Shown here: positions 1 through 64,000 of the stretch, in pieces
Layout of the letters: each line of letters opens with the position of its first letter
How positions within the stretch are numbered: the first letter of the stretch is position 1
Position numbers and translations under genes: made by a program
Assembly: GCF_003545695.1 (NCBI RefSeq)
Contig: NZ_QUZZ01000009.1
Coordinates: 124,001-188,000 of the forward strand
Source of the DNA: Taibaiella helva
GTDB lineage: Bacteria > Bacteroidota > Bacteroidia > Chitinophagales > Chitinophagaceae
DNA: 64,000 nucleotides
Direction of reading: 5' to 3'
The notes under the pieces: model-generated
What the model was told of the DNA's origin: nothing
Database searches by the model: none
Seen by the model: the letters and a program-made list of their open reading frames with translations, nothing else

Positions 1-1
1 G

Positions 2-1150
2 GTAAGTCAGAGAAATCCAGCATTGGTCAGCTTTGTAAAGGCGCTACAAAATGATTACCAGATTGTCATTGTAGGTAAGGAAAGAAGTTTTGAGGAGGCA
101 AAAGCTCCAGGTATAAAATATATCGGGAATCATCGCTTGGTAAAGCTGCTGGACCTGTTGCATGAAATTCTGAGAAGACTCCTGAAATTGAGTGGCAAGA
201 ATTTGGGGAGGCGAGTCAGCATATACATACATGTGTACCTGTATAATTTCCTTTCTTTCTTCAGGCTGTTCTTCCTGAAATTTGACCTTGTTCTTTGCCT
301 GGAAACTGAAGCGCTTGAAAACTCGAAAAGGTTAAAGTTTTTTTTCAGGAAGCCTGTCGCCTACTTTATCTACGAAATATATGCGCAGCAGGTTGTTGAT
401 ACAGATCACAGATTAAAGAAACTAATGACCAATATCGAAAGGAAGGGGCTTACCCATGCAGATATTATTATCGGCAGTGTAAACGACGTTTTAGGAAATT
501 ACCTGTTGAAGGAATACGGATTGGAAGACAAAGAGCTTATCTCCTTTACAATCTGCCCCGATAATCCCGGCATCTGGTCGGCCCTGGACGATTATGATAA
601 AAGACCTGTGAGGTTTTATTACCACGGGGCTTTATTCATAAACCGCGGCCTGGAGAACGCGATCCTGGCCATGAAGGATATCGACAATGCCGAACTCTAC
701 TATAGGGGTTTCGGAAATTTTGAAGAGCACTTAAAGCAGCTGGTTGCAGAAAATAATCTCGAGCATAAGGTCTTCTTCCTGGATCCCGTAGACACCAGAA
801 TGCTGACAGTTGAAGCCACACAATTCGATGTCGGCTTAACGATGGCCAGAATGAATGTTGCCAATCATCTATATGCGTGCGGCTTTAAGACATTTGAGAA
901 CACTGCAGCGGGTACCGCGCTCATTGTTCCCGCAAGCTACCCGTTAATCCCATTTATCGAAAAGTACCAGAACGGATTTGTTTACCAGGATGCAACGGTC
1001 GAAAATATGCAGCAAGCTTTTAAATACTGCATAGAGAACAGGCATCTTATTAATACCTGGAAGATAAATTCCAGGAAGGCTTACGAGCAGGAATACAACC
1101 CGGCAGTCCAGGCATGGCAGCTGGTAGATACTTTTTTCAGATATATATGA
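2..1150 (+). CDS. Glycosyltransferase, GT4-like (5' end outside window)
   Basis: The reading frame is open to the left edge: codons upstream of the first possible start (TTG at 23) read SQRNPAL and run without a stop, so the gene begins before the window. The C-terminal half looks like the nucleotide-sugar-binding domain of a GT-B transferase: YYHGALFINRGLENAI, then YYRGFGNFEEHLKQLV, then a FKTFENTAAGTALIVP segment in the place where GT4 enzymes have their E-x7-E-type donor contacts. It probably adds a sugar to a lipid-linked glycan on the cytoplasmic face. It lies 62 bases before a flippase gene. Donor and acceptor cannot be told from sequence. Confidence 0.8.
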   Translation, partial: VSQRNPALVSFVKALQNDYQIVIVGKERSFEEAKAPGIKYIGNHRLVKLLDLLHEILRRLLKLSGKNLGRRVSIYIHVYLYNFLSFFRLFFLKFDLVLCLETEALENSKRLKFFFRKPVAYFIYEIYAQQVVDTDHRLKKLMTNIERKGLTHADIIIGSVNDVLGNYLLKEYGLEDKELISFTICPDNPGIWSALDDYDKRPVRFYYHGALFINRGLENAILAMKDIDNAELYYRGFGNFEEHLKQLVAENNLEHKVFFLDPVDTRMLTVEATQFDVGLTMARMNVANHLYACGFKTFENTAAGTALIVPASYPLIPFIEKYQNGFVYQDATVENMQQAFKYCIENRHLINTWKINSRKAYEQEYNPAVQAWQLVDTFFRYI

Positions 1151-1212
1151 ATTATTGCTGTTAATAATGGCTGCGCACAGCAGTACAGAATTGATAAATC
1201 GAACGGATAAAA

Positions 1213-2673
1213 ATGAGCGCTATCCAGCATATTAAAAAATTAGCAGGCGAAAGTGTGGTTTATGGGCTCTCGGGTATTCTTATCCGGTTCGTGGGGCTCT
1301 TAATGCTGCCTTTATTATCGAAGGCGCTTTCTCCTGCCGAGTATGGCATTATAGGAATGTACAGTTCCTCATTCTACATGACATTCTTGTTTGTTGTCTT
1401 TGCTATGGATAGCGCTACCTACCGCTATTATTTCGATAGCGGCAACGATGAGGCTACAAAGCGGAATACCCTAGCTACGTGGTATTATTTTCAACTGGCA
1501 ACTTCCGTTATTCTGGCGCTTCTGCTCTTTCTGTTCAGAGGGCCTCTTGGTGTATTTCTGTTCAAAGATACCAGGAAAAGCATCGAATTAGTAACATTAA
1601 TGTCGCTTGCTTTATTGATGTACGCGCTGCCCAACATTTTGGAAGCCTGGTACAGGTTGCAACGCAAGCCTTGGGGTGCTTTTTTTTATTCTGTTGCCAC
1701 GGCCGGTCTAAGCATCATCCTTTCTGCTTATTGTATTCTACAGTTGAAACTCGGTGCAATTGGATTCGTCATTGGTCAGCTCAGTAGCTTTACATTAGGA
1801 AGCCTATATGCTATTTTTACTTTAAAAGGCTGGCTTTCTCCCAAATACTTTAACAGGAAGCTGCTCGGAAATATGCTTCGATATGCAGTACCGTTTGTTC
1901 CTGCCAATATTGCCAGCCAGGCATTGGCTTTCCTTTTGAATTATTATCTGAAATCAAAACTGAGCTTCTCTGAGGCAGGGTTGTACTATATGGGTAATAC
2001 AATAGCATCGGTAATTGGACTAGTTACGATGGCTGTAGGCCAGGCTTGGAGTCCTTTCGCCTTTTCCATCGCCGATTCGCCTGATGCAAAACGTATATAC
2101 AGTGTATCGCTTTCCGTGTATGTTATCTTCATGTGCGGGATATGCTTGGGAATGATGCTGTTCATTCCTGACTTGCTACGCGTTTTTACAAACGAAAAAT
2201 ATTATCCTGCTGCTTGGGTAGGTAGCATCTTGATATTTAATGTTTTTCTTACTAGCACTTGTGTTATTGGCATGACTGGATGTGGGATCGTGAAGAAAAC
2301 GGCACCCTATGCAAAGGCGGTTATAGTAGCATCCGTTGTATCTGTTGCCTTGATCGTTCCTATGGTAAATTTATTCGGTAAGGAAGGTGCTGCCTTGGCA
2401 TTATTGCTGGGGCAATTGATTATTCCAGGCTATATTTTCTATGTTTCGCAAAAGTACTATCCTATACCTTATGAATTTGGCAAGCTAGCGATTGCACTCA
2501 TTATTGCATTCCTGTTGGGTTTACTAGGAAGGCTCTTTTTTACTGATCTAAGTCCTGTGCTCTCCTTCTGCGTTAAAATTTGTGTAATTCTTTTGTTTTA
2601 TTTTAGTGTTTATAGACTGTTTATGAGTGAATTTAATATTCTAATTAAACAAATTAAGCAAAAATTTGCTTAA
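1213..2673 (+). CDS. Wzx-type polysaccharide flippase (MOP superfamily)
   Basis: A 486-residue, almost wholly hydrophobic protein with about 12-14 membrane segments. The N-terminus (GESVVYGLSGILIRFVGLL, then LLSKALSPAEYGIIGMY) is typical of oligosaccharide flippases of the polysaccharide biosynthesis protein family. Such proteins move undecaprenol-linked repeat units from the inner to the outer leaflet of the inner membrane. Length fits the family. Together with the Wzy-like protein at 15.7 kb and the WecA-like transferase at 21.5 kb it points to a Wzx/Wzy-type pathway. No clear terminator follows the stop codon. Confidence 0.88.
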   Translation: MSAIQHIKKLAGESVVYGLSGILIRFVGLLMLPLLSKALSPAEYGIIGMYSSSFYMTFLFVVFAMDSATYRYYFDSGNDEATKRNTLATWYYFQLATSVILALLLFLFRGPLGVFLFKDTRKSIELVTLMSLALLMYALPNILEAWYRLQRKPWGAFFYSVATAGLSIILSAYCILQLKLGAIGFVIGQLSSFTLGSLYAIFTLKGWLSPKYFNRKLLGNMLRYAVPFVPANIASQALAFLLNYYLKSKLSFSEAGLYYMGNTIASVIGLVTMAVGQAWSPFAFSIADSPDAKRIYSVSLSVYVIFMCGICLGMMLFIPDLLRVFTNEKYYPAAWVGSILIFNVFLTSTCVIGMTGCGIVKKTAPYAKAVIVASVVSVALIVPMVNLFGKEGAALALLLGQLIIPGYIFYVSQKYYPIPYEFGKLAIALIIAFLLGLLGRLFFTDLSPVLSFCVKICVILLFYFSVYRLFMSEFNILIKQIKQKFA

Positions 2674-3088
2674 TTGATGAGCTTTCCTTCTCCCTTTTAT
2701 TGTTCACAATTTATTCATGTCCTAAATTTGCTGGGTTAAATGCTTTATGCTAGTGAAGCTACATGGCTTCATATTTAATATGGCCTCAGCTCCAATATTC
2801 GGGTGTAAATAGCGTTAATGAAACGGTTAAAATGCCCGAATGCAGAAGTATTGACAATTGAAATAAATAAGACGCAGTCTTGCTCTATGGCACAAAAAGA
2901 CGCTGGATCTGCGTTGTCTTGATTTAAGAAAAAGTCTCACCAAAACTATTTATGGCAATTTGATGTGCCGGAGGATATTATTTACTTCTCCGGGCGTGCA
3001 AACTCGTGCCTTTTGATTAATAAAAAAAATTAATATATTCATTTAATTATTTTCTATATACTTAATCTATTTACATTTACACATACGA
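2674..3088. other. AT-rich intergenic region, no gene seen
   Basis: About 415 bases without a convincing reading frame. It contains a small hairpin (CCGGAG at 2968-2973, CTCCGG at 2988-2993) with no clean T-run, and a very AT-rich last 80 bases that presumably carry the promoter of the next gene; TACATTTA at 3072-3079 resembles the -7 element with one mismatch but lies only 9 bases before the ATG. I see no RNA gene. Confidence 0.5.
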
Positions 3089-6000
3089 ATGGAGAAAAAA
3101 AATCTTTACAACAGCTGTACTGAAGTGATCAATGGTAAAGGAGGAGGCAGACTTGCTAGGGCTATAGTAAGGCATATCTCGCTGGGCTTCTTTTTGGCTT
3201 ATGCTCATCTGGCCGGAGCGCAGCTTTCTCCGATGGACAGCTTTTTCTTCAATCAGAATTTTACAGATCCGGCTTACAGTTATGATACAAGCCATCCCTA
3301 TATATTTCAAATGCAGCCGGTTGTTTCCAAACCGGATCTTTTGAATAGATTGGATTCGCTATTCCCTTTTACAGAAGCCAATTTCTGGGGTTCTTATAAA
3401 AGACTGCAAATAGCCCCCCAGTTCTATTACGATACGGCACTGAACAATAATTATAACTGGTACTATGATAGCCTGGGCTTTGGTTTAGGACAAACCGATC
3501 CCATTATTAATCTGGATTATTCTTTGGATGGCTTTGCCAGGACGACCAGCGCTTTGTATACGCCAGGTACAAATACAGCTACTTCCTGCGAGACTGCCTT
3601 TTTTATTTTTCCCGGCTCGGGGACCAATTGCACGAATCAGGTTGCTACAGGTACAGGCTACCATTCCTTGTTTTGCGATACCAAAAACAATCTGAAACAA
3701 TATGGGGATGTATTTACTTATTGTAAGCCCAATGAAGACTGGCGGGCTATTCTATGGAATGACCGGAAGCTGGCGACCGAAATTGGCTCCGCCTATTTAT
3801 TGAACTATCTTGACGGAACGGGTCACAAATTAGGCGTTAATGCCAACATAGAATTTTTAGCTTTCCTGAAGCTGTTGAAAAGTAAATACAAGAAAGTAGT
3901 GGTGCTCGCGCTCTCCCACGGAGGGCTTAATACCATTATGAGCCTATCCGAAGTTGATGTTGATGGCTATTTGATTTCTGGCGGTTATACGGCGGCTACC
4001 TACCTGGTCCAAAGCCAGATCTTCCTGCAGCAAAAGTATTTCGGGAATACCTATAATCTGCATCCCCCGTCCGTTACGAAGAATAATATTATACATGCTA
4101 ATAGCGAATTTCTGTTTGCTTGGTCGCAGGCAGATGGCCAGGTTGAAAATTCGAATCATTATACGGAAAACTATTTTGGACCGTTACCCAATGTCGCTTA
4201 TTTCTATGCTTTCCCCTTGCACTCTTTCCCCTATTGTTCTGTCATTGATAGTTTTGTACAGAGGGTCCAGCGCAAGCCCAAGCCATTTATAGAGGCGCTT
4301 GATACCGGCTGCACCACTGACAGCATGATCGCCCGTATTACCTTTTGTGGCCAGCCGCCATTCTCGTTTGATGTTTACAGGAACTCGACATTATACAATA
4401 GCTATACTTCAAATACAGATACATTCGACATCACCTTAACGCAGGAAGGTAGCTATAGTGTATCCAACTTATATGATGCTACCGCTGTCCCGGGGTACCG
4501 GAGCGACACCTTGCTGTATGTAAAAGATTCGGCTGTGAACTTTGAGGTTACTTCCCGGTATTTTAATTGTGACAGCAACAATACACAATTGAGGATACAG
4601 CTGAGCGGAACCTCGCCCTGGATTGTAAATTATAATTATAACGGCTCTCTCTACAACGATACCATCCATACAAATACCAGGCAGTATGCGCTGCAAAATG
4701 GGAACATTACCTTTTTGAATGTTACAGACAGCAACACTTGCCATAAAGTGCTGACACAAACCTTTGACATTGCCGATTCGCTGGTTGCTATAGACTCTCT
4801 GCAGCCGCAGTATTCGTGCGACAGCAACAAGATGCAAATTCATGTTGCCGTAGAAGGAAGAGCGCCCTGGACCATCAGCTATAAAAAAAACGGGATAGCC
4901 GCCCAGGTTGTCCTGAATACCAGCGACACCAATCTTTATTTTGATAACGGTCTGTACGAGTTTATTGATGTGACGGATTCCAATTCATGCCATAAAGCAA
5001 TTGGTCAGGTCTTCAATTTTAATGAATCCCCTATCAGCTACGCCTTCCAGTCCCGGTACTTCGATTGCAGTATCAGTAAAACCAGGCTGAATTTTCAGCT
5101 GGGAGGCAGAGCGCCCTGGGTCTTGCATTATTCGAAGAATGGCGTTAGCGACAGTGCTATATTGCCGGCAAGCCCTGCTACCCTGACCGTAGATAATGGC
5201 GATTATCATTTTTATGATGTCCGCGACAGCAACAACTGTGTGCAGGTTATCAATGAGGATTATGGAGTACAGGATAGCCTCCCGCAATTTCAGATCCTGG
5301 CGCAAGCCTACAGCTGCGATTCCAACAGAACGGAAATGATGATACAGCTAAGCGGAAGAGCACCCTGGGTCCTTTACTACAACAAGAACGGAAACAGCGA
5401 CAGCTTTATGCTTAGCGCCAGTCTTGATACCTTATACCTGAATAACGGCAATTATAGTTTTTACCAGCTTAAGGATAGTAATAATTGTACCATCAACCTA
5501 TCCCAGCAGTTTATACTAAACGAACCCCTTGTCGGATATACGTTCCTGTCGCGTTCCTTCGACTGCAGCAGCAGCATGACCAGGCTGAACTTTCAGCTGG
5601 AAGGCAAAGCCCCCTGGGTCCTGCATTATTCAAAGAATGGCATTAGCGATAGTGCTACATTCCTGGCAAGCCCTGCTACGCTGACCGTTGATAATGGCGA
5701 ATATCATTTTTACGCTGTCCGTGACAGTAATAGCTGTATACAGGCGATCAATGAGACCTATTCTGTACACGATAGCCTTCCTCAATTTCAAATAACAGGA
5801 AATGGCTTCTTATGCCTTTTGGGGCAAACCCAGCTCAATTATGCGCTGGCCGGAAGAGCGCCATGGACGCTTTCTTACTTGTCGGGAAGCACGCCCGTAA
5901 CCGTAAATACCAATAGCGTCAATAATTCGCTGTATTTGCTGAACGGGACCTATACTTTCCTTTCGATAGCTGATAGCAACGGATGCGTGCAGCCGATCAA

Positions 6001-7498
6001 TCAGACACTTACTATTGATGAGAACCTGCCAAGCCTGGTAAGCACCCAGATACAGTTCGATTGTTCAAGAGACTCCTTTTTGCTAAAAGTGCAGCTGATT
6101 GGAGACAGTCCCTATACATTTTATTATACCAGGAATGGCACACCCGATTCCTTCCTGTTTGGGCACAATTATGACAGTGTATATGTTTCGAGAGGGAATT
6201 ATCATCTGAGCTCATTTTCCGACAATAACCATTGTGCCTACATTGTGGATACGAATCTGATCCTGACAGATTCTCTCCCCGGCTTATCTGTATTGGCTTC
6301 GGGCTTCAGCTGCAGCAAGGATAGCAATTATGTGGCATTGAAGTTTGCGGGGACACCCGGCTGGCAGATACAATATACACTTGATGGTACCAGCTATACC
6401 TTCTTTACGAGCGAGGAAACAGATACCTTATGGTCGGGTAACGGGACATTGCAGCTGCAGCAGCTCACCGACTTCAATGGATGTGCAGTAGCGTTGTCAG
6501 ATATATTCCTGTTTAAAAGCTATTTGCCAAGAGCACAGCTATTGGCTTCTGGCTATGATTGTGTACAGCAAAAAGGGTATTGTGTGTTTGGGTCCAGCGG
6601 GAATTTGCCCATAAAATTATATTACACCTATGGAGGGCAGCTCCTGTCAACTCCGCTGGGCAGCAACAGTACAGATACCCTCGGAACGGATACGCTGTGG
6701 CTGGATAATGGTGTCTATGAATTTAATGAGGTAACGGATCTTAATGGATGTGCTTTTGCTATAAATTCGACGGTAACCATCGACTATGCACCTTTAACTT
6801 TCAGCTATGAAGTAACAGCATACAATTGTGCCAGCAATCTGGGAACCGTAGCTTTGAAAATTCCTACAGGAAATCCCCCTTATGAAATTAAGGTTACGAA
6901 TAATAATGTTGACGATGTTTTGCAAACAACCACAGGCATCATTTATCATCAGTTTGCTCCCGGTTCCTTCCAGGTGCACAGCGTTACTGATATGACAGGA
7001 TGCACTATATATCCGGATGTCGAGCTCAATGTTGTCAACGATTCTTTAAAGGATCCGCTGGGCATTTACCTCGATGGGTTGCATGTGAAAACCGACAATA
7101 CCGGGACTAACTATATTTGGTATTATGATAATGTGCCTGTCGATACTACAGAGGCACCGGTTACCGACTTTATAGGAAACGGTATGTATCATGTAGGCGT
7201 TACCAATACCAATGGTTGTATTTACTATACCAGGTCGGTGCTTCTGAATAAAGGAAAATTTGTAGCCTATCCTAATCCGGCAAAGGAGGAAGTCAATATA
7301 CTGATCGGCTTGCCTAAGGGTGAAACAGCCGATGTAGATCTGCTCGATGCGACTGGCCGCCATATTAAAACAATAACAGTTAAAAATGGTATCCATGTTA
7401 TGTCGCTGAGAGAACTGGACAACGGCATATATATACTCCGGGTCAACTACAAAGGCATCGGGTACAACTTTGAAAATATCCGGCTTGTAAAACGTTAA
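3089..7498 (+). CDS. Giant T9SS-secreted protein: alpha/beta-hydrolase-like N-domain plus 11 Cys-paired repeats
   Basis: 1469 residues. A signal peptide (hydrophobic ISLGFFLAYAHLAGAQ, ending near residue 45) is followed by a domain to about residue 395 with VVVLALSHGG, resembling the nucleophile elbow of an alpha/beta hydrolase (Ser near 275, first Gly replaced by Ala), and a possible catalytic His in FPLHSFPYC. From about residue 400 to 1320 come 11 repeats of about 83 residues, each with a Cys near the start and DSNxC or similar near the end, a PW/PY motif and NG-Y-F; a shorter Ig-like unit follows. Residues 1391-1469 (FVAYPNPAKEEVNI, NGIYILRV) form a type A T9SS sorting domain. Expected at the cell surface or secreted. 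The enzyme activity is inferred only; it could instead be an adhesin. Confidence 0.85.
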   Translation: MEKKNLYNSCTEVINGKGGGRLARAIVRHISLGFFLAYAHLAGAQLSPMDSFFFNQNFTDPAYSYDTSHPYIFQMQPVVSKPDLLNRLDSLFPFTEANFWGSYKRLQIAPQFYYDTALNNNYNWYYDSLGFGLGQTDPIINLDYSLDGFARTTSALYTPGTNTATSCETAFFIFPGSGTNCTNQVATGTGYHSLFCDTKNNLKQYGDVFTYCKPNEDWRAILWNDRKLATEIGSAYLLNYLDGTGHKLGVNANIEFLAFLKLLKSKYKKVVVLALSHGGLNTIMSLSEVDVDGYLISGGYTAATYLVQSQIFLQQKYFGNTYNLHPPSVTKNNIIHANSEFLFAWSQADGQVENSNHYTENYFGPLPNVAYFYAFPLHSFPYCSVIDSFVQRVQRKPKPFIEALDTGCTTDSMIARITFCGQPPFSFDVYRNSTLYNSYTSNTDTFDITLTQEGSYSVSNLYDATAVPGYRSDTLLYVKDSAVNFEVTSRYFNCDSNNTQLRIQLSGTSPWIVNYNYNGSLYNDTIHTNTRQYALQNGNITFLNVTDSNTCHKVLTQTFDIADSLVAIDSLQPQYSCDSNKMQIHVAVEGRAPWTISYKKNGIAAQVVLNTSDTNLYFDNGLYEFIDVTDSNSCHKAIGQVFNFNESPISYAFQSRYFDCSISKTRLNFQLGGRAPWVLHYSKNGVSDSAILPASPATLTVDNGDYHFYDVRDSNNCVQVINEDYGVQDSLPQFQILAQAYSCDSNRTEMMIQLSGRAPWVLYYNKNGNSDSFMLSASLDTLYLNNGNYSFYQLKDSNNCTINLSQQFILNEPLVGYTFLSRSFDCSSSMTRLNFQLEGKAPWVLHYSKNGISDSATFLASPATLTVDNGEYHFYAVRDSNSCIQAINETYSVHDSLPQFQITGNGFLCLLGQTQLNYALAGRAPWTLSYLSGSTPVTVNTNSVNNSLYLLNGTYTFLSIADSNGCVQPINQTLTIDENLPSLVSTQIQFDCSRDSFLLKVQLIGDSPYTFYYTRNGTPDSFLFGHNYDSVYVSRGNYHLSSFSDNNHCAYIVDTNLILTDSLPGLSVLASGFSCSKDSNYVALKFAGTPGWQIQYTLDGTSYTFFTSEETDTLWSGNGTLQLQQLTDFNGCAVALSDIFLFKSYLPRAQLLASGYDCVQQKGYCVFGSSGNLPIKLYYTYGGQLLSTPLGSNSTDTLGTDTLWLDNGVYEFNEVTDLNGCAFAINSTVTIDYAPLTFSYEVTAYNCASNLGTVALKIPTGNPPYEIKVTNNNVDDVLQTTTGIIYHQFAPGSFQVHSVTDMTGCTIYPDVELNVVNDSLKDPLGIYLDGLHVKTDNTGTNYIWYYDNVPVDTTEAPVTDFIGNGMYHVGVTNTNGCIYYTRSVLLNKGKFVAYPNPAKEEVNILIGLPKGETADVDLLDATGRHIKTITVKNGIHVMSLRELDNGIYILRVNYKGIGYNFENIRLVKR
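5047..5735 (+). repeat. Near-identical direct DNA repeats inside the giant gene, 498 bp apart
   Basis: Repeat units 4 and 6 are much more alike than the rest. The stretch starting near 5050 and the one starting near 5548 share long matching runs (for example ACCAGGCTGAA, CAGCTGG, CATTATTC, AAGAATGGC, GCAAGCCCTGCTAC, GATAATGGCGA). The period of 498 bp equals exactly two 83-residue units, so unequal exchange between them would delete or add two units in frame. Confidence 0.8.
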
Positions 7499-7833
7499 CG
7501 CAGCTGAAATAATGGCTGAAGTCTGGCCATCAGTACTTTTAATTCGGGAATGAGGGACAAATGCATTAAATTTGCTCCTTGTCAATGGTGTGCGGAAGGT
7601 AACGTTTTATCGCGTCTGTTGCCTGATCATGGGCTTATTGATTAGCGTGACAGTATTCCCTCTGATCTCAATTTTTTTATATCGGCGTTTTTAAAATGCA
7701 TGAAAGCGATCTGCTTTTCATTGATATTATCTTGTAATATATAAAATAGCCCTTGGTTGCAGCGCGCGCTTGTTTATGCTGTATTTTTGCTGTCTATTTT
7801 AAAATGATAAATGGCAAAACGGGCCGGCTTTTA
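7499..7833. other. Intergenic region with promoter, no gene seen
   Basis: About 335 bases of AT-rich sequence between the giant gene and the next glycosyltransferase. A reading frame from a TTG at 7753 runs into the downstream gene, but that start lies upstream of the likely promoter (-7 at 7782-7789), so it was not used. No hairpin terminator with a T-run was found behind the giant gene. Confidence 0.5.
7757..7789 (+). promoter_or_regulatory. Promoter of the 7834 glycosyltransferase
   Basis: TATTTTTG at 7782-7789 matches the Bacteroidota -7 consensus TAnnTTTG exactly. A TTG at 7757-7759 lies 22 bases upstream, close to the expected -33 spacing. Transcription would begin near 7796, before the ATGs at 7804 and 7834 but after the TTG at 7753. 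Confidence 0.55.
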
Positions 7834-8982
7834 ATGAAACCCAGATTATTGATATTTTCTTCCCGTACCGCTCACAATGCACCTCGTATCATTAGAGAGG
7901 TGAACGCGCTGGCTCCTGCTTTTGAAATATATCTTACTGGCAGTACTCCTTTAAAACAGGATAATGTTCAGGAGAATATTCATGAGGATAATCATATTCC
8001 TTTCTTTGACCGGCTGGTACATTATGCCTTACGCAAGGTTACCCGGGGGCGCCCGCTTACGTGGGCATTTCCTTTTTCTCTGAAGCGCAGGGCCAGGCTT
8101 GTCGATAGAATCCGGCCCGATATTATCATTATTCACGAGCCGGAAAATATGCCTTACTTCACAAAGCTAAGGGATAAATATAAATTCAAATTGGTATTTA
8201 ATGCACATGAATATTATCCTCTTGAATTTGAGGATAAGCCCGGCTGGCTGGAATCTGCCGGCAAATATTATGTGAACCTGTATCGTAAGTATCTGCACCG
8301 GCTGGACCTGCTGATCAACGTATGCGACACCATAGCCAAAGAATGCGAGCGGTATTTCGGAATTCCCTCTCTCGTAATTCCTAATGCCGCGCTGTTCCGG
8401 GAAAATATTGCCCCCATCGTTACGGACACAAAGGGGCCAATCAGGATCATTCAGCATGGTGCCTGCATCCGTGAGCGGAACATTGAGCTGATGATTGAAA
8501 CTGCGCAGCTGCTTGGAAATAGCTATGTCCTTGATTTGATGCTTATGAAGAGCGATCCTGAATATTACGGGGAGCTATGTCAGCTGGCGGAAAAAACGGA
8601 AAACGTCAGGCTGATCGAACCGGTATCTTTTAATGAAATCGTGCCGTTTATCAATCGATACGATATCGGTTTGTATTACATTAAACCGGGCAATTTTAAT
8701 AATAGGGCAGCGCTCCCCAACAAACTTTTTGAGTTCATCCAGGCCAGGTTATGCACTGTAGTCAGCCCCTCCGTCGAAATGAAAAATGTTGTAGAATCTT
8801 ACAATCTTGGCCTGGCAGCAGATGACTTTACAGCAGAGGCGATGGCATTGGCAGTACGCCGTTTAACTATACAGGATATTAATTACTATAAGCAAAACGC
8901 TGATAAAAATGCTTATAGGCTGTCAGCAGATTTCTTAAGCGGGATGCTGCTCGAACGGATGACCGCTTTGCTTAAACCCTGA
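7834..8982 (+). CDS. Glycosyltransferase family 4-like
   Basis: A GT-B type glycosyltransferase of about 382 residues starting MKPRLLIFSSRTAHNAPRII. The acceptor-side domain contains FNAHEYYPLEFED, like the H-E-x-Y-P motif seen in many Bacteroidota GT4 enzymes; the donor domain has NKLFEFIQARLCTVVSPS with the conserved E-F context. I chose the ATG at 7834 because MKPRLLIF is the usual N-terminus; the in-frame ATG at 7804 is possible, and the TTG at 7753 lies before the likely promoter. It probably extends the polysaccharide repeat unit in the cytoplasm. The sugar is unknown. Confidence 0.8.
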   Translation: MKPRLLIFSSRTAHNAPRIIREVNALAPAFEIYLTGSTPLKQDNVQENIHEDNHIPFFDRLVHYALRKVTRGRPLTWAFPFSLKRRARLVDRIRPDIIIIHEPENMPYFTKLRDKYKFKLVFNAHEYYPLEFEDKPGWLESAGKYYVNLYRKYLHRLDLLINVCDTIAKECERYFGIPSLVIPNAALFRENIAPIVTDTKGPIRIIQHGACIRERNIELMIETAQLLGNSYVLDLMLMKSDPEYYGELCQLAEKTENVRLIEPVSFNEIVPFINRYDIGLYYIKPGNFNNRAALPNKLFEFIQARLCTVVSPSVEMKNVVESYNLGLAADDFTAEAMALAVRRLTIQDINYYKQNADKNAYRLSADFLSGMLLERMTALLKP

Positions 8983-9026
8983 CCGCTAAGATATTCTATT
9001 TCTGAATTGGATATAAATTACTTTAA

Positions 9027-10070
9027 GTGAAAAAGATTATTTCTGTTATTGGCGCAAGACCACAGTTCATCAAGCATGCCTCTATGCAATTACAGTTGCA
9101 GCGATATTTTCATTCCATGACAATTCATACGGGACAACATTACGATCCTAATATGAGTGCTGTTTTTTTTGATGAGCTGAATATTCCCCGCCCCGATTAC
9201 CTTTTCGATATAGGAGGCAGCAAACCCCAGAGTGAGCAAACCGGGTTGATGATGACAGAAATAGAAAAGGTTTGTGCGCGAGAGCTTCCCGATGCGCTGC
9301 TGATATACGGTGATACCAACAGCACGCTTGCCGCGGCTTTGGTAGCGGCAAAGATGCATATACCACAAATCCACATTGAAGCCGGGTTGAGAAGTTTCAA
9401 TAGGGCTATGCCGGAGGAAGTAAACCGTATTGTTGCAGACGAATTTGCGACCCTGCTCTTTTGCCCTTCCAGCCAGGCTATTCAAAACCTTGACCGGGAA
9501 GGTATCAGCCATGATGGTATTTTCCTAAGTGGCGATGTTATGTGTGATACTTTATACCTGGTACGCAATAAGATCAGGCGGCAACTCGAAATACCCTATT
9601 ATTTCGCAACGGTCCACAGGCCCTATAATACGGACGAGGATGCCCGGTTGACTTACCTGCTCAAGACCCTTAACGGCCTGAAGCATAAAGTGGTATTACC
9701 CATACACCCCCGAACTGTTGCCCGTATGCAATCTTTTGGCCTTAGCCGGGAACAGTTTTCCAACATTCTCTTTATTGACCCTGTAAGTTATGTAGAATCC
9801 ATATCTTACCAGCAATATGCTTCCTGTGTTATTACGGATAGCGGCGGGATGCAGAAAGAAGCCTACATGCTGCAACGTAAATGCATCACGCTGCGTAGCG
9901 AAACAGAATGGACGGAAACGCTGGAACATGGCTGGAATACTTTGCTGTTCCATAACCTAGAGCATTTACAGGAAGAAATAGATAAACCTTGCGGAACTTA
10001 TATTGCAGATCTGTATGGTAAAGGAAATGCTGCCGAAGAAATTGTCCGTATAATCCGGGATCGGATATGA
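9027..10070 (+). CDS. Non-hydrolysing UDP-HexNAc 2-epimerase, WbpI-like subgroup
   Basis: 347 residues, GTG start (VKKIISVIGARPQFIKHASM). Interconverts C2 epimers of UDP-N-acetylhexosamines. Family motifs: GARPQFIK near residue 8, HTGQHYD near 36, YGDTNST near 94, HIEAGLRSF near 117, and TDSGGMQKEAYML near 270 for UDP binding. The IGARPQFIK and FFDELNIPRPDY pattern is closer to the WbpI group (UDP-2,3-diacetamido-2,3-dideoxyglucuronate 2-epimerase) than to WecB, which uses GTRPEAIK and is also encoded here at 13.5 kb. This suggests an unusual mannosamine-type sugar, but the uronate-forming enzymes of that pathway are not in the window. Substrate is therefore uncertain. Confidence 0.82.
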   Translation: MKKIISVIGARPQFIKHASMQLQLQRYFHSMTIHTGQHYDPNMSAVFFDELNIPRPDYLFDIGGSKPQSEQTGLMMTEIEKVCARELPDALLIYGDTNSTLAAALVAAKMHIPQIHIEAGLRSFNRAMPEEVNRIVADEFATLLFCPSSQAIQNLDREGISHDGIFLSGDVMCDTLYLVRNKIRRQLEIPYYFATVHRPYNTDEDARLTYLLKTLNGLKHKVVLPIHPRTVARMQSFGLSREQFSNILFIDPVSYVESISYQQYASCVITDSGGMQKEAYMLQRKCITLRSETEWTETLEHGWNTLLFHNLEHLQEEIDKPCGTYIADLYGKGNAAEEIVRIIRDRI

Positions 10071-10214
10071 TCACAAACCTAATGTGCCTCCTAAATCGGG
10101 AATAAGATGGCCGTAAAGCTGCGATAGTATAATCTCCCTGGTACCCCCGAACTTTAAAAGATTTAATTAAAATAAAAGGGGCAATTTTGCCCTTGAATTT
10201 GAAAACAGTAATAT

Positions 10215-12095
10215 ATGTGTGGAATTGCCGGTATCATTAGCGTCAACCCTAAAGCGGTATCAGAGGAGCGGCTGAAGAGCATGACAGACATGATCGCCCA
10301 CCGCGGACCTGATGGCGATGGGCAGTGGATAAGCGAAAGCGGGAAAGTAGGCTTGGGGCACAGGCGCCTGTCGATTATCGATCTCAGTCATGAGGCCGAT
10401 CAGCCCATGCATTATCTCGACCGGTATACGATCGTATTTAATGGTGAGATATACAATTACCTGGAGCTGAAAGATGTTCTTATCCGGCAGGGCTATACTT
10501 TCAGAACAACCTCCGATACGGAAGTGCTGGCGGCCCTTTACCACAGGGATAAGGAAAAATGCCTTCAGCTTCTGGATGGGATGTTTGCCTTTGTTATCTA
10601 TGATAAGCAGGAACAGAACATCTTTTGTGCCCGGGACCGCTTTGGTGAAAAGCCTTTCTTTTATAATTACGTGCCGGGGCAGCATTTTATATTCGGCAGC
10701 GAAATGAAAGCACTGTGGGCTGCAGGCGTTGAGAAAAAGGTCAATAACCGGATGCTTTACAATTACCTGCAAAGAGGCTTACTGCAGGACCCCGGCAATG
10801 CAGCAGAAACCTTTTATATGCATTGTAGCAGGCTACCGCACAGCCATTATATAAAAATTGATCTGGGTAGCCTTACGCTGGAAATAAAGAAATACTACGA
10901 TATTGAATGGCGGCATACTGACTCCGGCATCAGCGAGCAACAAGCGGAGCAGCGGTTTCATGAGCTGTTTTATACTTCTGTCAGCCGCAGGCTACGGAGC
11001 GATGTGCCGGTGGGCAGCAGTCTTAGCGGCGGTCTCGACAGCAGCCTGGTGGTAGCGACCATTGACCGGCTGAGAGGTGCTAACGACCCGGAGCAAAAAA
11101 CATTCAGCGCCGTCTTTCCTGGCTTTCATAAAGATGAGAGCCGCTTCATGAAGATGGTGATCGATCGCACCAGCGTAGATCCTTATTTTGTAACGCCCGA
11201 TGACGAAGGGATGATTCGGGACCTGGAGCGGATAGCCTACCACCAGGAAGAGCCTTTTGGAAGCGCCAGCATTTATGTCCAGTACAAAGTAATGGAGCTT
11301 GCGAAAGCGCACAATGTGACTGTATTGCTGGATGGGCAGGGCGCCGATGAACTGCTGGCAGGCTATCATGGTTATTATTACAGTTTTTTTAAAGAGCTGC
11401 GCAATACCGATAAGCGCATATACAAAAGCGAGTGGGCCAGCTATGTAAACATGCATCAGGACAACGGCGTGAACGGTGTGATCAGCTATAGCAATAAACA
11501 ACGCCTGGCTGAATCGCTTCCATTTCTTATTCGCCCATTTAGGGCTATTTATAATAAGACGCTGAGGCCGCAGAAATACAAAAATTTCTTTGATGAGGAT
11601 TTCATGCAGCAGAACAGAAAGGGAGAAATTGCCGGCGGCAGTGATCCCCGGAGCCTTAACGAAGCGCTTTACAACAGCACTTACCGGAATGGCGGCTTGC
11701 AGGAGCTGCTTCGCTATGCCGACAGGAACAGCATGGCGCACAGCCGCGAAGTAAGGCTGCCGTTTTTGTCGCATGAGCTGGTGGATTTCCTGTTTACCTT
11801 ACCTGCCAGCTTTAAAATGCGTGAAGGCTGGACCAAATGGATTATGAGAAAAACATTCTCCGAAGAGTTACCCGAAGGCATTTGTTGGCGGAAAGATAAG
11901 ATCGGCTATGAGCCACCTCAGAAATCCTGGATGGAAAACCCCGATTTTGTACAAAAGCTTTCAGATGCCAGGGCCAAATTAGTGAATGAAGGCGTGTTGC
12001 ATAAAAATATAATCGCTAAAGAAATCGTTGCAGAAAACGCGAACGATTCCACGCACAACACCTGGAGGCAGCTGATGGCGGCGCAGATCATATAA
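10215..12095 (+). CDS. asnB: AsnB-type glutamine-dependent amidotransferase in a glycan locus
   Basis: 626 residues starting MCGIAGI, with Cys2 as the N-terminal nucleophile of the class II glutaminase domain (HRGPD near 32, NGEIYNY near 77). The C-terminal synthetase domain has the ATP-pyrophosphatase loop SGGLDSS near residue 272 and DGQGADELLAGY near 374. Family members make asparagine from aspartate and glutamine. Homologues inside polysaccharide loci (for example WbpS of Pseudomonas) are thought to amidate uronic acids or other carboxylated sugars, and the position here between epimerase and glycosyltransferase genes suggests the same. Cellular asparagine synthesis cannot be excluded. 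It stands alone, with gaps of more than 100 bases on both sides. Confidence 0.88.
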   Translation: MCGIAGIISVNPKAVSEERLKSMTDMIAHRGPDGDGQWISESGKVGLGHRRLSIIDLSHEADQPMHYLDRYTIVFNGEIYNYLELKDVLIRQGYTFRTTSDTEVLAALYHRDKEKCLQLLDGMFAFVIYDKQEQNIFCARDRFGEKPFFYNYVPGQHFIFGSEMKALWAAGVEKKVNNRMLYNYLQRGLLQDPGNAAETFYMHCSRLPHSHYIKIDLGSLTLEIKKYYDIEWRHTDSGISEQQAEQRFHELFYTSVSRRLRSDVPVGSSLSGGLDSSLVVATIDRLRGANDPEQKTFSAVFPGFHKDESRFMKMVIDRTSVDPYFVTPDDEGMIRDLERIAYHQEEPFGSASIYVQYKVMELAKAHNVTVLLDGQGADELLAGYHGYYYSFFKELRNTDKRIYKSEWASYVNMHQDNGVNGVISYSNKQRLAESLPFLIRPFRAIYNKTLRPQKYKNFFDEDFMQQNRKGEIAGGSDPRSLNEALYNSTYRNGGLQELLRYADRNSMAHSREVRLPFLSHELVDFLFTLPASFKMREGWTKWIMRKTFSEELPEGICWRKDKIGYEPPQKSWMENPDFVQKLSDARAKLVNEGVLHKNIIAKEIVAENANDSTHNTWRQLMAAQII

Positions 12096-12214
12096 GGTGG
12101 ACAGCGCTATTCAAAAGTTTACAATTAATTATCCGGATTGCTTCGTGCGAAAGAAGAATGATACACACAAGACCTGTGAGCAGCAATTAAAAGGAACGAT
12201 GGTCTGCTTGTTAA

Positions 12215-13510
12215 ATGAAAAAAATATTAATACTCAGCTACTTTTTTCCACCTGGTAATTTTACCGCTTCAGAGCGATCTTATTCCTGGGCGAGATCCTT
12301 TAAACGTTTTGGCTTTTATCCGGTTGTTGTCACCCGTAACTGGCACTTCAAGGCTGCCGGATATGGCGACTTGGCGCAAGACTCGGGTACTGAGATTATT
12401 TCAGAATTTCACGATGGTTACGAAATTCATTTTTTGCCCTATAAAATGGATTGGCTGGATAAGGCTTATCGTCGCTGGGGCAACACAAAGCTGAACAAAG
12501 TTTACCTTCTGTTCTTCTTCTTTTACAGCTTTTTGGAGCTGCCTTTTCTGTTTTGCCTGAGCCCTTTTTACCGGAGTATGCTGCGTTTTTCCCGGCAAAA
12601 AATAAAGAGTGACAATATTGGCCATTGTATCATTTCAGCGGCTCCCTTTAATCAGTTTAAGGTCGGTGCGCGATTGAAAAAGACTTTCAAAAACCTGCAT
12701 CTGATTGCTGATTATCGCGACGACTGGACCACAAACGACCTTCACCTAAAAAGCAGGCTGTCCAGGCTGCTGGATCGTTATACTTCTTACTTTGAAAAAA
12801 GATGGCTATCGTTTTTTGATTTTTTTGTGTCGGTGTCACAGCCTTATGTCGATAAGATTGCCAGGCTGATCAAAAGGCCCGGCTTTGTAAGCAGCAATGG
12901 TTTTGTTGCTGAAAATTATAAAGATGTTTCCAATGTAGGGTCTGAAGAAGATTTCACGATTTGTTATTCCGGTTCACTTGCGCAACGTCAGCCGGTAGAG
13001 ATATTCCTGGAAGGCGTAAAAAAGCTGGTTGATCATACATCCGGATCTGTCAGGTTCAAAGTACGGTTTATTGGCCTGGAGGAGCAGCTCACAGCCTGGA
13101 ACAGGGTAAAGGAATATATCAAAGGCTACGAAAGCTATTTCGATTTAATGCCGAAAATCTCCAAGGCCGATTGTGTGCGGTTGCAGCAACGGGCGCATGT
13201 GCTGTTGCTGATCAAGTATGAAGGGATGACGGGGGTTCCCGGCAGCAAAATGTACGAATACCTTGCTTTGAAAAAGCCTGTGCTGCTTTGCCCCGGCGAC
13301 AATGATATCCTGGAGCATACGATGAGGAAATCGGGACAGGGAATTTTTGTCCGGAGCAGTGATGAATGCTTTACGACTCTGAAGCAGCTATACGCCGATT
13401 TTTTATCCGGAAGCAGGATGAGCCAGGACCTGGATCTTAGCTATATCAATAGCTTCAACAGAGACGTGATAGCAAAAGACCTGGTCGATTTAATCAACAA
13501 AAACTGTTAG
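12215..13510 (+). CDS. Glycosyltransferase family 4-like
   Basis: 431 residues beginning [20 protein letters not shown], the Y-F-P-P-x-x-x-x-x-S-x-R-x motif common to GT4 transferases that bind lipid-linked acceptors. The middle has [10 protein letters not shown], and the donor domain has [15 protein letters not shown] and [17 protein letters not shown] with the usual Glu before a hydrophobic pair. One hydrophobic stretch ([18 protein letters not shown], about residues 95-115) may associate with the membrane. First gene of the tightly packed run that continues to 22,982; the next gene starts 10 bases after its stop. Confidence 0.8.
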
Positions 13511-13520
13511 CCCGATTGCT

Positions 13521-14648
13521 ATGAACCACTCTCGTAAAAAGATACTTATCATTTTCGGAACAAGACCGGAAGCCATAAAAATGGCGCCCCTGATCATTGA
13601 ATTTTATAAAAATGATCAGCACTTCGATACCAAAGTCTGCGTCACGGCACAGCACAGGGAAATGCTGGATAGTGTGTTGGCCTTCTTTGGATTGGTCCCT
13701 GACTTTGATCTGAACCTGATGCGGCCCGATCAGAACCTGTACCAGCTGACCGCCGATGTGATCACAGGATTAAAGCCGGTATTAGCGTCTTTCCAGCCTG
13801 AATACGTTTTCGTGCATGGCGACACCACCACCTCCACCGCGGCCGCGTTGGCAGCCTTTTACAGTAGCGCAAAAGTATGTCATATAGAAGCCGGGTTGCG
13901 CACCTTCAATAAATATGCTCCTTTCCCGGAGGAGATGAACCGCCAGCTTACCGGCAGGCTTACCGATCTTCACTTCTCTCCTACCACGACATCCAGGGAA
14001 AACCTGCTGAAGGAGAATGTTGCCGGTGAGCACATAAAAGTAGTGGGAAATACGGTGATCGATGCTTTGCTATGGGCCGTTGATAGATTGAAGCAATATG
14101 AAGATGCGGAGATAGAGAACCTGGAACGCATCCTCAAGCCTGGGAAGAAGATCGTGCTGGTAACAGGGCACCGTCGCGAAAATTTCGGGGACGGATTTAT
14201 CCAGATATGCGAAGCGCTGCGTGAAGTCGCCAGCGAAGAAAACGTGCAGATCATTTACCCGGTACACCTGAACCCCAATGTTCAGAAGCCGGTTTACGAA
14301 TACCTGAGCAATAATGAGAACATAGAGCTGATCGCGCCGCTGAGCTATCCGGCATTCGTATGGCTGATGAACAAGTCTTACCTGATCCTGACCGATAGTG
14401 GCGGTGTACAGGAGGAGGCGCCCAGCCTGGGCAAGCCGGTGCTGGTGATGCGCGAGACTACCGAAAGGCCTGAAGCCGTGGCGGCGGGAACAGTAAAGCT
14501 GGTAGGTACATCCAAAAGCCTGATCATCGAAGAATGCAGGTCGTTGCTGACGGATGTTGAGAGGTATCAGCAAATGAGCAAAAGCCATAACCCATATGGT
14601 GACGGGCAGGCCTGTTCCCGGATCGTATCTTCACTGCTTGACGACTAA
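13521..14648 (+). CDS. wecB: UDP-N-acetylglucosamine 2-epimerase (non-hydrolysing)
   Basis: 375 residues, the usual WecB length. Converts UDP-GlcNAc to UDP-ManNAc in the cytoplasm. Motifs: [15 protein letters not shown] at residues 9-23, [15 protein letters not shown] near 98, [21 protein letters not shown] near 121-141, [10 protein letters not shown] near 215, and [19 protein letters not shown] near 291. These are the classic UDP-contacting and allosteric-site sequences. It lies 10 bases after the previous glycosyltransferase and 4 bases before the next, so it is translated within the operon. With the WbpI-like enzyme at 9.0 kb the locus carries two distinct 2-epimerases, implying at least one ManNAc-derived sugar. 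Confidence 0.93.
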
Positions 14649-14652
14649 TAAA

Positions 14653-15651
14653 ATGAACTACAAGATACTGGCATCCCCGGCGTCTATAAACGATGCGACG
14701 GACTACTACATTACCCTTATTGAAACGGCTGTAAAACAGCTGGGCGGAACTGTGCATAGAGTCGAGCGCTTATCGGCCGTTGAAAAGTCCGATGTCATCA
14801 TTACCATCGAAGCCAAATTCTTCCTGTCAGCACTTCTGAAAAGGCCATCTCAGCTCAAGATCAATTGGTTCCAAGGAATAGTGCCAGAAGAAAATGACCT
14901 GCTGGGAGGTCCCTGGCTCAGAAAATGGCTCTGGACCCTGGCCGAGTACCTGGCGCTGCATCGTTCCCGGCTCAACATAATGGTCTCGGAGGCCATGTTA
15001 GCGCATTACAGAAAAAAATACCATTACCGGAAAAATAATTTCCTGATCGTACCTTGCTATAATAAGCAGCTGGACCATACTGCATTTAGTATTCCGTCCA
15101 AATTTGAAAAGCCTAACTTTGTCTATGCCGGCAGTATGGCTACCTGGCAAAGCATAGATAAAACCCTGATGGTTTTCAGAGAAATAGAGCATCGGCTGCC
15201 CGAAGCAACTTTAACGCTGCTGACCGGTCAGCAAAAGGAAGCACAGCAGCTGATTAATAAATATGGTATAAAAAACGTGACGGTCAAATATTGCCCGCTT
15301 GATCAGCTGGACGAAGAGCTGAAAGAATACAAGTACGGATTCCTGCTCCGGGAAGATCATATAGTGAACCGGGTAGCGACGCCGACCAAGATGAATACTT
15401 ATTTGTCAGCAGGCATTATACCTGTCTATACCAATGTGGTCGACTCTTTTGAACAGCATATCGATCTCGGCAAATATGCGCTTAAGTTTTCAGCAGCAGC
15501 CAGCGCTTCGGAAATTGCCGAGGGCATCCTGTTATTCGAAGAGCAAAATGACATTGATCCCGGCAATATCTTGCAGGTATATGCCGCAACGTACAAGGAA
15601 TACTATAACGATCTCTTTTACCTGGAAAAAATAAAAGCAGCGCTAACCTGA
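14653..15651 (+). CDS. Glycosyltransferase, GT-B fold, unassigned family
   Basis: 332 residues from MNYKILASPASINDATDYY. This ATG at 14653 lies 4 bases after the wecB stop; a longer frame opening at 14596 would overlap wecB by 53 bases and is less likely. FVYAGSMATWQSIDKTLMVF starts the donor domain and TKMNTYLSAGIIPVYTN resembles the C-terminal donor-binding segment of GT4 enzymes, though overall similarity to a named family is weak. Presumably a polysaccharide glycosyltransferase, by fold and place. The next gene starts 3 bases after the stop. Confidence 0.7.
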   Translation: MNYKILASPASINDATDYYITLIETAVKQLGGTVHRVERLSAVEKSDVIITIEAKFFLSALLKRPSQLKINWFQGIVPEENDLLGGPWLRKWLWTLAEYLALHRSRLNIMVSEAMLAHYRKKYHYRKNNFLIVPCYNKQLDHTAFSIPSKFEKPNFVYAGSMATWQSIDKTLMVFREIEHRLPEATLTLLTGQQKEAQQLINKYGIKNVTVKYCPLDQLDEELKEYKYGFLLREDHIVNRVATPTKMNTYLSAGIIPVYTNVVDSFEQHIDLGKYALKFSAAASASEIAEGILLFEEQNDIDPGNILQVYAATYKEYYNDLFYLEKIKAALT

Positions 15652-15654
15652 TCC

Positions 15655-16902
15655 ATGTCCCTGGCAGTAACATATACGGAAGCTACGCTTACGGCGCATT
15701 TCAAAAAACTATGCCTGATCAATCTGATCTTCATCATTTTTGCGGACGCCTATATTGTTTACTTTCTCGGTGGCCCGGGTCTGATGTTGATGAATCTCGC
15801 AAAGGTAATCAACGTTGTTTTTTTCATTTATCTGGTACTCCGGAAAAATCAGAAAGCGACAACTGTCCTTACCGCATTGCTGTTCATCCCTTTTTGCTGG
15901 ATGTATCTCTTTCAGGATAGTTTGTTCACCGGCATTATGAAAAGCTACGCTCGTATTCTTCCCGGGCTGACCTTTCTTTATCTCGACGACAACGATAAAA
16001 AATATGTGGCGCGTCTCTTTATTAAAGGCCTTTACTACAGCCTTATTCCCGCGCTTATTGTATATCCTTTTGTGCTCCTCAAGATTAACCTTCCCGGCTT
16101 CATGATGGCTCATCCCAGGGATGGGCGCATGTATAAAGTGACCTTTGGTATTGTCTTTAACCTGGTTTATGTTCCCCAACGTATTCATGGCCTTTTTGAT
16201 GAACCTGGTGTTACAGGTACTTTTTGTGCATTTGCGTTATTCTTCTTTTTCCCGGTGCTTACCAGGTGGCAAAAAAGAGTATTCTTTCTGGCGGGACTCT
16301 TTTCCTGGTCAATGTTTTTTATCGTTATTGTTACACCGATATATTTATATCATTTGTGGAAAGGAGGCAACAAAGCCGTTGCTGGTGCGCTAAGCCTTAT
16401 AATCCTTGCAGCAGCAGTTGGATTTTTGATATGGGCTAACCAGGCTATCACCCGCCTGACCAAACATGACTTCTTATATGCGCAAGTGTTGGGACGGTTG
16501 AAAACCAATGAGCAGGGTCAAATTGTTGGTGTTATCGATAACCGGGATGCCTCCTGGATATTTACCCAAAGGATTTACGAGCCCTTTGTAAAAGAAGGAG
16601 GGCCTAAATATTATCTGGGAAGCTACTTTTTTGGAGATTATACCGGAGACAAATACCCGGCCCTGAGCCAGCGTTTGTTCATTTTCAATTATGGCTTTGG
16701 CCTGTTGCTGTATGTTTATTTTTTCTTTCTCGTCACCTTGCCGGTTAAGAAGCGATCGGAGCTTCTCGTTGTGATGCTTTTTCTGGGACTAGGCTTCTAC
16801 CAGCGTCCACAGCTGTTCAGGGCCGAATATTTAACGTTGATCTACGGTGGTATCCTCCTCTCAAATGAATATAGAAAAAAACTGATTGCTTCCCGAACAT
16901 GA
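15655..16902 (+). CDS. Wzy-like O-antigen/EPS polymerase (membrane)
   Basis: 415 residues with about ten hydrophobic segments and a larger polar loop (about residues 265-330, containing LGRLKTNEQGQIVGVIDNRD). This topology, with a large periplasmic loop late in the protein, is that of Wzy polymerases and O-antigen ligases, which are too divergent for firm recognition by motif. FDEPGVTGTFCAFALFFFFP near residue 182 is a segment often seen in Bacteroidota Wzy-like proteins. It would polymerise repeat units flipped by the Wzx protein. Its last four bases (ATGA) overlap the next start, implying coupled translation. WaaL-type ligase remains possible. Confidence 0.65.
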   Translation: MSLAVTYTEATLTAHFKKLCLINLIFIIFADAYIVYFLGGPGLMLMNLAKVINVVFFIYLVLRKNQKATTVLTALLFIPFCWMYLFQDSLFTGIMKSYARILPGLTFLYLDDNDKKYVARLFIKGLYYSLIPALIVYPFVLLKINLPGFMMAHPRDGRMYKVTFGIVFNLVYVPQRIHGLFDEPGVTGTFCAFALFFFFPVLTRWQKRVFFLAGLFSWSMFFIVIVTPIYLYHLWKGGNKAVAGALSLIILAAAVGFLIWANQAITRLTKHDFLYAQVLGRLKTNEQGQIVGVIDNRDASWIFTQRIYEPFVKEGGPKYYLGSYFFGDYTGDKYPALSQRLFIFNYGFGLLLYVYFFFLVTLPVKKRSELLVVMLFLGLGFYQRPQLFRAEYLTLIYGGILLSNEYRKKLIASRT

Positions 16903-18269
16903 TAAAATCAATAACCACCCTGTTATGCCTGTTGCTGGCCAGCGTTTCAATAAGAGCACAGCTTGTTGTCAATGTTAAAGAATATGGCGCAAAGGGTGAC
17001 GGTGTAACCGACGATGCCTCGGCCTTTCAGAAAGCGGCAGATAAAGCATCTGCAGCCGGAGCTGCAACCATCAGTATCCCGGCCGGTAACTATTTTGTAT
17101 CCCGAACGATCAATATACGTCTGGATGCCGGTAAAAAGATAAAGCTATCCGGGGCCGGATCAATCAGTGCCGGCAGTAAAGGGGCTTCCACAATATTTAC
17201 AAAATCGCTTTGCTCCATTTTTTATATCAATTGCCCTGCACCGACAATGGGAGGCAGCATCGAATGTAATGGTATTTGCCTTAAGGGGAATAATGTTCCT
17301 TATACCACAAAGCATCCCTATTACAACACGGACAATTATGCCTACGGCATTGTCTTTAATAATATTGCCTCCGTAAAAATGACGAATAGCTATGTCGGTA
17401 GCTTCTATGGCGGGGGCATAAAGGTGGGCAATGCCAGGCAAACTGCCAATCCGCTGAGTAACAGAAGCGCAGAGGTATCAATTATCAACAATCTGGTTGC
17501 AAACTGCTGGGGGCTGCATTTTACCAAAAGCAACGCAGGATTTGTGGATAATTACGGGGATGGTATCTACCTCGACAATGTAATTAATGCCAGGGTGATG
17601 AATAACAGGATAGAAAACAATGTGACAGTCACCCGATCGCTGGGCCGGGCCGGTATTGTGCTGGAGTATAATACAGAGAATTGTTTGTTGCAAGGCAATA
17701 CGATCAAGGGATACGACCGGAATATACACGTTGAAGGTGATTTTGGCGGACATACTATCAACGGTAACAAGATCTTCGGATCTGACCTGGGTATACTGAT
17801 CCATAGCTACGCTTTGAAAAGAGCTGATGGCCGTCCTGCTGCCGTTACCATCAGCGGAAACCAGATTACCAATGCAGGCTTTACTGAGAACTTGCAGACC
17901 GCCTGGCCGGTGCGCGACCGTGCGCTGATCTCTATCCATTCTGCGTCGGGGGAGCGAAAAGCTTCCAGGGTCATCGGTAATGTATTGACCTATGATGGCC
18001 GGTATGCCCTGAAAGCAAAAACATTGCTGCAAAATCACGAATGGTATGTCTCCTTCGAGAATAACAGCTATAATACGGTTCAGCTCAACGGGAAGGCCAG
18101 GCCGCTGATTGTGCACGATTACCAGCTTCAGGATCTCTCCGGTGAGCAATACAACAATGTGCAGGTGGATTTCAAAGCACTCAGCACCTGGGGAAACAAG
18201 CTGATACTCGGACAATTCAAAGGCAACAAAATAAGCAATAACGCGGTGACCAATCTAAAATTGAAATAA
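16899..18269 (+). CDS. Secreted right-handed beta-helix protein, pectate-lyase-3 type
   Basis: 456 residues. A signal peptide (MIKSITTLLCLLLASVSIRAQ) is followed by VKEYGAKGDGVTDDASAFQKA at about residues 26-46, the hallmark N-terminus of pectate-lyase-superfamily (glycoside hydrolase 28-like) beta-helix proteins. The remainder is rich in N-N-x-I and G-N-x-I turns (VMNNRIENNV, LLQGNTIKGY, TINGNKIFGSD), consistent with parallel beta-helix coils. A periplasmic or surface enzyme that cuts, epimerises or holds the exported polysaccharide is the natural reading, but catalytic residues cannot be assigned. Overlaps the Wzy-like gene by 4 bases and the next glycosyltransferase by 1 base. Confidence 0.8.
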   Translation: MIKSITTLLCLLLASVSIRAQLVVNVKEYGAKGDGVTDDASAFQKAADKASAAGAATISIPAGNYFVSRTINIRLDAGKKIKLSGAGSISAGSKGASTIFTKSLCSIFYINCPAPTMGGSIECNGICLKGNNVPYTTKHPYYNTDNYAYGIVFNNIASVKMTNSYVGSFYGGGIKVGNARQTANPLSNRSAEVSIINNLVANCWGLHFTKSNAGFVDNYGDGIYLDNVINARVMNNRIENNVTVTRSLGRAGIVLEYNTENCLLQGNTIKGYDRNIHVEGDFGGHTINGNKIFGSDLGILIHSYALKRADGRPAAVTISGNQITNAGFTENLQTAWPVRDRALISIHSASGERKASRVIGNVLTYDGRYALKAKTLLQNHEWYVSFENNSYNTVQLNGKARPLIVHDYQLQDLSGEQYNNVQVDFKALSTWGNKLILGQFKGNKISNNAVTNLKLK

Positions 18270-19381
18270 TGAGGCTCTTGCATGTAATCAATGACCTGGG
18301 CAGGGGAGGAGCCGAAAAGTTGTTGGTCCATACATTACCCATGTATCAGGAGAGCGGCGTAGCAATAACGCTGCTGTTGCTGGGAGGAACCAATAATGTA
18401 CCCGAATATGAACTCGGGCTGAAAGAGAACGGCATTGAAGTGCATCGCTTGAATGCGGTGAGTCTTTACCGGCTTTCCACAGTAAAATTGCTAAAGCAAT
18501 TCCTTGCCGGTAAGCATTATGATCTGATCCACGTCCATTTGTTCCCCGCAATGTATTGGCTGCCGCTTGCTCTGTCCGCAATGAAAAGCCAACCTCGGCT
18601 GGTATTTACGGAACACAATACGCAAAACCGGCGTTGGGGGAAATTTTATTTCAGACCTGTTGATCGTTTTTTCTATAGGAAATACCATAAAATAATTGCT
18701 ATTACCAACGAGGTTAGAGACGGTCTGACTATATGGGTTCCCGATGTAAAAGAGCGGATCACGGTGATCAATAATGGTATTGATCTTAAACAATTGGATA
18801 GTATATTGCCGGCAAATAAAGCAGCATTGCTACAGGAGCTTGGCATCCGGGATAAAGACCCCTTCCTGATATTGATGGCCGCAAGGTTTGACCGGCAAAA
18901 AAATCATCGGGCACTCATTGAAACCCTCAAGACATTGCCGTCTGACTTTCATGTATTGCTTGCAGGTGAAGGCGTATTAAAAGAAGCGTATGAGCAACAC
19001 GTTCAGGAACTGGGTCTGGCAGAGCGAATTCATTTCCTGGGTTTCAGGACAGATGTCATCGCATTGATGAAGACTGTGGATGTAAATGTGCTTTCTTCTA
19101 ATTTCGAAGGCCTCTCGGGCGTTACGCTCGAGGCGCTGGCTTCCGGAGTTCCTTTCCTGGGTGCCAGAGTGCCGGGTATTGAGAAAACAGTGCCGGACGA
19201 AAGGTTCCTGTTCAGCAACAACGATACCGGAGAGCTCGGCGCAAAAATAATCTCGCTCAGGGAGAACAAAATATTAGGAAAACAAATGAGCGAGGACGCT
19301 TTGAATTTTGTCCGGGCATTTGATATCCCGAAAATGGTCGCTGCACATCTGGAACTATACCATTCTTTAACCCGTCAATAA
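18269..19381 (+). CDS. Glycosyltransferase family 4
   Basis: 370 residues. N-terminal VINDLGRGGAEKLLVHTLP at residues 5-23 carries the G-G-A-E motif of GT4 enzymes; the donor-binding domain has ARFDRQKNHRALIETL near 202, LAGEG near 231, and EGLSGVTLEALASGVPFLGA near 278, including the conserved E-x7-E pair that contacts the sugar nucleotide. Its ATG shares one base with the stop of the beta-helix gene (TAATG). Cytoplasmic transferase building the repeat unit; sugar unknown. Confidence 0.88.
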   Translation: MRLLHVINDLGRGGAEKLLVHTLPMYQESGVAITLLLLGGTNNVPEYELGLKENGIEVHRLNAVSLYRLSTVKLLKQFLAGKHYDLIHVHLFPAMYWLPLALSAMKSQPRLVFTEHNTQNRRWGKFYFRPVDRFFYRKYHKIIAITNEVRDGLTIWVPDVKERITVINNGIDLKQLDSILPANKAALLQELGIRDKDPFLILMAARFDRQKNHRALIETLKTLPSDFHVLLAGEGVLKEAYEQHVQELGLAERIHFLGFRTDVIALMKTVDVNVLSSNFEGLSGVTLEALASGVPFLGARVPGIEKTVPDERFLFSNNDTGELGAKIISLRENKILGKQMSEDALNFVRAFDIPKMVAAHLELYHSLTRQ

Positions 19382-19422
19382 TATTATAGGCCGGCGCCAG
19401 ATTATTTTGCCGGCAGACCTCT

Positions 19423-20586
19423 ATGGAGTCAGGAATCAAAATCCTTCACGTCGTTTCTATATCCTTTTCCCTGCCCTACTTTATCGGCGATCAGTTCGAC
19501 TACTTCAGGAAGCAGGGGGTACAATTCTATGTAGCCAGCTCGCCTTCTCCCCACTTCAGCAAATATGCGGCAGAAAAGCATTTCGTGCCGCTGGAGGTCA
19601 ATATTCTGCGTTCCATAAGCCCGTTAAAGGACCTCAAAGCGGTTTGGCAGTTAAGCAAAGAGATCCGGAAGAATAATATCCGGACAGTGATCGGGCATAC
19701 GCCCAAGGGCGGGCTTATCGCCATGCTCGCTGCAAAGCTTGCAGGAGTAAAGGCAACCGTTTATTTCCGGCACGGGATCATGTACGAAACATCAACTGGA
19801 CTGAAGCGGGCATTGCTGAAAAGCATTGAGCGCCTGACGGGGGCGTTGGCTTCCCGCGTCGTATGTGTTAGTGAATCTATTAAAAGGATCAGCGAAGAGG
19901 AGCACCTGAGTGCAAGAGATAAGAACGTGATCCTGGCCAGTGGCTCCTGTAACGGTATCGATGCCCGGGGGCATTTCAATCCTGTGCATACCGATCTGCT
20001 GCTGATCCATAATATGAGGAAGGAGCTGCGAATTGCTGAAGACGATTTTGTCGTAGGTTTCGTCGGGCGCCTGGTCCGCGATAAAGGTATACAGGAGCTG
20101 GTGCAGGCCTGGAAGCAATTACGTTCTAAGCATCGCAACATAAAGCTGTTGCTTGTAGGACCGCTTGAAGAGCGGGACAGTCTGGACGAGCAAACCAAGC
20201 AAGACATACTAACCGATCCTACTATCATATTTACCGGCCTGGTAGAAGATGCCCGCAATTTCTACGCCTTGATGAATGCATTTATTTTACCATCGTATAG
20301 GGAGGGCTTTCCTACAGTGGTGCTGGAGGCGTCGGCCATGGCGCTGCCTGTTATCGCCACAAAGGTTACCGGCTGTATCGATGCCGTAAAGGCCGATGAA
20401 ACAGGAATGTTCTGTAGGCATGATCCTGATGATATTGCAGAGAAGATACGACTGCTTTATGAAAACAGGGAACAGGCCCGGGAATTGGGCATCAGGGGAA
20501 GAGAGTGGGTGCTCGCCGATTTTGAGCAGGAGAAAGTTTGGAAAGACATTGAACGCTTAATATGCGGACTACATGATGACCGTTAG
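19423..20586 (+). CDS. Glycosyltransferase family 4
   Basis: 387 residues from MESGIKILHVVSISFSLPYF. The acceptor domain has TPKGGLIAMLAAKLAGVKA and YFRHGIMYET; the donor domain has GFVGRLVRDKGIQELVQAW and SYREGFPTVVLEASAMALP, with the E-x7-E pair of GT4. This architecture is common in Bacteroidota capsule and O-antigen loci directly before a sugar-nucleotide reductase and a WecA-like gene, exactly as here; such enzymes often add the second sugar. The 3' end overlaps the next gene by 14 bases. Confidence 0.87.
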   Translation: MESGIKILHVVSISFSLPYFIGDQFDYFRKQGVQFYVASSPSPHFSKYAAEKHFVPLEVNILRSISPLKDLKAVWQLSKEIRKNNIRTVIGHTPKGGLIAMLAAKLAGVKATVYFRHGIMYETSTGLKRALLKSIERLTGALASRVVCVSESIKRISEEEHLSARDKNVILASGSCNGIDARGHFNPVHTDLLLIHNMRKELRIAEDDFVVGFVGRLVRDKGIQELVQAWKQLRSKHRNIKLLLVGPLEERDSLDEQTKQDILTDPTIIFTGLVEDARNFYALMNAFILPSYREGFPTVVLEASAMALPVIATKVTGCIDAVKADETGMFCRHDPDDIAEKIRLLYENREQARELGIRGREWVLADFEQEKVWKDIERLICGLHDDR

Positions 20587-21484
20587 CATTACCGGAAGTA
20601 CCGGGTTCGTAGGCAATAACCTGTTGCCTTACCTTCAAAGCAGGGGCATACAAACGCTCCGGCTGAATCTTCGTAAGACAGAAGATCTGGTTATACCTCG
20701 TGGAAGCGATGCCGTTATTCACCTCGCCGGCAAAGCGCATGATCATAAAGGCGTTGCTACCGCCGATGAGTATTTCAGGGTCAATACAGAGCTAACCAAA
20801 GCAGCTTTCAAATGCTTTCTCGCAAGTGATGCGAAGCTGTTCATACATTTCAGCACAGTAGCGGCAGTTACCGATGAGCATATTGATGGTGTTTTACGGG
20901 AAGATGCAATGCCGCATCCGGCCACACCCTATGGCCAGTCTAAGCTACAGGCCGAACAATTTTTACTGGAACAGGAGCTGCCGCAGAACAAGAAAATCAT
21001 CATCCTTCGCCCCGCTATGATCCACGGTCCCGGGGACAAGGGCAATCTGACCCTTCTATACAACATCGTATCGAAAAACATTCCGTACCCGCTAGGCGCC
21101 TTCAGCAACGAACGTTCTTTCCTCAGCGTCGCCAACCTTAATTTCGCTTTGGAACAGATACTCGAACAGATGGATACCATTCCTTCCGGCATTTATAACC
21201 TGGTCGACGACGCGCCGGTATCTACGATGGACATTGTGAACCTGATTGCCGCCATTACAGGGAAAAAAGGAAAGGTATGGACCTTGCCCAAAGGAATGAT
21301 AAGGTTGGCCGCACGTATAGGCGATGTACTGCCTTTACCCTTGAACACAAAAAGACTGGCTAAGCTGACCGGTAATTACGTTGTGTCTAATCATAAAATA
21401 AAGGAAACGTTGGGGATTACGGCATTCCCGGTACAAGCTATGAACGGCCTTGAATTAACGATAAGAAGCTTTGCTTCAGTATAG
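20573..21484 (+). CDS. NAD-dependent sugar epimerase/reductase (WbpV-like)
   Basis: 303 residues, short-chain dehydrogenase fold. TGSTGFVGNNLLPYL at residues 7-21 is the NAD(P)-binding loop; YGQSK near residues 119-123 supplies the catalytic Tyr and Lys, with a Ser in HFSTVAAV about 25 residues earlier. Length and position before a WecA-like transferase match WbpV-type enzymes, which reduce a 4-keto-6-deoxy UDP-HexNAc to UDP-QuiNAc or a related sugar used to start the glycan. The 4,6-dehydratase that would feed it is not in the window. It begins inside the previous gene (14-base overlap). Confidence 0.8.
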   Translation: MMTVSITGSTGFVGNNLLPYLQSRGIQTLRLNLRKTEDLVIPRGSDAVIHLAGKAHDHKGVATADEYFRVNTELTKAAFKCFLASDAKLFIHFSTVAAVTDEHIDGVLREDAMPHPATPYGQSKLQAEQFLLEQELPQNKKIIILRPAMIHGPGDKGNLTLLYNIVSKNIPYPLGAFSNERSFLSVANLNFALEQILEQMDTIPSGIYNLVDDAPVSTMDIVNLIAAITGKKGKVWTLPKGMIRLAARIGDVLPLPLNTKRLAKLTGNYVVSNHKIKETLGITAFPVQAMNGLELTIRSFASV

Positions 21485-21501
21485 TCTTATTATTTTCGCG
21501 T

Positions 21502-22470
21502 ATGATTTATCTCCTGATTGCCGTTCTGCTGTTTGCTTCACTGCTGATTTATTTCCGTATTGCAGACAAGTACAACATCATCGACAAGCCTAATCAGCGC
21601 AGCTCGCATACCCGCATCACCATACGCGGCGGCGGCATCGTCTTTCCTGTGGCTATGCTGCTGTTTTACGTTTTCTTCGGCCTGCAAAGCGGGGACCTGA
21701 AATGGGCTGGCCTGCTGGCTGGTACCCTGGCTATCAGTGTGGTCAGCTTTTGGGATGATGTCAGCAGCCTGCCCAATAAAGTGCGTATCCTTGTACACCT
21801 GCTCGCAGTATCGGCTTTGCTGTATAGCCTGGGCTTGTACAGTCTCTTGCCCTGGTGGGGAATCGTCATCAGCTACATCCTGATCATAGGCACGATTAAT
21901 GCTTACAATTTTATGGATGGGATTAATGGGATCACCGGAGCCTACAGCCTGGCGATCCTGCTGTCCTGCCTGTATTTCAACGAACGCATACAGCAGATAA
22001 TGCCGCCGGCTTACCTGCTGGTTCCCGCCATTGCCTGTCTGGTATTCCTGTTCTTTAATTTCCGTACCCGGGCCAAATGCTTCGCCGGCGATGTCGGTAG
22101 CGTCAGCATCGGCTTCTGGATCATTTCCGTATTGGCTATGATCATGATCGCCACCGGTGATTTTCGCTATCTCTATTTCCTGGCCGTATACGGCGTCGAT
22201 GCCATACTGACGATCATGCATCGGCTGTTGCTGAAACAAAATATTTTTGAAGCCCACCGGCTGCATTTTTACCAGATACTCGCCAATGAACGTAAGGTGC
22301 CGCATCTGCTGGTGGCCACCTTGTATGCCTTGGTGCAGCTGGCGATCAATGCCTTTATCCTGTTCACCTCATTCAATTTTATCCTTACAGGGGCGGTCGT
22401 TTGCCTTCCCCTCATCCTGCTCTACCTCATCAAGCCCCGCCTGATGCGGCTTAAAGTGATAGCGCAATGA
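21502..22470 (+). CDS. WecA/WbpL-like undecaprenyl-phosphate sugar-1-phosphate transferase
   Basis: 322 residues and about ten membrane segments. MraY/WecA-family signatures: RSSHTRITIRGGGIVFP near 35-51, NAYNFMDGINGITG near 133-146 with the catalytic Asp-containing loop, FAGDVGSVSIGFW near 194, and an AHRLHFYQ cytoplasmic loop near 250. It would load a HexNAc-1-phosphate onto undecaprenyl phosphate, the first step of assembling the repeat unit. Pairing with the upstream WbpV-like reductase suggests the starter sugar is a 6-deoxy HexNAc. TATTTTCG at 21491-21498 resembles a -7 element but is only 3 bases from the ATG. Overlaps the next gene by 4 bases. Confidence 0.9.
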   Translation: MIYLLIAVLLFASLLIYFRIADKYNIIDKPNQRSSHTRITIRGGGIVFPVAMLLFYVFFGLQSGDLKWAGLLAGTLAISVVSFWDDVSSLPNKVRILVHLLAVSALLYSLGLYSLLPWWGIVISYILIIGTINAYNFMDGINGITGAYSLAILLSCLYFNERIQQIMPPAYLLVPAIACLVFLFFNFRTRAKCFAGDVGSVSIGFWIISVLAMIMIATGDFRYLYFLAVYGVDAILTIMHRLLLKQNIFEAHRLHFYQILANERKVPHLLVATLYALVQLAINAFILFTSFNFILTGAVVCLPLILLYLIKPRLMRLKVIAQ

Positions 22471-22982
22471 AAGCTTACCTCATATACGGCGTCGGAGGAC
22501 ATGCACGGGTAGTGGCCGATGCCGTCAGGGCTGCGGGAGGCGATATTGCCGCCTTTATTGACGACCATGCTGCTACCGCTGCTTTGGAGCAGGTGCCCGT
22601 TGTAAATCATATCCCGTCTGCATTAGCCGCCTTGCCGCTCGTAATCGGTATCGGGAACAACATGGTTCGCCGCCGCCTGGCGGAAGCCCTGGACGTCGCT
22701 CCCGGTACGGTAGTGCATCCTGCTGCCGTAGTGGCCCGCGATGTTATCCTGGGTGAAGGAACGGTCGTGCTGGCCAATGCTGTGATCCAGGCCGGCGCCC
22801 GTATCGGCCGGCATGTGATCGTCAATGCCAATGTATGCATCGATCATGATGCCGTGATCGAAGATTATGCACACCTTTATCCCGGTTGCTATGTTGGCGG
22901 CGGCAGCACTGTGAAAGCAGGTCTTACACTGGGACCCAGTACCGTGATTCCCAGGAATATGCTTGTTGAAGCAGACCGTTGA
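22467..22982 (+). CDS. PglD/NeuD-like sugar O- or N-acyltransferase
   Basis: 171 residues. The N-terminal part binds the sugar nucleotide (YGVGGHARVVADAVRAAGG at residues 5-23); the rest is a left-handed parallel beta-helix of hexapeptide repeats (VILGEGTVVLANAVIQAGAR), with NANVCIDHDAVIEDYAHL carrying the likely catalytic His. PglD and NeuD relatives acetylate amino sugars using acetyl-CoA. It is somewhat short for the family (about 200 residues) and stops soon after the last coils. No aminotransferase gene, the usual partner for PglD, is adjacent, so O-acetylation of a sugar in this glycan is equally possible. Last gene of the operon. Confidence 0.82.
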   Translation: MKAYLIYGVGGHARVVADAVRAAGGDIAAFIDDHAATAALEQVPVVNHIPSALAALPLVIGIGNNMVRRRLAEALDVAPGTVVHPAAVVARDVILGEGTVVLANAVIQAGARIGRHVIVNANVCIDHDAVIEDYAHLYPGCYVGGGSTVKAGLTLGPSTVIPRNMLVEADR

Positions 22983-22985
22983 GCC

Positions 22986-23016
22986 CTTGCGGGTGAACTT
23001 TAATTGCCTACTTTCG
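22986..23016 (+). promoter_or_regulatory. Promoter of lpxB
   Basis: TTG at 22986-22988, then 20 bases, then TACTTTCG at 23009-23016. Spacing fits the Bacteroidota -33/-7 promoter, with one change from TAnnTTTG. It would start transcription near 23023, 25 bases before the lpxB ATG, separating lpxB from the polysaccharide operon. Confidence 0.6.
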
Positions 23017-23047
23017 TTATCGAATTTTCAGGATTATCCCGGAGCTT

Positions 23048-24142
23048 ATGCGTTATTACATCATTGCCGGCGAAGCCAGCGGCGACCTGCACGGCAGTAA
23101 CCTCATCAAAGCCCTGCACCGGCAGGATCCCCATGCCGATATCCGCTGCTGGGGCGGCGACAAAATGGAAGCCGCCGGAGCAGCGCTGGTCAAGCATTAC
23201 CGCGACCTGGCTTTTATGGGCTTCGTGGAAGTTATCCGCCACCTGGGCGCCATATTGAACAACATTAAATGCTGCAAGCAGGACATATTAGCGTATAAGC
23301 CCGATGTGCTGGTGCTTATCGATTATCCGGGCTTCAACCTCCGTATTGCCGACTGGGCAAAGAAAGCGGGGATAAAGGTGTGCTATTACATCTCTCCGCA
23401 ATTGTGGGCCTGGAAAGAGGGCCGTATCGAACAGATCAGGCGCTCGGTAGATAAGATGCTTGTGATCCTGCCTTTTGAAAAAACCTTCTACGATAAGCAT
23501 CGTTACCCTGTTACGTATGTGGGTCACCCGCTTACCGAAGTGATCGACGAAGCGCTGAAAAAAACATTTACACCGGTCAGCAGCAAAAAGATCGTTGCCT
23601 TGCTGCCTGGCAGCCGCTCGCAGGAGATACGCAAAAAGCTGCCCGTCATGCTTTCGATGGTAAAGCGCTTTCCCGAATACCAGTTTGTGATCGCCCAGGC
23701 GCCCGGCCAGGGTGGCGAGATTTACAAAGAGCTTTGTGCAGGACTGGATGTGCTGCTGCTGAAAGACCAGACGTACAACCTGCTTCAGCAAGCTTCTGCA
23801 GCGCTCGTTACCAGCGGAACGGCAACACTGGAAACCGCCTTGTTCGGTGTACCGGAAGTGGTATGCTATAAAGGCAACCCGGTGTCTTACTGGCTGGCCA
23901 GGCGACTGATTAAAGTAAAGTATATCTCGCTTGTCAACCTGATACTGGATAGGCCCGCAGTAAAAGAGCTGATACAGGACGACCTGAACGAACAGCAGCT
24001 GTATGCTGAACTGGATGAGCTGCTGCACAATACCGAACGCAGGGAAGCGCTGCAGAGCGACTATACCAGGCTATGGGAACTGCTGGGCAGCGATAAGGCT
24101 TCTGAGCGCGCCGCATCGGAAATACTGGCGATGATCGCATAA
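23048..24142 (+). CDS. lpxB: Lipid-A-disaccharide synthase
   Basis: 364 residues, close to the family's usual length. Joins UDP-2,3-diacylglucosamine to lipid X to make the lipid A disaccharide at the inner membrane. Motifs: YIIAGEASGDLHGSNLIKAL near the N-terminus, DYPGFNLRIADWAKK near 97, YYISPQLWAWKEGRI near 116, LLPGSRSQEIRKKLP near 184, and TSGTATLETALFGVPEVVCYK near 257, all characteristic of GT19. It has its own promoter and is followed by a strong bidirectional hairpin, so it is a single-gene unit facing lpxD. Confidence 0.96.
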   Translation: MRYYIIAGEASGDLHGSNLIKALHRQDPHADIRCWGGDKMEAAGAALVKHYRDLAFMGFVEVIRHLGAILNNIKCCKQDILAYKPDVLVLIDYPGFNLRIADWAKKAGIKVCYYISPQLWAWKEGRIEQIRRSVDKMLVILPFEKTFYDKHRYPVTYVGHPLTEVIDEALKKTFTPVSSKKIVALLPGSRSQEIRKKLPVMLSMVKRFPEYQFVIAQAPGQGGEIYKELCAGLDVLLLKDQTYNLLQQASAALVTSGTATLETALFGVPEVVCYKGNPVSYWLARRLIKVKYISLVNLILDRPAVKELIQDDLNEQQLYAELDELLHNTERREALQSDYTRLWELLGSDKASERAASEILAMIA

Positions 24143-24144
24143 AA

Positions 24145-24178
24145 AACCAAGCCTTCCACATCAGCGGAAGGCTTGGTT
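24145..24178. terminator. Bidirectional terminator between lpxB and lpxD
   Basis: Perfect 13-bp stem (24145-24157 with 24166-24178, core CCAAGCCTTCC/GGAAGGCTTGG) and an 8-base loop, beginning 3 bases after the lpxB stop and ending 13 bases before the lpxD stop. Confidence 0.9.
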
Positions 24179-24191
24179 ATATATAGTTATG

Positions 24192-25151
24192 CTATTTATC
24201 GGGCGTATCCATATTTTTTACTTTTTCCCATATCCAGGGGATTCGTTTGATCCAGCCCAGGTCCCGCATTTTAGTCCTGGCTTCTTCGGCCGGAGATCCG
24301 AAATAAGTTTTACCACCTTCCAGCGAAGAAGGCACACCGCTTTGCGCATACACAACCGCGCCTTTGCCTATGGTAAGATCCTTGCTCACCCCTACCTGTC
24401 CCCACAGGATCACCTCATCTTCTATGATCGCTTTGCCGCCGATGCCTACCTGCGCTGCAAAAAGACAATTGCGGCCGATCACCGCGCCATGGCCGATATG
24501 CACATGGTTGTCGATCTTGGTACCCTGGCCGATAATCGTATCGCCGCTCACGCCTTTATCTATGGTCGTCGCCGCACCTATTTCCACATCATCGTGGATT
24601 ACCACACGACCGCAGCTTTCCAGCTTGTCGTATTGCGATGCACGATCTCTCCTGCGTTTGTAGTAGTAAGCGTCGGCGCCCAGTACAGCGCCGGCATGTA
24701 TGATCACATTGTCCCCGATAATGGTATGATCGTAGATCGTTACATTGGGATGGATAAGACAGTTTTTGCCGATGATCACATGATTACCGATGAATACACC
24801 GGGCTGGACTATAGTGCCTTCGCCGATCACAGCGTTGTCGCTGATCGGTTTGGAAGCGGGTTCAAAGGGGCGGAAATGCTTTACCAGCTTCACATAAGCA
24901 GTAAAGGGATCGGCGCATACAAACAGGACTTTACCTTCCGGCGCTGTTACTTCCTTATCGATGATAATAAAAGTAGCAGCAGAACGCAGGCATTTATCAT
25001 AGTATTTTTCAAAGTCGACGAAAGAAATATCTCCGGGCTCAACTTTATGAATTTCGTTGATCCCGGTAGCTTCCGCTGTTGCATCGCCTACCAAACGGGC
25101 GTCGATAAAGTCAGCAATCCACGCGGCAGGTAAAGGACGTTCAAAACGCAT
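24192..25151 (-). CDS. lpxD: LpxD-like UDP-3-O-acylglucosamine N-acyltransferase
   Basis: About 319 residues from MRFERPLPAAWIADFIDA. The first in-frame ATG (25175) lies within the likely -7 element, so the ATG at 25151 was chosen. An N-terminal uridine-binding region (INEIHKVEPGDISFVDFEKY near 36-55) precedes a long left-handed beta-helix of hexapeptide repeats (AVIGEGTIVQPGVFIGNHVI) containing DNHVHIGHGAVIGRNC near 235, where LpxD has its catalytic His. It transfers a hydroxyacyl chain from acyl carrier protein to the glucosamine nitrogen in lipid A synthesis. Bacteroidota often carry more than one lpxD-like gene; this is the shorter type, so exact substrate is less certain than the fold. 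Confidence 0.85.
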   Translation of the reverse strand: MRFERPLPAAWIADFIDARLVGDATAEATGINEIHKVEPGDISFVDFEKYYDKCLRSAATFIIIDKEVTAPEGKVLFVCADPFTAYVKLVKHFRPFEPASKPISDNAVIGEGTIVQPGVFIGNHVIIGKNCLIHPNVTIYDHTIIGDNVIIHAGAVLGADAYYYKRRRDRASQYDKLESCGRVVIHDDVEIGAATTIDKGVSGDTIIGQGTKIDNHVHIGHGAVIGRNCLFAAQVGIGGKAIIEDEVILWGQVGVSKDLTIGKGAVVYAQSGVPSSLEGGKTYFGSPAEEARTKMRDLGWIKRIPWIWEKVKNMDTPDK

Positions 25152-25172
25152 ACGGGTATTGTTTTTATGCAG

Positions 25173-25180
25173 CAAAGATA
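25173..25180 (-). promoter_or_regulatory. -7 element of lpxD
   Basis: On the minus strand TATCTTTG (25180 to 25173) matches TAnnTTTG; the lpxD ATG lies 21 bases downstream. Confidence 0.5.
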
Positions 25181-25371
25181 AGATGCGCTACGGAGAATTG
25201 ATATGTCGTTTATGAGGTATGCTGGCGCCGTTAGCAGAACATCAGTACCGGATAATTCACCTACTGCAAGGTTATCGCGCCATTATTGTTATCCACATTT
25301 TTTCGTGTTTTGTGAATATTTTTTTTCAAAAAATTTTTCAAAGAAAAAAATACTTATTAATATTGTGTAAA

Positions 25372-25435
25372 CATTAGTACTTACTAACCCCTCCTCATAA
25401 AAGTCCCGGCTGTAAAAACGCCGGGCTTTTTCTTT
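25372..25435 (+). ncRNA. Candidate small RNA or leader ending in an orphan terminator
   Basis: TAATATTG at 25358-25365 resembles the -7 element with one mismatch, placing a start near 25372. About 30 bases later a hairpin (CCCGGC/GCCGGG with flanking AAG/CTT) is followed by TTTTTCTTTG, a typical end of a transcript, yet no gene lies between. A C-rich single-stranded stretch (CCCCTCCTC at 25388-25396) sits just before the stem, as in some trans-acting small RNAs. It could also be an attenuator in the leader of the pseudouridine synthase gene. Ends are estimates. Confidence 0.35.
25401..25435 (+). terminator. Orphan intrinsic terminator upstream of rRNA pseudouridine synthase
   Basis: Stem AAGtCCCGGC / GCCGGGCTT (one bulged T) with a 9-base loop, followed by TTTTTCTTTG. 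On the plus strand, with no gene immediately upstream on that strand. Confidence 0.7.
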
Positions 25436-25494
25436 GTATAAACCTGAAACCCTTTTCTGGCGCAGGTTTTACTATGCCTAATTTAATTATGTAT

Positions 25495-26085
25495 ATGGCC
25501 TTCGATTATTATCTTTTTTATAAACCCTTCCAGGTATTGTCGCAGTTTTCGGCAGAAGGCGATAAAAAAACACTGGCCGACTTCCTTAGCGGTATCAAAA
25601 AAGATATTTATCCTGTGGGCCGGCTGGACTATGATAGCGAAGGGCTGTTGCTGCTTACCAATGACAAGCAGCTGAACCATCAGCTGCTGAATCCGCTTTT
25701 CATACACGAGCGCGAGTATTGGGCGCAGGTGGAAGGCATACCGGATGCAGCGGCGCTGGAGACCTTACGCAACGGTACCACGATTACCGTCAATGGCAAA
25801 GCTTATCATACCCGGAAAGCATCGGTGCGGCAGCTGCAGCCCGAACCTTCCGTACCGGAGCGCCATCCGCCGATCCGTTACCGGCAGCATATACCCACTT
25901 CGTGGTTGTCGCTGCGGCTCACCGAAGGAAAGAACCGGCAGGTACGTAAGATGACCGCATCCGTAGGCCTGCCTACCTTGCGGCTGATCCGTTACAGCAT
26001 AGGCAGCGTTACGCTGGACAGTATGCAGCCCGGCGAATACATCAAAGCCGGCGCCGGCATCAGACAGCGGTTGCTGGAACATTGA
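25495..26085 (+). CDS. rRNA/tRNA pseudouridine synthase, RsuA/RluE type
   Basis: About 196 residues from MAFDYYLFYKPFQVLSQF. YLFYKPFQVLSQF and YPVGRLDYDSEGLLLLTND (with the catalytic Asp of GRLDxxSEGLL) are signatures of the RsuA/RluB/E/F family, which isomerises uridine in ribosomal RNA. KNRQVRKMTASVGLPTLRLIR matches the C-terminal family motif. No S4 domain is present, so it resembles RluE. An in-frame ATG at 25474 would add 7 residues; MAFDYYLFYKP is the more usual start. Exact target position in rRNA is unknown. Confidence 0.88.
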   Translation: MAFDYYLFYKPFQVLSQFSAEGDKKTLADFLSGIKKDIYPVGRLDYDSEGLLLLTNDKQLNHQLLNPLFIHEREYWAQVEGIPDAAALETLRNGTTITVNGKAYHTRKASVRQLQPEPSVPERHPPIRYRQHIPTSWLSLRLTEGKNRQVRKMTASVGLPTLRLIRYSIGSVTLDSMQPGEYIKAGAGIRQRLLEH

Positions 26086-26095
26086 ATGCATCTTA

Positions 26096-26103
26096 TACCT
26101 TTG
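26096..26103 (+). promoter_or_regulatory. -7 element before the thioredoxin-like gene
   Basis: TACCTTTG matches TAnnTTTG; a TTG at 26071-26073 lies 22 bases upstream. The ATG follows 29 bases after the element. Confidence 0.5.
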
Positions 26104-26132
26104 TCTCATTATCTAAAGTATCCGATTAACGC

Positions 26133-26723
26133 ATGACTATTTTTGAAACCGCCAAGCAGCAATACAGCTATACCGAATTTGTACGGCTGCTCGAAGCCTT
26201 GATGACAGAAGGCAAGACGACAGGCCCCAACCAGAGCGACGATTATCTCCATTATGCCCGCCTCAACCTGCAAAGGATGCACCGCTGGGACAAGACCTTC
26301 CAGCTGAGAGCAGATATCGCTGCATTTATGGAAAATGTTACCGCCCAGGACTGGTGGGTGATCACCGAAGGCTGGTGTGGTGACAGCGCGCAGAACCTGC
26401 CGGCAATTGCCCGCATGGCCGAAGCCTCGAAAGGTAAGGTGGACTTGCATATTGTATTGCGCGACGAGAACCCGCAGATCATGGATCAGTACCTTACCGG
26501 TGCCTCGCGCAGCATTCCTATACTGGCCGCTTTCACTAAAGAAGGGGAACAGCTTTTCCGCTGGGGGCCAAGGCCGGTAACCGCACAAGCCCTGCTCACA
26601 GCCTGGAAGAACAACCCGGCGCCGGTTTCCTTCGAAGAATTTGAAAAGGAAATGCATACCTGGTATACCCTGAACAAAGGCAATGCTGTGCAGGATGAGC
26701 TGATGCAGTTATTGCAAAATTGA
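26133..26723 (+). CDS. Thioredoxin-fold protein, Thioredoxin_9-like, with CGDS motif
   Basis: 196 residues, no signal peptide, hence cytoplasmic. WWVITEGWCGDSAQNLPAIARM near residues 72-92 aligns with the active-site region of thioredoxins, but the usual CxxC is CGDS, leaving a single Cys. LHIVLRDENPQIMDQYLT and SIPILAAFTKEGEQLFRWGPRP (with the cis-Pro) complete the fold. With one Cys it cannot form the normal intramolecular disulphide; a monothiol or non-redox role is likely. This family is widespread in Bacteroidota without a known function. Own promoter; adk follows with a separate promoter. Confidence 0.8.
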   Translation: MTIFETAKQQYSYTEFVRLLEALMTEGKTTGPNQSDDYLHYARLNLQRMHRWDKTFQLRADIAAFMENVTAQDWWVITEGWCGDSAQNLPAIARMAEASKGKVDLHIVLRDENPQIMDQYLTGASRSIPILAAFTKEGEQLFRWGPRPVTAQALLTAWKNNPAPVSFEEFEKEMHTWYTLNKGNAVQDELMQLLQN

Positions 26724-26757
26724 TCTATATCAGGTCGCTTCTTTGTTTTTCATTGCG

Positions 26758-26765
26758 TACTTTTG
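26758..26765 (+). promoter_or_regulatory. -7 element of adk
   Basis: TACTTTTG is an exact TAnnTTTG match 25 bases before the chosen adk ATG. No good -33 sequence at the expected distance. Confidence 0.55.
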
Positions 26766-26790
26766 CAGCGTTCAAAAAATCTTGAAGCCT

Positions 26791-27366
26791 ATGTTTAATC
26801 TGATACTTTTTGGCCCCCCGGGTGCAGGTAAAGGAACACAATCGGCCAAGCTGATCAACAAATATCGGCTGGTACACATCTCTACCGGCGATCTGTTCAG
26901 GGCGCATATCCAGCAGGAAACCGAGCTGGGTAAAAAAGTAAATGCGCTGATCGCCTCAGGCGAGCTGGTTCCCGATGCGGTGACCATAGCTATGCTGGAA
27001 GAGGAGATCGGGAAGCATCCGGAAGCCAAAGGGTTTATCTTCGATGGGTTTCCCCGTACCGTAGCCCAGGCTGAGGCGCTGGACAAGTTCCTTGAAGGCC
27101 GTGGTGATAAAATCGGTACGGTCATCGCGCTGGATGTAAATGAAGAAGAGCTGAGAAAACGTATCGCTGAACGGCATAAAGTAAGCAACCGCCCCGATGA
27201 TGCTGCTGAGAAGCTGGTCAAGCGGATCGACGAATACTTCGGTAAGACCGTTCATGTGCTGCCTCACTACGAAAGCCAGGGCAAGCTGCATCATGTCAAC
27301 GGCATCGGCGATATCGATGTCATTTTCGATGAGCTGTGCCAGGTGATCGATCAATATGTGAAATAA
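26791..27366 (+). CDS. adk: Adenylate kinase
   Basis: 191 residues from MFNLILFGPPGAGKGTQSAK. Catalyses ATP + AMP to 2 ADP in the cytoplasm. P-loop GPPGAGKGTQ at residues 8-17, AMP-binding STGDLFR near 32, and GFPRTVAQAEAL near 85. It is the short form without a zinc-binding LID, as usual in Bacteroidota. The ATG at 26791 was preferred to one at 26743, which lies upstream of the -7 element. Followed by a strong terminator, so a single-gene unit. Confidence 0.97.
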   Translation: MFNLILFGPPGAGKGTQSAKLINKYRLVHISTGDLFRAHIQQETELGKKVNALIASGELVPDAVTIAMLEEEIGKHPEAKGFIFDGFPRTVAQAEALDKFLEGRGDKIGTVIALDVNEEELRKRIAERHKVSNRPDDAAEKLVKRIDEYFGKTVHVLPHYESQGKLHHVNGIGDIDVIFDELCQVIDQYVK

Positions 27367-27390
27367 GGCCATCGTTGATGATGCCCTGAA

Positions 27391-27423
27391 GCGGTGCGGG
27401 ATAGCCTCCCGCACCGCTTTTTT
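27391..27423 (+). terminator. Terminator of adk
   Basis: Perfect 11-bp stem GCGGTGCGGGA/TCCCGCACCGC with a 5-base loop and six T. Confidence 0.95.
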
Positions 27424-27527
27424 CGGTGAACTATCGGTGACCTCTATGCGCTTATCAAGGGAGTCAGGAAAAAATATATGATCTTTGCAGATCATTTGCA
27501 GCACTACGCTGCAGGAATAAGCCAATA

Positions 27528-28541
27528 ATGGATAAAGCGAATTTTGTAGATTATATACGCATCTTCTGCCGCAGCGGTAAGGGCGGGGCAGGAAGCATGC
27601 ACTTTGCGCATACCAAGTTCAATGCCAACGCCGGCCCCGACGGCGGCGACGGCGGCCGCGGCGGTCATATCATACTACGGGGCAATACCCAGCTCTGGAC
27701 CCTGCTGCACCTGCGGTATTACAAGCATGTGCATGCCGAGGATGGCGAACGCGGCAGCGGCGCCAACTGTACAGGACGTAGCGGAAAGGACATTATTATC
27801 GAAGTGCCCCTTGGTACCATTGCCAAAGATGCAGAAACCGGCGAGGTGGAAGCCGAGATCCTGGAAGACGGCCAGGAAGTGATCTGGCTGCCCGGCGGTA
27901 TCGGCGGCAGGGGTAATACCTTTTTCAAATCGCCGACCAACCAGGCGCCCGAATATGCACAACCCGGCGAGCCGGGAGTAGAAGGTTACAAATACCTTGA
28001 GCTGAAAGTGCTGGCCGATGTAGGCCTGGTTGGCTTCCCCAATGCCGGCAAATCTACCCTGCTGTCGTCTATCTCGGCGGCTAAACCCAAGATAGCCAAT
28101 TACGCCTTTACAACGCTGACGCCCCAGCTGGGTATGGTCGCTTACCGGGGCGAACAATCTTTTTGCATGGCCGACCTTCCGGGAATCATTGAAGGCGCTG
28201 CAGAAGGAAAAGGCCTGGGACACCGCTTCCTGCGCCATATCGAGCGCAACTCGGTGCTGCTGTTCCTTATTCCTGCCGACAGCGAAGACCATGCAAAAGA
28301 GTTCAGGATACTGCATCATGAGCTGGAGCAATACAACCCCGAGCTGTTGCACAAAAAGATCATCATAGCCGTAAGCAAGAGCGATATGCTTGATGAAGAG
28401 CTGAAGAGTGAGATCGCTAAGGAGCTGCCTGAGGGTGTTCCCCATCTCTTTATCTCCTCTGTGACCAACCAGGGTCTTCAGCAACTGAAGGATGAGCTGT
28501 GGGCGGCATTGAATGAAAAGAACGAAATAGCCGGCCAATAA
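27528..28541 (+). CDS. obg: Ribosome-assembly GTPase Obg/CgtA
   Basis: 337 residues. The N-terminal Obg domain is rich in glycine ([34 protein letters not shown]) at residues 12-55; the G domain begins near 160 with [17 protein letters not shown] (G1), then TTLTPQLG (G2) and [20 protein letters not shown] (G3) and SKSDM (G4). It binds the 50S ribosomal subunit and links assembly to growth. There is no C-terminal OCT domain. Plausibly its own unit after the adk terminator. Confidence 0.96.
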
Positions 28542-28580
28542 AATTTCCCGATTTTGAAAGAGGCACAGGAGCGGAACCTT

Positions 28581-28588
28581 TATTTTTG
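28581..28588 (+). promoter_or_regulatory. -7 element of the 28607 gene
   Basis: TATTTTTG matches TAnnTTTG 18 bases before the ATG; TTTG at 28553-28556 is a loosely spaced -33 candidate (24 bases). Confidence 0.5.
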
Positions 28589-28606
28589 GCACTTAACCGA
28601 TAATCC

Positions 28607-28990
28607 ATGAAAAGCTGCTGCAAAGAAGCAAGTGAGAGAGACGAGGAGGCGCTGGATGCTCCGCAGAATGACGGAGCGAAAGTCGGCTGGCTTACCCGGC
28701 TCAAGCATAAATGGCAGGTGAAAAACATACTCCAGGTGATCCTGATCCTGTGCACCTTTGCATTGGGCGGTTCGGCCTGCGGCTATATCGGACGGCAGCT
28801 GATGCATGTGATCGGACCGGATCATAAAGTGCTTTGGGTGGTCATTTATGTGCTTATGGTCACGATCCTGTGGCCTTTATGTGTACTCGTGATCAGCATT
28901 CCCCTGGGCCAGTTCCGTTTCTTTACGAAATACCTCAAAAAGCTGGGCAACCGCATCATAGGCCGCAAACCCGCGCCTAATAAAGAATAG
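28607..28990 (+). CDS. Small membrane protein, DUF6787-like
   Basis: 127 residues: an acidic N-terminus (about 35 residues), a basic patch LTRLKHKWQV, two membrane segments (about 41-62 and 77-100), and a basic tail. This resembles small Bacteroidota membrane proteins annotated as DUF6787 family, of unknown function; the match is from memory of the pattern and is moderate. Its last 14 bases overlap the 3' end of recO, which is read from the opposite strand. Confidence 0.65.
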   Translation: MKSCCKEASERDEEALDAPQNDGAKVGWLTRLKHKWQVKNILQVILILCTFALGGSACGYIGRQLMHVIGPDHKVLWVVIYVLMVTILWPLCVLVISIPLGQFRFFTKYLKKLGNRIIGRKPAPNKE

Positions 28991-29711
28991 CCTTGAGCAC
29001 ATCGAGCGAACGCAAAGGCCTGAAATGCGGTACATGCAGCTGCAGGAAAAAAAGAAAATGATCCAGCAGATGCCGGCGTTCCTGCACGCTCATCCTGATC
29101 TCCATAATATCCTCCGGCGTGGCTGCATAATTGAGCCGGCTCATCAATATCGCTTCCGCTCCCGTAATGAAAGGCGGGAAACGGGAAGCTTCACCCGCAA
29201 AGCGCCCCTCATGCACATCAACAAAAGGATAGGCCTCGCTGTATTCCCCGGCCAGGTAATAGCCCGATAGCCGGGCCGACTGGATGACGAGGTACAGCGG
29301 GAAGTTGGCAATATCGGCCCTGGCGGCTTCATCCAGCCGCAGCAAAAAATGTTTGAGAAAAGCGAACAACTCCGGTTGCGGATCAAGCGCAGCCAGCAGT
29401 TGCCCGATCACTTCCACGGCAAATAGCGCAATGCCATTCTTTACCACATCTTCGTGAAGGCTTTGGTAGATCACCGCAGGCTCATATTCTTTGATGAGCT
29501 GCAGGTTCTTCTGAGGCTGTTCGTAGACCACCATATCGAGTATGGAAGAAGGAAACAGCGCGTTCGCTTTCCGGCTCCTGGCACGACCGCTGCGTACACC
29601 TTTCACCATATACGACTGCATACCCAGCAACTCGGTAAATACCGTGCAGATCAGGCTGGTCTCGCCGTATTTTACGGTTCGGAGAACGATACCGCGGGTT
29701 TTGTGCACCAT
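28977..29711 (-). CDS. recO: DNA repair protein RecO
   Basis: 244 residues from MVHKTRGIVLRTVKYGETSLI. The N-terminal OB fold (GIVLRTVKYGETS, then GMQSYMVKGVRS) and helical C-domain match RecO, which helps load RecA on gapped DNA with RecR. The CxxC zinc site found in many RecO proteins is absent. The 3' end overlaps the convergent small membrane protein gene by 14 bases. Function by family is firm. Confidence 0.9.
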   Translation of the reverse strand: MVHKTRGIVLRTVKYGETSLICTVFTELLGMQSYMVKGVRSGRARSRKANALFPSSILDMVVYEQPQKNLQLIKEYEPAVIYQSLHEDVVKNGIALFAVEVIGQLLAALDPQPELFAFLKHFLLRLDEAARADIANFPLYLVIQSARLSGYYLAGEYSEAYPFVDVHEGRFAGEASRFPPFITGAEAILMSRLNYAATPEDIMEIRMSVQERRHLLDHFLFFLQLHVPHFRPLRSLDVLKAILY

Positions 29712-29947
29712 GTAGCCAATGCCTCTAGGGGAGTGGGTGTAAAATTAGGAACAAAAACAAAGACCGTGTCTTCCATACACATTCCGACCTGTCTGTATCG
29801 GGCAGCATCTTATACGTAAATAGTCAGCACGCCCGATGAAAGCAACCTTAAGGTTGGTGCTACCGCCAATATCTTCTTTAGAACATACTGTAAAGTGTGA
29901 GACAACCATAGCTAATGTAAGTAAATGCATTCCTGGTAACGAAGATG
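29712..29947. pseudogene. Possible lipoprotein remnant upstream of recO
   Basis: On the minus strand 29930-29745 encodes 61 residues beginning MHLLTLAMVVSHFTVCSKED, which looks like the lipobox region of a Bacteroidota lipoprotein (C-S-K-E-D), followed by GGSTNLKVAFIG. After about residue 41 the frame turns Cys-rich and unconvincing, while the +1 frame continues open (MCMEDTVFVFVPNFTP) as far as the recO start. This could be a frameshifted remnant or chance. Nothing else is seen in this gap. Confidence 0.2.
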
Positions 29948-30643
29948 CTACTCCGGAGCGGTTTCAGGCTTCAGGGCTTTAACCCATTGCTCCACGGTAA
30001 GGGCCTCGTCAACGCTGAACGCGCCGATCTTTGTGCGCCGTAGCTCCTGCAGGTAGCCGCCACAGCCCAGGGCCGCACCGAAATCATTGGCCAGGGAGCG
30101 GATATAGGTACCGGTGCTGCATACAACACGGAAATGGACCTCGGGCAGGGCAATGCGGGTAAGCTCGAAGGTGGTAATGGTAACCGGGCGGGGATCCAGC
30201 TTTACTTCTTTACCTTCCCGGGCCAGCTCATACACGCGTTTACCATCCTTTTTTATCGCCGAATGCGCGGGAGGGATCTGCATGATCGTGCTGGTAAACT
30301 CTGCGGTAGCCGCCCTGATCTGTTCCTCGGTAAGCTGGTCTGTAGGTTTGAATTGTTCGGGTTCCGATTCGAGATCGTAAGTGGGAGTAATGGCGCCCAG
30401 GTGGATGATACCGGTATATTCTTTTTCCTGCTTCTGGTATTCAGTGATCCGCTTCGTCATTTTGCCGGTGCAGCAGATCAGCAGGCCGGTGGCCAGGGGA
30501 TCCAGCGTGCCGCAATGGCCTATCTTGGCCTTCATCAGCCGGCGCAGCTTGTTCAGCGCATCGAAAGAGGTCCAGCGCAAGGGTTTATCGATCAGCAGCA
30601 CAGTGCCTTCTTTCAGTTCTTCCTGGGTGGGTATGGCCATCAT
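29948..30643 (-). CDS. truB: tRNA pseudouridine-55 synthase TruB
   Basis: 231 residues. Makes pseudouridine 55 in the T-loop of tRNAs. LIDKPLRWTSFDALNKLRR near 17, GHCGTLDPLATGLLICCTGK near 42 with the catalytic Asp in GTLDPLAxG, and YTGIIHLGAITPTYDLESEP near 75 are family signatures. The shorter length (no C-terminal PUA domain) is usual in Bacteroidota. On the minus strand a CATTTTTG just before the ATG resembles a -7 element with one mismatch. A long palindrome separates it from the upstream gene. Confidence 0.95.
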   Translation of the reverse strand: MMAIPTQEELKEGTVLLIDKPLRWTSFDALNKLRRLMKAKIGHCGTLDPLATGLLICCTGKMTKRITEYQKQEKEYTGIIHLGAITPTYDLESEPEQFKPTDQLTEEQIRAATAEFTSTIMQIPPAHSAIKKDGKRVYELAREGKEVKLDPRPVTITTFELTRIALPEVHFRVVCSTGTYIRSLANDFGAALGCGGYLQELRRTKIGAFSVDEALTVEQWVKALKPETAPE

Positions 30644-30693
30644 GCTGCAAAAATGCGTTGCTAAAGCGCAACGGGCAAAAAATATTTTCTTTC

Positions 30694-30746
30694 TGCACTT
30701 TCGGACTCTTATAGGGTTTCAAACCCTATAAGAGTCCGAAAGTGCA
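30694..30746. repeat. 53-nt perfect palindrome (26-bp arms, 1-nt centre)
   Basis: Arms 30694-30719 and 30721-30746 are exact reverse complements around a single C at 30720 (left arm contains GGACTCTTATAGGG, right arm CCCTATAAGAGTCC). It starts one base from the stop codon of the rhodanese-like gene. On the minus strand it is followed by AGAAAGAAAATATTTTTT, so it may act as a terminator, but it is far longer and more perfect than the other terminators here. Confidence 0.97.
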
Positions 30747-30747
30747 T

Positions 30748-31191
30748 CTACGGCTGTACAGGGTATCCTTTATCGATCCAGTCTTCCTGCAGATCGTGGG
30801 TCAGGCGCAGCACCCTATAGTTGCTGAAGCGCATACCCTTCAGCATATCGTAGGCCGGATGCAGGTTGGGACATACCGAAAGCGGGCAGCAGCCGCAATA
30901 CAGCACGATCTCCTTGTCTTTGGGTACCTGCTGCAGGTAATCTTTCAGCCTGGTCAGGTTTTTGGCATCTTCCACGGCACCGATATTGACAGCGCCTTTA
31001 ATGTCTTCCACCGGACCGGTATTCAGGATGAGCAGGTTGCTGGTATCGCCTTTGACTATGCGGCCGGCCAGGAGCTCAGGAAGCATCAGCTGCTTTTCTT
31101 TCCAGGAGCCCAGCTCGTCTTTTTTGAAGGCGCTGAGGGCGATCAGCAATGCCAGCAGCCCGGTTATGCCGCATGTACCCAGGTATTTCAT
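30748..31191 (-). CDS. Exported rhodanese-like domain protein
   Basis: About 147 residues from MKYLGTCGITGLLALLIALS, a signal peptide or membrane anchor. The mature part resembles a single rhodanese domain: LLAGRIVKGDTSNLLILNTG, then IKGAVNIGAVED, then IVLYCGCCPLSVCPNLHPAY, where the active-site loop carries three Cys (CGCCP) instead of one. Rhodaneses transfer sulfane sulfur through a Cys; the extra Cys suggest redox chemistry or metal binding in the periplasm. The start at 31191 sits 21 bases after a -7 element; an ATG at 31203 is possible. A 228-residue upstream extension is not credible. Confidence 0.75.
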   Translation of the reverse strand: MKYLGTCGITGLLALLIALSAFKKDELGSWKEKQLMLPELLAGRIVKGDTSNLLILNTGPVEDIKGAVNIGAVEDAKNLTRLKDYLQQVPKDKEIVLYCGCCPLSVCPNLHPAYDMLKGMRFSNYRVLRLTHDLQEDWIDKGYPVQP

Positions 31192-31211
31192 CTTTTGTTG
31201 CATTGAGGCCG

Positions 31212-31219
31212 CAAAGGTA
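31212..31219 (-). promoter_or_regulatory. -7 element of the rhodanese-like gene
   Basis: Minus-strand TACCTTTG (31219 to 31212), exact TAnnTTTG match. Confidence 0.55.
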
Positions 31220-31367
31220 CCGGCTTTTGCCCGATAAGCAGGGAGATTGCCGCCTGATCCCCGTACTTTAATTATTTTTCCGGTTCCCGGGCACAAAAAA
31301 TGGCCACAAAGGCCGTAGATAGGGCGATATTTACCTTGTAAAATCGGGGTTAAAGCATAATTATTCT

Positions 31368-31375
31368 TATTTTTG
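31368..31375 (+). promoter_or_regulatory. -7 element of dxs
   Basis: TATTTTTG, an exact TAnnTTTG match 24 bases before the chosen dxs ATG. Confidence 0.55.
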
Positions 31376-31399
31376 CCTGTTATTCTTAAAATATTTGGC

Positions 31400-33328
31400 A
31401 TGCAGATAGAAGCCGGTCCTCTGCTCAGCACCATTGAGTTCCCCTCCGACCTGAGGAAGCTGGAAAAATTGCAATTGCAGCAGGTATGTAACGAGCTGCG
31501 TCAGTTCATTATCGATAGCGTGAGTGTGAATGGCGGCCATTTCGGCGCCAGCCTGGGTGTAGTGGAACTGACCGTGGCGCTGCATTATGTCATGAATACG
31601 CCTTACGACCAGCTCGTATGGGACGTAGGTCACCAGGCTTATGGTCATAAGATACTTACCGGCCGGCGCAGTGTATTCCATACCAACCGTAAGCTGAATG
31701 GGATCAGCGGCTTTCCCAACCGGGAAGAAAGCGAGTACGATACCTTCGGTGTCGGGCACTCTTCAACCTCCATCTCCGCTGCATTGGGCATGGCTATTGC
31801 CAGCAAGCTTAAAGGGGAGACGGATCGCCAGCATATTGCCGTGATCGGCGATGGCGCGATGACCGCAGGGTTACCTTTCGAAGCGATGAACCATGCGGGG
31901 GTAAGCAATGCCAATATCCTCATTATCCTCAATGACAATAACATGAGCATCGACCCTAATGTGGGCGCGCTCAAGGAATACCTGACCGATATTACCACTT
32001 CCCATGCTTATAACAGGCTGCGCGACGACCTGTGGAACCTCCTGGGCAAGCTGCCTTACGCCGATTTTCAGCGGGAGATCGCTGCCAAGGTGAAGGAAAG
32101 CGTCAAAGGAGCTATATCCAAATCCAGCAACCTGTTTGAAGCGCTGGGACTGCGCTACTTCGGCGCGGTAGACGGGCACAATGTGACCAAGCTGGTCGAT
32201 ATCCTACGCGACCTGCGCGATATACAGGGCCCCAAGATCCTGCATGTAAAGACCGTAAAAGGAAAAGGCTACAAGCTGGCCGAAGAAGATCAGACGCTGT
32301 GGCACGCTCCAGGTCTGTTCGACAAGGTTACCGGTAAGATCAACAAAGTGGTTTACAATACGCCGCAGGCGCCCAAATACCAGGATGTGTTCGGTCATTC
32401 CATTATCGAGCTGGCCAAAGCCAACGAGAAAGTTATGGGTATTACACCGGCTATGCCCTCCGGCTGCTCCCTGAAATACATGATGGCCGAAATGCCCGAC
32501 CGCGCACTGGATGTAGGTATTGCCGAGCAGCATGCCGTAACGGTAAGCGCCGGACTGGCCACCAGGGGTATGAAAGTATTCTGCAACATCTACAGCAGCT
32601 TCATGCAGCGTGCATATGATATGGTAATCCATGATGTGGCCATACAGAACCTGCCCGTGATCTTCTGCCTCGACCGTGCCGGCCTGGTAGGCGATGATGG
32701 CGGTACGCACCAGGGCGCTTACGACCTGGCCTATATGCGTTGCATCCCCAATATGGTCGTGAGCGCGCCGATGAATGAGCAGGAGCTGCGTAACCTGATG
32801 TATACAGCACAGCTGGAAGAAACCAAAAATCCTTTCGTGATCCGCTATCCCCGCGGACAGGGTGTGATGCCGGAATGGCGCACCCCCTTTGAAAAAATAC
32901 AGATCGGGCAGGGCCGTAAGATCAGCGAGGGTACCGACCTGGCCATTATCAGCATCGGTCATCCCGGTAATTTCGCGCAAAAAGCCTGTAAAGAGCTTGA
33001 GGAAGATAATATCAGCGCTGCACATTATGACCTTCGTTTTGTAAAGCCGCTGGACGAAAAGATGCTGCATGAGATCGGCCGCAGGTTCTCCCGGATCATC
33101 ACGGTAGAAGATGGTTGCATCCAGGGTGGTATGGGGTCTGCAGTGCTGGAATTCTTCAATGCCCATGGCTACAAGCCTTCCGTTACGATACTGGGTATCC
33201 CCGATCGCGTGATCGAGCATGGCAAGCCGGATGAACAATACCGCGAATGCGGCTTTGATGCGCCTGCCATTGCAGCGGCTGCCCGCAACCTGATGAAGGT
33301 AACCGGTAAAGATCTCAGCATGGCTTAA
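31400..33328 (+). CDS. dxs: 1-deoxy-D-xylulose-5-phosphate synthase
   Basis: 642 residues from MQIEAGPLLSTIEFPSDLRKL. Condenses pyruvate and glyceraldehyde 3-phosphate with thiamine diphosphate, first step of the MEP isoprenoid pathway. Motifs: GHFGASLGVVELTVALHY near 47, DVGHQAYGHKILTGRR near 75, the ThDP motif GDGAMTAGLPFEAMNHAG ending near NDNNMSI (about 150-185), and DRAGLVGDDGGTHQGAYD near 430. The ATG at 31373 overlaps the -7 element, so 31400 was chosen. A GNAT and a PhyH-like gene follow with 12-base and -4-base spacing, so they may be co-transcribed. Confidence 0.97.
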   Translation: MQIEAGPLLSTIEFPSDLRKLEKLQLQQVCNELRQFIIDSVSVNGGHFGASLGVVELTVALHYVMNTPYDQLVWDVGHQAYGHKILTGRRSVFHTNRKLNGISGFPNREESEYDTFGVGHSSTSISAALGMAIASKLKGETDRQHIAVIGDGAMTAGLPFEAMNHAGVSNANILIILNDNNMSIDPNVGALKEYLTDITTSHAYNRLRDDLWNLLGKLPYADFQREIAAKVKESVKGAISKSSNLFEALGLRYFGAVDGHNVTKLVDILRDLRDIQGPKILHVKTVKGKGYKLAEEDQTLWHAPGLFDKVTGKINKVVYNTPQAPKYQDVFGHSIIELAKANEKVMGITPAMPSGCSLKYMMAEMPDRALDVGIAEQHAVTVSAGLATRGMKVFCNIYSSFMQRAYDMVIHDVAIQNLPVIFCLDRAGLVGDDGGTHQGAYDLAYMRCIPNMVVSAPMNEQELRNLMYTAQLEETKNPFVIRYPRGQGVMPEWRTPFEKIQIGQGRKISEGTDLAIISIGHPGNFAQKACKELEEDNISAAHYDLRFVKPLDEKMLHEIGRRFSRIITVEDGCIQGGMGSAVLEFFNAHGYKPSVTILGIPDRVIEHGKPDEQYRECGFDAPAIAAAARNLMKVTGKDLSMA

Positions 33329-33340
33329 GCCTTTTTCCCG

Positions 33341-33901
33341 ATGCTTTCTTTTGAAACACCCAGACTGTTGCTCCGCGACGTCGGTATGACTGATGTCCCG
33401 GCTATCCATGTGCTGCACACACTTCCGGAGACGGATCAATACAATACGATGGGCATACCTGCTGATATCAGTGTAACCCACGACCTCGTTGCGACCTGGC
33501 GCACCGCACAGGTGCAGGTACCCCGTACCAGCTTTATTATGGCTATGATACTGAAAGACCGCCAGCGGTTTGCCGGCCTCATCGGCATGAACCTGGCTGT
33601 ACCCAAAAAGCAAAGCGCAGAAGTGTGGTATAAGCTTCATAAAGATCACTGGCGCCGGGGATACACCTCAGAAGCATTGGAGCGGATGCTGCAGTTTGCC
33701 TTCGAAACGCTTGCCCTGCATCGTGTGGAAGCCGGCTGTGCCATTGGGAATGCCGGTTCGATAAGCGTACTCGAAAAAGCGGGTATGCTCAGGGAAGGGC
33801 ATCGCCGTAAAGTATTGCCGATAGGAGGCGAATGGGTAGACTGCTACGAATACGCGCTGCTGGAAGAAGATTTTTTCGCGCGGAAGAACCGAAAACTATG
33901 A
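33341..33901 (+). CDS. GNAT N-acetyltransferase, RimJ/RimL-like
   Basis: 186 residues. TPRLLLRDVGMTDVPAIHVL at the N-terminus and WYKLHKDHWRRGYTSEALERML near 99-120 (with the R-x-x-G-x-T/A acetyl-CoA loop), then LALHRVEAGCAIGNAGSISVLEKAGM, are the pattern of RimJ/RimL-type acetyltransferases (Acetyltransf_3). It may acetylate an N-terminal amine, an antibiotic or a small metabolite; the target is not predictable. Starts 12 bases after dxs and its TGA overlaps the next ATG (ATGA). Confidence 0.88.
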   Translation: MLSFETPRLLLRDVGMTDVPAIHVLHTLPETDQYNTMGIPADISVTHDLVATWRTAQVQVPRTSFIMAMILKDRQRFAGLIGMNLAVPKKQSAEVWYKLHKDHWRRGYTSEALERMLQFAFETLALHRVEAGCAIGNAGSISVLEKAGMLREGHRRKVLPIGGEWVDCYEYALLEEDFFARKNRKL

Positions 33902-34602
33902 GACAGCAATTGGAGGACAAGGGCTACCTGGTCCTGGATAACATATTGAATGCTGAAGCATGTGGCGCGATCACGGAAGTCATCGACCGCGCAACCGCTG
34001 CCGGTACGGCTTTTCGCCGCAGCCGGGATCTGTTTGCCATACGGCATGTGTTCACTGAATTGCCCGGCCTTACTTCGCTTGTATTGACACCGGCGCTGAA
34101 GAAAATCGTCCATGATTACGCCGGCCCGGATTACTTTATCAGCAAGACCATCTATTTTGATAAGCCGGCGACTTCCAATTGGTTTGTAGCTTACCACCAG
34201 GACCTTACTATTGCCGTCGATCAGAGAACAGAAGCCCCCGGTTATGATCCCTGGACGAGGAAGGATGAGCAGTTTGCCGTGCAACCACCCGTAGCGTTGC
34301 TTGAGCGCAATCTTACTTTGCGTATTCACCTGGATGATACCGATGAGACTAATGGCACGCTGCGCGTAGTGCCGGGATCGCATAGGAAGGGCATTTACCG
34401 TCCCGAAACCATCGATTGGTCAAGGGAACGGGAAGAGATCTGCGCTGTGCCCGCCGGCGGTGTAATGTTGATGAGACCCTTGCTGCTGCACGCTTCCTCG
34501 CGCAGCACAGCTGAAAAAAGACGGCGGGTGCTGCACCTGGAATGCAGCAATGCAGTACTTCCAGAGGGCATGGACTGGGCCGAACGGCAAAGAATATTTT
34601 AA
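33898..34602 (+). CDS. Phytanoyl-CoA dioxygenase (PhyH) family protein
   Basis: 234 residues from MRQQLEDKGYLVLDNILNAE. A non-haem Fe(II)/2-oxoglutarate oxygenase of the PhyH family: WFVAYHQDLTIAVDQR near 100 gives the H-x-D iron ligands, LRIHLDDTDETNGTLRVVPGSHRKG near 142-166 is the characteristic strand and PGSHRxG, and LLLHASSRS near 203 supplies the distal His, with the Arg for 2-oxoglutarate following. Hydroxylates an unknown small molecule. The 4-base overlap with the GNAT gene suggests translational coupling and perhaps a shared substrate. Confidence 0.85.
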   Translation: MRQQLEDKGYLVLDNILNAEACGAITEVIDRATAAGTAFRRSRDLFAIRHVFTELPGLTSLVLTPALKKIVHDYAGPDYFISKTIYFDKPATSNWFVAYHQDLTIAVDQRTEAPGYDPWTRKDEQFAVQPPVALLERNLTLRIHLDDTDETNGTLRVVPGSHRKGIYRPETIDWSREREEICAVPAGGVMLMRPLLLHASSRSTAEKRRRVLHLECSNAVLPEGMDWAERQRIF

Positions 34603-34618
34603 ACTAAAGTAAGCGTAA

Positions 34619-34657
34619 ATAGACAGAAGGCAGCCCGGAGGGTTGCCTTCTGTCTAT
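34619..34657. terminator. Bidirectional terminator between PhyH and beta-lactamase-like genes
   Basis: 14-bp perfect stem (34619-34632 with 34644-34657; core GACAGAAGGCA/TGCCTTCTGTC) with an 11-base loop between convergent genes. Confidence 0.85.
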
Positions 34658-34674
34658 GCGAAAATTTGATAATC

Positions 34675-35517
34675 TTAATGCCCGATATCGTTGGCATCGA
34701 GCAGCTGTTGCAGCAGCTGCAGGCGTATTGCTTTCAGATCCCGTGCAGTATCGGCAGCGCTGGTGCTGAAGTTGAGCGCAAAGAAGTAAGGGTGCGGTAT
34801 CTGCTCCAGCTTGCCGGTCTCTACATTTTTCAGCTCTTCCGACTTTTCTACATAGCCTACGATCCAGAGCAGGTTGCCACCGGAATTGTTCCACCCGGTC
34901 TTGTAGTACAGCTTATAGTTCGGGGCTTCTTTCTGCAGCATCATGCCTCTTACAATGCGCTGTGTGCGTTCGCTGAAGGGCAGCTCGGTATGGTACAGCC
35001 TTTTGATAAAACCCACCTGCTCATCGGCCGAGATACGCAGCCTGTGGTTGATCCAGAATGCATCCACGCTGTCGCCGATCTCCATATTGCCGTACTTGAC
35101 GGTATCGAGGTAATGCTGCATCTTTTCCCTTCCGATGCGGCGGGCCAGCTCCTGGTAATAAGGGAGCGCACTTACCTTAAAGGCCTGGGCCATGGTCAGG
35201 TCCTTGTTCCAGTCTTCGTTCCAGCGCTTGATACCATCCCATTTGATCACCAGCTGCTCGTCTGGAGCCACGGCCGTTTCCAGGCCTACCAGCGAATTGA
35301 AGATCTTGAATGTGGACGCGGGTGAAAAGCGCTGGGCGCAGCGCTCCCTGTTGTAGTAATGCGCTATCTCTTTATTGTTGTCGTAGAGCTCAAAGCAGCC
35401 ATCTACCTTTTCGGCGTCGAAGTAAGATTTCCATTCAGGATGCTCCTTGATGCGGACATCGGTGCAGGAGGCGGCAAAAAGCAGGAACAGCGGGCTGAGG
35501 CGCAGCAGGTATTTCAT
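34675..35517 (-). CDS. Class D beta-lactamase-like lipoprotein
   Basis: 280 residues from MKYLLRLSPLFLLFAASCTD, a lipoprotein signal with Cys18 as the likely lipidation site. Penicillin-interacting serine-enzyme motifs are present in OXA order: STFK at 68-71 (nucleophile Ser68, Lys71), SAL at 116-118 where class D enzymes usually have S-x-V, YGN at 142-144, Trp near 155, and KTG at 206-208. It would act in the periplasm on beta-lactams or on peptidoglycan stem peptides. The Leu in SxV may change acylation or deacylation, so hydrolysis is not assured. An upstream ATG at 35547 overlaps the -7 element. Confidence 0.87.
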   Translation of the reverse strand: MKYLLRLSPLFLLFAASCTDVRIKEHPEWKSYFDAEKVDGCFELYDNNKEIAHYYNRERCAQRFSPASTFKIFNSLVGLETAVAPDEQLVIKWDGIKRWNEDWNKDLTMAQAFKVSALPYYQELARRIGREKMQHYLDTVKYGNMEIGDSVDAFWINHRLRISADEQVGFIKRLYHTELPFSERTQRIVRGMMLQKEAPNYKLYYKTGWNNSGGNLLWIVGYVEKSEELKNVETGKLEQIPHPYFFALNFSTSAADTARDLKAIRLQLLQQLLDANDIGH

Positions 35518-35544
35518 TATCGGAAGAAGCTTAAGATTTGGCCG

Positions 35545-35552
35545 CAAAATTA
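35545..35552 (-). promoter_or_regulatory. -7 element of the beta-lactamase-like gene
   Basis: Minus-strand TAATTTTG (35552 to 35545), exact TAnnTTTG match, 27 bases before the ATG. Confidence 0.55.
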
Positions 35553-35585
35553 CAGCATCCCTGCCAATCGGCCTTGTATAAAAGA

Positions 35586-35617
35586 AAATGCTCCCGGTAA
35601 GTGCACCGGGAGCATTT
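35586..35617 (-). terminator. Terminator of the DUF2723 gene
   Basis: Perfect 13-bp stem (35586-35598 with 35605-35617; core GCTCCCGGT/ACCGGGAGC) and 6-base loop; on the minus strand followed by a T-rich run. Confidence 0.9.
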
Positions 35618-35631
35618 CATCAATGAATAGT

Positions 35632-38600
35632 CTATTGCAGCGGTATACCCAGCAGGCGTGCGCCGTCCTGCAGGTCCTTGTTCCATTTTTGTGCGCTGGC
35701 ATTGTCGCCTGATTGCTGGGCTACCTGCGCCATATATTGCATCGCGCCCAGGCTGGGCTTGCCGTCCACGCTGATAGCCAGGCCGCGGGCGTCGTCGCTC
35801 TTCAGGGTAGCGATGTAAGCGATCATCTGCTTGCTGTCGCGAACAATGATATCGGCAAGCTTACGGGCCTTATCCGGAGCACCGGCCTGGTAGTAGGCGG
35901 CTACTACGCTCCACATGGTCTGATCGTACTGGTACGACTCGTAGGTGATATTCTGCGTGATCTTATCCAGGAGTTGGATGGCATCCGCTTTACGGCCTTC
36001 GCGTACGAGGGCATCGGCTACTTTGGCGCCGCTCAGGCGGTAGGTCATCAGCATGGCCTTATTCTTTTCGTCAAAGTAGATATTCTTTTGCTCCGTACCG
36101 CCCCAAAGGAACTTGTTGAGATAAAGGTCCAGGCTCTTGCCGGTATTGGCCATTTGCGGCGCGCCTGATTCGGGCGAGGAATTCTGTACCCGTATCGGCA
36201 CCAGCTTGTTGGCGAGGCCTTCCAGCTGGATATATTCGTCCAGGCCCTGGAAGTCGCCACCACCGGGGAATCCGGCGCTGAAGTAGATGGGCCGCTTCCA
36301 GCCGTCGCGGGCCACGCCGGCTACAATGTTCAGGATACCCAGGTCGGGCTTGTACAGCTGATCTTTGGGTAAAGTAAAGAGGATCTCACCGCTGATCTTA
36401 GCTGAGTCGGCGGGGCTTACCAGGCCATTGCGCAGCACGGCGTCCTTATCCACCTTTATCGACACATTCTTTGTCGGCAATATGTTATAGGAATCGCCGC
36501 TGCGGGACTGTACCTGGGTTTGCGGGTCGTCGGATACCGTGAACTTCAGCACCTGCTCCAGGTCGATGTAACGGTCCTGCGGTACCCCCGGCAGCTTTTG
36601 ATAAACGACCACGTTCCGCTTTTCTGCCTCATAGTCCTTGGGCTTCCAGATCATCGGTACGGCATCGGCTTTATTGATCTTATAATTCAGCTGATCGATA
36701 TACCAGTCGATACCCAGCAGGCTCAGGTTAATGATGCGCACATCGGTACGATAGCCTTCGATCTCCTGCATATACCACAGGGGATAGGTATCATTGTCAC
36801 CCACGGTAAAGAGGATTGCATTGCTGTCGCAGCTGCTCAGCACATTGTAAGCAGTGCTGCGTGCCAATGTTTTCCGGGAGCGGTCGTGATCATCCCAGTT
36901 TTCTTTGGCCATCAGGAAGGGTACTGCAATAAGGCACAAGGCTGTGGCCAGCGCGGGTGCGGTAACGCCCCGCTTCAGCCCCTTACGTAGCCAGCCGGTC
37001 ACCATCAGCACACCCAGCCCGATCCACACCGCAAAAGCATAGGTGGCGCCGGCATAGGCATAGTCCCTTTCGCGGGGCTGCTGCGGCGTGTTGTTAAGAT
37101 AGAGCACGATAGCGATCCCGGTAAAGAAGAACAGCAGTCCCAGCACGATCCCGTCCCGCTTGTCGCGGTTGAACTGGTAGACAAGGCCCAGGATACCCAG
37201 TATGAACGGGAGCAGGTAATATTGGTTGCGCGCCCTGTTGTGCTTATAGTATTCCGGCAGCTGGTTGATATCGCCGCGGCCAAACATTTTATCTACTGCG
37301 CCGATACCGGATATCCAGTTGCCGTTCTGCGGCTCGCCATAGCTGGTGCCGGCAAAGTCATTCTCGCGTCCCGCATAGTTCCACATGAAGTAGCGCCACC
37401 ACATCCAGTTGAGCTGGTAGCGGAAGAAGAAAGCATAATTCTGGGATGCCGAAGCGCGCTCATCTTCGCCTAGCTGCAGGTAATTTTTATAGAAAGAGGC
37501 ATGACCCGCATCGTATATACGAGGAAAGAACCGCATCTGGTCGGAGGGGTACTCGTAGCCGCTGTAGCGGGTGCCGATGAGCTCGTAACGCGTCTTGCCG
37601 GCATCATCGGTCCGCTCGGCGTAGACCGGTTTGCTTTTGCCCGCTCCCGTAGGCTCCGAATTATAATCGGGACCGAAAAGAAGGGGCTGCTCGCCATACT
37701 GGTCGCGCTGCAGATACGACAACAGGCTCAGCACATCGTCGGGGTTGGTCATATCGATAGGCACATTGGCCCTGGAGCGGATAATGATGCAGACATAGCT
37801 GGAGTAGCCGATAAGGGCAAACACGATGCAGAGCATACTTACGTGCAGCAGGTATTTACCCTTCTTCCTGGCCCAGCGAATAATGAAGACCAATACCGCG
37901 GCCAACAGCAGGACAAAGAAAAGTGCGCCGCTGTCGAGCGGAAGACCGAAGCTGTTGACAAACAGCAATTCAAATTTTGAGGCCAGGATAGGTATACCCT
38001 GGATCAGGCCTACCTGTACCGAACCCAGGAGCACGCAGCCCAGCACAAAAGCGATAATACCCCCTGTAAGCGTTACTTTGTACCGACGGAAGTAATAAAC
38101 CATGGCCAGGGCCGGCAACGTCAGCAGGTTGAGCAGGTGCACGCCTATCGACAAGCCCATCAGGTAAGAGATGAGGATCAGCCAGCGGTCGGCATGTGGT
38201 GCATCCGCATGATGCTCCCACTTAAGGATCGCCCAGAAAACGATAGCGGTAAAGAAAGAAGAGGTGGCGTATACTTCCGCCTCCACAGCAGAGAACCAGA
38301 AGGTATCGGAGAAGGTATAGGCCAAGGCGCCTACTGCACCGGATCCGATGATGGCTACCAACCGCGAAGGGGTAAGCTCCTCGCCTTCTTTGACCAATAG
38401 CTTGTGCGCAAAGTGCGTAATGGTCCAGAACAGGAACAGGATCGTAAGGCCGCTGGTGAGCGCCGACAGGCTGTTGATCCAGGCAGCTACCTGTGTAGGC
38501 GCGGCAAACATGCCAAAAAGTCGTCCCAGGAGCATAAATAAAGGTGCGCCCGGAGAATGACCTACCTCAAGCCGGTAAGCCGTGGACAGGAATTCGCCGC

Positions 38601-38703
38601 AGTCCCAGAAGCTTACCGTTCGCTCCATTGTGGTCAAATAAACAATAAAGGCAATGGCAAAAACAATCCATCCGCTGAGGTTGTTTATTTTTTTAAAGTT
38701 CAT
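35632..38703 (-). CDS. DUF2723 integral membrane protein, PMT/GT-C-like
   Basis: 1023 residues. The N-terminus has FWDCGEFLSTAYRLEVGHSP near residues 33-52, with the acidic D/E pair typical of DUF2723, a Bacteroidota family resembling protein O-mannosyltransferases (GT-C fold). About 11-13 membrane segments reach to about residue 620; a soluble C-terminal half follows, with a helical region (about 880-1020, DALVREGRKADAIQLLDKI) that looks TPR-like. It probably transfers a sugar from a polyprenyl donor to exported proteins or glycans in the periplasm. Activity is inferred from fold. Confidence 0.85.
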   Translation of the reverse strand: MNFKKINNLSGWIVFAIAFIVYLTTMERTVSFWDCGEFLSTAYRLEVGHSPGAPLFMLLGRLFGMFAAPTQVAAWINSLSALTSGLTILFLFWTITHFAHKLLVKEGEELTPSRLVAIIGSGAVGALAYTFSDTFWFSAVEAEVYATSSFFTAIVFWAILKWEHHADAPHADRWLILISYLMGLSIGVHLLNLLTLPALAMVYYFRRYKVTLTGGIIAFVLGCVLLGSVQVGLIQGIPILASKFELLFVNSFGLPLDSGALFFVLLLAAVLVFIIRWARKKGKYLLHVSMLCIVFALIGYSSYVCIIIRSRANVPIDMTNPDDVLSLLSYLQRDQYGEQPLLFGPDYNSEPTGAGKSKPVYAERTDDAGKTRYELIGTRYSGYEYPSDQMRFFPRIYDAGHASFYKNYLQLGEDERASASQNYAFFFRYQLNWMWWRYFMWNYAGRENDFAGTSYGEPQNGNWISGIGAVDKMFGRGDINQLPEYYKHNRARNQYYLLPFILGILGLVYQFNRDKRDGIVLGLLFFFTGIAIVLYLNNTPQQPRERDYAYAGATYAFAVWIGLGVLMVTGWLRKGLKRGVTAPALATALCLIAVPFLMAKENWDDHDRSRKTLARSTAYNVLSSCDSNAILFTVGDNDTYPLWYMQEIEGYRTDVRIINLSLLGIDWYIDQLNYKINKADAVPMIWKPKDYEAEKRNVVVYQKLPGVPQDRYIDLEQVLKFTVSDDPQTQVQSRSGDSYNILPTKNVSIKVDKDAVLRNGLVSPADSAKISGEILFTLPKDQLYKPDLGILNIVAGVARDGWKRPIYFSAGFPGGGDFQGLDEYIQLEGLANKLVPIRVQNSSPESGAPQMANTGKSLDLYLNKFLWGGTEQKNIYFDEKNKAMLMTYRLSGAKVADALVREGRKADAIQLLDKITQNITYESYQYDQTMWSVVAAYYQAGAPDKARKLADIIVRDSKQMIAYIATLKSDDARGLAISVDGKPSLGAMQYMAQVAQQSGDNASAQKWNKDLQDGARLLGIPLQ

Positions 38704-38824
38704 GAAAGGAATATTATGTGATCTGTAGTAAAAGGCTGTAAAGCTAAAGAAATGTCTTTTAGAGCAGAAACAAAATGTGAAAACATGAAAAATGCAACCA
38801 ATTTAGTATGTCATACAAACATAT

Positions 38825-38840
38825 TGGCACAATATTTGTC
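38825..38840 (+). promoter_or_regulatory. Sigma-54-like -24/-12 promoter of the 38871 outer-membrane gene
   Basis: TGGCAC (38825-38830), five bases, TTGTC (38836-38840). GG and the -12 G are separated by exactly 10 bases as in sigma-54 promoters; -12 is GT rather than GC. Predicted start near 38851, 20 bases before the ATG. No TAnnTTTG match is seen here. Confidence 0.4.
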
Positions 38841-38870
38841 TTACCCTTAGCAAAACAAAACACTTGACGT

Positions 38871-39533
38871 ATGAAAAGAATCAGTTTACTCCTCCTCGCG
38901 GTACTCGGTTTATCAGGCATAAACCAGGTTTCTGCCCAGTTGCAAAAGGGAAATATCATGGTTGGCGCCAATCTGGCCGATCTCGGCATCAAGCTGCAGA
39001 GCGGTACCACCGGCATTTCTTTTAGCATTAATCCCAAAGTGGGTTGGTTCATTCAGGACAATATCGCCATCGGCGGTGAAGTAGGCCTGGGACTCGACCA
39101 CCAGTCAGTAAGCAGTATTTCTACCAATGCTATTAATTATAAGATCGGCGGTTTTGGCCGTTACTACATCAGCGATCCCCGTGCGATCCTGCTTAAGCAC
39201 AGCCGTTTCTTTGTTGAGGCCAATGCCGGCTTTACCGGTACCAATACCAAAACAGAAGGTGCTCCTTCCGTGACCACCAATGGCCTGGGCCTTGGGGTAG
39301 GACCAGGTGTTGCCTATTTCATTACACCTAACGTCGGTCTTGAGGCCTTGCTGAAGTACGACCTCGGTCTGGGCTTCGGTAGCTCCGTTACCAGCCACAA
39401 CTTCTCCATCGCAGTGGGTTTCCAGATCTACCTGCCTACCAAGAAAGCCCGCGCTTTATATGAGGAAGCATCAGGTGAGGTAAGGGAAAAAATGAAGAAG
39501 AGCAAAAAGAACAGCTCCGAAGATGACGAATAA
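38871..39533 (+). CDS. Outer-membrane beta-barrel protein
   Basis: 220 residues. Signal peptide MKRISLLLLAVLGLSGINQ followed by VSAQ, then alternating amphipathic strands (IMVGANLADLGIKLQSG, VGWFIQDNIAIGGEVGLG, GVAYFITPNVGLEALLKYDL) ending in a strand with FQIYLP. This is the small outer_membrane beta-barrel (OMP_b-brl) type common in Bacteroidota, about 8 strands. A charged tail (REKMKKSKKNSSEDDE) extends past the last strand, which is unusual since barrels normally end in an aromatic residue. Single-gene unit with its own terminator. Confidence 0.82.
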   Translation: MKRISLLLLAVLGLSGINQVSAQLQKGNIMVGANLADLGIKLQSGTTGISFSINPKVGWFIQDNIAIGGEVGLGLDHQSVSSISTNAINYKIGGFGRYYISDPRAILLKHSRFFVEANAGFTGTNTKTEGAPSVTTNGLGLGVGPGVAYFITPNVGLEALLKYDLGLGFGSSVTSHNFSIAVGFQIYLPTKKARALYEEASGEVREKMKKSKKNSSEDDE

Positions 39534-39556
39534 GCACATCCCCAGATAAAAGATTG

Positions 39557-39582
39557 AAAAGGCCGGATATTCCGGCCTTTTT
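39557..39582 (+). terminator. Terminator of the outer-membrane protein gene
   Basis: 11-bp stem AAAAGGCCGGA/TCCGGCCTTTT with a 3-base loop and T tail. Confidence 0.9.
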
Positions 39583-39693
39583 CATGCCTTCTTTGTCAGG
39601 TATCCACCCTCTGAGCAGTATTAACATATGCGCCTTTTTTACCCGGAAGCGGGCGGGAAAACCCCTGGCTTTATGTAATGGTAATTGCCTGAA

Positions 39694-39728
39694 CGATAAA
39701 AGGAGACCCGGAAGGTCTCCTTTTATCG
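39694..39728. terminator. Hairpin downstream of fabG
   Basis: Perfect 15-bp stem (39694-39708 with 39714-39728; core AAAAGGAGACC/GGTCTCCTTTT) and 5-base loop, 37 bases after the fabG stop on the minus strand; can act in both directions. Confidence 0.85.
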
Positions 39729-39765
39729 TATCGTTTTTTCTTCCGGGTCGGGGAAGGTATCGTGT

Positions 39766-40512
39766 TTAGATATTCATGCCGCCGCAGGCGCTCATTACCT
39801 GGCCGGTCACATAGCTGCTGAGATCGGAGGCCAGGAATAAAGCCACATTGGCGATCTCTTCCGGCTTACCGAAGCGTTGCAGCGGTATTTTTTCAAACCA
39901 CTGGCTGGCATCGCCATCTTTAAGATAGTGTGTCATATCTGTCTCGATAAAGCCGGGCGCAATGGCATTGCAGCGCACATTGCGACTGCCCAGCTCCTGC
40001 GCTACCGATTTGGTAAAACCGATAATGCCTGCTTTCGACGCAGCATAGCTGCTTTGTCCTGCATTACCTTTCACACCTACGATAGAGCTCATGTTGATGA
40101 TGCTGCCGCTGCGGGCCTTCATCATAGTACGGATCACCTGTTTGGTCAGGTTGAATACCGATTTCAGGTTGGCATGCATCACTTCATCCCATTGATCTGA
40201 GCTTACGCGCAGCAGCAGGTTGTCGCGGGAGATGCCGGCGTTATTCACACAGATATCGATCGTGCCAAATTCTTTGGCTACATCGGCGGCCAGCGCTTCA
40301 GCAGCGGAAAAGTCGGCAGCATCGCTTTTATAGGCTTTCGCTTTTACGCCCATCCCGTTTAGCTTTTCTTCCAGGGCTTTGGCTTTCTCATCCGAAGAGA
40401 GGTAAGTAAAGGCAATATTGGCCCCATGTTCTGCGAATTTCAATACGATGGCTTCGCCAATACCACGGCTGCCTCCCGTTACGAGAGCAGTCTTATTTTC
40501 AAGTAATTTCAT
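39766..40512 (-). CDS. fabG: 3-oxoacyl-ACP reductase
   Basis: 248 residues, the FabG length. Reduces 3-oxoacyl-ACP with NADPH in fatty acid elongation. ALVTGGSRGIGEAIVLKFAE near residues 9-28 is the cofactor loop; CVNNAGISRDNLL near 88, INMSSIVGVKG near 138 (catalytic Ser), YAASKAG near 152 (Tyr, Lys) and CNAIAPGFIETDMT near 181 complete the short-chain dehydrogenase set. Stand-alone gene, as FabG paralogues often are in Bacteroidota. Confidence 0.94.
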   Translation of the reverse strand: MKLLENKTALVTGGSRGIGEAIVLKFAEHGANIAFTYLSSDEKAKALEEKLNGMGVKAKAYKSDAADFSAAEALAADVAKEFGTIDICVNNAGISRDNLLLRVSSDQWDEVMHANLKSVFNLTKQVIRTMMKARSGSIINMSSIVGVKGNAGQSSYAASKAGIIGFTKSVAQELGSRNVRCNAIAPGFIETDMTHYLKDGDASQWFEKIPLQRFGKPEEIANVALFLASDLSSYVTGQVMSACGGMNI

Positions 40513-40620
40513 CTGCCTGGCTTTTAATAAGAATAACGTAGGTGTGTGCTGCTATAAGGGCCCCAGCCTGTGTATCATGCAGCTTCAGGCCGCTAAAATA
40601 AACCATAAAATTGAAAATCG

Positions 40621-40628
40621 TACTTTTG
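40621..40628 (+). promoter_or_regulatory. -7 element of the 40659 gene
   Basis: TACTTTTG, exact TAnnTTTG match, 30 bases before the chosen ATG. Confidence 0.55.
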
Positions 40629-40658
40629 AAGGATAATCATAAATTATTGTCGCGACAA

Positions 40659-41345
40659 ATGAAAGCAGTGTTTGCAGCTGTTATCGGACTCCTTTTTTCC
40701 GCTTCCCTTTACGGGCAGCAATACCAGCCGCTGAAGCTGTTTGACCTGGCTACCGGCGCCGACGTGGTCACTTACGGAACGATCATTAATGTAGATGAGC
40801 ACTTTTTTTACCTGCAGGGCTTTACCGAACAGGGGAAGGCTAAAATCTATAAGATCGAAAAGTTCACCGGCCGATCCGGTTCCTATCGCTGGGAAGCCTA
40901 TGCAAAGGGTCAGCGGGTTTTTGTTTTTCTCCGGAAAGTAAGCAATAACCTGTATAGTATTATGAGTCCCGGGGCGGAAGGCGAGCTGCCCGTGCTGAAT
41001 GATTCGCTGGTAATCGATATGCAATGCTTTACACCCCTTATCCAGCAACGCCTGGCGCCTAAAGGCCTTACGCCCGAGTTCAGAAAGTTGCAGACCTTTA
41101 ATGTCGGCAGGAAAAAAGTGCTGGGGCTTCGCTTTACACCCCTGTATCTTTACCAGGCGATCGTGGCGCTGCGCGACTGTTACCAGGTTATCCTGAAACG
41201 TCCTAATACCTTTCCCAGCTTCACCTGCTTTAATTTCTTCGACCGCTATACTCGCGAAAAGATCGACCGGCAAAAAAGGAAGTCGAAGCTGATGCTGCTG
41301 ATGTATAATGATATGGAAGAAGCGCAAATGAAAAACTGTAAGTAA
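40659..41345 (+). CDS. Exported protein of unknown function
   Basis: 228 residues from MKAVFAAVIGLLFSASLYGQ, a signal peptide. The mature protein has short beta-rich segments (YGTIINVDEHFFYLQGF, KIYKIEKFTGRSGSYRWEAY) and a basic C-terminus with several Cys (DMQCF, RDCY, FTCF, KNCK). I do not recognise the family. The start at 40659 follows the -7 element; the longer frame from 40611 begins upstream of it. A prolyl oligopeptidase gene starts 49 bases downstream and may share the transcript. Confidence 0.7.
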   Translation: MKAVFAAVIGLLFSASLYGQQYQPLKLFDLATGADVVTYGTIINVDEHFFYLQGFTEQGKAKIYKIEKFTGRSGSYRWEAYAKGQRVFVFLRKVSNNLYSIMSPGAEGELPVLNDSLVIDMQCFTPLIQQRLAPKGLTPEFRKLQTFNVGRKKVLGLRFTPLYLYQAIVALRDCYQVILKRPNTFPSFTCFNFFDRYTREKIDRQKRKSKLMLLMYNDMEEAQMKNCK

Positions 41346-41394
41346 ATTCGCTCCATATTGATTATTGCCTCATGTAAAAACAGCCTATTCTGTA

Positions 41395-43506
41395 ATGAAT
41401 AAAAAATGGATTCCCCTGCTCGCGCTCAGCGCCTGCACGGCATTGGATATGACAGCCCAAACCCGCTACCCTGCTACCAGAAAAGATGAGCAGACCGACG
41501 ATTACTTTTCCCATAAGATAAGCGACCCTTACCGCTGGCTGGAGAACGATACTGCCAGGGATACGGAAGCCTGGGTAAAGGAACAAAATAAAGTAACGCA
41601 GGACTACCTGTCGAAGATCCCCTTCCGCAGCAAAATCCATGCGCGGCTTACCGAGCTCTGGAATTACCAGCGCTATGGCGCACCGCAAAAAGAAGGTGAG
41701 TGGTTTATCTTTTCGAAGAATGACGGCTTGCAGAACCAATCGGTACTTTATGTAAAAAAAGGCCTGAATGGTACGCCAGAGATACTGCTTGATCCCAATA
41801 AGCTGTCGGCCGATGGTACGGTTGCTTTGCAGGCTACGGGCGTATCCCGCCATCAGAAATATTTCGCCTACGCCGTTTCGGCCTCCGGGAGCGACTGGCA
41901 GGAGATCTATGTGATGGACTTCACTACGCGCAAGCTCATCAGCGATAAGATCGAATATGTAAAGTTTACCAGCATCAGCTGGGCCGGCGACGATGGCTTC
42001 TACTACAGCGGCTACGACCGGCCGAAGGACGAGAAGACCAAGTATAGCGCTAAGACAGAATACCAGAAAGTATTCTACCATAAGATTGGTACGCCGCAGA
42101 GCGCCGATAAGCTGATCTATGAAGATAAGGAGCACCCCCTGCGTTATGTGGGCGGCGGTCTTACCGAAGACGAGCGTTTCCTGGTGCTCAGCATCTCTGA
42201 AGGTACCGACGGCAGCGAGATCAAGATCATGGATATGAAGAATAAAGGCGCCGGGTTTATCACCATAGTGCCCGGCTTCAGCACCAATGCCAGCGTCGTG
42301 GATAATGTAGGCGATAAGCTACTGCTGCAGACGAATAGCGGCGCACCGAACTATAAAGTGGTGCTGCTCGACCCGAAGAACCCGGGTGAAGCTGCCTGGA
42401 AAACCGTGATCGCCGAGCAGAAAGAACCGCTGGAGGCTATCAGCACTGGCGGCGGTAAACTGTTTGCCAGCTACCTTAAAGATGCCTGCACCCAGGTTAA
42501 CCAATATACCCTCGACGGCAAGCTGGAGCACAAGATCGAACTGCCCGGCGTAGGTACGGCCTCCGGCTTCGGCAGCAAAAAAGAAGACGGCTTTTTCTTC
42601 TATACCTTCACCTCCTTCACCTACCCGGCTACATCATTCCGTTACGACATCAAAACCGGTAAGTCTACCCTGTATCAGAAGCCTGATGTGAAATTCGATC
42701 CTGCAGCCTATGAGACCAAACAGGTCTTTTATGCCAGCAAGGATGGCACCCGTGTGCCCATGTTTATTACCTGTAAAAAAGGGCTCAAGCTTGATGGCAG
42801 CAATCCTACGCTGCTCTATGCTTACGGCGGCTTCAACATTAACATCACACCGGCCTTCTCTGTAGCCAATATGGCCTTTATCGAAAATGGCGGCGTGTAT
42901 TGCGTAGCCAACCTGCGCGGTGGCGGCGAATATGGAGAGAACTGGCACAAAGGGGGTATGTTGGAAAAGAAGCAGAATGTATTCGACGACTTCATTGCAG
43001 CAGCAGAATACCTCATTAAAGAAAGATACACCAGCAGCGGCAAGCTGGCAATCCGCGGCGGCAGCAATGGCGGCCTGCTTGTCGGCGCCTGCCTTACCCA
43101 GCGCCCTGATCTGTTTAAAGTAGCGATCCCCCAGGTGGGCGTGCTGGACATGCTGCGCTACCATAAGTTTACAGTAGGCTGGGGCTGGGCAGTAGAATAC
43201 GGCAGCAGCGATAAAGAAGATCAGTTCAACTATCTGATCAAATATTCTCCGCTGCACAACATTAAACAAGGTACCTGCTACCCTGCAACCCTGATCACTA
43301 CTGCCGATCATGACGACCGCGTGGTGCCGGCGCACTCTTTCAAATTTGCTGCTACGCTGCAGGCCGCACAGGGCTGTGAAAATCCTACGCTGATCCGTAT
43401 CGACAGCAAAGCCGGTCACGGTGCAGGCAAGCCTACTTCCAAAATGATCGATGAAGCTGCCGATATCTGGAGCTTCGTCTTCTACAATATGGGCGTCCAG
43501 CTCTAA
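41395..43506 (+). CDS. Prolyl oligopeptidase family serine protease (S9A)
   Basis: 703 residues from MNKKWIPLLALSACTALDMTAQ, a signal peptide, so periplasmic. The N-terminal beta-propeller (about 60-430; DPYRWLENDTARDTEAWVKE is the family's entry motif) precedes an alpha/beta hydrolase domain: Ser557 in IRGGSNGGLLVGA, Asp in TTADHDDRVVPAHSFKF, and His in SKAGHGAGKP. GGFNINITPAFS and NLRGGGEYGENWH are also typical. Cleaves short peptides after proline. Followed by a strong terminator. Confidence 0.94.
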   Translation: MNKKWIPLLALSACTALDMTAQTRYPATRKDEQTDDYFSHKISDPYRWLENDTARDTEAWVKEQNKVTQDYLSKIPFRSKIHARLTELWNYQRYGAPQKEGEWFIFSKNDGLQNQSVLYVKKGLNGTPEILLDPNKLSADGTVALQATGVSRHQKYFAYAVSASGSDWQEIYVMDFTTRKLISDKIEYVKFTSISWAGDDGFYYSGYDRPKDEKTKYSAKTEYQKVFYHKIGTPQSADKLIYEDKEHPLRYVGGGLTEDERFLVLSISEGTDGSEIKIMDMKNKGAGFITIVPGFSTNASVVDNVGDKLLLQTNSGAPNYKVVLLDPKNPGEAAWKTVIAEQKEPLEAISTGGGKLFASYLKDACTQVNQYTLDGKLEHKIELPGVGTASGFGSKKEDGFFFYTFTSFTYPATSFRYDIKTGKSTLYQKPDVKFDPAAYETKQVFYASKDGTRVPMFITCKKGLKLDGSNPTLLYAYGGFNINITPAFSVANMAFIENGGVYCVANLRGGGEYGENWHKGGMLEKKQNVFDDFIAAAEYLIKERYTSSGKLAIRGGSNGGLLVGACLTQRPDLFKVAIPQVGVLDMLRYHKFTVGWGWAVEYGSSDKEDQFNYLIKYSPLHNIKQGTCYPATLITTADHDDRVVPAHSFKFAATLQAAQGCENPTLIRIDSKAGHGAGKPTSKMIDEAADIWSFVFYNMGVQL

Positions 43507-43513
43507 TCTTAAC

Positions 43514-43548
43514 GAAGCTGCCCCACTCCGGGGCAGCTTCTTTTTTTT
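43514..43548 (+). terminator. Terminator of the prolyl oligopeptidase gene
   Basis: 11-bp stem GAAGCTGCCCC/GGGGCAGCTTC, 5-base loop, eight T. Confidence 0.95.
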
Positions 43549-43565
43549 ACGCCAAAATATATTTC

Positions 43566-44522
43566 ATGTCTGCCAGAATATACCTGCTGCTTATCGCCAG
43601 TTTCTTTACCTGGACTGCAATGGCTCAATCCTTTCCCGACAGCTGGAAAGATGGGAAATACATCACCGTGAATGGCGCTAAGCTGTGGGTGGTAACGGTA
43701 GGAAAAGGTGATCCGCTGATCCTCGTTTCCGGCGGCCCCGGCGGTGCGCATACCGGCCTGCGTCGTTTCGACACGCTGGCCGGGAACAATATGCTCATTT
43801 ATTTCGACGCCTTCGGCCGGGGCAAATCCGATACTGCTAAGGACGTAAAAGAATATTCGCTGGAGCGGGATATCGAAGACCTGGAAGGCCTGCGCCAGGC
43901 GCTGAAGCTGGAAAAGATCAACCTGCTCGGTCATAGCTATGGCGGTTTGGTAGTGCAGGGCTATGCGCTCAAATACCCGCAGCGGGTAAGCCACCTGGTG
44001 CTTGCCAATACCTTTCACAGCAATGTGATGTGGCAGGCCAACGACGACAACAGCAATCATGAGATCAGGATCAACTATCCCGAAGTATGGGACGAGCTGA
44101 TGGCGTTGAGAGAAAAAGGTTATGTGTCTTCCGACAAAGAATGCCAGGAGGTCTATGGCCGTGTGCCTTATGGCTTCCTGTATGCGTACAACCCGGACAA
44201 GTTTGCCAGCCGTGGCAGCAAGCCTTATCCCAATAGCTTCAACAGTAAGCTGTATTATCAGCTGGTTGGCGCCGACGGCGACTTTATCGTGGGCAGCGAC
44301 ATCGGCACCTTCGATTACCGCCGCCGGCTCAAAGAGCTGAAGATGCCCGTATTGATCTATGGCGGGCGTTATGACCGTGTAGCCGTACCGTACATGATGG
44401 TCAAGTATAAGCAGTATTGCCCGCAGGCCAGGTTTGAAATGTTTGAGAAGTCGGGGCATAATCCGCAGGTGGAAGAGCCGGGAAAGCTGTTCCCTTTGCT
44501 GGAGCAGTTTTTGCACTCCTAA
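43566..44522 (+). CDS. Exported alpha/beta hydrolase, proline-iminopeptidase-like (S33)
   Basis: 318 residues with a signal peptide (MSARIYLLLIASFFTWTAMAQ). LILVSGGPGGAHTGLRRF near 55 matches the oxyanion-hole HGGPG region of S33 peptidases (His replaced by Ser), YFDAFGRGKSD near 80, GHSYGGLVVQGYAL near 122-135 with the nucleophile Ser, YGGRYDRVAVPYM near 270 with the Asp, and KSGHNPQVEEPGK near 299 with the His. Probably releases N-terminal proline or other residues from peptides in the periplasm. Starts 17 bases after the preceding T-run. Confidence 0.88.
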   Translation: MSARIYLLLIASFFTWTAMAQSFPDSWKDGKYITVNGAKLWVVTVGKGDPLILVSGGPGGAHTGLRRFDTLAGNNMLIYFDAFGRGKSDTAKDVKEYSLERDIEDLEGLRQALKLEKINLLGHSYGGLVVQGYALKYPQRVSHLVLANTFHSNVMWQANDDNSNHEIRINYPEVWDELMALREKGYVSSDKECQEVYGRVPYGFLYAYNPDKFASRGSKPYPNSFNSKLYYQLVGADGDFIVGSDIGTFDYRRRLKELKMPVLIYGGRYDRVAVPYMMVKYKQYCPQARFEMFEKSGHNPQVEEPGKLFPLLEQFLHS

Positions 44523-44540
44523 GAAAGAGCATTTTTTTAG

Positions 44541-44577
44541 TAGCTGAAGGCTGCCTGAATAAGGCAGCCTTCAGCTA
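44541..44577. terminator. Hairpin between convergent hydrolase and hpt genes
   Basis: Perfect 16-bp stem (44541-44556 with 44562-44577; core TAGCTGAAGGCTGCC/GGCAGCCTTCAGCTA), 5-base loop; no strong T-run on either side. Confidence 0.8.
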
Positions 44578-44614
44578 TTACGCTATACGAACCCGCTACA
44601 GCAGCGGTCCGGTA

Positions 44615-45151
44615 TTATTCGGCCAGCTGGTAGATCTCCGGGATATTCCTTCCCAGTCCATCATAGTCGAGGCCGTAGCCCACAACGAATTTATTGGGAA
44701 TGGCAAAGCCTGTATAGTCGGCCTTTACGGGATATTTCAGGGCTTCCGGCTTGGTGAGCAATGCGGCAATGCGGATAGAGGCCGGTCCCTGGTGCTCCAG
44801 CTGCGGCAGAAATTCATACATGGTTTTTCCCGTATCGATAATGTCTTCCAGCAGGATAATGTGCCGGTCGTGCAGCGATTCTTCCAGGCCGATCGCCGTG
44901 ATCACATTACCCGAAGAGGTAGTGCCTTTGTAAGAAGCCAATTTGATGAACGATATCTCCGCCTCTATGTCCAGGTTGCGGAACAGGTCGGCTGCGAAGA
45001 GAAAAGACCCGTTCAGCACGGCGATAAACAGCGGCCGCTTGCCGGCATAGTCTTTGCTGATCCGGGCGGCCAGCTCCCTGTTCTTGGCCGCAATGTCTTC
45101 GGCCGACAAATAGGGAACAAAGTTTTTATCGTGTACGCGGATACTGTTCAT
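44615..45151 (-). CDS. hpt: Hypoxanthine phosphoribosyltransferase
   Basis: 178 residues from MNSIRVHDKNFVPYLSAEDI. Salvages hypoxanthine (and often guanine) with PRPP to make nucleotides. RPLFIAVLNGSFLFAADLFR near 39 and ILLEDIIDTGKTMYEFLPQL near 98 (the acidic PRPP-binding loop E-D-I-I-D-T-G-K-T) identify the family, and KADYTGFAIPNKFVVGYGLD near 145 binds the base. The start at 45151 was chosen over 45181 because MNSIRVHDKNF is the usual N-terminus. Confidence 0.95.
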   Translation of the reverse strand: MNSIRVHDKNFVPYLSAEDIAAKNRELAARISKDYAGKRPLFIAVLNGSFLFAADLFRNLDIEAEISFIKLASYKGTTSSGNVITAIGLEESLHDRHIILLEDIIDTGKTMYEFLPQLEHQGPASIRIAALLTKPEALKYPVKADYTGFAIPNKFVVGYGLDYDGLGRNIPEIYQLAE

Positions 45152-45211
45152 AAGCTTGCAAATTGGACTGCAAAGAAACAAAATTCCGTCATAGCCCGGT
45201 TTATCATTCCA

Positions 45212-46528
45212 TTAACCCCTTTGCTGCAGCAGGTCCAGTACACCTTCGTTCTTCAACACCAGATAACCGATGCGGTCGCGCGATACACCTTCTTTCAGCT
45301 GATAAGTAAATTCATAGCGGCCATCGTCGCTGATGCGGGTATAGCAGTACCGGAACCAGATATTGCTCTTTTCCTTCAGCGTTTCCGAAAGCTCGTTGAG
45401 GTGGGTCGACAGCGCCATCAGGTTGTCCTGCTGCCCCATTAATCCTTCGATTACAGCCCGGCTGCATTCATAGGCGTCGTGCACATTAGTCCCCTTGAAC
45501 AGTTCGTCCATCAGCACCAGGTGATAACGGTTGCGACTCAGCTTCTGGGCCGTAAGCTTCATCCGCTGCACTTCGGCAAAGAAATAGCTTTCTCCCAGGA
45601 AGATATTGTCTTCGACCTGCATATTGGTAATGATCCCTTCTAGGAAGCTGATTTGCATGGAGCGCGCCGGGATACCCATGCCGATATGCGCCATCAGTGC
45701 CGATACGCCCATGGCGCGGATAAGGGTACTTTTGCCCGACATATTGGCCCCGGTAAGGAAGAGAAAATTCTTATCCCTGGAAAACCCGATATCATAGGCT
45801 ACGGGCTTGGCCAGCAGCGGATGGTACAGCTGTGCCGCTTCGAAGCGCATGGCTTCGGCCGGGAGCAGACCGGGAAGCTGCCAGCCATGTTCGAGGGTCG
45901 CCAGCGCCAGGGAGTGCTGGGCGTCGAGCCGGGCGTAGCGTTCGATCAGTTGAAGAACGATGTGCTTGATCTCGCGCCTTGCGCGGTAGCTCAGCTCGAT
46001 CAGCACCGCCTGCGAAGCGTTATCTTCCGTTTGCGCGAGCGATTGGCACAAGGGCAGGGCCAGCACTTCTTTAAACGCTTCCAGCTCCCGGTCTATAGCT
46101 GCCGGTGGATTTTCATCCTGCAACCGTACCAGGTCGGCGCAGCCTTTCAGGAAATCGATAAGGTGCGATACCGAGAAGCGGACAAAGGAATAGGCATTGC
46201 GGTTAAAGACCTTTTGCATCAGCGAATTGATCAGCAGCATCAGCGGGTTGGCCCGCCCGGCCACACCATCGGCCGATTCATAGAATTTCTCGATCATGAC
46301 CAGCGTTCCGTTGGACACCTGCCGGGTCCACCGGTCCGTATGCCTGATCCAGAAACGAACGGCATCCTGTTGCTCCTGCAGCTTTTCGAAAGTCGCCGGA
46401 GGTTGCTGCACCAGCTTGCGCAGGGTGTCGGAACCCGCCTGGGTAGTGCAGCGGTTGATGAGGGAAAATATAGAACGGTCGCCGCTGAGGAAAGAAAGAT
46501 CCTGTAGAGTCGTTTTATCTAAAATCAC
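45212..46528 (-). CDS. MutS-family ATPase lacking mismatch-recognition domains
   Basis: 438 residues: a helical lever/clamp region (about 1-230) and a MutS domain V ATPase. Walker A FLTGANMSGKSTLIRAMG near 254, signature SYFFAEVQRM near 315, Walker B HLVLMDELFKGTNVHDAYE near 332, and STHLNELSE near 366. The N-terminal mismatch-binding and connector domains of MutS and the Smr nuclease domain of MutS2 are absent. Bacteroidota commonly carry such short MutS-related proteins in addition to MutS; a DNA-structure-related role is likely but unproven. Confidence 0.87.
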   Translation of the reverse strand: MILDKTTLQDLSFLSGDRSIFSLINRCTTQAGSDTLRKLVQQPPATFEKLQEQQDAVRFWIRHTDRWTRQVSNGTLVMIEKFYESADGVAGRANPLMLLINSLMQKVFNRNAYSFVRFSVSHLIDFLKGCADLVRLQDENPPAAIDRELEAFKEVLALPLCQSLAQTEDNASQAVLIELSYRARREIKHIVLQLIERYARLDAQHSLALATLEHGWQLPGLLPAEAMRFEAAQLYHPLLAKPVAYDIGFSRDKNFLFLTGANMSGKSTLIRAMGVSALMAHIGMGIPARSMQISFLEGIITNMQVEDNIFLGESYFFAEVQRMKLTAQKLSRNRYHLVLMDELFKGTNVHDAYECSRAVIEGLMGQQDNLMALSTHLNELSETLKEKSNIWFRYCYTRISDDGRYEFTYQLKEGVSRDRIGYLVLKNEGVLDLLQQRG

Positions 46529-46636
46529 GATTGAGCTTTAGCATTTGAGTCTGCTTTAAGGAATTTCCACAGAACTTAAATTTTTATTTAAACGATTAAG
46601 GTATTACTTTTCGGGCAAATTTTGACAACATACAGC

Positions 46637-47638
46637 ATGTTCGGCATTATAGGAAATGGAAGCTGGGCCACGGCATTGGCAAAAATGCTGACCGACAACG
46701 GGAATACGATACACTGGTGGATGCGCAACGAGGATTCTGTATCCCACTTACTGCAAAAGCATCACAACCCGCATTATCTTACTTCTGTTAGTTTCCGTCC
46801 CGATCTTATCCTGCCGACCACGCACCTGGAGCAGGTAACCGAGGCCTGCGATACCCTGGTCATTTGCGTTCCTTCAGCCTATATACTCGATGTGCTGGAT
46901 ACCCTGCCGGCAGAGGCGCTGCAACGGAAAACGATCGTTTCCGCCATCAAAGGTATACTGCCGCAGCAACATATCCTGCTTAACGATTATCTTGTGTCTG
47001 CTTTTGCTGTACCCTTGCAGCAGTATGTGGCCATTACCGGCCCCTGTCATGCTGAAGAAGTGGCGCAGGAAAGGCTTTCTTATCTTACCTTCTCCGGTCT
47101 TGATGACGGCGTCACGCAGAAAGCGGCAGCGGCCTTTTCCACCGATTACATCCGCACCACTTCAAATCATGATCTCTGGGGCGCCCAGTATGCCGCCGTG
47201 CTGAAGAATATTTATGCCGTAGGCGCCGGCCTGGCCCATGGTATCGGCTATGGAGACAATTTCCTGAGCGTGTACAATACCAATTGCTACCGGGAAATGT
47301 ACCGTTTCCTGCAGCAGCAATTTGAGCAGGTGCACCCTTCCAGCGAAATTCCCGATTTTCATACCAGCGCCTATCTTGGCGACCTGCTGGTGACCTGCTA
47401 TTCGCCGCACAGCCGTAACCGTTCGTTCGGAACCCTTGTCGGTAAAGGCTATTCGGTTAAAGCAGCGACCACCGAAATGAGCATGGTGGCGGAAGGTTAT
47501 TTCGCCGTGCGCGGTATGCGGAAGATCGCCGCCGAACTGAATATCGATATGCCCATTATGCAGCAGATCCACGAGGTGCTTTGGGAAAACAGATCGCCTG
47601 CAGCCGCCTTCAGGAATATCGAAACACTGCTGTCCTGA
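46637..47638 (+). CDS. gpsA: Glycerol-3-phosphate dehydrogenase (NAD(P)+)
   Basis: 333 residues from MFGIIGNGSWATALAKMLTD. Reduces dihydroxyacetone phosphate to sn-glycerol 3-phosphate for phospholipids. GIIGNGSWATALAKML is the N-terminal NAD(P)-binding loop; ITGPCHAEEVAQERLSYL near 137, LKNIYAVGAGLAHGIGYGDN near 195 (catalytic Lys), and SRNRSFGTLVGKGYSVKAA near 258 match GpsA. The TTG start at 46622 would add five residues but MFGIIGNGS fits the family; TACTTTTC at 46605-46612 is a near -7 element. Confidence 0.95.
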   Translation: MFGIIGNGSWATALAKMLTDNGNTIHWWMRNEDSVSHLLQKHHNPHYLTSVSFRPDLILPTTHLEQVTEACDTLVICVPSAYILDVLDTLPAEALQRKTIVSAIKGILPQQHILLNDYLVSAFAVPLQQYVAITGPCHAEEVAQERLSYLTFSGLDDGVTQKAAAAFSTDYIRTTSNHDLWGAQYAAVLKNIYAVGAGLAHGIGYGDNFLSVYNTNCYREMYRFLQQQFEQVHPSSEIPDFHTSAYLGDLLVTCYSPHSRNRSFGTLVGKGYSVKAATTEMSMVAEGYFAVRGMRKIAAELNIDMPIMQQIHEVLWENRSPAAAFRNIETLLS

Positions 47639-47675
47639 TCTTTTTATTGCATTCAATTTTATAGGACCTCGCCTG

Positions 47676-47703
47676 GTAGAGACGTTGCAGGCAACATCTC
47701 TAC
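47676..47703. repeat. Interspersed-type palindrome acting as terminator between gpsA and DUF1634 gene
   Basis: Arms GTAGAGACGTTGC (47676-47688) and GCAACATCTCTAC (47691-47703) pair with one mismatch, which becomes a G-U wobble in RNA from the minus strand. The sequence resembles a short palindrome I know to recur in many Bacteroidota and cyanobacterial genomes. Lies between convergent genes. Confidence 0.8.
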
Positions 47704-47715
47704 AGAAAACCGGCA

Positions 47716-48093
47716 CTAATGCCCGGCAACGCCGAAGAAAAGACTGTAGGCAATAATGCACAGTACCAGAAAGGCAATCACCGTATATAGCCGGTCTTTT
47801 TCCAACCAGAAACCGATCATGGTGAACAGTACCCGGGCAATGGGCGTTGCGATCAGCGCCATTACACCAAGCTCCATAATGGCTTTGCTGTCGCCATGCC
47901 GTAGGGCCTGCCAGAAGACGGGAAGGCGAAATACTGCGCGTTCATCAAACACACTGTAGCCGGCCGTCTGGCCCCCATATTGAAAAAGGTACATCAGCAG
48001 GCCGGCGATCACGATCGTCATAGCGATGATAACGCCCAGGCGCAGCAAGTTACCGATGAAGGACTGGAGATCTTTATCCTGGAAGGATTTCAT
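47716..48093 (-). CDS. DUF1634 membrane protein
   Basis: 125 residues with three membrane segments (about 13-35, 71-92 and 100-122). LLRLGVIIAMTIVIAGLLMY and MELGVMALIATPIARVLFTM are DUF1634 features; the family often accompanies TauE/SafE-type anion exporters, but no such gene is adjacent. The -7 element TACTTTTG ends only 5 bases before the ATG, so the mRNA may be leaderless. Function unknown. Confidence 0.82.
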   Translation of the reverse strand: MKSFQDKDLQSFIGNLLRLGVIIAMTIVIAGLLMYLFQYGGQTAGYSVFDERAVFRLPVFWQALRHGDSKAIMELGVMALIATPIARVLFTMIGFWLEKDRLYTVIAFLVLCIIAYSLFFGVAGH

Positions 48094-48098
48094 TGGTG

Positions 48099-48106
48099 CA
48101 AAAGTA
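48099..48106 (-). promoter_or_regulatory. -7 element of the DUF1634 gene
   Basis: Minus-strand TACTTTTG (48106 to 48099), exact TAnnTTTG match, 5 bases from the start codon. Confidence 0.5.
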
Positions 48107-48107
48107 A

Positions 48108-48137
48108 CAAATCCTTTCCCGGGAAGGAAAGGATTTG
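48108..48137 (-). terminator. Terminator of the TlpA-like gene
   Basis: 12-bp stem CAAATCCTTTCC/GGAAAGGATTTG, 6-base loop. On the minus strand it ends just before the DUF1634 -7 element. Confidence 0.85.
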
Positions 48138-48165
48138 CGGATTATTGTGATAAGAGCGCTGCTTA

Positions 48166-48669
48166 TTATTTGGCAGCCAGCTCTTTAATTTTGGTAAAGA
48201 GAATCTCTTCGCCACCGGCTTCATAGCCGCTTTGCATATACGCAACTTTGCCTTGCTTGTCTACAATAATAGAGAAGGGCACATTCTGAAAGTTAAGGGA
48301 ACGCTTCAGGTCAAAATTGGGATCCTGGTAGTAGGGGAAATCCCATCCCTGCGATTTGGCATATGCTTTTACCTGGGCGGTAGCGCGGCTGTCATCTTCG
48401 GAAATGGTCATGTAGTTAAAATCGGCCTGGGTTTTCCATTCTGCCATCTTTTCCCTTACCATTTTGATCTCCTTTTTGCAGGGAACGCACCAGGTAGCCC
48501 AGAAGCTGATCAGGGTTACTTTACCTTTTTCTACGGTTTGGTTAAAGGCCACAGAGCCGCCGGACGGGTCTTTGATCGGGGTATTGGGAAGGTCCATCTG
48601 GACGGCGTTCTGAGCGCCGGCATTAAAGCCCAGGAAGGCCAAGGCCGCTAAGGCAACAAGTTTCTTCAT
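48166..48669 (-). CDS. Periplasmic TlpA-like thiol-disulphide protein
   Basis: 167 residues from MKKLVALAALAFLGFNAGAQ, a cleavable signal peptide. The thioredoxin fold has TLISFWATWCVPCKKEIKMV near 55-74 with the CxxC pair (WCVPC), and VPFSIIVDKQGKVAYMQSG with the cis-Pro region. Such TlpA/ResA-type proteins reduce disulphides of cytochrome c precursors or other exported proteins. It is divergent from the DUF6029 gene, an arrangement common in Bacteroidota. The ATG at 48738 lies in the -7 element and was rejected. Confidence 0.9.
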   Translation of the reverse strand: MKKLVALAALAFLGFNAGAQNAVQMDLPNTPIKDPSGGSVAFNQTVEKGKVTLISFWATWCVPCKKEIKMVREKMAEWKTQADFNYMTISEDDSRATAQVKAYAKSQGWDFPYYQDPNFDLKRSLNFQNVPFSIIVDKQGKVAYMQSGYEAGGEEILFTKIKELAAK

Positions 48670-48735
48670 ATGGAAAACGAAGGTTAAGAATGAGCAATAA
48701 ATCTGTTCTTCCTTCCTGCGGAAGGGAGCCTGGTG

Positions 48736-48743
48736 CAAATATA
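48736..48743 (-). promoter_or_regulatory. -7 element of the TlpA-like gene
   Basis: Minus-strand TATATTTG (48743 to 48736), exact TAnnTTTG match; leader of about 60 bases. Confidence 0.55.
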
Positions 48744-48930
48744 AGTTTTATGCATTTTTATTTCCTGCTTCTACATAGATTAACACAAGATTCACCACAA
48801 AAAGTAAGTAACGCCTCAATAAATCATACTACATAAAAAGATAGGTGCTGGAAATCTTTATTAAAAAAAACTACCTTAGCGAAATTTTTATACGCGTCGA
48901 CTGAAAAAAACACCCATAGTTTAATACCCA

Positions 48931-50553
48931 ATGAAAAAGATTTTTATACAATTAACCGTTTTGTCAGCGCTGGCTCTTACCAGCTACAACAGTGCCCGGG
49001 CACAGGGAGCAGGAACTTTTTCCGGCGATCTGCAGCTGAACGGAAACTTTTTCCAGCGCGATTCGGCTATCGGAGCTGCCGGCAACGACCTTTACGATAA
49101 GTACATGAGCGGCAGCGAAGGCTGGCTGAGCCTCCGCTATTCCAACTATGGATTTACCGGTTACCTGAGGCTCGACGTTTTCAGCAATTCCAACCTTAAA
49201 GATCCCTATAAGGCCATGAGCGGCTTTGGTATCGGTGCCTGGAACATCAGCAAAGAGGTGATGGGGCTTACCATTACCGGCGGTTATATCTACGACCAGA
49301 TCGGTAGCGGTATCCTGTTCCGTTCCTATGAAGACCGCGGCCTGCTGATCGACAATGCCCTGGAAGGTCTGCACCTGAAATATAAGCTGACCGATCAGAT
49401 CACCGTGAAGGGATTTGCAGGCCAGCAAAAAAACATATTCGACCGCTACCGACCCATCATCAAAGGCTTTAATGCTGAAGGAGATTTCAACCTGAGCAAA
49501 TCGGTGCACATCACTCCCGGTGTAGGCGTGCTTAACCGTACCCTGGACCAGGAAACCTATACCGGCATCTTCAATACCATACAAAGCTACGCGGTGGAAG
49601 ACCGCTTTACACCCAAATACAATACTTACGCCTTTACCGGCTACAATACCCTTACCGCAGGCGACTTTACCTGGTATATAGAAGGTGCGTACAAAACGCA
49701 TGAGACCATTAACTACCCGATCCTCAATGCCAACAGCATCGACCAGATCTATAAGGACAAATCAGGTAACATCGTCTTCAGTACCCTGGGCTATGCCCGC
49801 AAAGGTCTCGCCCTGAACGTCACTGCGAAGCGCACCGAGAATTTCGTTATGCGGATATCGCCCGATGAAAATTCGCCCAACAACGGCCAGATCAACTGGC
49901 AGCCCATCGTGGCCCAGATCAGGCCACAGCGGCTGATCGCCCGCTACACCCCTGCTTCCCAGGACATCAGCGAAAAAGCGATCAATGCCAATGCCCTGGT
50001 ATCGCCCAACGACAATTACGATTTCAACTTGAGCTATACGCATATCGACCGTCTCGACGGCCTGAAGCTGTACCGGGAAGCCTATTTTGAAGCCAATATC
50101 CGCAGCGTAAAGAACTTCCTGATCGATGTGGGCGCCCAGTATATGGAATACAACCTGTTCTACCAGGGCAAGCAAGGAGATCCCATCCTGAAGGCTATTA
50201 CCCCCTTCACCGAGATCACCTACCTGATCGACAGCAAAAATTCCCTGAAGCTGCAGGCGCAGTATATGAATGCTAAGGAGGACGATGGCAGCTGGACTTT
50301 TGTCGGCCTGGAGTATGCTATTGCCCCCAAATGGTCTTTTGCTGTGTCGGACATGTATAACGTGTCGCCCAGCGCAAAATCTATTTATAAGGACCAGCAC
50401 TTTTACAATGTGTTCATTGCCCGTACGCAGGGCGCTCACCGTATCTCCCTGGCTTACGTGAAGCAGGTGGCCGGTATCAACTGCTCCGGCGGCGTATGCC
50501 GCTACGAGCCGGCCTTCAGCGGTGTGCGGCTGATGATCACTTCCAGCTTCTAA
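48931..50553 (+). CDS. DUF6029 outer-membrane-type protein
   Basis: 540 residues. Signal peptide MKKIFIQLTVLSALALTSYN ending near ARAQ, then repeated amphipathic beta-strands (FSGDLQLNGNFFQRDSAIG, LSLRYSNYGFTGYLRLDVF, GGYIYDQIGSGILFRSYED, IDVGAQYMEYNLFYQG) and a C-terminal strand ending in SSF, as in outer-membrane barrels. The pattern matches DUF6029, an uncharacterised Bacteroidota family. Two Cys near the end (GINCSGGVCRYEP) could form a disulphide, which fits the divergent periplasmic TlpA-like partner. No function is known. Own terminator. Confidence 0.85.
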   Translation: MKKIFIQLTVLSALALTSYNSARAQGAGTFSGDLQLNGNFFQRDSAIGAAGNDLYDKYMSGSEGWLSLRYSNYGFTGYLRLDVFSNSNLKDPYKAMSGFGIGAWNISKEVMGLTITGGYIYDQIGSGILFRSYEDRGLLIDNALEGLHLKYKLTDQITVKGFAGQQKNIFDRYRPIIKGFNAEGDFNLSKSVHITPGVGVLNRTLDQETYTGIFNTIQSYAVEDRFTPKYNTYAFTGYNTLTAGDFTWYIEGAYKTHETINYPILNANSIDQIYKDKSGNIVFSTLGYARKGLALNVTAKRTENFVMRISPDENSPNNGQINWQPIVAQIRPQRLIARYTPASQDISEKAINANALVSPNDNYDFNLSYTHIDRLDGLKLYREAYFEANIRSVKNFLIDVGAQYMEYNLFYQGKQGDPILKAITPFTEITYLIDSKNSLKLQAQYMNAKEDDGSWTFVGLEYAIAPKWSFAVSDMYNVSPSAKSIYKDQHFYNVFIARTQGAHRISLAYVKQVAGINCSGGVCRYEPAFSGVRLMITSSF

Positions 50554-50571
50554 ACGACAATCAGATTCGAT

Positions 50572-50605
50572 AAAGCCCCGGCCGACCTTTCTGCCGGGGC
50601 TTTTT
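50572..50605 (+). terminator. Terminator of the DUF6029 gene
   Basis: 11-bp stem AAAGCCCCGGC/GCCGGGGCTTT, 10-base loop, T tail. Confidence 0.92.
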
Positions 50606-50688
50606 AACATACGGACAATAAATAATGCCTCTTTTGCGATTTAACTTAGCAGTTCATTTCCAGTCTAACCGCAAATAATCATTGACCA

Positions 50689-51450
50689 ATGAAAAGGATA
50701 TTGGTGCTGGCCCTGGCTTTATTCAGCTTCCTGCCGGCCGTTTTTGCCCAGAGAAGCGATAGAAGCACCCTCAGGATTCGTTTAAGCGACGGCGGGCCCT
50801 TGCTGGTAACGATCAACGGTCGCGATTTCAGGAAGATCGGCCGCAGCATCACTATAGCCGATATTCCCCGCAAACGCCAATACATGCAGATATACCGCTA
50901 CCGGGCCTATGCCGATGGCAAAGGCGGTAAAGCGGAGCTGGTGTACAGTGGTACTATTAAAGTGCATAAAGGGTCGACCTACGATTGTATCGTCGATATC
51001 GGTACCCGTAAATTCCGCATGCTGGAGGTGGCTTCCCTGCAGCCGCTGGCGCAACAACCACCCTTCAATCCCCGCCGGGATCAGCCGCTGAATACCGATG
51101 ACGGTACAGCTATGGATAACAACGCCCCTGTGGCCGACGACACACCGTTGGAGCTGCCGCCCGATCGCACCGTAAGCGCCCGGCTGCAACCCCTGAAAGC
51201 AGCAATGGATAAGGAAGATGCCGATAGTAAAAAGCTGGCGGAAGCCCGGAAGTTTATTGCGGCCAATAGTGTGACTTCTGCAGAGGTAGCCGATATCGCT
51301 GGCTGGATATTTTTCGACGACAACCGGCTGACGTTCGTTCGGGCGGCCTATGCGCGTGTCAGCGATAAAGAAAACTTCAATACGGTAGGCACCGTATTTA
51401 CCCTGCCCGAAAGCAAAAAGGAATTCGAGAATTTTTTGAAAAATAAATAA
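50689..51450 (+). CDS. Exported DUF4476 protein
   Basis: 253 residues with signal peptide MKRILVLALALFSFLPAVFA. An N-terminal beta domain (TLRIRLSDGGPLLVTINGRDF, about 26-110) resembles a small Ig-like fold; a Pro/Asp-rich linker (about 115-160) leads to a helical C-domain (DADSKKLAEARKFIAANSVT, FDDNRLTFVRAAYARVSDKE) typical of DUF4476. The family is common in Bacteroidota and of unknown function; it is probably periplasmic or cell-surface. TAACTTAG about 40 bases upstream resembles a -7 element. Confidence 0.82.
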   Translation: MKRILVLALALFSFLPAVFAQRSDRSTLRIRLSDGGPLLVTINGRDFRKIGRSITIADIPRKRQYMQIYRYRAYADGKGGKAELVYSGTIKVHKGSTYDCIVDIGTRKFRMLEVASLQPLAQQPPFNPRRDQPLNTDDGTAMDNNAPVADDTPLELPPDRTVSARLQPLKAAMDKEDADSKKLAEARKFIAANSVTSAEVADIAGWIFFDDNRLTFVRAAYARVSDKENFNTVGTVFTLPESKKEFENFLKNK

Positions 51451-51472
51451 GCGTTAAGCAACGCGCAAATGG

Positions 51473-51505
51473 AAGCGCTGCCCCGGTTACTGCGGGCAGC
51501 GCTTT
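51473..51505 (+). terminator. Terminator of the DUF4476 gene
   Basis: 11-bp stem AAGCGCTGCCC/GGGCAGCGCTT, 10-base loop, short T tail. Confidence 0.85.
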
Positions 51506-51547
51506 CATTTGCCCATTTTTGAAGCCTGCCATGACAATAGTTTTTCT

Positions 51548-51714
51548 GTTCTTTTGCCTTGATGCAAAAGAACCAAAAGATCAAGGCCATTGGAAAAATG
51601 ACTAAAAATGGCTTGCAGGACTGAAAATTTTTAAACTCGTCCTTCGTCCTCAAACAGTAAAAATTTCTTAACCGTCCGGCAAGCCATTTTCTTAACGCCA
51701 TTTTTCCAATGGCC
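51548..51714. repeat. Nested foldback repeat (miniature-element-like)
   Basis: Three perfect pairings: a side hairpin GTTCTTTTGC/GCAAAAGAAC (51548-51557, 51564-51573), outer arms GGCCATTGGAAAAATG (51585-51600) with CATTTTTCCAATGGCC (51699-51714), and inner arms AAAATGGCTTGC (51605-51616) with GCAAGCCATTTT (51679-51690). GGAC/GTCC and an AAATTTTTA/TAAAAATTT pair continue the fold inwards. No coding gene is supported. The side-hairpin sequence resembles an interspersed repeat I have seen in many Bacteroidota genomes. The rest of the gap (51506-51772) holds nothing else. Confidence 0.9.
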
Positions 51715-51772
51715 GCAGGAGGGTACTGATACAGCAGAATCTGGTGTCAGCGCAACGCTATCTTTAGAAAAT

Positions 51773-53761
51773 CTACTTAAGCTTATTGTTCAGCAGCATA
51801 TACCTTGCCGTCTGGAACCAGGCATCCGTCAGCTGGTAGTAGCGGTCCCGGCTGGCCTGGTCGAGCACCGGCGTGGTATTGTCTTTTGTGCTGAAGTACT
51901 GCGGCCTGGGATTGCCTTCGATATTGAAGCTGCAGAAAACAGAATCCTTGACCACACCGATGCGGCGCCGGTCGGGATTGTAGATAAAAGCCAGCTGTTT
52001 TGAAGGATCCTGCTGTATGAAAGGGCTCAGCAAATCCCTGCCCAGCGTCGTATTGCGGTAGGCAATGTGGCAAAGGCCCGCTGCTGTAGGCAGCACGTCG
52101 CACTGGGAAACCGGGAAGCTGTAAGTGCTGTGCTGGAATAAGGCCGGTGCGTAAAACAGCAGCGGCACATGCATTGCTGTCAGTTCGCTGGTCCAGGCAC
52201 GGGGAAACATATCGCCGGCATCGCCGCCGATACCGTGATCGCCGACGAATACAAAAATGGTATTGCTGAAATAGGCTTCCTTCTTTGCCGCTTCCATAAA
52301 TTGCTGGAAGCAGAAATCGGTATAGCGGAAAGCATTGTATTCATCAGCAGATTCGAAGCCGAAACGCTTAAGGCTGTCGGCCGGTGGGTTCAGCACCTTG
52401 AACTGCGCTTTATCCTCGTCGGGTATCGTATACGGACGATGGTTGTCGGCGGTTTGCACCACGGCGATGAAAGGCTTCTGTTGCGCCGCGAATATCTTGT
52501 TAGCTGAGAGCAGCAGGTTCTTGTCGCTCACGCCCCATACATCCACCTTTGCCGCTTTATAATCGTCCTGCTCGTAGATGTGCAGGTCCTGGATATTGTT
52601 GGTAAGAATGCCGCGGATATTGGCCCAGCTGAGGCTGCCGCCGATCAGGTAATACTTTTCATATCCCTTGAAATCATTCATGATCGTATGCTGGTTCACC
52701 GCCTGGGGATTGCGGCTGGAGGTTTTGGACAAGGCCACATCGGGCGTGCCCGTAATGGTGGTCCATACGCCGCGCGCTGTACCATAGCCCGGTGTAAAGC
52801 AACGGTCGAAGAAGATGCCTTCGCGGCACATGCCGGCAAAGTAGGGTGTTGTGTTGAGCGGGTTGCCGTACATCGAGCTTTTATACGCGCTGAAGGATTC
52901 GCAGATCACGATCACGACATTGGGCTGTTGCTTCAGCAGGCTGTCGGGCTGTACCTCGCGCAGGTAATTCAGCCGGCTGCTGTCGGGCCGGGTAACGCCC
53001 AGGTAGGCAGCCATGAGCGGATAATCCCGTTTTATCTTTTCCTTATTGAAAGTGGCATTGCGAAACTGCAGCGAGCTGAAGAAAGACTGGAAAGGATTGA
53101 GCGCTACATTAGACGCATAATCGTTGCCCAGAATGAAGGCATCGCTCCAGCGCAGCGGGTACTGGCCTATCCTGCCAAAGATAAGGAAAGCCAGCAGCAG
53201 GAAAAAGGCGATGCTGCCGCCGATAGCTGCTGCCTTAGCGGGTTGGCCGGTACGGCGCTGCACGCGGTTGTAGATGCGCCGGATCAGCTTCAGCAATAAA
53301 TACAGCGCCAGCGCAATACCCAGCAATATCCGGATCACCGGGTAGGTTTGCCACATCATCACCGCTGAGGTGCGGGCGTCGGCCACGTAGTTGAGCAGGC
53401 CGGCATTGAGCCTTTCGTTGAGGTAAGCATAGTTGGCGAAGTCGATTGCATAGAAGATGCCGGCGACCAGGATCAGCACAAACCATATGCCCATAGCCAT
53501 CTTCCTGTTGCGGTCGCTGCGGAAAGGATTGAGCGCCGGCACCAGGCCCAGCACAAAGAAGAGCAGGCAGGCAATGGCCACCATACGGGCATCGTAGCGT
53601 AATCCCAGGAACAGCGCGCGGCCATAAGGCACCGGGAGGCTGTTGGAGGGCGCTTTGAACACCGCCAGGAATACCAGGCGCAGCAAGGTCATCAGCAGGA
53701 GAAAAAGCAGCCCTGTAACCAGGAGCCACTGTATATGGCGAGGTAGCGTGATCCGTTTCAA
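51773..53761 (-). CDS. LTA-synthase-family sulfatase/phosphotransferase
   Basis: 662 residues. Five N-terminal membrane segments (to about residue 190) and a periplasmic alkaline-phosphatase-fold domain: VVIVICESFSAYKSSMYGN near 278 (metal-binding Glu), PGYGTARGVWTTITGTP near 320 (nucleophile Thr), FVFVGDHGIGGDAGDMFP near 515 (Asp, His). In Gram-positives LtaS polymerises glycerol phosphate; in Gram-negatives, relatives transfer phosphoglycerol or phosphoethanolamine to glycans or lipid A. The substrate here is unknown. Minus-strand TATTTTTG at 53798-53791 is an exact -7 element, divergent from that of the PAP2 gene. Confidence 0.88.
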   Translation of the reverse strand: MKRITLPRHIQWLLVTGLLFLLLMTLLRLVFLAVFKAPSNSLPVPYGRALFLGLRYDARMVAIACLLFFVLGLVPALNPFRSDRNRKMAMGIWFVLILVAGIFYAIDFANYAYLNERLNAGLLNYVADARTSAVMMWQTYPVIRILLGIALALYLLLKLIRRIYNRVQRRTGQPAKAAAIGGSIAFFLLLAFLIFGRIGQYPLRWSDAFILGNDYASNVALNPFQSFFSSLQFRNATFNKEKIKRDYPLMAAYLGVTRPDSSRLNYLREVQPDSLLKQQPNVVIVICESFSAYKSSMYGNPLNTTPYFAGMCREGIFFDRCFTPGYGTARGVWTTITGTPDVALSKTSSRNPQAVNQHTIMNDFKGYEKYYLIGGSLSWANIRGILTNNIQDLHIYEQDDYKAAKVDVWGVSDKNLLLSANKIFAAQQKPFIAVVQTADNHRPYTIPDEDKAQFKVLNPPADSLKRFGFESADEYNAFRYTDFCFQQFMEAAKKEAYFSNTIFVFVGDHGIGGDAGDMFPRAWTSELTAMHVPLLFYAPALFQHSTYSFPVSQCDVLPTAAGLCHIAYRNTTLGRDLLSPFIQQDPSKQLAFIYNPDRRRIGVVKDSVFCSFNIEGNPRPQYFSTKDNTTPVLDQASRDRYYQLTDAWFQTARYMLLNNKLK

Positions 53762-53790
53762 ACGTTCTTTTTTTCAGTAAAATAATCCTG

Positions 53791-53827
53791 CAAAAATAGG
53801 CTTTCGGGATACACAATTGTAACTTTG
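53791..53827. promoter_or_regulatory. Divergent -7 elements of the LTA-synthase-like and PAP2 genes
   Basis: Minus-strand TATTTTTG (53798 to 53791) and plus-strand TAACTTTG (53820-53827), both exact TAnnTTTG matches. The plus-strand element ends 7 bases before the PAP2 ATG. Confidence 0.55.
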
Positions 53828-53834
53828 CCGCGCT

Positions 53835-54491
53835 ATGGCGATACTTTCAGCTGCTTCAGAAGGGTTCTGGCCGAACCTGTTGCGACAACTTGGAGAATGG
53901 GACAGGGCACTGTTCCTGAAGGTGAATGTCGACTGGGCCGGCGGCTTCGCCGATGCGGTAATGCCTGTGCTGCGCAATCAGCAGACCTGGTATCCGCTTT
54001 ATGCCTTCCTTATCATTTATGTGTTCTGGCGTTTCCGCTGGAAGGCGCTTCCCTTTATCCTCATTGCCGGGCTTACCGTGGTGCTGACCGACCAGGTGAG
54101 CAGCAGCTTTCTCAAAAACTATTTCGACAGAGTTCGTCCCTGCAGCGAACCCCTGCTGGCCGGCATCATGAAATTGCGTGTCGGGCGCTGTCCTACGAGC
54201 GGGAGCTTTACCTCTTCGCATGCCGTCAATCATTTCGGCCTGGCCGCCTATATTATCTTTTGCCTGAAACCTTATTTTAAAAAATGGGCCTGGCTGTTCC
54301 TGCTCTGGGCCGCCTGTATCTGCTATGCCCAGGTCTATGTAGGGGTGCATTACCCCGGCGATGTCAGCGGCGGAGCTTTGGTCGGTATGTTGCTGGGATG
54401 GCTGACCTCGCTGCTGTTTACCCGTTATTTCAATTTCGGAAAGCCGCTAAGGAAGCAACCGGCATCCCCGGGAAACAAGGAAAAATTGTAA
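53835..54491 (+). CDS. PAP2-family phosphatase
   Basis: 218 residues, about five membrane segments. The three acid-phosphatase motifs are present: KNYFDRVRPC near 94-103 (K-x6-RP), PTSGSFTSSHAVNHFG near 120-135 (SGH-like, here SSH), and YVGVHYPGDVSGG near 172-184 (SR-x5-H-x3-D replaced by G-V-H-Y-P-G-D). Such enzymes remove phosphate from undecaprenyl pyrophosphate, phosphatidic acid or lipid A on the periplasmic side. Adjacent to the divergent LTA-synthase-like gene, so both may serve lipid-phosphate chemistry. Possibly leaderless. Confidence 0.9.
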   Translation: MAILSAASEGFWPNLLRQLGEWDRALFLKVNVDWAGGFADAVMPVLRNQQTWYPLYAFLIIYVFWRFRWKALPFILIAGLTVVLTDQVSSSFLKNYFDRVRPCSEPLLAGIMKLRVGRCPTSGSFTSSHAVNHFGLAAYIIFCLKPYFKKWAWLFLLWAACICYAQVYVGVHYPGDVSGGALVGMLLGWLTSLLFTRYFNFGKPLRKQPASPGNKEKL

Positions 54492-54536
54492 GGTCCCGGC
54501 GGCGGACGGCTGACCGAAACCTTACCGGGCGGTTTT

Positions 54537-55280
54537 TCAGGGCTTTTTAAATACCATGATCAGCCGGGGTGAGGTTTCTTCGTCGAAAGGATTAAGATGG
54601 TAATCGCCGAAATGCTCCTGCAGCTCAAGTCCTTCCTGTCGGAATAGCGCCACAAAATCCTTTAGTTCGAAGGCCGATACCCTTTCCTGGTATTGGTGCT
54701 TTTGGCCCTGTTCATCGGTAACCGCGATCTTTTTAACGATCTTACCCTCCTTTACGGCCCTGCGGATATGAAAGGTAACGCCTTCTTTTACTATAGTTTC
54801 AGCCGGCACCAGCCTTTGCTCAATATAATGCTCATTGAAGTAGTCGATCACCAGCGTGCCGCCTTTTTTCAGAGCCGCAGCAAAAGCATGCGCCGCCATA
54901 TGATTGTCGCGGGCGGTGTCGAAATAGCCAAAGCTGGTGAAGAAATTAAAAGCAAAGTCAAAGTAGTTAATGTAGAAAGGAAAGCGCATATCATGTACAT
55001 AAAAATGCAGCCGGCTGGTCTCGGCCTCCTTAGCTTTTTCTATCCTGTGCGCCGACAGGTCGATCCCGATCACTTCATGACCCGATTGGGCAAGCTGCTG
55101 GGCAAATCGTCCCTCGCCGCAGGCAATATCGACGATGCGGCTGCCCAGCGCCGGCTTCAGGTAGTCGACCAGCCCCGAAACGAACAGGCTGGCCTCCTCC
55201 TCATCCCTGTTGCTGTACAGCAAAGGATAATAGCGGGAATCGAACCAGTTCTCAAACCATTCTTTCTTTTCTTCTGTCAT
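54537..55280 (-). CDS. Class I SAM-dependent methyltransferase
   Basis: About 247 residues from MTEEKKEWFENWFDSRYYPL. SRIVDIACGEGRFAQQLAQS near 47 is motif I for S-adenosylmethionine; EVIGIDLSAHRIEKAKEAE follows with the acidic ribose-binding Asp, and FNFFTSFGYFDTARDNHMA near 110 is usual in this Bacteroidota group. Substrate not predictable. The ATG at 55301 falls in a -7 element (minus-strand TAACTTTG, 55306 to 55299), so 55280 was chosen. Confidence 0.87.
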   Translation of the reverse strand: MTEEKKEWFENWFDSRYYPLLYSNRDEEEASLFVSGLVDYLKPALGSRIVDIACGEGRFAQQLAQSGHEVIGIDLSAHRIEKAKEAETSRLHFYVHDMRFPFYINYFDFAFNFFTSFGYFDTARDNHMAAHAFAAALKKGGTLVIDYFNEHYIEQRLVPAETIVKEGVTFHIRRAVKEGKIVKKIAVTDEQGQKHQYQERVSAFELKDFVALFRQEGLELQEHFGDYHLNPFDEETSPRLIMVFKKP

Positions 55281-55298
55281 AAAGTTTTCAAAAACAGG

Positions 55299-55306
55299 CA
55301 AAGTTA
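55299..55306 (-). promoter_or_regulatory. -7 element of the methyltransferase gene
   Basis: Minus-strand TAACTTTG, exact TAnnTTTG match 18 bases before the chosen ATG. Confidence 0.5.
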
Positions 55307-55462
55307 AGCAAAGAACCCTGTTTCGGACAGATGTCGCGGCAGGCGCTACGCAGAAGCGGAAACCCCAGCTCTTTATCCGGGTGCAGGACTGATAAATTCA
55401 CATTTAATATATACGCTTAAGTCCGAAATTCGATTAATTTCGCTGCGCATAAATGATAACCA

Positions 55463-56851
55463 ATGGCATTAATTAAATCGATCTCCGGTATCCGGGGCAC
55501 CATCGGCGGACAACCCGGCCAGGGATTGACACCTATAGACGTTGTAAAGTTCACTGCAGCCTATGGCTCGCTCATCCTCGAACAGGACAAAGGCAAAAAG
55601 ATAGTAGTGGGCCGGGACGGCCGTATTTCGGGCGCTATGGTGCGCAGCCTCGTAACGGCTACCCTTCAGGGATTGGGCTTCGAGGTGATCGACCTGGGCC
55701 TCAGCACCACACCCACCGTAGAAATGGCGGTGACCATGGCCGGCGCAGCAGGAGGCATTATCCTTACTGCCAGCCACAATCCCAAAGAATGGAATGCCCT
55801 GAAGCTGCTGAACCACGAAGGCGAGTTTATCAGCGCCGAAATGGGCGCCCAGGTTCTGGAGCGCGCTGAACAGGAAGCCATCCGCTTTGCAGAGATCAAT
55901 AAGCTGGGTACCATTACGGAAGACGAGTCGTTCATGCAAAAGCATATCGATGCGATACTCGCGCATCCGCTGGTCGACGTGGCCGCGGTTAAAGCCAAGA
56001 GCTATAAAGTTATTGTCGATGCTGTCAACTCTACCGGCGCTGCTTATGTGCCGGCTTTGCTGTCGGCCCTGGGCGTAGAAGAGGTGACCGTACTGAACGG
56101 AGAGGTGACGGGTAACTTTGCGCACAATCCCGAGCCACTGCCCGAGAACCTGCGGGAGCTGTGCAATGAAGTGGCGAAAAGGAATGCCGACCTGGGCATT
56201 GCTGTAGACCCCGATGTGGACCGCCTTTGCTTTGTGTGCGAAGACGGCACGCCCTTCGGCGAAGAATATACCCTGGTGGCCGTAGCCGATTATGTGCTGG
56301 GACATACCAAAGGCAATACCGTATCCAACCTTTCTTCTACCCGCGCCCTCCGCGATGTTACCGAAAAGCATGGCGGCCGGTATTTCGGCAGCGCCGTGGG
56401 CGAAGTGAACGTGGTGAAGAAAATGAAAGAAGTCAATGCCGTGATCGGTGGTGAAGGCAATGGTGGTATCATCGATCCGCAGCTGCACTACGGCCGGGAT
56501 GCGCTGGTGGGCATTGCGCTTTTCCTTACCCACCTTGCTAAATCGGGCAAGGGGATCGGCGCCCTGCGTAAGTCTTATCCTGACTATTTCATTTCCAAGA
56601 ACAAGATCGAGCTGGACGAGACCATCGATGTAAAACATATTTTCGAAAAAATAAAGACGCGCTACAGCAAGCAGCCCATCAATACGGAAGACGGTCTTAA
56701 GATCGAGTTCGATACCGATTGGGTGCACCTGCGTACTTCCAATACCGAGCCGATCATCCGTATCTATTCTGAAAGCAATACGGAAACGACGGCAAGCAAT
56801 ATCGCGAAGCGTATCATGACGGATATCCGCGAGATCATGCAGGAGCGGTAG
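55463..56851 (+). CDS. glmM: Phosphoglucosamine mutase
   Basis: 462 residues, alpha-D-phosphohexomutase fold. Converts glucosamine 6-phosphate to glucosamine 1-phosphate for UDP-GlcNAc, needed for peptidoglycan, lipid A and the polysaccharide encoded upstream. ISGIRGTIGGQPGQGLTP near 6, ILTASHNPKEWNALKLL near 100 with the phosphorylated Ser, GIAVDPDVDRLCFVCEDG near 248 (Mg-binding D-x-D-x-D-R), GGEGNGGIIDP near 331, and LRTSNTEPIIRIYSES near 432. The close relative phosphomannomutase is possible but the N-terminus favours GlmM. TAATTTCG at 55435-55442 is a near -7 element. Confidence 0.87.
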   Translation: MALIKSISGIRGTIGGQPGQGLTPIDVVKFTAAYGSLILEQDKGKKIVVGRDGRISGAMVRSLVTATLQGLGFEVIDLGLSTTPTVEMAVTMAGAAGGIILTASHNPKEWNALKLLNHEGEFISAEMGAQVLERAEQEAIRFAEINKLGTITEDESFMQKHIDAILAHPLVDVAAVKAKSYKVIVDAVNSTGAAYVPALLSALGVEEVTVLNGEVTGNFAHNPEPLPENLRELCNEVAKRNADLGIAVDPDVDRLCFVCEDGTPFGEEYTLVAVADYVLGHTKGNTVSNLSSTRALRDVTEKHGGRYFGSAVGEVNVVKKMKEVNAVIGGEGNGGIIDPQLHYGRDALVGIALFLTHLAKSGKGIGALRKSYPDYFISKNKIELDETIDVKHIFEKIKTRYSKQPINTEDGLKIEFDTDWVHLRTSNTEPIIRIYSESNTETTASNIAKRIMTDIREIMQER

Positions 56852-56874
56852 CCTTAACCTGTGCGGAATCCAGT

Positions 56875-56901
56875 AAGAGCTGCCCCGGGGCAGCTCTTTT
56901 T
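56875..56901 (+). terminator. Terminator of glmM
   Basis: Perfect 12-bp inverted repeat AAGAGCTGCCCC/GGGGCAGCTCTT followed by TTT. Confidence 0.93.
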
Positions 56902-57039
56902 GTAAAAGAAATTTACGCATACCTTACCCGAATTTGTTCTAATTTTAGGCCCCGCCTTGGCCTTTTGGAAAGGCTTTTATTCAATAACAACCAATCCGTT
57001 TCATGCGGTATTCCTGAAAAATTAATTGTTTCACCCATT

Positions 57040-58032
57040 ATGAAAGTAGCGGTAGTCGGCGCAACCGGCCTTGTAGGCAACACCATGTTGCGCACCCTTG
57101 AAGAAAGAAATTTTCCGGTAACGGAGCTTATCCCTGTAGCTTCAGAGCGATCGAAGGGTAAGAAGGTCCTGTTCAAGGGCAAGGAATATACCGTGGTCAC
57201 CCTGCCGGAAGCTGTGGCTATGCGCCCCGATATCGCCCTGTTCTCGGCCGGCGGCGCTACCTCGCTGGAGTGGGCTGAAGCTTTTGCCGCTGTAGGTACC
57301 TATGTGATCGATAATTCTTCGGCCTGGCGTATGCATCCCGATAAGAAGCTGGTGGTGCCCGAGGTCAATGCTTCTGTGCTGAATAAAGAAGACCGCGTGA
57401 TCGCCAATCCCAACTGCTCTACCATACAAATGGTCGTGGTGCTGAAGCCGCTCCACGATAAATATAAGATCAACCGTGTAGTGGTCAGCACTTACCAAAG
57501 CGTTAGCGGCAGCGGACAGAAGGGCGTGGACCACCTGATGTCGGAGCGGGAAAAGACAACGCACAAGCCGCTGTACCCTCATCCTATCGATATGAATGTA
57601 TTGCCCCATATCGACGTGTTCCAGGATAACGGCTATACCAAAGAAGAGATGAAGATGATCCAGGAGACCCGGAAGATCATGGGCGACGACAGCATCCGCG
57701 TGTCGGCAACTACGGTAAGGGTACCGGTAATGGCCGGGCACAGCGAAAGCGTGAACATCGAGTTCAACCAGGATTATAACCTGGACGAGCTGCGCAGTCT
57801 GCTGTCAACTGCGCCGGGGATCGTGGTAATGGATGATCCGAAGAATAATGTTTATCCCATGCCTGTGCTGGCTGCCGGCAGGGACGAAGTATTCGTCGGC
57901 CGGCTGCGGCGCGATTTGTCCCGCGACAATACGCTGAATTGCTGGATCGTGGCCGATAACCTGCGCAAAGGTGCGGCGACCAATGCCGTGCAGATCGCGG
58001 AGTACATCGTGGCGCAGGGCTGGGTGTCTTAA
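57040..58032 (+). CDS. asd: Aspartate-semialdehyde dehydrogenase
   Basis: 330 residues from MKVAVVGATGLVGNTMLRTL. Reduces aspartyl phosphate to the semialdehyde, feeding lysine/diaminopimelate, threonine and methionine. VGATGLVGNTML binds NADP; VIANPNCSTIQMVVVLKPL near 122-140 holds the catalytic Cys; VPVMAGHSESVNIEFN near 230 holds the His. A longer frame from 56965 would add 25 residues unlike the family. Followed by its own hairpin. Confidence 0.96.
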   Translation: MKVAVVGATGLVGNTMLRTLEERNFPVTELIPVASERSKGKKVLFKGKEYTVVTLPEAVAMRPDIALFSAGGATSLEWAEAFAAVGTYVIDNSSAWRMHPDKKLVVPEVNASVLNKEDRVIANPNCSTIQMVVVLKPLHDKYKINRVVVSTYQSVSGSGQKGVDHLMSEREKTTHKPLYPHPIDMNVLPHIDVFQDNGYTKEEMKMIQETRKIMGDDSIRVSATTVRVPVMAGHSESVNIEFNQDYNLDELRSLLSTAPGIVVMDDPKNNVYPMPVLAAGRDEVFVGRLRRDLSRDNTLNCWIVADNLRKGAATNAVQIAEYIVAQGWVS

Positions 58033-58042
58033 CTAATACAAA

Positions 58043-58079
58043 GTTGCCGGAAAGATCCATTCCGGCAACATTATCCTTT
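58043..58079 (+). terminator. Terminator of asd
   Basis: 10-bp stem GTTGCCGGAA/TTCCGGCAAC with a 7-base loop, then ATTATCCTTTTT. Confidence 0.8.
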
Positions 58080-58112
58080 TTCTATCCTAATGCTTATTGC
58101 TATATCCCTCTC

Positions 58113-58430
58113 ATGAACAAATTATACACTTTGCTGGCGGCGACCTTATTGCTGGTCAGTTGTGGCGATGACGACAAAAATGAAGACGTTGTCGGGCAGC
58201 CCAATAAGGACGGCTCTATAGAAACCGTCATCAGCGTTACTCATGCCGACAGCGTCGACCTGCTGACGACTACTCATAAGATATGGGTAAAGGGCGCCCT
58301 CTCCCAAACCTTTGTAACGACCGATACGCTGAAGTCGCTGGGCACCGAGCCTGTTAAAGACGACGACGGCAACACTTTGAGCACAAAGGATAAGAAGAAA
58401 GATTACGAAATCTACATCACGGTAAAATAA
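58113..58430 (+). CDS. Small lipoprotein, unknown function
   Basis: 105 residues from MNKLYTLLAATLLLVSCGDDD. The lipobox LLLVSC gives a lipidated Cys followed by an acidic stretch (GDDDKNED), often a surface-export signal in Bacteroidota. The mature part (SIETVISVTHADSVDLLTTT, KIWVKGALSQTFVTTDTL) is beta-prone and matches nothing I know. Ends 4 bases before the next gene, with which, and the ATP-grasp gene beyond, it forms a compact unit. Confidence 0.75.
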   Translation: MNKLYTLLAATLLLVSCGDDDKNEDVVGQPNKDGSIETVISVTHADSVDLLTTTHKIWVKGALSQTFVTTDTLKSLGTEPVKDDDGNTLSTKDKKKDYEIYITVK

Positions 58431-58434
58431 GGCG

Positions 58435-58779
58435 ATGAAAAAAAGCAAAACGATCACCCTGGTGCTCATTACATCGGCCTTAGCCTCCTGCCATAAAGAG
58501 CAGCAACGCGGCGCCAGCGGCAGTTGGGACGAGAAGAAAGTATACATGCGGTCAGATACTACGGCTTCCTATACCCGCACCCATTACCACTCGGGCGTTG
58601 CCGGCGCCCTGCTCTGGTATTATGCCTTTCGCCCCTATGGCCGTTACAACGGCGGTCGTTACGACCATGCCGGCTATTACAGCGGCGGGCTCGGGCATGA
58701 CGCCAACGTAGGTACCAACAGCACCAAGAATGCCATTATGCGCGGCGGCTTCGGAAGAGGAAGCTCTTCCGTCTCCTGA
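58435..58779 (+). CDS. Small YgiB-like lipoprotein with C-terminal RGGFG
   Basis: 114 residues from MKKSKTITLVLITSALASCH, lipobox ALASC. The mature protein is rich in Gly, Tyr and Arg (FRPYGRYNGGRYDHAGYYSG) and ends NAIMRGGFGRGSSSVS. The RGGFG near the C-terminus, after a Gly-rich stretch, recalls the end of E. coli YgiB (DUF1190), whose gene neighbours the ATP-grasp gene ygiC; here too the next gene is a YgiC-like ATP-grasp protein, 18 bases downstream. This suggests that the ATP-grasp enzyme acts on or with the lipoprotein tail. Overall sequence similarity to YgiB is low. Confidence 0.7.
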   Translation: MKKSKTITLVLITSALASCHKEQQRGASGSWDEKKVYMRSDTTASYTRTHYHSGVAGALLWYYAFRPYGRYNGGRYDHAGYYSGGLGHDANVGTNSTKNAIMRGGFGRGSSSVS

Positions 58780-58797
58780 CCATTAACCCTTGACCCT

Positions 58798-59934
58798 ATG
58801 CAAAGGATCCGGATCACACCCAGGCATAACTGGGAAAAAGCAGTCGAGCAGCTGGGTTTCGGCTTTCATTCCACCAATGTACCTTACTGGGACGAAAGCG
58901 CGTACTACAGCTTCTCCATGGATGAAATACTACAGCTGGAAAGCGCTACGGCAGCTCTTTGGGAGCTATGCCTTAATGCGGTACAGTTCGTTATTGATAC
59001 ACGGCAATATGCCAAATTTCACATACCCGATTGGTTTGTGCCCGAGATCGAGCGCTCCTGGAACGACGACCATCCTTCGATATACGGGCGCTTCGACCTG
59101 GCTTACAACGATCAGGGAGAGATCAAGCTCCTGGAATTTAATGCAGATACGCCGACGAGCCTTTACGAGGCCGCTATCGTGCAATGGTACTGGTTGCAGG
59201 ACTTCGATAAAAACAAAGATCAGTTCAACAGCATTCATGAGAAGCTGGTCGACTACTGGGGCTACCTGAAGCAATATCTACTGCCGGGCAAGCTGCATTT
59301 CACTTGTGTCAAAAGAAGCCTGGAAGACCTGACGACTACGGAGTACCTGCGCGATTGCGCCATACAGGCCGGCATCGATACCCACCTGGTCTTTATCGAC
59401 GATATTGGCTGGGATGATGACCGCAAAGTATTTGCCGACCTGGAAGATGAAGGGATTAAGAACATCTTCAAGCTGTATCCTTATGAATGGATGGTGCAGG
59501 ATGCTTTTGGCAAAAGGATACTGGAAGATCGTAACAAAGCCTTGTGGATAGAACCAGCCTGGCGCATGATCCTTTCCAATAAAGCCATCCTGCCCATACT
59601 CTGGCACCTGTATCCCGGCCATCCGCTCTTGCTGAAAGCCTACTTTGATCAGGGCGACCTGGTCAGCTATGCCCGAAAGCCCATCCTGTCGCGGGAAGGC
59701 GCCAATATATCGCTGGTAAAGCAAGGCCGGCAGCTGCAGCAGACCGGTGGGGAATATGGCGCAGAAGGCTATGTTTACCAGGATCTCTGCGAGCTGCCCG
59801 CTTTCGAGGGCCAATACCCCGTGATCGGTAGCTGGATCATAGGTCAGCAGCCCGCGGGGATAGGGATCAGGGAAAGCGATGGCCTGATCACCAGCAACAC
59901 CAGCCGCTTTATTCCGCATCTCATTCAACCATAA
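58798..59934 (+). CDS. Glutathionylspermidine-synthase-like ATP-grasp protein (YgiC family)
   Basis: 378 residues, the usual length of the YgiC/YjfC group. IKLLEFNADTPTSLYEAAIV near 105-124 is the family signature around the preATP-grasp/ATP-binding fold; WMVQDAFGKRILEDRNKALW near 239 and ARKPILSREGANISLVKQG near 297 (acidic and basic ATP contacts) and IGSWIIGQQPAGIGIRESDG near 342 follow. These enzymes form amide or peptide bonds using ATP; glutathionylspermidine itself is not expected because the amidase domain is missing. Linked to two small lipoprotein genes upstream. Confidence 0.88.
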   Translation: MQRIRITPRHNWEKAVEQLGFGFHSTNVPYWDESAYYSFSMDEILQLESATAALWELCLNAVQFVIDTRQYAKFHIPDWFVPEIERSWNDDHPSIYGRFDLAYNDQGEIKLLEFNADTPTSLYEAAIVQWYWLQDFDKNKDQFNSIHEKLVDYWGYLKQYLLPGKLHFTCVKRSLEDLTTTEYLRDCAIQAGIDTHLVFIDDIGWDDDRKVFADLEDEGIKNIFKLYPYEWMVQDAFGKRILEDRNKALWIEPAWRMILSNKAILPILWHLYPGHPLLLKAYFDQGDLVSYARKPILSREGANISLVKQGRQLQQTGGEYGAEGYVYQDLCELPAFEGQYPVIGSWIIGQQPAGIGIRESDGLITSNTSRFIPHLIQP

Positions 59935-59945
59935 CCAAAACGATC

Positions 59946-60293
59946 ATGGCACAGCTTTCTGTTAATTACATCGAGTTCAGCTGCCGGAATATCCCGGCGA
60001 TTAAAGCCTTTTACGAAGCCGCTTTCGGCTGGACTTTTACCGACTACGGACCCGACTATACTGCTTTTAATGATGGTAAGCTGGATGGTGGCTTTTATCA
60101 CAACGCGGAACATACGCCGGGCGGTCAACCGCTGGTGATCCTGTATACCGAAGCCCTGGAAGCCGCCCGGGAAAAGGTGAAAGCCAGCGGAGGAACCATA
60201 GCAGAAGATATTTTCGCCTTTCCCGGCGGCCGGCGCTTTCATTTTGCAGATCCCGATGGTAATGTGCTGGCCGTATGGAGCGATAAGGAATGA
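59946..60293 (+). CDS. VOC (glyoxalase/bleomycin-resistance) family protein
   Basis: 115 residues, a single vicinal-oxygen-chelate unit. NYIEFSCRNIPAIKAFYEAAF at the N-terminus, WTFTDYGPDYTAFNDGKLDG near 29, and FPGGRRFHFADPDGNVLAVW near 92-111 are typical. Metal ligands of active members (His/Glu) are only partly recognisable. Starts 11 bases after the ATP-grasp gene and might be co-transcribed; specific role unknown. Confidence 0.85.
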   Translation: MAQLSVNYIEFSCRNIPAIKAFYEAAFGWTFTDYGPDYTAFNDGKLDGGFYHNAEHTPGGQPLVILYTEALEAAREKVKASGGTIAEDIFAFPGGRRFHFADPDGNVLAVWSDKE

Positions 60294-60323
60294 GGGTGCT
60301 CCGGGGATAAAGTTTAAACTCAT

Positions 60324-60331
60324 TAACTTTG
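60324..60331 (+). promoter_or_regulatory. -7 element of metH
   Basis: TAACTTTG, exact TAnnTTTG match, 75 bases before the ATG, which leaves a leader of about 70 bases. I see no known riboswitch fold in it. Confidence 0.5.
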
Positions 60332-60406
60332 CCGGGCTTCCCGTGAAGCCGAAACTTTACAAAGACGAGATACTACAGGTATCTAACTATACAACTATTC
60401 TTTTTA

Positions 60407-63094
60407 ATGAGCACGATTAAGCCTTTCCTGAGCCTCAGCGGCCTGGAGCCTCTTATAGTAAGGCCTGAGACCAATTTCATCAACGTAGGAGAGCGCACGA
60501 ATGTAACCGGCTCCAAGAAGTTTGCCCGGCTGATACGCGAAGAGCAGTATGAAGAAGCCCTGAGCGTGGCCCGCCAGCAAGTGGAAAGCGGCGCCCAGGT
60601 GCTCGATATCAACATGGACGATGCCTTGCTCGACGGGATAAAGGCCATGACCACCTTCGTCAACCTGGTGCAGAGCGAGCCCGACATCGCGCGTATCCCC
60701 ATCATGCTGGATTCTTCTAAGTTCGAAATTATCCGGGCCGGGCTGAAATGTATCCAGGGAAAGTGTATCGTGAACTCTATCTCGATGAAAGAGGGAGAGG
60801 AAAAGTTCATTAAAGAAGCCCGTATCTGCAGGGCCTTCGGCGCAGCCGTTATTGTAATGGCTTTCGACGAGGTGGGCCAGGCCGACACGAAAGACCGCAA
60901 AGTGGAGATCTGCCACAGGGCCTACAAGATACTGACGGAGCAGGTAGGCTTTCCGCCCCAGGACATTATTTTCGACCCCAATATATTCGCCGTGGCGACC
61001 GGTATCGAAGAGCATAACAACTATGCTGTCGACTTTATCGAAGCTACGCGCGAGATCAAGCGGCTGATGCCCCTGGCCAAAGTCAGCGGCGGCGTCAGCA
61101 ATGTATCCTTCTCTTTCCGCGGCAACGATCACGTGCGGGAAGCCATACACAGTGTTTTCCTTTACCATGCCATTAAAGCGGGCATGGATATGGGTATCGT
61201 GAATGCCGGGCAGCTGGTGGTCTACGATGAGATAGAGCCGCAGCTGCGACAGCTGTGTGAAGATGTGCTGCTGAACCGGAACAATGAAAACAACGAGGCG
61301 ACGGAAGCGCTTATCGCTTTTGCCGAGACGGTAAAGGCCAAAGGCAAAGAGATCGTAAAGGATGAGACCTGGCGCAAGTCGTCTGTGGAAGAGCGGCTGA
61401 AACACTCGCTGGTCAATGGTATTACCGATTATATCGACGAAGATACCGAAGAAGCCCGCGTTAAATATGACAAGCCGCTGCAGGTGATCGAAGGTCCGCT
61501 GATGGACGGCATGAATGTCGTAGGCGACCTCTTCGGCAGCGGTAAGATGTTCCTGCCTCAAGTGGTGAAAAGCGCCAGGGTAATGAAGAAGAGTGTGGCT
61601 TACCTGCTGCCCTTCATCGAGCAGGAGAAGCTGGATAATCCCAATGCGCAGCAGGGCGGCGCCGCCAGGATACTGATGGCTACTGTAAAGGGCGATGTAC
61701 ACGATATCGGCAAGAACATCGTCGGCGTGGTGCTTGGCTGTAATGGCTACGACATTATCGACCTGGGTGTAATGGTACCTGCTGATAAAATACTGGATGA
61801 GGCGGAAAAGCATAAGGCTGATATTATCGGCCTCAGCGGCCTCATTACCCCTTCGCTGGATGAAATGGTGCACGTGGCGGCAGAAATGAGCCGCCGTGGT
61901 ATGAAGCAGCCCCTGCTTATCGGTGGCGCTACCACTTCGCGCATGCATACAGCGGTAAAGATTGCGCCCGGCTATGAGCATGGTGTGATCCACGTGCTGG
62001 ACGCCTCGCGCAGCGTTACCGTTGCCGGCCAGCTGCTGAGCGAGCAAACCAAAGCCGGCTTCCTGGGCGGCATAAAAGAAGAGTACGAGCAATTGCGGGA
62101 AGATTTCAACAGCAAGCGTTCAGTAAAGCAGTACATCAGCTACGAAGAGGCTGCAGCTAACCGCATGCCCATCGACTGGAGCACCTTTAGCCCGGTTAAA
62201 CCTTCGTTCACGGGGCCAAAGGTGCTGCGCCATGTAGACCTGAACGAAATAAGGCCTTATATCGACTGGACGCCCTTCTTTATTTCATGGGAAATGAAAG
62301 GGAAGTTCCCGGCCATCCTCAGCGACGAGCATGCCGGTAAGGAAGCCACCCGGCTGTACAACGATGCCAATGCTATGCTGGATACCATCATTGCAGAAAA
62401 CTGGCTGCAGGCACATGGTGTAGTCGGCTTCTGGCCGGCGGCGGCAACAGGCCCCGATACCATTACGTTGTACAAGGAAGATGGCAGCGAGCTGGAACGC
62501 CTGGAAATGCTGCGGCAACAGATCAAGAAAGCAGCGGGGCAGCCGAGCTTCTCGCTCGCTGATTTTGTGAAGCCCGCGCGGCAGCCGGAAGATTATATGG
62601 GGGCATTTGCCGTAAGCATTGCCGGTATTGAGCCTCATATTAAGCGATTTAACGAAGCCCTCGATGACTACAACAAGATATTGCTGCAGGCCCTGGCCGA
62701 CCGGCTGGTCGAGGCCTTTGCCGAGTACCTGCACCTGAAGGTGCGTAAGGAATACTGGGGTTATGCCAAAGATGAGGCGCTGGGGCAGGAGGCGCTGATC
62801 AAAGAGACTTACCAGGGCATACGACCCGCGCCGGGCTACCCGGCCTGTCCCGACCATACGGAAAAGAACAAGCTGTTTGCGTTGATGCAGGTGAAGGAGA
62901 ATACAGGTATCGAGCTTACCGAGCACCTGGCCATGTACCCGGCCGCTTCGGTGTGCGGCTGGTACTTCTCCCATCCGCAAAGCATTTATTTCGGCGTCGG
63001 TAAGATCAATGAAGACCAGTTCCAGGATTACCTGTCGCGGAAAGGCATGCCTGAAGCCGGTTTGCGGAAATGGCTGCAGCAGAACATGGAGTAA
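60407..63094 (+). CDS. metH: Cobalamin-dependent methionine synthase lacking the homocysteine domain
   Basis: 895 residues. It begins directly with the pterin-binding domain ([20 protein letters not shown] near 24, then [13 protein letters not shown]), followed by the cobalamin cap and the B12 domain ([20 protein letters not shown] near 426-445, whose His ligates cobalt, then [13 protein letters not shown]), and the activation domain ([16 protein letters not shown] near 803). The N-terminal zinc-dependent homocysteine methyltransferase domain of full-length MetH (about 350 residues) is missing. Many Bacteroidota encode that part as a separate gene, usually adjacent; it is not in this window. 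The methyl transfer from methyltetrahydrofolate to cobalamin should still work. Confidence 0.95.
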
Positions 63095-63119
63095 AACCCT
63101 TCCAACGAATAAAAAGACA

Positions 63120-63542
63120 ATGATCAAAGTTACCAAAGTAACGGAGGGGACGGCTTTAGCACAGGCCCTGACGATAAGGGACACCGTTTTTGTACAGGAG
63201 CAGGGTTGCCCAGCCGACCTGGAGCACGAGCACGACGACATCGCCGTGCATTTTCTTGCTGCCATTAATGGCATCCCGGCAGGCGCTGCCCGCTGGCGCC
63301 GTACCGAAGCCGGGTTCAAGCTGGAGCGCTTTGCCGTACTACCGGCTTTCAGGGGCAAGGGTATTGCTACTGCGCTCATCTCTGCCGTGCTGGCCGACCT
63401 GCCGCCGGAAGCCACTTACATTTATTTACATGCGCAGGCCGATGCGGTACCGGTGTATGAGCAGAACGGATTTGCCAAAAGCGGGGACGCCTTTGAAGAA
63501 GCCGGGATACGGCACTTTAAGATGATAAAGGTCCCTGCATAA
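63120..63542 (+). CDS. GNAT N-acetyltransferase, ElaA/YjcF-like
   Basis: 140 residues from MIKVTKVTEGTALAQALTIR. RDTVFVQEQGCPADLEHEHDD near 20 and ARWRRTEAGFKLERFAVLPAF near 58, followed by RGKGIATALISAV (acetyl-CoA loop R-G-x-G-x-A), are typical of the YjcF/ElaA acetyltransferase group. VYEQNGFAKSGDAFEEAGIRH closes the domain. Target unknown. The ATG at 63120 lies 25 bases after metH; a longer frame from 63009 would run inside metH. Confidence 0.88.
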   Translation: MIKVTKVTEGTALAQALTIRDTVFVQEQGCPADLEHEHDDIAVHFLAAINGIPAGAARWRRTEAGFKLERFAVLPAFRGKGIATALISAVLADLPPEATYIYLHAQADAVPVYEQNGFAKSGDAFEEAGIRHFKMIKVPA

Positions 63543-63660
63543 AATCTTCCTTGCATTGTTGCTGATCTGCAGTTGCATTTAATTTAGCCTTTCTTTAGTA
63601 AATGGCTGGTGCTGAAGCCTAAATAATTGGTAATTGCGCCAGGCAGGGTTTTATCTGCTC

Positions 63661-63668
63661 TATATTCG
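63661..63668 (+). promoter_or_regulatory. Near -7 element of the final outer-membrane gene
   Basis: TATATTCG differs from TAnnTTTG at one base and lies 23 bases before the ATG. Confidence 0.35.
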
Positions 63669-63691
63669 CCGTGGATAAAACAACATACTGT

Positions 63692-64000
63692 ATGAAAAAG
63701 TTATCGGTCTTTTTATTGCTCGCCGCGTCCACTGCAAGCTACGCGCAGTCCCCCCTGCGGTTTGGCGTAAAAGCAGGGGCCAATATCTCGCACATGGGCA
63801 TATCCAACAGTGATATCAGCCTGGGTTCTCTTAAAAATTCCTTCGGGCCCGGATTCTATGCCGGTGGCCTGCTGGAAATATCAGGCCCCGCAGGGTCCAA
63901 GCTTAAGGGCCAGGTAGAAGCCCTGTACTCCTTTCACAATGTAAAGAATACCTATACACTTTCAGGAATAGAGACGGTCAATAAGAGCACGCTTCACCAG
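63692..64000 (+). CDS. PorT-like outer-membrane beta-barrel protein (3' end outside window)
   Basis: 103 codons are visible, open to the right edge. Signal peptide MKKLSVFLLLAASTASYAQ, then LRFGVKAGANISHMGIS, the standard opening strand of PorT/OMP_b-brl_2 barrels (G-V-K-A-G-x-N-x-S), then GPGFYAGGLLEISGP and GQVEALYSFHNVKN. Probably a small barrel of about 200 residues in the outer membrane. Because only half is seen, function beyond the barrel cannot be stated. Confidence 0.8.
   Translation, partial: MKKLSVFLLLAASTASYAQSPLRFGVKAGANISHMGISNSDISLGSLKNSFGPGFYAGGLLEISGPAGSKLKGQVEALYSFHNVKNTYTLSGIETVNKSTLHQ

Follow-up and report, generated by a model that had tools for sequence, protein, structure and literature searches.

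GspSA and trypanothione synthetase are enzymes that join an acid to a polyamine, with free glutathione as substrate. In GspSA, a sister of the ligase described here, glutathione is amidated at its small C-terminal residue, glycine. For YgiC and YjfC of E. coli, structures and an activity name are available, but to our knowledge no natural substrate is known. Both carry the RefSeq product name peptide-spermidine ligase, which is also how they appear in the title of Pederick 2023, and in a passage of another paper they are termed peptidylpolyamine synthetases (PMC12568646). A further passage, citing Sui 2012, describes YgiC as being without glutathionylspermidine synthase activity (PMC12506659).

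An arrangement similar to that of the E. coli genes can be found in Taibaiella helva, in a stretch of 64,000 nucleotides (the window). Here two genes for small predicted lipoproteins, LP1 and LP2, are followed by a ligase gene (Table 1). All three lie on the forward strand, separated by gaps of 4 and 18 bases, as the earlier note on this DNA had read them. As in the pairs YgiB-YgiC and YjfM-YjfC, a lipoprotein with RGGFG or RGGYG near its C-terminus stands directly upstream of a PF03738 ligase. The signal peptides of LP1 and LP2, judged by eye, are of the lipoprotein type, and none is visible in the ligase. On the 5' side the three genes adjoin a semialdehyde-dehydrogenase-family gene, and on the 3' side a glyoxalase-family gene and a B12-dependent methionine synthase. 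In the latter (60407-63094, 895 aa) Pfam recognizes pterin-binding, B12-binding and activation domains, and finds no homocysteine-methyltransferase domain. DUF350, PspA and DUF2491 are absent among the window neighbours scanned with Pfam.

Table 1. Features of the lipoprotein-ligase locus, in window coordinates.
Feature	Position	Strand	Description
LP1	58113-58430	+	105 aa, predicted lipoprotein, lipobox LVSC
LP2	58435-58779	+	114 aa, predicted lipoprotein, lipobox LASC, RGGFG tail, proposed ligase substrate
RGGFG motif, LP2 residues 103-107	58741-58755	+	proposed docking motif
C-terminal spacer RGSSSVS of LP2	58756-58776	+	ends at Ser114, proposed modified carboxylate
YgiC-like ATP-grasp ligase	58798-59934	+	378 aa, PF03738 (GSP_synth), no amidase domain
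Ligase codon 193 (Ile)	59374-59376	+	column covarying best with F/L of the tail motif

The ligase matches PF03738 over the entire profile (1-371 of 371; 496.9 bits against a gathering threshold of 29.3, E 5.3e-149) and is 46% identical to YgiC and 42% to YjfC. The assignment to the ATP-grasp family of YgiC, first made from the letters of the DNA, is borne out by the full-length match and the identity. A PDB sequence search with the window ligase and a fold search with the model of a related ligase (L098, discussed below) both return YgiC (7uk8/7uka) and YjfC (7uk6/7uk7) as the best hits. Identification as GspSA proper was rejected: the NCBIfam equivalog scores 152 bits against a cut-off of 882, and only the GSP_synth domain was found, with no amidase. 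As a standalone synthetase, the window ligase would fall with the peptide-spermidine ligases YgiC and YjfC, and theirs is the activity predicted for it.

The C-terminal end of LP2 is NAIMRGGFGRGSSSVS, and the protein terminates in MRGGFGRGSSSVS. The earlier note had compared this tail with that of YgiB, and the likeness holds, E. coli K-12 YgiB carrying TVTRGGFGESV... beside ygiC; K-12 YjfM similarly carries TVSRGGYGRSS...GG beside yjfC. LP2 has no sequence match in Pfam (E 1), NCBIfam, PHROG or PDB. Membership of DUF1190 (PF06693) was considered and rejected, as no Pfam family is found at E 1. The likeness of LP2 to YgiB is one of tail and position only. In the whole genome, RGGFG is encoded (with CGN or AGR arginine codons) at three sites, one of them LP2. 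The other two were rejected as further tailed proteins, as they lie in frames of 103 and 73 codons that are not gene-like; one is opposite a 435-aa ORF and the other overlaps a longer ORF in another frame.

How widely tail and ligase occur together can be seen from 107 loci picked by ligase sequence alone, 80 from genome contigs and 27 from viral contigs. The 80 genome loci are the best of at least 585 confirmed relatives by similarity to the window ligase and not a random sample. A tail was called strict when [RK]GG[FYLW]G occurred in the last 45 residues of a protein near the ligase; at the variable position only F or L was seen. Strict tails are present at 83 of the 107 loci, that is, at 66 of the 80 genome loci (best 80 of at least 585) and 17 of the 27 from the viral collection. 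Variant tails, for example HGGFG, RSGFG, RGGAG, SGGFG, RGTFG or KGFG, occur at 15 loci, bringing the count to 98 of 107. Nine loci have no tail. Three of them are cut by contig ends (L067, L097, L102), and two, L100 and L101, have only a degenerate KGAVFG tail; at three genome loci with enough flanking sequence on either side (L035, L042, L045) and one from the viral collection (L111), no tail motif was found near the ligase. The tail protein is directly upstream of the ligase in 87 of the 95 cases collected. Two loci, L112 and L118, have identical tails and are counted twice.

By the taxa given in the sequence records, the pairing spans about ten phyla. Strict loci come from Bacteroidota, Ignavibacteriales, Actinomycetota, Acidobacteriota, Deltaproteobacteria-type lineages, Alpha- and Betaproteobacteria, as well as from Planctomycetota, Hydrogenedentota, Sumerlaeota, Verrucomicrobiota, Nitrospirota and Gemmatimonadota. 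A chance origin of the tail was ruled out by two controls. Among 4884 other ORFs of at least 60 aa from the 107 loci, 9 have the motif in their last 45 residues, and 8 of these are tail proteins themselves, in a ligase neighbourhood. Among 83 Gly/Ser-rich ORFs outside the tail set it occurs once, in the second tail protein upstream of the ligase of an Actinomadura locus (L078). At that locus two RGGFG-tailed proteins (3769-4407 and 4599-4994) precede one ligase, a layout in which one ligase may serve two substrates.

The bodies of the tail proteins are far less uniform. In a Pfam tally of LP2, YgiB, YjfM and 78 of the 95 tail proteins from the loci (81 sequences in all), 11 match DUF1190 and every other family has one member each; it is therefore the tail, more than the protein body, that is common to the set. 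A profile comparison of tail alignments is biased, as the two alignments have members in common. According to the earlier note, RGGFG, if conserved beside the ligase in distant phyla, would suggest a substrate or docking site; the note had named absence of the motif beside homologues as evidence to the contrary. Such an absence is not what the survey found, and the pairing across phyla supports the proposed reading.

Some further features of these loci can be described. The signal peptide of the tail proteins, M-K-[KR]-S-x-x-[IV]-x-L..., looks conserved across phyla (L012-L118; window 58435-58491); a rough form of the pattern occurs in 41 of the 95 tail proteins, and in 1 of the 36 other ORFs with a lipobox-like sequence. 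Many tail proteins of Actinomycetota have a long Pro-rich N-terminus in place of a lipoprotein signal. DUF350 membrane proteins adjoin the ligase at L032, L065 and other loci, mostly at position +1; they form blast clusters of 17 and 7 loci, their identity being checked by Pfam for one representative per cluster.

LP1, for which no Pfam family match was found, is less widespread. Of the 107 loci, 19 have a homologue just upstream of the tail protein, as do 5 related genomes, counting the window's own. All LP1-bearing loci belong to Bacteroidota or to the viral collection, with the exception of one from Ignavibacteriales (L025). The view that LP1 is specific to Bacteroidota thus stands for nearly all loci and fails for that one. 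As far as the sequences indicate, LP1 would be an addition of the FCB group, and it is probably an accessory lipoprotein of the version found there.

Nine of 99 related genomes have PF03738, and five of these nine also have an LP2-like protein, which was found in no other genome of the 99. A divergent tail protein ending RTQGFG... is found in G007. Distant ligases are found in G060, G089 and G098, where the upstream frames end KTGFG...SSGG, RSGYG...SYGG and KSGFG...SSGG respectively, a tail version that can be written [KR][ST]G[FY]G...GG. The distant ligase of G089 adjoins SpeD and a spermidine-synthase domain protein, both recognized by Pfam; for the similar neighbours in G060 and G098 recognition was by eye alone. 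When genomes were drawn evenly from the phylum (395, including the window's own), 32 had the PF03738 family. Eighteen matches are strong (E <1e-70, the window's included): 6 have strict tails and 10 variant ones, three of which are loose (RGLLG, NAGFG, GRVFG), and for the remaining 2 no tail motif was found within flanks of 1.5 kb. At 7 of 12 loci fetched (L157-L162, L164), a very remote PF03738 ligase (E ~1e-13 to 1e-19) is followed downstream by a large ORF that has [KR]P[ST]GFGRVS close to the C-terminus. This is possibly an older version of the pairing.

The pair is also found in phages. A tblastn search of the phage collection with the ligase matched 137 records, among them a few that by their names are bacterial contigs. 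Eight phage regions were fetched. In seven, the ligase has a lipoprotein-like protein with a GGFG tail in its vicinity, the tail being strict in 6 and variant in 1; in some of them other genes lie between the two. The eighth is DSS3_VP1, whose record stops just after the ligase; an ion-channel gene lies upstream. In the T4-like Aeromonas phages phiAS4 (L130) and 44RR2.8t (L131), tail lipoprotein and ligase are near the lysis-inhibition gene rI and also near a gene annotated as a lipoprotein, a Band_7/SPFH match being noted for 44RR2.8t.

The phages bear on the question of whether tail and ligase are neighbours by inheritance only, the tail serving an envelope function and the enzyme polyamine storage, with no direct interaction between them. 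According to passages of PMC11237479, PspA, DUF350 and ion-channel genes connected with envelope stress are also found in operons like these, which would suit such an explanation. Nevertheless, we consider it very improbable: the pair is kept in diverse phages, in some of them with intervening genes, it spans about ten phyla while the lipoprotein body diverges beyond Pfam recognition, and the five related genomes that encode an LP2-like protein all have the ligase too. It is very likely that the ligase recognizes the tail directly.

Evidence on how the tail might be recognized can be sought in predicted structures. The AlphaFold constructs were natural in-frame read-throughs of tail, stop, linker and ligase, with a 50-residue linker and an alignment of 78 rows for L098, and a 7-residue linker and 61 rows for the window. 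In the L098 model the ligase is confident, and residues 1-32 and 51-101 of tail and linker are below 50 pLDDT. Blocks 31-40 and 41-50 reach means of 71 and 79; RGGFG is at 41-45, and a strand is formed at 39-41. The contact that the earlier note expected is therefore predicted for L098, whereas the window's own construct shows no docking, its lipoprotein residues 1-112 being below 50 pLDDT. The short tether of 7 residues may be the cause. Ligase strand 195-199 is longer in the L098 model than in the window model, which as a sign of docking is only a hint.

A second line of evidence comes from tails in which leucine replaces phenylalanine. RGGLG occurs at 15 loci, from Chryseobacterium and from Nocardia, Tsukamurella and relatives. 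In every one of these 15 pairs the ligase has F or W at the position equivalent to residue 193 of the window ligase; among 87 F-tailed pairs, 7 have F, W or Y there. The count leaves out L061, L073 and L103 (no motif match) and ligases shorter than 330 aa. By mutual information with the F or L of the tail, column 193 ranks first of 378. The F/L test excluded L039 (A) and two Y tails; L054 is A by pattern and F in the tree test. Position 193 is likewise F in two more genomes of the phylum whose tails are RGGLG or RGLLG; they are probably of the same clade as Chryseobacterium. On a quick tree the covariation is not significant, there being two independent pairs if only supported branches are used and five if all are, and distant ligases have F at 193 alongside F tails. 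For both reasons it was rejected as proof of contact, and as a sequence pattern it is suggestive.

The composition of the tail indicates where a ligase might act. All 83 strict tails end in G, S, E, A or T; of 722 other genes, 223 encode such an end. Small C-terminal residues are partly expected, since the tail is Gly/Ser-rich, with G/S/A/T/E making up 74% of spacer-interior residues. Leaving the last residue aside, 78 of 84 tails are free of Asp and Glu downstream of the motif, and 72 of 84 are still free of them when the stretch is extended to ten residues ahead of the motif. An acid-amine ligase needs a carboxylate, and the C-terminal one is the only one common to the tails; it is therefore proposed as the site. 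The ATP-grasp ligases of graspetides, for example, act on side chains. With this precedent, and with 7 of 84 tails ending in Glu and so offering a usable side chain, the ligase might act on an Asp or Glu side chain or at another position of the lipoprotein rather than at the C-terminus. Such a site is improbable, given the 72 tails without Asp or Glu over the longer stretch.

Alternatively, the tail could serve for docking or regulation only, so that the lipoprotein recruits or senses the ligase, which would make soluble peptide-polyamine conjugates, and is not itself a substrate. YgiC and YjfC are named for activity on peptides, RGGFG contains no carboxylate, and the spacer that follows the motif can be anywhere between 7 and 20 residues long (76 strict tails counted), all of which would agree with pure docking. 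A C-terminus that is always small or Glu in the strict tails, with almost no further carboxylate after the motif, would however be needless in a pure docking site, and before export would be the only time at which an exported lipoprotein could encounter a cytoplasmic enzyme. On these grounds docking alone is rather unlikely. Attachment of a polyamine at the C-terminus of LP2 is somewhat favoured.

The donor may be homospermidine in this organism. No match to SpeD was found in the window genome, nspC has a sub-cutoff match only, and a PF01916 deoxyhypusine-synthase-like gene is present. SpeY, a deoxyhypusine-synthase-type homologue, makes homospermidine in bacteria, as described in a passage of PMC9992855. 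The presence of the deoxyhypusine-synthase-like gene, with no SpeD match, makes homospermidine the likelier donor here.

Taken together, it is reasonably probable that LP2 and the ligase are a substrate and its enzyme, with docking through RGGFG, a polyamine amide at the C-terminus and subsequent export. In the cytoplasm, before export, the ligase would recognize the disordered tail of LP2 via RGGFG. It would then activate the C-terminal carboxylate as an acyl phosphate, in the way that glutathionylspermidine synthetases act on the C-terminal glycine of glutathione, and the activated C-terminus would be joined by an amide to a polyamine, perhaps homospermidine. The capped LP2 would be exported and lipidated, placing a polycationic C-terminus at the envelope. 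Modification before export must be assumed because no signal peptide is visible in the ligase and the tail is presumably exported.

There is perhaps an even chance that this modification is widespread: in about ten phyla and many phages, dedicated GSPS-like ATP-grasp ligases would attach spermidine or homospermidine to the C-terminal carboxylate of exported proteins tagged by [RK]GG[FL]G. If so, YgiB and YjfM would be the physiological substrates of YgiC and YjfC, and many phages would bring their own substrate lipoprotein and ligase, sometimes with a polyamine synthase. C-terminal polyamine conjugation would join lipoprotein biology, and polyamines would be tied to envelope stress operons and phage genomes. 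The motif common to phyla and phages points to a candidate substrate and to the exact residue. In the open PMC literature, by titles and abstract openings, no link between tail and ligase was found; a shared tail, read as the substrate of the ligase, would be new as far as that literature goes, and an earlier proposal elsewhere is possible.

Several known systems can be compared with this locus. GspSA and trypanothione synthetase share the ATP-grasp synthetase fold; GspSA differs by its amidase domain, which is absent from the window ligase. The precursors of graspetides, which are RiPPs, differ in that the tails discussed here are mostly without the acidic core residues needed for side-chain lactone or lactam crosslinks.

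The PspA-linked polyamine operons described in parts of Ravi et al. 2024 (PMC11237479) have a GSPS-like ATP-grasp peptide ligase, a DUF1190 lipoprotein and DUF350, and AdoMet decarboxylase and spermidine-synthase contexts are mentioned there too. In those parts, by contrast, the lipoprotein is called metal-chelating, and neither a conserved tail nor a role as substrate appears.

In the hss-gss clusters, passages of Li et al. 2023 (PMC9992855) note the linkage of the two genes in Motura and beta-proteobacteria and suggest glutathionylhomospermidine as product, whereas a protein substrate is proposed here. In Achromobacter phage Motura, homospermidine synthase, tail lipoprotein, ligase, a small gene and DUF350 follow in a row. 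Since hss and gss here flank the gene of an RGGFG-tailed lipoprotein, a protein substrate is favoured over glutathionylhomospermidine in this phage.

The closest systems remain the E. coli pairs. YgiB and YjfM belong to DUF1190, whereas LP2 is about half their size and without a DUF1190 match. The window operon has LP1, while yjfM-yjfC instead adjoin DUF350, PspA and DUF2491. By its sequence, the locus is of the YgiBC kind, with a shorter lipoprotein that is invisible to Pfam and an extra lipoprotein beside it.
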